A stretch of 17,859 nt of DNA from an uncultured Steroidobacter sp. (GTDB lineage: Bacteria; Pseudomonadota; Gammaproteobacteria; Steroidobacterales; Steroidobacteraceae). The stretch's first letter is position 1, and the number at the start of each line of letters is the position of its first letter. The translations under genes and the position numbers were made by a program. The DNA is taken from contig CAMLEO010000130.1 in assembly GCA_946478975.1 (NCBI GenBank), positions 1 to 17,859 of the forward strand, read 5' to 3'. Below are positions 1 through 17,859 of this stretch, one piece after another. The notes beneath the pieces are model-generated. The model made no database searches. It was not told the DNA's origin and saw only the letters and a program-made list of their open reading frames with translations.

Positions 1-953
1 ATCGTGAGCCTTCGAAACAATGGAACGAGTTGCGCGCTGAAGGAATATCGGCGTACGAACGCGATCGTCGCGCGATTCTGGCGATGGCGGGCACGTATCG
101 GGTGACGTTTGATTTCCTCGAAGTCGTGCCGTTCGCCGTGCAAGACAAACCGGTTGCGCCGTATCAGTCGTGGGGCACGGAAAAAGTTTATGTCGACAGT
201 GACGATGGCAAGGCGATCAGCCTCGTGCACATTCTGGAGATGCGCATCGTGCAGAAGGATGGATCGATCAGCGAGCCGATGGTGACCAAACATTGGCGCC
301 AGGACTGGCAGTACGAGCCGACGTACATCGTGGAGTATCGCGGGCGAGATCAGTGGACGCGTCGAAAGCTCGATGGCGCGCAAGCGAAGGGCGCGTGGTT
401 ACAAACGGTGTATCAAGTCGATGAGTCGCCGCGTTATGCGAGCCTCGGACGTTGGGAACATTCGGCGAGCTTTTCCAGCTGGCTGAGCGGCGATACATGG
501 CGGCCGCTGCCCCGACGTGAGTGGAGTGTGCGAGATGACTATCAAGTGCTCGTTGGCACGAATCGTCACACCATCGGGCCGACCGGATGGGTGCAGGAAG
601 AAAACAATCTCAAGACGGTGCTGACGGAAGCTCGCGCACTCGATCCAGCGAAGCCGTACGTTGCGCGCGAATATGGAGTCGCCCGGTACGAGCGCATTCG
701 CGACGCGGATTTCGCGCAAGCCGACGAGTATTACGGCAAGACCAAACAATTTTGGGATCAAGTGCGCGACGCGTGGGCGCAGGTGTTCAGCAAACGAGGC
801 GAAGTCACATTGAAGGGGCCGGTCGACAAGCTCGGTTTGTTTCATCCGCTGTTCGCGCAAGCGGATGCGATTGCGGAGCAGGGCGCGAAGGCCAGCGAGC
901 AGAACGCGACGGTCATTCAGGACGCGCTGAAGAACATGGGCGCGGTTCATTAA
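1..953 (+). CDS. DUF6607 family protein, 5'-truncated by window edge
   Basis: The reading frame is open from the first bases to a TAA at 951-953. The TTG at 30 is only the first start-like codon, because the frame runs on upstream, so the true start and any signal peptide lie outside the window. From memory the sequence resembles the DUF6607 family: an N-terminal DRRAILAMAGTYRVTFDF motif, then V-x-Y-x-S-W-G-T-E-K-V, a Q-D-W-Q-Y-E-P segment, and a W-S-V-R-D-D-Y region followed by G-P-T-G-W-V-Q-E-E-N-N. No enzymatic function is established for the family and I cannot assign one. It lies 90 bp upstream of hemP on the same strand, but a Fur-type operator separates the two, so hemP probably has its own promoter. 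A role in iron or heme handling would be inference from neighbourhood only. The family call is moderately secure and coding status is secure. Confidence 0.75.
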   Translation, partial: REPSKQWNELRAEGISAYERDRRAILAMAGTYRVTFDFLEVVPFAVQDKPVAPYQSWGTEKVYVDSDDGKAISLVHILEMRIVQKDGSISEPMVTKHWRQDWQYEPTYIVEYRGRDQWTRRKLDGAQAKGAWLQTVYQVDESPRYASLGRWEHSASFSSWLSGDTWRPLPRREWSVRDDYQVLVGTNRHTIGPTGWVQEENNLKTVLTEARALDPAKPYVAREYGVARYERIRDADFAQADEYYGKTKQFWDQVRDAWAQVFSKRGEVTLKGPVDKLGLFHPLFAQADAIAEQGAKASEQNATVIQDALKNMGAVH

Positions 954-1019
954 TAGCGTCAGGGGCGCTGAACAATCGGCAAAAAAAGCTTTGAGGCCCA
1001 AAGGGGCTTGCTTTGTTAT

Positions 1020-1034
1020 TGAGAAGCATTATCA
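1020..1034. promoter_or_regulatory. Fur box upstream of hemP
   Basis: TGAGAAGCATTATCA matches the 7-1-7 Fur consensus TGATAAT-N-ATTATCA at 12 of 14 arm positions, and the right arm is perfect. It overlaps a possible sigma-70 -10 element, TATCAT at 1030-1035, which has a weak TTGCTT at 1008-1013 sixteen bases upstream. This is the usual layout for iron repression: Fur with Fe2+ would block RNA polymerase when iron is sufficient. The next gene downstream is hemP, which is often Fur-regulated in Proteobacteria, so site and target fit together. Confidence 0.75.
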
Positions 1035-1043
1035 TTTGGACCC

Positions 1044-1244
1044 ATGCTGCACACCCAACCGAAAACCCCTCTCCGCTCTGCGGAGGTTCGATCGCCGGCC
1101 GCCGAGGTCGCTCGCGTGCCGGCGATTCCTTTACTGCGTTCCGAAGAGCTCTTCGGCAAGGCGCGGGAAATTTTGATCGAGCACAGCGGCGGTTTTTATC
1201 GCCTGCGCGTGACTCACAGTAACAAGCTCATCCTGACCAAGTAA
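1044..1244 (+). CDS. hemP: Hemin uptake protein HemP/HmuP
   Basis: This small protein (66 aa from the ATG at 1044) ends in the HemP signature: R-S-E-E-L-F, then E-I-L-I-E-H-S-G-G-F-Y-R-L-R, then K-L-I-L-T-K at the extreme C-terminus. HemP/HmuP proteins are linked to heme uptake, and in some bacteria they are needed to switch on the heme receptor gene; the role here is inferred from the family. The start is uncertain. ATG 1044 lies 9 bases after the Fur box with no good Shine-Dalgarno, and a promoter under the Fur box would leave almost no leader. A GTG at 1116 has GAGG eight bases upstream (1104-1107) and would give 42 residues, which covers the whole conserved domain. The N-terminal 24 residues are Pro/Arg/Ser-rich and look unconserved. 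A terminator follows at once, so hemP is probably monocistronic. Confidence 0.88.
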   Translation: MLHTQPKTPLRSAEVRSPAAEVARVPAIPLLRSEELFGKAREILIEHSGGFYRLRVTHSNKLILTK

Positions 1245-1266
1245 GCCCGGCTCTCGCCGGGCTTTT
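1244..1266 (+). terminator. Rho-independent terminator after hemP
   Basis: A perfect 8-bp stem, AGCCCGGC (1244-1251) with GCCGGGCT (1256-1263), closes a TCTC loop and runs into TTTT (1263-1266). The stem begins in the last base of the hemP stop codon. It should end the hemP transcript and separate it from the small ORFs downstream. Confidence 0.88.
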
Positions 1267-1332
1267 GCGTCCAGCCCGCCATCGTCGCCGCTCGAGCGAC
1301 GCAGCCAGCTACTTCAAATGAGCGAGGTAGCT

Positions 1333-1527
1333 GTGTCCACGCCTTCCTGGATGTTTGTTTTCGCGCTCGCCACTTGGTTGTTGGCCGTCGCGCTGGTCTA
1401 TTCGGCTTCGCCGCGACAACGATGGTTGCGCGTGTCGCTCCCTTCGTTTCCTAGTTACGTGAGCGCATTGCTGGCCGCAGTGGTGGGACTGAAGGCGTGG
1501 AGCGAGGCGTTGCGCCTATGGTTTTGA
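1333..1527 (+). CDS. Small putative two-helix membrane protein
   Basis: I do not recognise this protein with confidence. It has two hydrophobic stretches: W-M-F-V-F-A-L-A-T-W-L-L-A-V-A-L-V-Y near the N-terminus and Y-V-S-A-L-L-A-A-V-V-G-L in the C-terminal half. A basic S-P-R-Q-R-W-L-R loop lies between them, so a two-pass inner-membrane hairpin is likely. I prefer the GTG at 1333 because GAGG (1324-1327) lies five bases upstream. The ATG at 1318 would add five residues but has no Shine-Dalgarno. It follows hemP, and its Y-x-A-S-P-R-Q-R segment faintly recalls small membrane proteins found beside PepSY-type iron-uptake genes, but that is memory-level similarity only. Its stop overlaps the start of the next ORF by 10 bases, which suggests translational coupling. 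Confidence 0.55.
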   Translation: MSTPSWMFVFALATWLLAVALVYSASPRQRWLRVSLPSFPSYVSALLAAVVGLKAWSEALRLWF

Positions 1528-1709
1528 CTCGGGTGATGACAGACGACGATCGCGGCCTGGAGGTCGCGCAGCTGCAGTCGGTGCTGCAACGGATTCAAAG
1601 CGCGTTGCGCGATGTACCGCTGGCGCAGCGGGAGTACATCGCGAACGCTTTGTTGACCCTAGCGGTTTCGCGTCAGACGGATGCCAGCACGCGAGCGGCG
1701 CGCGGCTGA
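1518..1709 (+). CDS. Small hypothetical protein, convergent overlap with flgN
   Basis: Unrecognised. From ATG 1518 it encodes 63 aa; a GTG at 1497 in the same frame would add seven. The ATG lies inside the last codons of the preceding membrane-protein ORF, so the two may be coupled. Predicted content is mostly alpha-helical: a run rich in Leu, Gln, Arg and Ala (V-A-Q-L-Q-S-V-L-Q-R-I-Q-S-A-L), then Y-I-A-N-A-L-L-T-L-A, then a polar tail. No transmembrane segment or catalytic motif is visible. Its last 37 bases overlap the 3' end of flgN on the other strand. A strong inverted repeat at 1608-1643 lies inside it, so the apparent reading frame could be incidental to a structured 3' region. Coding status is uncertain. 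Confidence 0.42.
   Translation: MVLTRVMTDDDRGLEVAQLQSVLQRIQSALRDVPLAQREYIANALLTLAVSRQTDASTRAARG
1608..1643. repeat. Strong stem-loop between convergent transcripts
   Basis: CGCGATGTAC (1608-1617) and GTACATCGCG (1634-1643) are perfect 10-bp inverted arms. Inside them CGCTG (1618-1622) and CAGCG (1626-1630) pair around a GCG triloop, leaving only GGA (1631-1633) unpaired: 15 base pairs in 36 bases. On the minus strand it lies 30 bases past the flgN stop codon, where a 3'-end structure for flgMN mRNA would be expected. No U-tract follows on either strand, so it is not a standard intrinsic terminator. Confidence 0.6.
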
Positions 1710-2158
1710 GTTTCGAACGCGCCCTGGCGTCCGTAAACTTTTGGCTGACCGGCGCGGCCGGTGACGATGTCGAGCATGCCTTGCACGCGATTCAAACGCG
1801 CGGTGACCAGGGCACCATTGCGATCGTTTGCTGAGCGGCAACGATCGGCGCGCTCGGCGCAAGCGGCCCAGCGACGGCGCAATGCTTTAGTCGGATCGCA
1901 CCAAGCGAGGATGCGGTCAAGGCCGGTTTTATCGGCGGGAACATTCAACGCACGGCACAGCGAGCGCCGGTCGTCTTCAATGCGCATCAAGACGCCGATG
2001 CAGTTCTGACGCGCGACGCCGGTGCGATCGAGGCCTTCGATGTCGTTCGCGACCAGCAACTCATGTTCGCGGTCGAGCAGTTGTTGTAACTGATCGAGCG
2101 TGCCGGATTCTTCGGCAATCAATTTATCGAGCGTATGGCGACAGACAACCGGATCCAC
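1673..2158 (-). CDS. flgN: Flagellar export chaperone FlgN
   Basis: A 161-aa, mostly helical protein. FlgN is a cytosolic type III export chaperone that binds the C-termini of the hook-filament junction proteins FlgK and FlgL and delivers them to the export gate. The call rests on the long amphipathic helix (T-L-D-Q-L-Q-Q-L-L-D-R-E-H-E-L-L), the family-typical C-terminal G-Q-P-K-V-Y-G-R-Q-G segment, and its place directly after flgM. Start is GTG 2158; AAGGAGA (2167-2161) is strong but only 2-3 bases away, and no other usable start is in frame. It lies 51 bases after flgM, so the two are probably cotranscribed from the FliA promoter upstream of flgM. Its 3' end overlaps a small convergent ORF by 37 bases. 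Confidence 0.9.
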   Translation of the reverse strand: MDPVVCRHTLDKLIAEESGTLDQLQQLLDREHELLVANDIEGLDRTGVARQNCIGVLMRIEDDRRSLCRALNVPADKTGLDRILAWCDPTKALRRRWAACAERADRCRSANDRNGALVTARLNRVQGMLDIVTGRAGQPKVYGRQGAFETQPRAARVLASV

Positions 2159-2209
2159 GATCTCTCCTTACGTCGTCGAAAGGGCCTGCGGCCGCTTTCG
2201 ACCAGAAAA

Positions 2210-2521
2210 CTAGCGGGCTGCTCCCAATTCCCGATCCATGCGGAGCAGTTTATCGGCGATGCGCTCCGGCACCACCTGGTAACTACCGTCTTCGATTGCC
2301 GAGCGGATCGCGGCGACTTTCGCCTCGTTCACGACCGGCAAGCTGTTCACCGTCTGTTCCAGCGACGCCAGCTGGCGCGCCTGGTCAGTAATCTGCACAG
2401 GACTGGCTGGCTTGCCCGCCGCTTCGGGGGCATTGGCCACGCCATCGCGTGCTCGCGACACCGACTTGTCGGTGCCGATCTGCACAGCGGGGTTCTGGTA
2501 ACCGGTGATTTTGGTCGTCAC
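2210..2521 (-). CDS. flgM: Anti-sigma-28 factor FlgM
   Basis: A 103-aa protein with the FlgM layout. A disordered polar N-terminal half carries export information. The C-terminal half has the FliA-binding helices: V-Q-I-T-D-Q-A-R-Q-L, then K-V-A-A-I-R-S-A-I-E-D-G-S-Y-Q-V, then E-R-I-A-D-K-L-L-R-M-D. FlgM holds FliA inactive in the cytoplasm until the completed hook-basal body exports it, which delays flagellin and cap expression. Start is GTG 2521 with GAGGAGA seven bases upstream. A near-consensus FliA promoter at 2598-2624 drives it, so FliA activates its own inhibitor, the usual feedback loop. flgN follows downstream. Confidence 0.93.
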   Translation of the reverse strand: MTTKITGYQNPAVQIGTDKSVSRARDGVANAPEAAGKPASPVQITDQARQLASLEQTVNSLPVVNEAKVAAIRSAIEDGSYQVVPERIADKLLRMDRELGAAR

Positions 2522-2826
2522 GTCCCGATCTCCTCAAAAGGGCCGAAGGAGCTCCATGTCTTTCGGCTGCGGCGACAACAACGCCGCTCGATGAGAGTTA
2601 GCGGCCGCAATTCTGAGAACTTTAGCAACCTCATCGGCCACGGCCTCAGAGGGGCCTTAGGGGAATCTCGCAAGTGCGCCCGCTTGACGTGAGAATAGGT
2701 CAAATCACCGTGTTTCCAGCCCTCCCGCACCCCGATGGGGGTTAACAAAACTTTGTGAGTCGTCGCACATCGACACCACAGGGAATCCCTGAGTGTCAGA
2801 AATCCGCCGCGCTCGTGAGCGTGTAT
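2522..2826 (-). other. flgA-flgM intergenic region (305 bp)
   Basis: This gap between the flgA stop and the flgM start holds the FliA promoter for flgM and the flgM Shine-Dalgarno. I see no gene in it. A small hairpin, ACCCC-GATG-GGGGT (2729-2742), and a GGCCTC/GGGGCC inverted repeat near 2649-2664 lie between flgA and the promoter. Neither is followed by a T-tract on the minus strand, so termination after flgA is not clear and read-through from flgA into flgMN remains possible. Confidence 0.6.
2598..2624 (-). promoter_or_regulatory. FliA (sigma-28) promoter of flgMN
   Basis: Read on the minus strand: TAAAGTTC (2624-2617), an 11-base spacer, GCCGCTAA (2605-2598). The enteric FliA consensus is TAAAGTTT-N11-GCCGATAA, so 7 of 8 bases match in each element with exact spacing. 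It lies about 75 bases before the flgM start codon. Confidence 0.9.
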
Positions 2827-3552
2827 TTAGAAACCGACTCGCACTGCGCCGTCACTTTCCACCACACCTTCCACAATCTTGAGCGAGCTCACATTCTGGA
2901 CCCGCACACGGTCCGATTCGGCGCCTTCAGTCAGCGCCTGGCCTTGAGCGCGGATCTGCACCGGACCGTTGGCGGCGATCAGCGTGACCTGCTGGCCACG
3001 ACGCACGAGCAAGTCCGGCACGAGCATATCGACCGTGAGCGCCGTTCCGACAGGCAGAGCGCGTTTGAGTCGGTGGCCCTGCAGGCTCGAGATGTCATTG
3101 ATGAAAGTCGAGGCGGAGCCGGGCATGCGGCGGACCTGCGGCTCGACGTCGGCAAGCTCCACGCGCGAGCGGCGAGCCAACGGCCGGCGGAGCACCAGCA
3201 CCGACACTTCGACTTCCACCGTCACCGGCACATAAATAGTCCAGGAGTTCGTTTGCGGGCAGCGCACGCCGATGGTCAGGCGAGCGGCGGTCATGCCCGT
3301 GCCTTGTGAGAAGGCTTCGAGCGGCGATGCGCACTGGTCCAGGCGCAGGCGCGGATCCAAGCGTCCGGCCGTCACAAAATGTTTGGCGGAGCTTTCCGGC
3401 AGGGAAGCCCGTACGAACTGCTCGGCGGCCGCCTGAATCGATTCGGGCGATTGCACACCGGCGCTCGCATTCGCTGCAAACAGCAGCGCGGCGAGGGCTC
3501 CGAGAATAAAACGATAGCTGATCACGTTAGCGGTCGAAGAATGTCGTCTCAT
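2827..3552 (-). CDS. flgA: Flagellar P-ring assembly chaperone FlgA
   Basis: A periplasmic chaperone that helps FlgI subunits form the P ring in the peptidoglycan layer. From ATG 3552 it is 241 aa. A signal peptide (basic M-R-R-H, hydrophobic F-I-L-G-A-L-A-A-L-L-F, cleavage after A-N-A-S-A near residue 31) is followed by a variable N-domain. The SAF/ChapFlgA domain fills the C-terminal half: V-L-R-R-P-L-A-R, Q-G-H-R-L-K-R-A-L-P-V-G-T-A-L, V-R-R-G-Q-Q-V-T-L. The frame opens further upstream to 3651, but that extension crosses the sigma-54 promoter and would precede the signal peptide, so it is rejected. The start remains slightly uncertain: the predicted sigma-54 transcription start near 3560 leaves an 8-base leader. 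A GTG at 3525, giving M-I-S-Y-R-F-I-L-G, is the alternative. The gene is divergent from flgB. Confidence 0.93.
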   Translation of the reverse strand: MRRHSSTANVISYRFILGALAALLFAANASAGVQSPESIQAAAEQFVRASLPESSAKHFVTAGRLDPRLRLDQCASPLEAFSQGTGMTAARLTIGVRCPQTNSWTIYVPVTVEVEVSVLVLRRPLARRSRVELADVEPQVRRMPGSASTFINDISSLQGHRLKRALPVGTALTVDMLVPDLLVRRGQQVTLIAANGPVQIRAQGQALTEGAESDRVRVQNVSSLKIVEGVVESDGAVRVGF

Positions 3553-3570
3553 TGACGCTGCCTGGAATAA

Positions 3571-3586
3571 AGCAAGGGAAATGCCA
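3571..3586 (-). promoter_or_regulatory. Sigma-54 promoter of flgA
   Basis: Minus-strand sequence TGGCAT-TTCCC-TTGCT fits the RpoN consensus TGGCAY-N5-TTGCW, with GG (-24) and GC (-12) separated by the required 10 bases. The predicted start near 3560 is only about 8 bases from the flgA ATG at 3552, which is unusually short and raises the flgA start question. Confidence 0.78.
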
Positions 3587-3669
3587 GATACCGCGCACGT
3601 CGCCGGATCACGCGGGGAGCTTGCGAGCCCGCCGCACGAACTGTGACGCATGCAACAAATCGTCTCGAT

Positions 3670-3688
3670 GTGACATCGCCGATGTCAC
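3670..3688. promoter_or_regulatory. Perfect 19-bp palindrome, candidate activator site
   Basis: GTGACATCGCCGATGTCAC has two perfect 9-bp arms around a single central C (3679). It is centred about 119 bases upstream of the predicted flgA start and about 212 upstream of the predicted flgB start, within the usual range for sigma-54 enhancer-binding proteins. It does not fit the CRP pattern TGTGA-N6-TCACA. Which regulator binds it is unknown. Confidence 0.55.
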
Positions 3689-3760
3689 CACTCAATCAAT
3701 AGCGGTCGTTGCAAACATTCCGCCGCGTGCGTCTTGCCGCCGTCGTTCGCGACTTGCCGG

Positions 3761-3778
3761 GCGGCAATTCGTTGCCGC
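3761..3778. repeat. Inverted repeat with TTCG loop
   Basis: GCGGCAA (3761-3767) and TTGCCGC (3772-3778) are perfect arms around TTCG, and the stem can extend to 3759-3780 with one G-U pair. The right arm contains the third of three TTGCCG direct repeats (3734-3739, 3754-3759, 3772-3777), spaced 20 and 18 bases apart. No T-tract follows, so a DNA-binding site is as likely as an RNA structure. Confidence 0.45.
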
Positions 3779-3864
3779 TCGCGCGTGACGCAGGTCGCGG
3801 GATTTTTGTTTGCTCATGCTTCCGATCCGCCCGGGCGCAAGGAACGGCGCGCTTTCTGTGGAGG

Positions 3865-3880
3865 TGGCACGCGCCTTGCT
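3865..3880 (+). promoter_or_regulatory. Sigma-54 promoter of the flgB operon
   Basis: TGGCACG-CGCC-TTGCT is a full match to the RpoN consensus TGGCACR-N4-TTGCW with correct GG/GC spacing. The predicted start near 3891 gives a 27-base leader to the flgB ATG at 3918. It excludes the ATGs at 3810 and 3885 as flgB starts, since both lie upstream of that start. Confidence 0.93.
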
Positions 3881-3917
3881 AACCATGTTCGCAGACAGTT
3901 TTCTGGCGGATGCAGTT

Positions 3918-4331
3918 ATGCCGATCGGTCTGGACAAGTATCTCGGAGTGCACGCGCAGGCGTTGAACCTGCGCTCACAACGTACCGAGTTGCTCGCCGC
4001 GAATCTCGCGAACGCGGATACGCCGGGCTACCGCGCACGTGACATCGACTTCAAGGCTGCGATGGCGCAGGCAAGTGGCGGCAGCAATGCGACGCCTGCT
4101 GTGCGTCTGCAGACCACCAATGCCGGGCACATCGGCCCACAACTGGTTAACGGCGCGCCCGCTCCGGAGCTGAAGTATCGGACTCCGCTCGCGCCTTCGC
4201 TCGATGGCAACACTGTCGATGCTCAATTAGAGCAGGCGGCGTTTGCGGAGAACACTGTTCGCTATCAAGCGACACTGTCGTTTTTGAGCGCCAAGTTTCG
4301 CGGTCTCATGACTGCGATTACCGGGCAATAA
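3918..4331 (+). CDS. flgB: Flagellar proximal rod protein FlgB
   Basis: FlgB forms part of the proximal rod crossing the periplasm above the MS ring. From ATG 3918 it is 137 aa, the usual family length, and starts M-P-I-G-L-D-K-Y-L-G-V-H-A-Q-A-L, which matches the family N-terminus. The rod signature follows: E-L-L-A-A-N-L-A-N-A-D-T-P-G-Y, then A-R-D-I-D-F. The C-terminus has V-R-Y-Q-A-T-L-S-F-L-S-A-K-F-R-G-L. GGCGGA (3905-3910) lies seven bases upstream of this ATG. The open frame begins at 3810 but the extra 36 residues are not family-like and cross the sigma-54 promoter. This is the first gene of the flgBCDEFGHIJ operon. Confidence 0.95.
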   Translation: MPIGLDKYLGVHAQALNLRSQRTELLAANLANADTPGYRARDIDFKAAMAQASGGSNATPAVRLQTTNAGHIGPQLVNGAPAPELKYRTPLAPSLDGNTVDAQLEQAAFAENTVRYQATLSFLSAKFRGLMTAITGQ

Positions 4332-4344
4332 CTGGCCGGCCAGT
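4331..4344. repeat. 14-bp palindrome in flgB-flgC gap
   Basis: ACTGGCCGGCCAGT is a perfect palindrome that begins in the last base of the flgB stop codon. With no loop it is a poor RNA hairpin. It may be chance in GC-rich DNA or a minor processing or pausing site. Confidence 0.3.
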
Positions 4345-4375
4345 GAGCCGAAACAGTCAGGCGAGACGTTAAATC

Positions 4376-4789
4376 ATGTCCTCATTCAAGATTTTCGATA
4401 TCGCAGGCTCGGGCATGAGCGCGCAGTCGGTGCGCCTCAACACCACCGCCAGCAATCTCGCCAACGCCGAGAGCGTGAGCGGCGACCCCAACACGGTTTA
4501 CAAGGCCAAGCACCCGCTGTTCGAAGCGATCCGCAACGGCCTCGGCAAGGACGCGTCCAGCACCGGCGTTGCGGTGAAAGGAATATTCGAGAACCAGGCG
4601 CCGCCGAGCGCGCGCTACGAGCCGGGCAATCCGCTGGCGGATACCAACGGCTATGTCTATTCGCCCAACGTCAACAGCGTGGAAGAGATGGTCGACATGA
4701 TCTCGGCGTCGCGTTCGTATCAGAACAACGTCGAAGTGATGAACACCGCCAAGGACATGATGTTGGCCACGCTGCGGCTCGGCCAGTAA
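4376..4789 (+). CDS. flgC: Flagellar proximal rod protein FlgC
   Basis: A second proximal rod subunit, 137 aa. The N-terminal rod motif reads M-S-A-Q-S-V-R-L-N-T-T-A-S-N-L-A-N-A-E-S, followed by the FlgC-typical A-K-H-P-L-F-E. The conserved C-terminal block is Y-S-P-N-V-N-S-V-E-E-M-V-D-M-I, then S-R-S-Y-Q-N-N-V-E-V-M-N-T-A-K-D. These two ends form the coiled-coil rod core in axial proteins. It follows flgB after 44 bases and precedes flgD by 15. The Shine-Dalgarno is weak (GCGAG about 11 bases upstream), so translational dependence on flgB is possible. Confidence 0.97.
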   Translation: MSSFKIFDIAGSGMSAQSVRLNTTASNLANAESVSGDPNTVYKAKHPLFEAIRNGLGKDASSTGVAVKGIFENQAPPSARYEPGNPLADTNGYVYSPNVNSVEEMVDMISASRSYQNNVEVMNTAKDMMLATLRLGQ

Positions 4790-4804
4790 CGGGAGTTTTG
4801 AGCT

Positions 4805-5479
4805 ATGACCACGACCACTGACCCGATTGCTTCTTACGCCGCGCAGACGCAGGCCGCACTGGCCGCCGCGCAGTCGAAGAAGAACGACCAGACGCTCGGC
4901 ATCGAGCAGTTCCTGACGCTGATGACGGCGCAGCTGAAGAACCAGGATCCGATGAAGCCGCTGGAAGGCACCGAGTTCATTTCTCAGCTGGCGACGTTCG
5001 GCACCGTGTCCGGCGTGCAGGAAATGAAGGAGTCGATGGAGTCGCTCGCGACCTCGCTGCGCTCGACGCAGACGTTGAACGGCTCGTCCATGCTCGGCCG
5101 GGACATTCTCGCCGAGGCGGACAGCTTCACGCATACGCAGGGCGGCACCGTGGGCGGCGAGATCAATGTTCCGGACGGCACGACGGCATTGCAGATTCGT
5201 ATCACCGACTCGAGCGGTACGGTGGTGCGCGAAATGAATTTGGATACGGCCGCGGGCGACCGCTCGTTCTCCTGGGATGGATTGAAGAACAACGGCCAGC
5301 CGGCGGACTCGGGCAAATACGATATCGAAGCGGTCGCGACTGTCGCGGGTCAAAGCGGCTCGCTGCCGTTGATGCTGGCGGGGCGCGTGTCCAGCGTCAG
5401 CATCGTCGGCACCAATCTCATGTTGAACACTCCCGCGCTGGGCGCGGTGGATATGAACAACGTGCGCCGCGTGATGTAA
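4805..5479 (+). CDS. flgD: Flagellar hook cap / assembly protein FlgD
   Basis: FlgD sits at the tip of the growing hook as a temporary scaffold for FlgE polymerisation and is later replaced by FlgK. The 224-aa product has the N-terminal FlgD region: Q-T-L-G-I-E-Q-F-L-T-L-M-T-A-Q-L-K-N-Q-D-P, then F-I-S-Q-L-A-T-F. An Ig-like/FlgD C-terminal domain follows, around residues 105-190, with the S-F-S-W-D-G and G-K-Y-D-I-E-A motifs that commonly end this fold. Start ATG 4805 is preceded by GGGAG at about nine bases. It is cotranscribed with flgC and flgE. Nothing in it departs from the family. Confidence 0.96.
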   Translation: MTTTTDPIASYAAQTQAALAAAQSKKNDQTLGIEQFLTLMTAQLKNQDPMKPLEGTEFISQLATFGTVSGVQEMKESMESLATSLRSTQTLNGSSMLGRDILAEADSFTHTQGGTVGGEINVPDGTTALQIRITDSSGTVVREMNLDTAAGDRSFSWDGLKNNGQPADSGKYDIEAVATVAGQSGSLPLMLAGRVSSVSIVGTNLMLNTPALGAVDMNNVRRVM

Positions 5480-5514
5480 CGCATCTCTCAACAGACATTT
5501 TTTAAAAGGTTTCC

Positions 5515-5528
5515 AGGAGCAATCCACG
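5515..5528 (+). promoter_or_regulatory. flgE ribosome binding site and ACG start
   Basis: AGGAG (5515-5519) is followed by six bases and then ACG (5526-5528), which sits exactly where the conserved FlgE initiator Met should be. No ATG, GTG or TTG occurs in this frame from the upstream stop (5472-5474) until TTG 5649, so the ribosome binding site decides the start. Confidence 0.75.
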
Positions 5529-6749
5529 TCATTCGGCATCGCGCTCAGCGGTCTCAACGCGGCACAGTCGGATCTCAACGTCACCGCGAACAACATCGCC
5601 AACTCCAACACCAACGGCTTCAAGCAGTCGCGTTCGGAGTTCGCCGAGTTGTTCGCCGTGTCTCCGTACGGCGTGAATCGCAACGCGCACGGCAATGGCG
5701 TCAAGGTGGCGGCGGTCGCGCAGCAATTCACCCAGGGCAACATCAACACCACCGGCAACAGCATGGACCTGGCGCTCAGCGGCCAGGGCTTTTTCGTGCT
5801 CAGCGACGGCGGTTCGCACGCGTATACACGTGCCGGCGCGTTCCAGGTGAACAACGACGGTTACGTCGTGAATGCACAGGGTCAGCGCCTGCAGGTCTAT
5901 CCGCCGTCGGCCACCGGCAACTTCAACACCAGCACGATGTCGGATCTGCGCCTCGTGACCAGCGAAAGTTCGCCGCAGCCGACGTCGAATGTGGAGACGG
6001 TGTTCAACCTGCCGTCCGCCGCGTCGGTGCCGACCACGACTCCTTTCAATGCAGCTGACGAAACGAGCTACAACACCGCTCGTTCGATGACGGTGTATGA
6101 CTCGCTCGGCGCAGCTCACACCACCAGCATGTACTACGTGAAGACGGGCACGAACACTTGGGACGTGCACGTCGCCATCGACGGCAATCAGCTTGGCACG
6201 CAGGCGCTGGTATATGACTCGAACGGCCGCCTGACGTCGCCCGCCAATGGTTTGGCGGTGATGCCGACGTACGACGCTGCTGCGGGTCTGTCCACTGGCG
6301 CGTCGCCGTTGAATCTCACTTTCGATCTGTCGAAAACCACGCAGTTCGGCGATCAGTTCACGATGACCTCGATCACGCAGGACGGTTACACCACCGGCCG
6401 CCTGATTGGCATCGATATCGACTCCACGGGCGTCGTGCAGGCGCGCTTCACCAATGGCCGTTCGACGCAGCTCGGTCAGCTGGCGATTGCGAACTTCTCC
6501 AATCCGCAGGGCTTGCAGCAGCTCGGCGACACCAACTGGGCGCAGACCAATGCTTCCGGTCAGCCGTTGAACGGCCAGGCCGGCAACTCGGGCTTCGGCC
6601 TGGTGCAGTCGGGCGCGCTCGAAGCGTCGAACGTCGACATCACCGCACAGCTGGTCAACATGATCACCGCGCAGCGCAATTTCCAGGCGAACGCGCAGAT
6701 GATCCAGACGTCCGACCAGATCACGCAGACGATCATCAATATTAGATAG
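5526..6749 (+). CDS. flgE: Flagellar hook protein FlgE, apparent ACG start
   Basis: FlgE polymerises into the hook, the universal joint between rod and filament. From ACG 5526 the product is 407 aa, normal for the family. Residues 2-20 read S-F-G-I-A-L-S-G-L-N-A-A-Q-S-D-L-N-V-T, followed by A-N-N-I-A-N-S-N-T-N-G-F-K, the indispensable axial-protein N-terminus. The first ordinary start codon in frame, TTG 5649, would remove 41 residues including this motif. Downstream are Q-G-N-I-N-T-T-G-N-S-M-D-L-A-L-S-G-Q-G-F-F, the central hook domains, and the C-terminal motif A-S-N-V-D-I-T-A-Q-L-V-N-M-I. Either initiation really uses ACG, which is very rare in bacteria, or a T-to-C sequencing or assembly error hides an ATG. 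An AT-rich stretch, TTTTTTAAAA, lies in the 46-bp gap before it. Confidence 0.93.
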   Translation, partial: TSFGIALSGLNAAQSDLNVTANNIANSNTNGFKQSRSEFAELFAVSPYGVNRNAHGNGVKVAAVAQQFTQGNINTTGNSMDLALSGQGFFVLSDGGSHAYTRAGAFQVNNDGYVVNAQGQRLQVYPPSATGNFNTSTMSDLRLVTSESSPQPTSNVETVFNLPSAASVPTTTPFNAADETSYNTARSMTVYDSLGAAHTTSMYYVKTGTNTWDVHVAIDGNQLGTQALVYDSNGRLTSPANGLAVMPTYDAAAGLSTGASPLNLTFDLSKTTQFGDQFTMTSITQDGYTTGRLIGIDIDSTGVVQARFTNGRSTQLGQLAIANFSNPQGLQQLGDTNWAQTNASGQPLNGQAGNSGFGLVQSGALEASNVDITAQLVNMITAQRNFQANAQMIQTSDQITQTIINIR

Positions 6750-6765
6750 TCGGTAGCCATCACCC

Positions 6766-7509
6766 ATGGATCGTTTCCTCTACATCTCGATGTCGGGCGC
6801 CAAGGAGACCTTGCGCGCCCAGACCGCGAACAACCACAACCTCGCCAATGCGAGCACGACCGGTTTTCGCGCCGACATGAGCGCATTTCAAACGCGCATG
6901 GTCGCCGGGTCGGGATATGCATCGCGCGCGTACGCAACCAACTCGACCACGGGTTGGGATTCGACGCAGGGCGCGCTGGTGTCGACGGGGCGCGATCTGG
7001 ATGTGGGCATCAACGGTCCGGGCTGGCTTGCTGTGATGGGCCCAGACGGTCGCGAGGCTTACACGCGCGCTGGCGACCTGCGTGTCGATACAAATGGATT
7101 CTTGATGACGGGCGCCGGCCACCAGGTGATGGGCGAGGGCGGTCCGATCACTGTGCCGCCGAACACGTCGCTGACCATCGGCAGCGACGGCACGATTTCC
7201 GTGATTCCGCTCGGCCAGGGTCCGGAAACGACGGCGACCGTCGGCCGCATCAAGCTGGTGAATCCGCCCAACGCCGATGTCACTCGCGGCGAAGACGGTT
7301 TGTTTCGTAGCACGACCGGCGCCGATCTGCCGGCGGATGCGAGCGTGAAGCTGTCGACGGGCACGCTGGAGACCAGCAACGTCAACGTCGCCGATGCGAT
7401 GGTGAACATGATCGAGCTGTCGCGCCGCTTCGATCTGCAGACCAAGGCCATGCGGACGGCCGAAGAGAACGCGGCTACTTCGGCCCAGCTGCTTCGTAGC
7501 AGCGGCTGA
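6766..7509 (+). CDS. flgF: Flagellar proximal rod protein FlgF
   Basis: A 247-aa rod protein homologous to FlgE and FlgG. The start M-D-R-F-L-Y-I-S-M-S-G-A-K-E is the characteristic FlgF N-terminus, followed by N-H-N-L-A-N-A-S-T-T-G-F-R. The middle has G-P-G-W-L-A-V-M-G-P-D-G and the Y-T-R-A-G-D-L block shared by hook-family proteins. The C-terminus has L-E-T-S-N-V-N-V-A-D-A-M-V-N-M-I-E-L-S-R-R-F. FlgF lies between the FlgB/C part of the rod and FlgG. ATG 6766 is 16 bases after flgE; no strong Shine-Dalgarno is visible, so coupling to flgE translation is likely. Confidence 0.96.
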   Translation: MDRFLYISMSGAKETLRAQTANNHNLANASTTGFRADMSAFQTRMVAGSGYASRAYATNSTTGWDSTQGALVSTGRDLDVGINGPGWLAVMGPDGREAYTRAGDLRVDTNGFLMTGAGHQVMGEGGPITVPPNTSLTIGSDGTISVIPLGQGPETTATVGRIKLVNPPNADVTRGEDGLFRSTTGADLPADASVKLSTGTLETSNVNVADAMVNMIELSRRFDLQTKAMRTAEENAATSAQLLRSSG

Positions 7510-7536
7510 TCCTGAATGTTTATTTGAGGTATCGCC

Positions 7537-8325
7537 ATGAATCCTGCCTTGTGGGCTGCTAAAACCGGACTCGATGCGCAACAGACGCGCATGTCGGTCA
7601 CGTCCAACAACCTCGCCAACGTCAGCACCACCGGCTTCAAGAAGAGCCGCGCGGTGTTCGAAGATCTGCTGTATCAGAACGTGCGCCAGGTCGGCGGCTC
7701 GACCTCGCAGGACACGATGTCTCCAACGGGCCTGTCGCTCGGCACCGGTGTGCGCATCGTCGCGACCGAAAAGAGCTTCACCCAGGGCGGTTTGTCACAA
7801 ACGGGAAACAGCATGGACATGGCCATCAGCGGCCGCGGCTTTTTCCAGGTGCTGCTGCCGGACGGGACGATGGGCTACACGCGTGACGGCAACTTCGAAG
7901 TCAACGCGCAAGGCGAGCTCGTCACGGTGGGCAGCGGTTATCGCGTGCAGCCCGGCATCCAGATTCCCGATGGCGTGCAGAGCGTCACGGTCGGCAAAGA
8001 CGGCGTCGTTACCGTGCAGGTGAGCGGCCAGGCGAGTCCGACGCAGATCGGCACGCTGCAGCTGGTGGACTTCATCAATCCGTCCGGCCTGCAGCCGCGC
8101 GGCGAAAACCTGTTCATGGAATCGGCCGCGAGCGGTTCGCCGCAGACGGGTACGCCGGGCTTGAACGGCCTGGGCACGATCGAGCAGGGCTCGCTGGAAG
8201 GCTCGAACGTCAACGTCGTCGAAGAGCTGGTCAACATGATCGAAACCCAGCGCGCTTATGAAATGAATTCCAAGGCGATCTCGACCACCGACCAGATGCT
8301 CGCGTTCCTGACGCAGCAGTTGTGA
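7537..8325 (+). CDS. flgG: Flagellar distal rod protein FlgG
   Basis: FlgG builds the distal rod, which passes through the P and L rings. The 262-aa length is the family standard. Key blocks are [16 protein letters not shown], then [22 protein letters not shown], then [18 protein letters not shown]. The C-terminus has [29 protein letters not shown] lies about eight bases before the ATG. The stop almost touches the flgH start (six bases). Confidence 0.97.
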
Positions 8326-8331
8326 TGAATC

Positions 8332-9003
8332 ATGATTAACGTGCGCACATTGTTTCTTGGTGTCGCGACGCTCGCGCTCGCCGGCTGCGTGACGCCGCCG
8401 AAAGAGCCCGACTACGCCGCCACCTGGCCCGAGCCGGCACCGGCGCCCGAGACCGGCAATGGCGCGATCTATCAGGCCGGGCACGACGTCGCGTTGTTCG
8501 AGAACTCGGTCGCACGCCGGATCGGCGACACGCTGACGATTCGTTTGAACGAGCAAACCAACGCATCCAAGAGCTCCAGCACCACCACCAGCAAGTCGAC
8601 CTCGGTCGATATGCCCGGGCCGACGATTGCCGGCCGGCCGGTGACCGCGAACGGCACGCCCATCCTCAATATGTCGGTGGACAACAGCTCCAAGTTCGAC
8701 GGCCAGGGCGACAGCGCCCAAAGCAACAAATTGCAGGGCGACATCACAGTCACGGTGGCGCAGCGGCTGCCGAACGGCAATCTTCTGGTCCGCGGCCAGA
8801 AATGGATCACAATCAATCAGGGCCGCGAGTACGTGCGCATTCAGGGCATCGTGCGCCCCATCGACATCGATCCTGATAACTCCATCTCATCTTTGAAAGT
8901 TGCCGACGCGCAGATCGCGTACGGCGGCAAGGGCGCGCTTGCCGACGCTTCGGCGCCGGGATTGTTGGCACGATTCTTCAATATTCCCTGGTTGCCATTC
9001 TGA
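8332..9003 (+). CDS. flgH: Flagellar L-ring lipoprotein FlgH
   Basis: FlgH forms the outer-membrane L ring through which the distal rod turns. The 223-aa precursor has a lipoprotein signal, V-A-T-L-A-L-A-G-C with Cys19 as the lipidated residue; Val follows at +2, so outer-membrane sorting is expected. Family blocks are [33 protein letters not shown] and [12 protein letters not shown]. The C-terminal half ends [11 protein letters not shown] and W-L-P-F. ATG 8332 lies six bases after the flgG stop. Confidence 0.96.
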
Positions 9004-9022
9004 GCTACGGGTTGCAAGAGTG

Positions 9023-10129
9023 ATGAAGTTCACGAAAGTTGTTGTCGCAATGATGCTGGGTGCACTGCTCGCCGGCACTGCGCACGCAGAGCGCGTCAAA
9101 GATCTGGCGTCGGTCGCCGGCGTACGCGGCAACCAGCTCGTCGGTTACGGCCTGGTCGTCGGCCTCGACGGCACAGGCGATCAGACCAGCCAGGCGCCGT
9201 TTACCATTCAAAGCATTCGTAACATGCTGGCGAAGTTCGGCGTGACCATTCCCGCCAACGTCAACCCTCAGCTCAAGAACGTTGCCGCGGTGACGGTGCG
9301 TGCCGACCTGCCGGCGTTTTCGAAACCGGGCCAGACGATCGATATCACTGTCGACTCGATCGGTAATGCCACGAGCTTGCGCGGGGGCAGCCTGCTGATG
9401 ACTCCGTTGCGCGGTATCGATGGTGAGGTTTATGCGATCGGCCAGGGCAGCCTGGTCGTGAGCGGCTTTGGCGTGCAGGGCAAAGACGGTTCGCGCATTG
9501 CTGTGAATGTGCCGAGCTCCGGTCGTATTCCGAACGGCGCGTCGGTGGAACGTTCGGTGCCGAGCAACTTCGCGACTGAGCCGTACATCGTGCTCAATCT
9601 CAACACGCCGGATTTCACAACTGCGGCGCGTTTGACGGACGGCATCAACAACATGCTTGGCCCGGATACGGCGCGAGCGATGGATGCAGTGTCGATTCGC
9701 GTCCAGGCGCCGACCGATCCGAGCCAGCGCATTGCTTATCTCTCGACGCTCGAAGCGATCGAAGTTCAACCGGGCGACGCACCGGCGCGCGTGATTGTGA
9801 ATTCACGCACCGGCACGGTCGTCATCGGCTCGGCCGTGCGAGTGACTCCGGCGGCCGTGGCTCACGGTTCGCTCTCGGTCACGATCACCGAGCGTAACGA
9901 CGTGAGTCAGCCGAATCCGTTGTCGAACGGCGAGACCGTCGTGACGCCGCGCTCCGAGATCAAGGTCGAGCAGCCCGAAGCGCGAATGTTTGTATTCAAC
10001 GCGGGCGTGAACCTCGACGAGATAGTGCGCGCCGTGAACCAAGTCGGCGCCGCACCGGGCGACCTGGTGGCGATTCTCGAAGCGCTCAAGGAAGCGGGCG
10101 CGCTGCGGGCCGAACTGATTGTGATCTAA
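9023..10129 (+). CDS. flgI: Flagellar P-ring protein FlgI
   Basis: FlgI forms the periplasmic P ring around the distal rod, assisted by FlgA. From ATG 9023 it is 368 aa. A clear signal peptide (M-K-F-T-K, hydrophobic core, A-G-T-A-H-A with cleavage after residue 22) precedes the mature start E-R-V-K-D-L-A-S-V. Family motifs follow: [36 protein letters not shown] and [18 protein letters not shown]. The frame opens at 8900 inside flgH, but that 41-residue extension is not FlgI-like and would bury the signal peptide. Spacing to the flgH stop is 19 bases. Confidence 0.97.
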
Positions 10130-10167
10130 GCCCATTGATTCAGCCCATTGATTCAGCCCATTGATTC
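10129..10167. repeat. Three perfect 13-bp tandem repeats, flgI-flgJ gap
   Basis: AGCCCATTGATTC is repeated exactly three times (10129-10141, 10142-10154, 10155-10167). The array starts in the last base of the flgI stop codon and ends four bases before the flgJ ATG, so it makes up nearly the whole 42-bp gap. It contains no purine-rich Shine-Dalgarno. A TTG in the second copy (10148) is in frame with flgJ. Confidence 0.97.
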
Positions 10168-10171
10168 AGAC

Positions 10172-11107
10172 ATGACCGCTCCGATCAACGCATCGTTCGA
10201 TTTCTCCGCCCTGGCGTCGTTGCGACACGATGCCAAGGTGCAGGATCCGTCTGCGCTGAAGGAAGTGGCCAAGCAGTTCGAAAGCCTGTTCACGCAGATG
10301 CTGATGAAGAGCATGCGCGATGCGAACCGCAGCTTCGGCGAGGATCCGCTGTTCGGCAGCCAGCAGGGCGAGTTCTACCAGGATATGTTCGACGACCAGA
10401 TCGCCATGCACCTGTCGAAAGGCAAGGGGCTGGGCCTGGCCGACATGCTCGTGCAGCAGCTGACGCAGTCCGGCATGGTCAAACCTGCTGCAGGCACGAC
10501 GCCGGGCGCAACCAGCGCGCCGGCCCAGAATGTTTCCTCCAGCGCCGACCATCAGCCGCTCGCGAAGTCCAAAGAGGATTTCGTGCGCAAGATGCTGCCG
10601 CATGCTCAGCGTGCCGCCAATGCACTCGGCGTCGATCCGAGTGCGCTCGTGGCGCAGGCCGCGCTCGAAACCGGCTGGGGCCAGGCAGTGCCTTCGCAGG
10701 CCGGCGGCTCCAGCAGCTTCAATCTGTTTGGCATGAAGGTGGGCTCGAACTGGAACGGCGAGACCGCGCACGTGCCGACGCTGGAGTTCGAGGACGGCGT
10801 GCCGGTGCGCAAAGTCGCACGCTTTCGTGCCTACGACTCCCCGGCCGACAGCTTCAACGACTACGCCCGATTAATCGGTGGCAATCCTCGTTATGAAAAC
10901 GCGCGTGGCGCGGGTGGTGATGTGGCCACCTTCGCCTCGGCGTTGCAAGAAGGGGGCTATGCCACCGACCCCAACTACGCACGGAAGATCGTCGCCGTGG
11001 CCGACGAAGTCCGTGCCCTCACCAACAACATCGCCTCCGACTCGGCGCTCAAGTTTGCCGACGTCACGCCGACATACGGCGGAAGAGGCGGACTGCGACA
11101 GTTCTGA
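10172..11107 (+). CDS. flgJ: Rod cap / peptidoglycan hydrolase FlgJ
   Basis: A two-domain protein of 311 aa. The N-terminal rod-binding domain (about residues 20-100) has A-K-Q-F-E-S-L-F-T-Q-M-L-M-K-S-M-R and G-E-F-Y-Q-D-M-F-D-D-Q, and serves as rod assembly scaffold. A flexible Ala/Pro/Thr/Ser linker (about 103-128) leads to a GH73 glucosaminidase domain (about 132-290) with the catalytic Glu166 in A-L-E-T-G-W-G, plus S-F-N-L-F-G-M-K and Y-A-R-L-I-G-G-N-P-R-Y. It opens the peptidoglycan for the rod. This fused form is typical of beta/gammaproteobacteria. ATG 10172 has no recognisable Shine-Dalgarno and sits behind the 13-bp repeats; the in-frame TTG 10148 inside the repeats is a less likely start. 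A FliA promoter for flgKL is embedded near its 3' end. Confidence 0.96.
   Translation: MTAPINASFDFSALASLRHDAKVQDPSALKEVAKQFESLFTQMLMKSMRDANRSFGEDPLFGSQQGEFYQDMFDDQIAMHLSKGKGLGLADMLVQQLTQSGMVKPAAGTTPGATSAPAQNVSSSADHQPLAKSKEDFVRKMLPHAQRAANALGVDPSALVAQAALETGWGQAVPSQAGGSSSFNLFGMKVGSNWNGETAHVPTLEFEDGVPVRKVARFRAYDSPADSFNDYARLIGGNPRYENARGAGGDVATFASALQEGGYATDPNYARKIVAVADEVRALTNNIASDSALKFADVTPTYGGRGGLRQF
11049..11075 (+). promoter_or_regulatory. FliA (sigma-28) promoter for flgKL inside flgJ
   Basis: TCAAGTTT (11049-11056), an 11-base spacer, then GCCGACAT (11068-11075): 7 of 8 and 6 of 8 matches to TAAAGTTT-N11-GCCGATAA with exact spacing. It lies about 62 bases before the flgK ATG, inside the last codons of flgJ. 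Salmonella also has a FliA promoter ahead of flgKL, which supports the call. Confidence 0.72.
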
Positions 11108-11137
11108 TGTCGCACCACGCCCTCATGGTGATCCGTC

Positions 11138-13030
11138 ATGGCTGACTTGTTAAACACCAGTATTTCCGGCTTGCTCGCGTTTCAGCGCGCGCTGGATACG
11201 ACCAGCCATAACATCACCAACGCCAACACGGTCGGTTACAGCCGCCAGTTGCCGCAGTTCGCGACTCGTCAGCCGCAGTTCATCGGCGGTGCGTGGGTCG
11301 GCAGCGGCGCGGATGTCACGACCATCAATCGCGCTTATGACAATTTCCTGTCGAGCCAGGCGCGCACGGCCAGCAGCGCATACAACCAATCGAACACGTA
11401 TGCGACTCAGGCCGCACGCGTCAGCAATCTGCTCGGCGATTCGAAGACCGGCTTGACCGCGACCATGCAGCAGTTCGCCAACTCGCTGCAGGCCGTCTCC
11501 GATTCGCCCAATTCCATCGCTGCGCGCCAGACGATGCTCAGCCAGGCGCAGAGCCTGGTCGATCGCTTGAAAGGTTATGACGCCAGCTTCCGAGACCTGG
11601 ACTCGCAGGTGAATGCATCCATCGGCAGCGAAGCCGACGCTATCACTTCGCTCGCGAAGGGCATTGCGGAGCTCAACAACCAGATCAAGGTCGGCTATTC
11701 GCAAACCGGGCAGGCGCCGAACGATCTGCTCGACCAGCGCGACAAGCTGATCGACGAGCTCGCGACGCACGTCAACGTCAGCGTCGTGAAGGCCAACGAC
11801 AGCTCGGTGAATGTTTTCATCGGCAACGGTCAGCCGCTGGTGGTCGGATCGGACCCCGCCACGGTGATCAGTACCGCCGATCCGTACGATCCGACGCGCA
11901 AACGCCTGGCGATGCAGTCCAGTGTCGGCACCATCGATATCACCAATTCGCTGAGCGGCGGCACGCTCGGCGGCGTGCTGTCGTTCCGTTCGGAATTGCT
12001 CGATCCGGCGCGCAATACCATCGGTCGCTTGAGCGTCGCGCTCGCGGACGTGGTGAACCAGCAGCACAACGCCGGCATGGATTTGAACGGCAACCTGGGC
12101 GGCGACTTCTTCTCCGTCGGCGGCGTGGATGTTCGCAGCAGCGTCAATAACAGTGGCACCGCGGGTGCTACGGTCATTCGTACCAATGCGAGTGCGCTCA
12201 CGACCAGCGATTATGAGTTGGTTTCAACCGCCGGCGGCTGGAGCTTGCGACGCACGGACACGGGCGCAGCGGTTCCGATGACGGGCACGGGCACTGCGGG
12301 CGATCCGTTCGTGGCCGATGGTCTGTCGATTGTCGTCAGCGGCACGCCCAGCGTCGGCGATCGTTTGTTGATCAAGCCCACGTCGGGTGCGATCAGCCCG
12401 ATGAAGGTGCTGATCACGAATCCATCCGACATTGCCGCGGCGTCACCGATCGTCGGCGCTGCGACCACGACCAATCGTGGCAATGGCACGATCACCGCCG
12501 GCGAAGTGTTGAATGCGACCAACCCGGCGTTGCGCACCAACGCCACGATCACGTTCACCAGCGCCACGCAGTATCAGATCAGCGGCGATCCCACCGTGTA
12601 CACCTACACGCCGGGAGCAAACATCGACGCGAACGGCTGGCGAGTGCAGATCAACGGCACGCCTGCGGCCGGCGATACATTCACCGTGCGCGATAACAGC
12701 AACGGCGTCGGCGACAACCGCAACGCGCTGCTGATGAGCGGCTTCATGTCCAAGCCGGTGTTGAACAACGGCTCGACCTCGCTGAGCTCCGGCATCGGCC
12801 AGTTCGTCGGCGACGTGGGCGTGAAGACCAACCAGGCGCAGGTCACGCGCGATGCGCAGAAGGTCGTGTCGCAGGAAGCGCAGGACCAGATGCAGTCCGT
12901 GTCCGGTGTGAACCTGGATGAAGAAGCCGCCAACCTGCTGCGTTATCAGCAGGCCTACATGGCGATCTCACAAATGATCCGCGTCGCCGACACCGTGTTC
13001 CAGTCCGTGCTCGACGCTACACGTGGGTAA
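11138..13030 (+). CDS. flgK: Hook-filament junction protein FlgK (HAP1)
   Basis: FlgK forms the first junction layer between hook and filament and is exported with the help of FlgN. The 630-aa protein starts M-A-D-L-L-N-T-S-I-S-G-L-L-A-F-Q-R-A-L-D-T, then H-N-I-T-N-A-N-T-V-G-Y-S-R-Q, the HAP1 axial motif. Long helices (about 60-200) include N-D-L-L-D-Q-R-D-K-L-I-D-E-L. Two beta-rich inserts of similar design lie at about residues 356-418 and 468-520; each ends G-T-P-x-x-G-D-x-x-x-V/I. The C-terminus has V-S-G-V-N-L-D-E-E-A-A-N-L-L-R-Y-Q-Q-A-Y, diagnostic for FlgK. It is 30 bases after flgJ and five before flgL, with a likely FliA promoter in flgJ. The length is somewhat above the Salmonella protein, in keeping with the inserts. 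Confidence 0.96.
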   Translation: MADLLNTSISGLLAFQRALDTTSHNITNANTVGYSRQLPQFATRQPQFIGGAWVGSGADVTTINRAYDNFLSSQARTASSAYNQSNTYATQAARVSNLLGDSKTGLTATMQQFANSLQAVSDSPNSIAARQTMLSQAQSLVDRLKGYDASFRDLDSQVNASIGSEADAITSLAKGIAELNNQIKVGYSQTGQAPNDLLDQRDKLIDELATHVNVSVVKANDSSVNVFIGNGQPLVVGSDPATVISTADPYDPTRKRLAMQSSVGTIDITNSLSGGTLGGVLSFRSELLDPARNTIGRLSVALADVVNQQHNAGMDLNGNLGGDFFSVGGVDVRSSVNNSGTAGATVIRTNASALTTSDYELVSTAGGWSLRRTDTGAAVPMTGTGTAGDPFVADGLSIVVSGTPSVGDRLLIKPTSGAISPMKVLITNPSDIAAASPIVGAATTTNRGNGTITAGEVLNATNPALRTNATITFTSATQYQISGDPTVYTYTPGANIDANGWRVQINGTPAAGDTFTVRDNSNGVGDNRNALLMSGFMSKPVLNNGSTSLSSGIGQFVGDVGVKTNQAQVTRDAQKVVSQEAQDQMQSVSGVNLDEEAANLLRYQQAYMAISQMIRVADTVFQSVLDATRG

Positions 13031-13035
13031 GTAAC

Positions 13036-14247
13036 ATGCGCCTCTCCAGTCTCGGTTTTTCCATGGGCTCGGTGAACGCCATGCTGGATCAGCAGTCGGC
13101 GCTCGCGAAGCTGCAGAACCAGGTGGCGCTCGGCACGCGAGTGACCACGCCGGCGGACGATCCGATCGCGGCCGTGCACATTCTGGAGTTGCAGCGCGCG
13201 CAGTCCGAGTCCGAACAGTTCGCGAAAAACAGCGCGCTGGCGAAGAATCGTTTGAGCCTGGAAGAACAGTCGATGGTCGACGTCGGCAACGTGTTGACGC
13301 GCGTGCGCGAGCTGATGGTGCAGGCGGGCAACGTCGGCACGCTCAGCAACAACGACCGGCAGTCGATTGCCACCGAGCTTGCGGCGCGCCTGGACGAGCT
13401 GCAGGACGTCGCCAATCGCCAGGACGGCAATGGCGAATATTTGTTTTCCGGTTACGCGACCAAGACCAAGCCGTTCTCGGGCGGCGAGGGCACGCCGATC
13501 AGCTACGTGGCGGATCAAGGCGAGCGGCAGCTGGCCATCTCCACCACGCAGCGTGTAGCCGATAGTCACAACGGCTTCGATGTGTTCGTCGACATTCCCG
13601 AAGGCAACGGCACGTTCTCGACGTCAGTGAACATGGCCAACACCGGCTCCGGCGCCATCGACATCGGCTCGGTCGTCAATCGCACCAGCTGGGTGCCTGA
13701 CGACTACACCATCACTTTCACGTCGGCGACGACTTACCAGGTCACCGACAGCGCAACGCCGACGCCGAACGTCGTGACCACCGGCACATACACCGCTGGC
13801 AGCGCGATTCAATTCAACGGCGTCAGCGTGACGATCACCGGCCAGCCGGCAGTCGGCGATACTTTCAATGTCGACCAGAGCCGCAGCGAAGATATTTTCA
13901 AGACCATCGGCGATGTGATTTCCATCCTGCAACAGCCGGCCGGCAATGCGGTCGCGAACGCGAAGTTGTCATCGACGCTGTCTGGCTCGCTGCAGCAGCT
14001 CGACCAGGCAACCGATCATTTCCTCGGCGTGCGTGCGCAGATCGGTGTGCGCCTCGGAACATTGGATTCCGTGGATGCGTCGCGCGAAGCGATGGATATC
14101 GATGTTGCAAGCACGCTGTCGGATCTGCGCGATCTCGATTATGCGCAGGCGCTCACGCAAATGAATCAGCAGCTGGTCGGCCTGCAGGCGGCGCAGTTGT
14201 CATATACCAAGATCTCCGGGCTGTCGCTGTTCAATTATCTAAGCTGA
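13036..14247 (+). CDS. flgL: Hook-filament junction protein FlgL (HAP3)
   Basis: FlgL is the second junction layer, contacting the first flagellin subunits. The 403-aa product has the flagellin-like N-terminus: L-Q-N-Q-V-A-L-G-T-R-V-T-T-P-A-D-D-P, then the helix L-S-L-E-E-Q-S-M-V-D-V-G-N-V-L-T-R-V-R-E-L-M-V, and N-G-E-Y-L-F-S-G-Y. A beta-rich insert (about residues 220-282, Y-T-I-T-F-T-S-A-T through G-Q-P-A-V-G-D-T-F-N-V) resembles one in FlgK. The C-terminus ends in the flagellin-type helix with L-R-D-L-D-Y-A-Q-A-L-T-Q-M and L-S-L-F-N-Y-L-S. It is translated five bases after flgK and would share the flgKL promoter and the FlgN chaperone. Confidence 0.96.
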   Translation: MRLSSLGFSMGSVNAMLDQQSALAKLQNQVALGTRVTTPADDPIAAVHILELQRAQSESEQFAKNSALAKNRLSLEEQSMVDVGNVLTRVRELMVQAGNVGTLSNNDRQSIATELAARLDELQDVANRQDGNGEYLFSGYATKTKPFSGGEGTPISYVADQGERQLAISTTQRVADSHNGFDVFVDIPEGNGTFSTSVNMANTGSGAIDIGSVVNRTSWVPDDYTITFTSATTYQVTDSATPTPNVVTTGTYTAGSAIQFNGVSVTITGQPAVGDTFNVDQSRSEDIFKTIGDVISILQQPAGNAVANAKLSSTLSGSLQQLDQATDHFLGVRAQIGVRLGTLDSVDASREAMDIDVASTLSDLRDLDYAQALTQMNQQLVGLQAAQLSYTKISGLSLFNYLS

Positions 14248-14525
14248 GCTTGCGCGCCCATGAGCGCATGAGCAGCGCATAAAGTGACAACACGTAGGGC
14301 TTTCGCTGCGGCTCATGACCAATTCCGCGAAGCCCGTCGCAGGGGTAAATGCCTGTCCGTGACTGAGTCCTCAGTTTTCAGCACTGCGAAATCCGCGTCT
14401 CAAGTTCCTCGCACCGGCACCGATACAGGACTCGAACAGCAGTCCGGCGCACATCACGCCGTAAGTGCTGAGATGCAAAGCCTTCGGATGCGTCCGGTGG
14501 CAAGGTAATCACCAGGAGTTTTTTC
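14248..14525 (+). promoter_or_regulatory. flgL-fliC intergenic region
   Basis: This 278-bp gap has no convincing gene; a 74-codon frame spans it but crosses the promoter. It holds an inverted repeat GGGCTTTCGC / GCGAAGCCC (14297-14306 and 14327-14335, one bulge) and a small hairpin ACTGA-GTCC-TCAGT followed by TTT (14362-14378), which could be a weak terminator for flgKL. The FliA promoter of fliC and the fliC leader follow, with AGGAG at 14514-14518. Confidence 0.6.
14400..14426 (+). promoter_or_regulatory. FliA (sigma-28) promoter of fliC
   Basis: TCAAGTTC (14400-14407), 11 bases, then ACCGATAC (14419-14426): 6 of 8 matches in each element to TAAAGTTT-N11-GCCGATAA, with exact spacing. The predicted start near 14433 gives a leader of about 93 bases to the fliC ATG. 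Confidence 0.75.
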
Positions 14526-15962
14526 ATGGCACTTGTAATCAACACGAACGTGATGTCGCTGAACGCTCAGCGTAACCTGTCGACATCCGCCAATCAGCTG
14601 GCGACCTCCCTGCAGCGCTTGTCTTCCGGTCTGCGCATCAACAGCGCGAAGGACGACGCCGCCGGTCTCGCCATTTCCGAGCGTCTGACTTCGCAGATCA
14701 ACGGCCTCACGGTCGCTGCTCGCAACGCGAACGACGGCATCTCCCTCGCGCAGACGGCCGAAGGCGACCTCGCCCAGATCGGCAACAACCTGCAGCGTAT
14801 GCGCGAACTGGCCGTCCAGTCCGCCAACGCCTCGAACTCGACTTCGGACCGCGCCGCGCTGAACGCCGAAGTGCAGCAGCTCGCGCAGGAAATCGACCGC
14901 GTCGCGCAGGCCTCTTCGTTCAACGGCGTGAAGCTGCTGGACGGTTCGTTCCAGGCCCAGACGTTCCAGGTCGGCGCCAACGCGACTTCGTCGGACCAGA
15001 TCACGATCTCTTCGATCACCAACGCGCGCTCCAGCTCGCTCGGTGCGTACAACGGTTATAACCAGCAGAACGTGTCGGTGACCTACAACGCCGCCGCTCA
15101 GGGTTTGACCGCGACCATCGCGACCGCCGGTGGCAACCAGGTGGTGAACTTCGGAACCATCGCGACCGATGCGAAGTCCGTCGCCGCTGCGATCAACTCG
15201 GCTGGCGTCAGCGGCCTGCAGGCCACTGCGAACGTCAACACCGCGACCGGCACGACCACGAACGCGATCACCGCCGGTGGCACCGACACGATCACGTTGA
15301 ATGGCACGACCATCAGCATCGCCGGCACGACCACTGCCGCCACCAACGTGGCGAACGCGGTCACCGCGATCAACGCGCAGTCGGCGACGACTGGCGTGAC
15401 CGCGACCGACGCGGGTGGTGTGGTGCGCTTGAGCGCGGCCGACGGTCGTAACATCTCCGTCGCCTTCGGCACTCAGGGCAGCACGGGCGGCGACCTCGCG
15501 TCGTACGGCCTCGGCGGCCTCGGCAACCAGGTTGGTACTTTCAACCTCGACTACCAGGCGGCCACTGGCGTCAACAGCATCACCTTCGGTGGCGCGATGA
15601 CGACGGGCTTGGGCGCTGGCGCGCACGCTGTGACGCAGACCGGTACGGCGATCTCCGCGATCGACGTGACGACTGCTTCGAACGCGCGTGGTGCACTGGC
15701 CTCGATCGACGCCGCGCTGAGCCAGGTCTCTGGCGCTCGTGCCAACCTCGGTGCGACTCAGAACCGCTTCTCGTCGGTGGTGTCGTCTCTGCAGACCACT
15801 GCTGAGAACCTGACCGCGTCGCGCAGCCGAATTCAGGACGCGGACTTCGCGACTGAAACGGCCGCGATGACCAAGGCTCAGATTCTGCAGCAGGCGGGTA
15901 CGGCCATGGTCGCGCAAGCGAACTCGGCCCCGCAGAACGTGCTGTCGCTGCTGCGCGGTTGA
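14526..15962 (+). CDS. fliC: Flagellin FliC
   Basis: The filament subunit, 478 aa. The conserved N-terminal D0/D1 region starts [18 protein letters not shown] and continues through [18 protein letters not shown]. The [11 protein letters not shown] helix corresponds to the TLR5-recognised segment of enteric flagellins and looks intact. The variable centre (about residues 170-370) is rich in Thr, Ala and Gly and contains a flagellin hook IN-type stretch (about 250-320). The C-terminus has [12 protein letters not shown], then [12 protein letters not shown] and V-L-S-L-L-R-G. No Cys is visible. AGGAG lies seven bases before the ATG. A FliA promoter precedes it and a strong hairpin terminator follows, so most transcripts are probably monocistronic. 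Confidence 0.98.
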
Positions 15963-16005
15963 TGAGATAGGTCTTCATGACCAGACTTGACGCAAGTCGA
16001 GTCGA

Positions 16006-16053
16006 GGCGGGCGGTGGAGCTTCAGGGCTGCGCCGCCCGCCCTCATTTGTTTG
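16006..16053 (+). terminator. Terminator after fliC
   Basis: GGCGGGCGG (16006-16014) pairs perfectly with CCGCCCGCC (16033-16041), and an AGC/GCT pair can form in the 18-base loop. A T-rich tail, TCATTTGTTTGTT, follows from 16043. The 9-bp GC stem should end most fliC transcripts. A separate small inverted repeat, GACTTG-ACG-CAAGTC (15984-15998), precedes it. Confidence 0.75.
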
Positions 16054-16081
16054 TTGTGCTTGACGGAAGCGAGGTTGCCAT

Positions 16082-16435
16082 ATGGTGGACTTGCTGAAAG
16101 CAATAGGCGTTACGGATGCGCCGGCAACGCCGCAGACGACTTCGGTCGATGCGGTCAAAGCCAGCGTTGTGCAGGCAACGGAACAGGCCGCGGTCAAGCG
16201 CGAGCCGACCGTCGTCGAGGTCAAACAGGCCGCGCGACAGCTGGAAACGTTCATGGAAAGCATGAACCGTTACCTGGAATTTCGGGTCGATCAGGACAGC
16301 GGCCGCACCATCGTCACGGTCAAGGACAAATCGACCGGCGAAGTGGTGCGGCAGATTCCGAGCGAGGAGGTGCTGCGGCTCGCGCACAACCTCGGCGGTC
16401 AGAGCCGTAACGGCTTGTTGAATCAGACGGCGTAA
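16082..16435 (+). CDS. flaG: FlaG family flagellar protein
   Basis: A 117-aa protein with the FlaG domain in its C-terminal half: L-E-T-F-M-E-S-M-N-R-Y-L-E-F-R-V-D, then G-R-T-I-V-T-V-K-D-K-S-T-G-E-V-V-R-Q-I-P-S and E-V-L-R-L-A. The first 45 residues are low-complexity Ala/Thr/Val. In other genera loss of FlaG changes filament length; the mechanism is not settled, and the role here is inferred. The position between fliC and fliD matches Pseudomonas and Vibrio. ATG 16082 has GAGG seven bases upstream. I see no promoter of its own, so expression may rely on read-through past the fliC terminator. Confidence 0.94.
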   Translation: MVDLLKAIGVTDAPATPQTTSVDAVKASVVQATEQAAVKREPTVVEVKQAARQLETFMESMNRYLEFRVDQDSGRTIVTVKDKSTGEVVRQIPSEEVLRLAHNLGGQSRNGLLNQTA

Positions 16436-16452
16436 GGACAAGGAAAAACATC

Positions 16453-17841
16453 ATGGCAACCTCCGGCGTGGTCGGCGGCTCGCAAATCGACGTGCAGTCA
16501 CTGGTGTCGCAGCTGGTGGCGGCCGAGCGTAAACCGCTCGATGACCAGGTGACCCGCGCCAACACGCGCGTGACCACCCAGATCTCCGCGACCAGCGCTT
16601 TGCTCGGCGCGTTGTCGACGTTCCAGTCGTCGTTGAACAATTTGAAGACCACGACGGCCTTCAGCTCGCGCACCACTTCGAGCACCGATCCGACCATCCT
16701 GACCGCGAGCGCAACTACATCCGCTGTGCCCGGTCGTTACGATGTCGTCGTCGATCGCCTCGCGAGCTCGCACCAGATTTCTTCCAATGCGTTCGCTTCC
16801 GGCGGCACGCAGGTGGTCGGCACCGGCACGCTCACAGTGTCGATGGGCTCGACCAGTTTCAACGTCAACATCAGCAGCCCGGCCAACACGCTGGCCGACA
16901 TTCGCAACGCCATCAATTCGGCGAGCGACAATCCCGGCGTGACGGCGACGTTGATCACTGCCGCCGACGGCGCGCACCTGGTGCTCACATCGAGCAAGAC
17001 CGGCGTGTCCAATGCAATTCAAGTGACTCAGAGCGGCGGCGACGGCGGCCTCTCGGCGCTCGAGTACACGAACGCCAACCAAACCCACTACACGCAGCTG
17101 CGCCCGGCGCAGGATTCGCGCGTGTATGTCGCTGGCCAGTATGAAGCGACCAGCTCGACCAACGTCATCGAAGGCGTGATCGAAGGTGTGTCGCTGAATC
17201 TGGTGTCCGCTGAGCCGGGCACGACGGTGAGCGTCGACGTGGCATTCGACAAGAGCGCGGCGAAGGACAAGGTCAACGCGTTCGTCGCTGCTTACAACAC
17301 TTTGCGCGGCATGATGACTCGCCTCGGCGGTTATGACTCCGCGACCAAGACTGCCGGGCCGATGCTCGGCGATGCGTTGTTGAGCAGTATCGATTCGGAG
17401 ATTCGCCGCACGCTGTCTTCGCCGGTGGATGCAGCCGATCCGGCCGTGCAGACATTGGCCGACATCGGCATCACCACGCAGAAAGACGGTACGTTGAAAG
17501 TCGACAGCACCAAGCTCGACAGCGCGCTGGCCAATCACTTCGACGGCGTGGCACGTTTGTTTGGTACCGAAGACACGGGTGTCGGCGCACGTTTGTATGA
17601 TCAGATCAGCGATCGTCTCGCCGACGGCGGCGGCATCGATCAGCGCAACGACAGTCTCAAGGCCGAACAGCGGGCGCTGCAGAAGAAGGCCGACGACATC
17701 AATACTCGCATGCAGATCGTGCAGCAGACCTATCTGAAACAGTTCACGCGGCTGGACACGCTGCTGTCGAGCCTGTCGTCCACGTCGGCGTATTTGTCCC
17801 AGCAGATCGAGGCCTTGTCGAACATAAGCAGCTCGAAGTAA
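16453..17841 (+). CDS. fliD: Flagellar filament cap protein FliD (HAP2)
   Basis: FliD caps the filament tip and guides the folding and insertion of flagellin. The 462-aa product has the N-terminal FliD domain (G-G-S-Q-I-D-V-Q-S-L-V-S-Q-L-V-A-A-E-R-K-P-L), a hook IN motif (about 139-190, N-T-L-A-D-I-R-N-A-I-N-S-A), and the large FliD C-terminal domain (about 210-445). The latter includes K-V-N-A-F-V-A-A-Y-N-T-L and A-D-I-G-I-T-T-Q-K-D-G-T-L-K-V-D, with a coiled-coil end (Q-R-A-L-Q-K-K-A-D-D-I-N-T-R-M) and T-L-L-S-S-L-S-S-T-S-A-Y-L. AAGGA lies eight bases before the ATG, and the gene begins 17 bases after flaG. The final 18 bases of the window look like a ribosome-binding region for a following gene, probably fliS, which cannot be shown here. 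Confidence 0.97.
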   Translation: MATSGVVGGSQIDVQSLVSQLVAAERKPLDDQVTRANTRVTTQISATSALLGALSTFQSSLNNLKTTTAFSSRTTSSTDPTILTASATTSAVPGRYDVVVDRLASSHQISSNAFASGGTQVVGTGTLTVSMGSTSFNVNISSPANTLADIRNAINSASDNPGVTATLITAADGAHLVLTSSKTGVSNAIQVTQSGGDGGLSALEYTNANQTHYTQLRPAQDSRVYVAGQYEATSSTNVIEGVIEGVSLNLVSAEPGTTVSVDVAFDKSAAKDKVNAFVAAYNTLRGMMTRLGGYDSATKTAGPMLGDALLSSIDSEIRRTLSSPVDAADPAVQTLADIGITTQKDGTLKVDSTKLDSALANHFDGVARLFGTEDTGVGARLYDQISDRLADGGGIDQRNDSLKAEQRALQKKADDINTRMQIVQQTYLKQFTRLDTLLSSLSSTSAYLSQQIEALSNISSSK

Positions 17842-17859
17842 CAGGACGCGGAGCCGGTC

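Follow-up and report, generated by a model that had tools for sequence, protein, structure and literature searches.

Flagellar cluster and the flgE gene

The window, that is, the whole stretch of 17,859 nucleotides analysed here, carries a flagellar gene cluster. The genes flgN, flgM and flgA are encoded on the minus strand (1673-3651), and the plus strand carries flgB to flgL, followed by fliC, flaG and fliD. The names flgD, fliC and fliD were assigned from best matches scoring under the curated cut-offs. Both of the window's nearest named relatives, Povalibacter uvarum and an uncultured Steroidobacter, belong to the Steroidobacteraceae, and membership of the window in this family is inferred from them. 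No Rfam families or tRNAs were found within the window. At the edge of the cluster, a 307-aa ORF (30-953, plus strand) matches the Pfam family DUF6607, whose function is unknown, with 209.9 bits. Two antisense frames are open on the minus strand, one of 490 aa over flgC to flgE (4382-5854) and one of 412 aa over flgE (5529-6767), and both are probably shadow frames of GC-rich coding sequence.

FlgE is the structural subunit of the hook and is required in many copies. In the window, flgE sits between flgD and flgF, as in known flgE systems, and the flgD stop lies 46 bases ahead of an ACG codon at the flgE initiator position (Table 1). The frame opened by this ACG reads T-S-F-G-I-A-L-S-G-L-N-A-A-Q. 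Read from 5526, the protein passes the curated model NF004238 (497.1 bits, cut-off 400) and contains the four Pfam domains PF00460, PF22692, PF07559 and PF06429 (Flg_bb_rod, D1, D2 and C-terminal). It is like known FlgE in sequence, domains, length and gene position, and differs from it in codon 1, where ACG replaces ATG. The codon at 5526-5528 is thus not a standard start, which weakens the case for FlgE expression but leaves that for a flgE gene untouched. The initial annotation had named the gene flgE and placed its start at an ACG six bases after AGGAG; the model match, the alignment of this codon with the ATG of relatives and the six-base spacer between 5515-5519 and 5526-5528 all agree with it.

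Table 1. Features around the flgE start in the window, and second FlgE homologues encoded in related genomes
Feature	Position	Strand	Remarks
flgD	4805..5479	+	ORF; best NCBIfam match FlgD NF005176, 175.6 bits (cut-off 230)
In-frame stop TGA upstream of flgE	5472..5474	+	Inside the end of flgD, in another frame
Shine-Dalgarno motif AGGAG	5515..5519	+	Read from the sequence; duplex energy -6.9 kcal/mol
flgE, flagellar hook protein	5526..6749	+	407 codons plus stop; NF004238 match, four Pfam domains, no internal stop
ACG at flgE initiator position	5526..5528	+	Aligned codon region is ATG in 164/164 distinct start regions from relatives
TTG, first standard in-frame start	5649..5651	+	Would give a 366-aa product lacking the N-terminal rod-type segment
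Second FlgE homologues	G177:C250:20287-21459; G172:C15:117172-118344; G175:C4:444811-445983; G171:C2:919570-920742		

The flgE frame was scanned from 5475 to 5651 for ATG, GTG, TTG, CTG, ACG, AAG, AGG, ATA, ATC and ATT. Only ACG 5526, ATC 5538, ATC 5595, AAG 5622 and TTG 5649 were retrieved, and there is no ATG, GTG or TTG in this frame between the upstream TGA (5472-5474) and TTG 5649. This TTG is therefore the first standard in-frame start, as had been claimed. The accompanying expectation that automated annotation would truncate the gene also holds for the mechanical ORF list, which starts flgE at TTG 5649 and gives it 366 aa. A single-base change in a start codon can thus make an intact gene seem truncated in a mechanical gene call, and comparison with relatives locates the true start.

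Translation from TTG 5649 would yield a short FlgE and is very improbable. A GGAG motif lies nine bases upstream of this TTG, but the predicted local fold is tighter there than at ACG (-18.0 vs -9.6 kcal/mol). The product would also lose Flg_bb_rod, which is kept in the form read from 5526 and is present in relatives and in those solved hook chains whose match begins at residue 2. One such chain, 3a69_A (402 aa), aligns its own residue 1 with residue 2 of the window FlgE, which is consistent with removal of the initiator methionine; with such removal, the mature N-terminal peptide could be identical whether it began at ACG or at ATG.

Start codons of flgE in relatives

Relatives of flgE were retrieved by whole-gene protein similarity, so that the count of start codons is independent of the start codon itself. 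Among 217 Steroidobacteraceae genomes, 111 had a FlgE match at E 1e-120 or better, the closest with 88% protein identity to the window FlgE, and the starts of all 111 were read. In 110 of them ATG was found either at the aligned codon (96) or one codon upstream (14), and the 111th, read separately, also begins with ATG. In the named collection, ATG was found in all of the best 80 of 251 loci, two of which share the same start region. The two sets have 26 start regions in common, and merging identical regions left 164 distinct ones, drawn from family matches at E 1e-120 or better and from the best 80 of 251 named loci. All 164 carry ATG; it occupies the aligned codon in 149 and the codon just upstream in 15. 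The further-upstream ATG was observed in 15 family genomes (L162, L172, L175, L177-L181, L184, L185, L187-L190 and L199).

None of the 164 distinct start regions has ACG, which is private to the window sequence. As the ACG lies at the exact site of the relatives' ATG, its placement is not due to chance. Two proteins from ENA and JGI sources are the closest, with 94 and 95% identity, and begin with M in their protein records. A control on neighbouring genes, covering up to 86 loci of relatives, gave ATG or GTG for every placed start of flgC (82), flgE (86), flgF (86) and flgG (84), either on the aligned codon or at most five codons from it; flgK, flgL and fliC were placed in this control and left uncounted, their N-termini being less well anchored. 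A non-canonical start common to the relatives examined was rejected on the 164 distinct start regions. None of the titles and abstract openings found in searches of open-licence literature reports a flgE beginning with ACG.

Translation signals and precedents for a working ACG

The sequence context of the ACG is ordinary. Its Shine-Dalgarno duplex energy of -6.9 kcal/mol falls within the range of 11 relatives that start with ATG (-6.6 to -8.5 kcal/mol), and no extended Shine-Dalgarno motif was found at this site. Local folding is likewise within the range of the 11 relatives, both from -30 to +33 (-9.6 vs -8.0 to -12.2 kcal/mol) and from -20 to +20 (-4.2 vs -1.6 to -7.9). A start site that compensates for a weak codon was therefore rejected. 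A private ACG with no compensation points to a single private base change and not to an adapted start codon.

These results bear on the possibility that ACG is a selected, working start, at which inefficient initiation would keep FlgE synthesis low and pace hook completion. Such a start is improbable. Normal spacing from AGGAG and an intact gene speak for it, but FlgE is needed in many copies, and neither of the two testable supports is present: relatives do not share the ACG, and its Shine-Dalgarno motif is not strengthened. Because none of the 164 start regions shares the ACG and the site carries no compensation, the proposal in the initial annotation of genuine flgE initiation at ACG, with hook supply limited as a result, is unsupported, and true ACG initiation appears unlikely. 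It is highly doubtful, though conceivable, that the ACG acts as a rate-setting valve, where rare initiation would give slow, stochastic hook growth and only some cells would get past the hook-completion checkpoint, with FlgM exported and the late genes turned on. If so, one start codon would make motility bistable in a wild population. An ACG that is real and working would be a rare case of bacterial ACG initiation in a gene whose product is needed in many copies, and would link the choice of start codon to the hook checkpoint. Hecht (2017) reportedly measured initiation from every one of the 64 codons.

Natural AUA and AUU starts have been described in Staphylococcus aureus (infC, cvfC1, ccpN and citZ), whose reporter output was about 10% of that from AUG in poor medium and, for one of them, reached up to 30% in rich medium (PMC13009471). 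They resemble the flgE case in that an initiator other than AUG, GUG or UUG follows a Shine-Dalgarno motif. The flgE codon, however, has C in second position and is unshared by relatives; it also lacks the extended Shine-Dalgarno motifs that the authors describe at the S. aureus sites (PMC13009471). The AUA start of citZ is confined to strains of one S. aureus lineage (PMC13009471), so sharing by relatives is no absolute requirement for a non-canonical start. A lineage-private non-canonical start thus has a precedent, which counts against reading the flgE codon as an error or mutation.

Other reports point in both directions. In a mycobacterial reporter, changing ATG to ACG to remove the start caused a significant fall in output, which still stayed above that of a comparison construct (PMC12810186); some output was therefore retained, in favour of a working ACG. 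Against it, U occupies the second position of many active non-AUG codons in reconstituted systems, where GC-rich codons tend to be weaker; section 5 of that report does not name ACG (PMC13232202). Passages of PMC11497404, PMC8708949, PMC11445065 and PMC8266586 on this subject give no efficiency for ACG initiation.

Gene integrity and sequence quality

The window FlgE was compared with 118 homologues, namely 120 listed (the best of 8000) minus two short ones. At the 115 columns strictly invariant in these homologues, the window differs at residue 1 only. Residue 1 is M in the homologue proteins partly by construction, since gene callers write M at this place; the DNA counts given above are free of this weakness. 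When each homologue was left out in turn, 96 showed no departure, 16 showed one, five showed two and one showed three, so a single departure in FlgE is not unusual in number, which tempers the case for an error. A flgE that began to decay long ago was rejected, as only residue 1 departs among the 115 columns.

Eleven flagellar genes translated from the window have no internal stop. Compared with 11 relatives, they depart at 24 of 1514 columns invariant in the others, a test that leaves out flgE residue 1, since the relatives' alignments begin at residue 2. Relatives treated in the same way depart at between 1/1492 and 93/1578 columns, a range that includes the window. The 24 departures are mostly conservative, with a mean BLOSUM62 score of 1.17 and five negative values. 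No further signs of poor sequence near flgE, such as stops or an excess of odd residues, were found in the 11 genes. With no excess of departures and an intact gene, neither an excess of errors nor decay is indicated, and generally poor sequence is unsupported as an explanation. The initial annotation had pictured, as the case against ACG initiation, related genomes that all have ATG and an exception lying in a low-quality region. The former is what was observed in the related genomes examined, whereas the low-quality region was not borne out. One isolated error and one young mutation would both give exactly this pattern.

A probable one-base error or recent mutation

Taken together, the sequence comparisons indicate that a single-base sequence error or a newly arisen mutation most likely accounts for the ACG of flgE, and not a novel mode of initiating the protein. 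The odds that we attach to this and the other readings are judgements and were not calculated. Both a consensus error that hits a start codon and a new mutation of such a codon are rare events, judged to be of a similar order per window.

We consider it about an even bet (a probability of roughly 0.5) that the C at 5527 is a one-base consensus error in a single sequence record. The initial annotation had offered such an error as the competing explanation, and it is now the reading that we favour. In that case, the window flgE would be of the usual Steroidobacteraceae type, its start site would be ordinary too, and it would begin with ATG in the source cell, where the initiator tRNA would pair with AUG six bases past AGGAG and full-length FlgE would be made. 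The error is favoured by the uniform ATG of the relatives, including all 111 matching family genomes, and by the start control of the neighbouring genes. The sole departure at residue 1 in a gene that is not decaying and the ordinary Shine-Dalgarno strength and folding also favour it, as does the fact that the C is known from one record. Against it, the rest of the window looks sound. The position of the codon, its absence from relatives, the intact gene and the ordinary context are observed; that the base is an error and not a genuine private mutation is our inference. The error is put slightly ahead because the change is absent from every other sequence examined.

A genuine recent change to ACG (M1T) in the source cell or strain is a serious contender, although the odds are somewhat against it. 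Hook supply would then be abolished or sharply lowered, weak initiation at ACG giving few full-length FlgE molecules and hooks that are missing or rare. Since an unfinished hook retains FlgM inside the cell and thereby holds late genes such as fliC silent, such a cell would be non-motile or nearly so. A young mutation would leave flgE and its neighbours otherwise intact, as they are. The same ATG-to-ACG change arose in cg3388 of laboratory-evolved Corynebacterium glutamicum, where the authors took M1T as loss of the protein (PMC7764795). As in flgE, the gene is otherwise intact and the change private to one strain; cg3388, however, is a regulator in a laboratory evolution, whereas flgE is a structural gene known from one sequence record. 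Natural flagellar loss also exists, a deletion of the flagellar cluster having been found in five percent of tested Xanthomonas strains, which were non-motile (PMC3826837). Against a recent mutation, a second sequence bearing ACG was not found among the relatives examined.

Other copies of flgE were also searched for. As a source of a viral flgE copy, five viral_contigs stretches matched a pattern, and none of them codes for a relative. Among the six closest genomes, G174 and G173 have no second FlgE homologue at E 1e-25, which weighs against a mutation that could be tolerated. The other four each encode one, about 400 aa long and with 39-40% identity to the window FlgE (Table 1), and the loss of one FlgE could thus be borne, in favour of a recent mutation. 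By their sequences, these second homologues suggest a second flagellar system.
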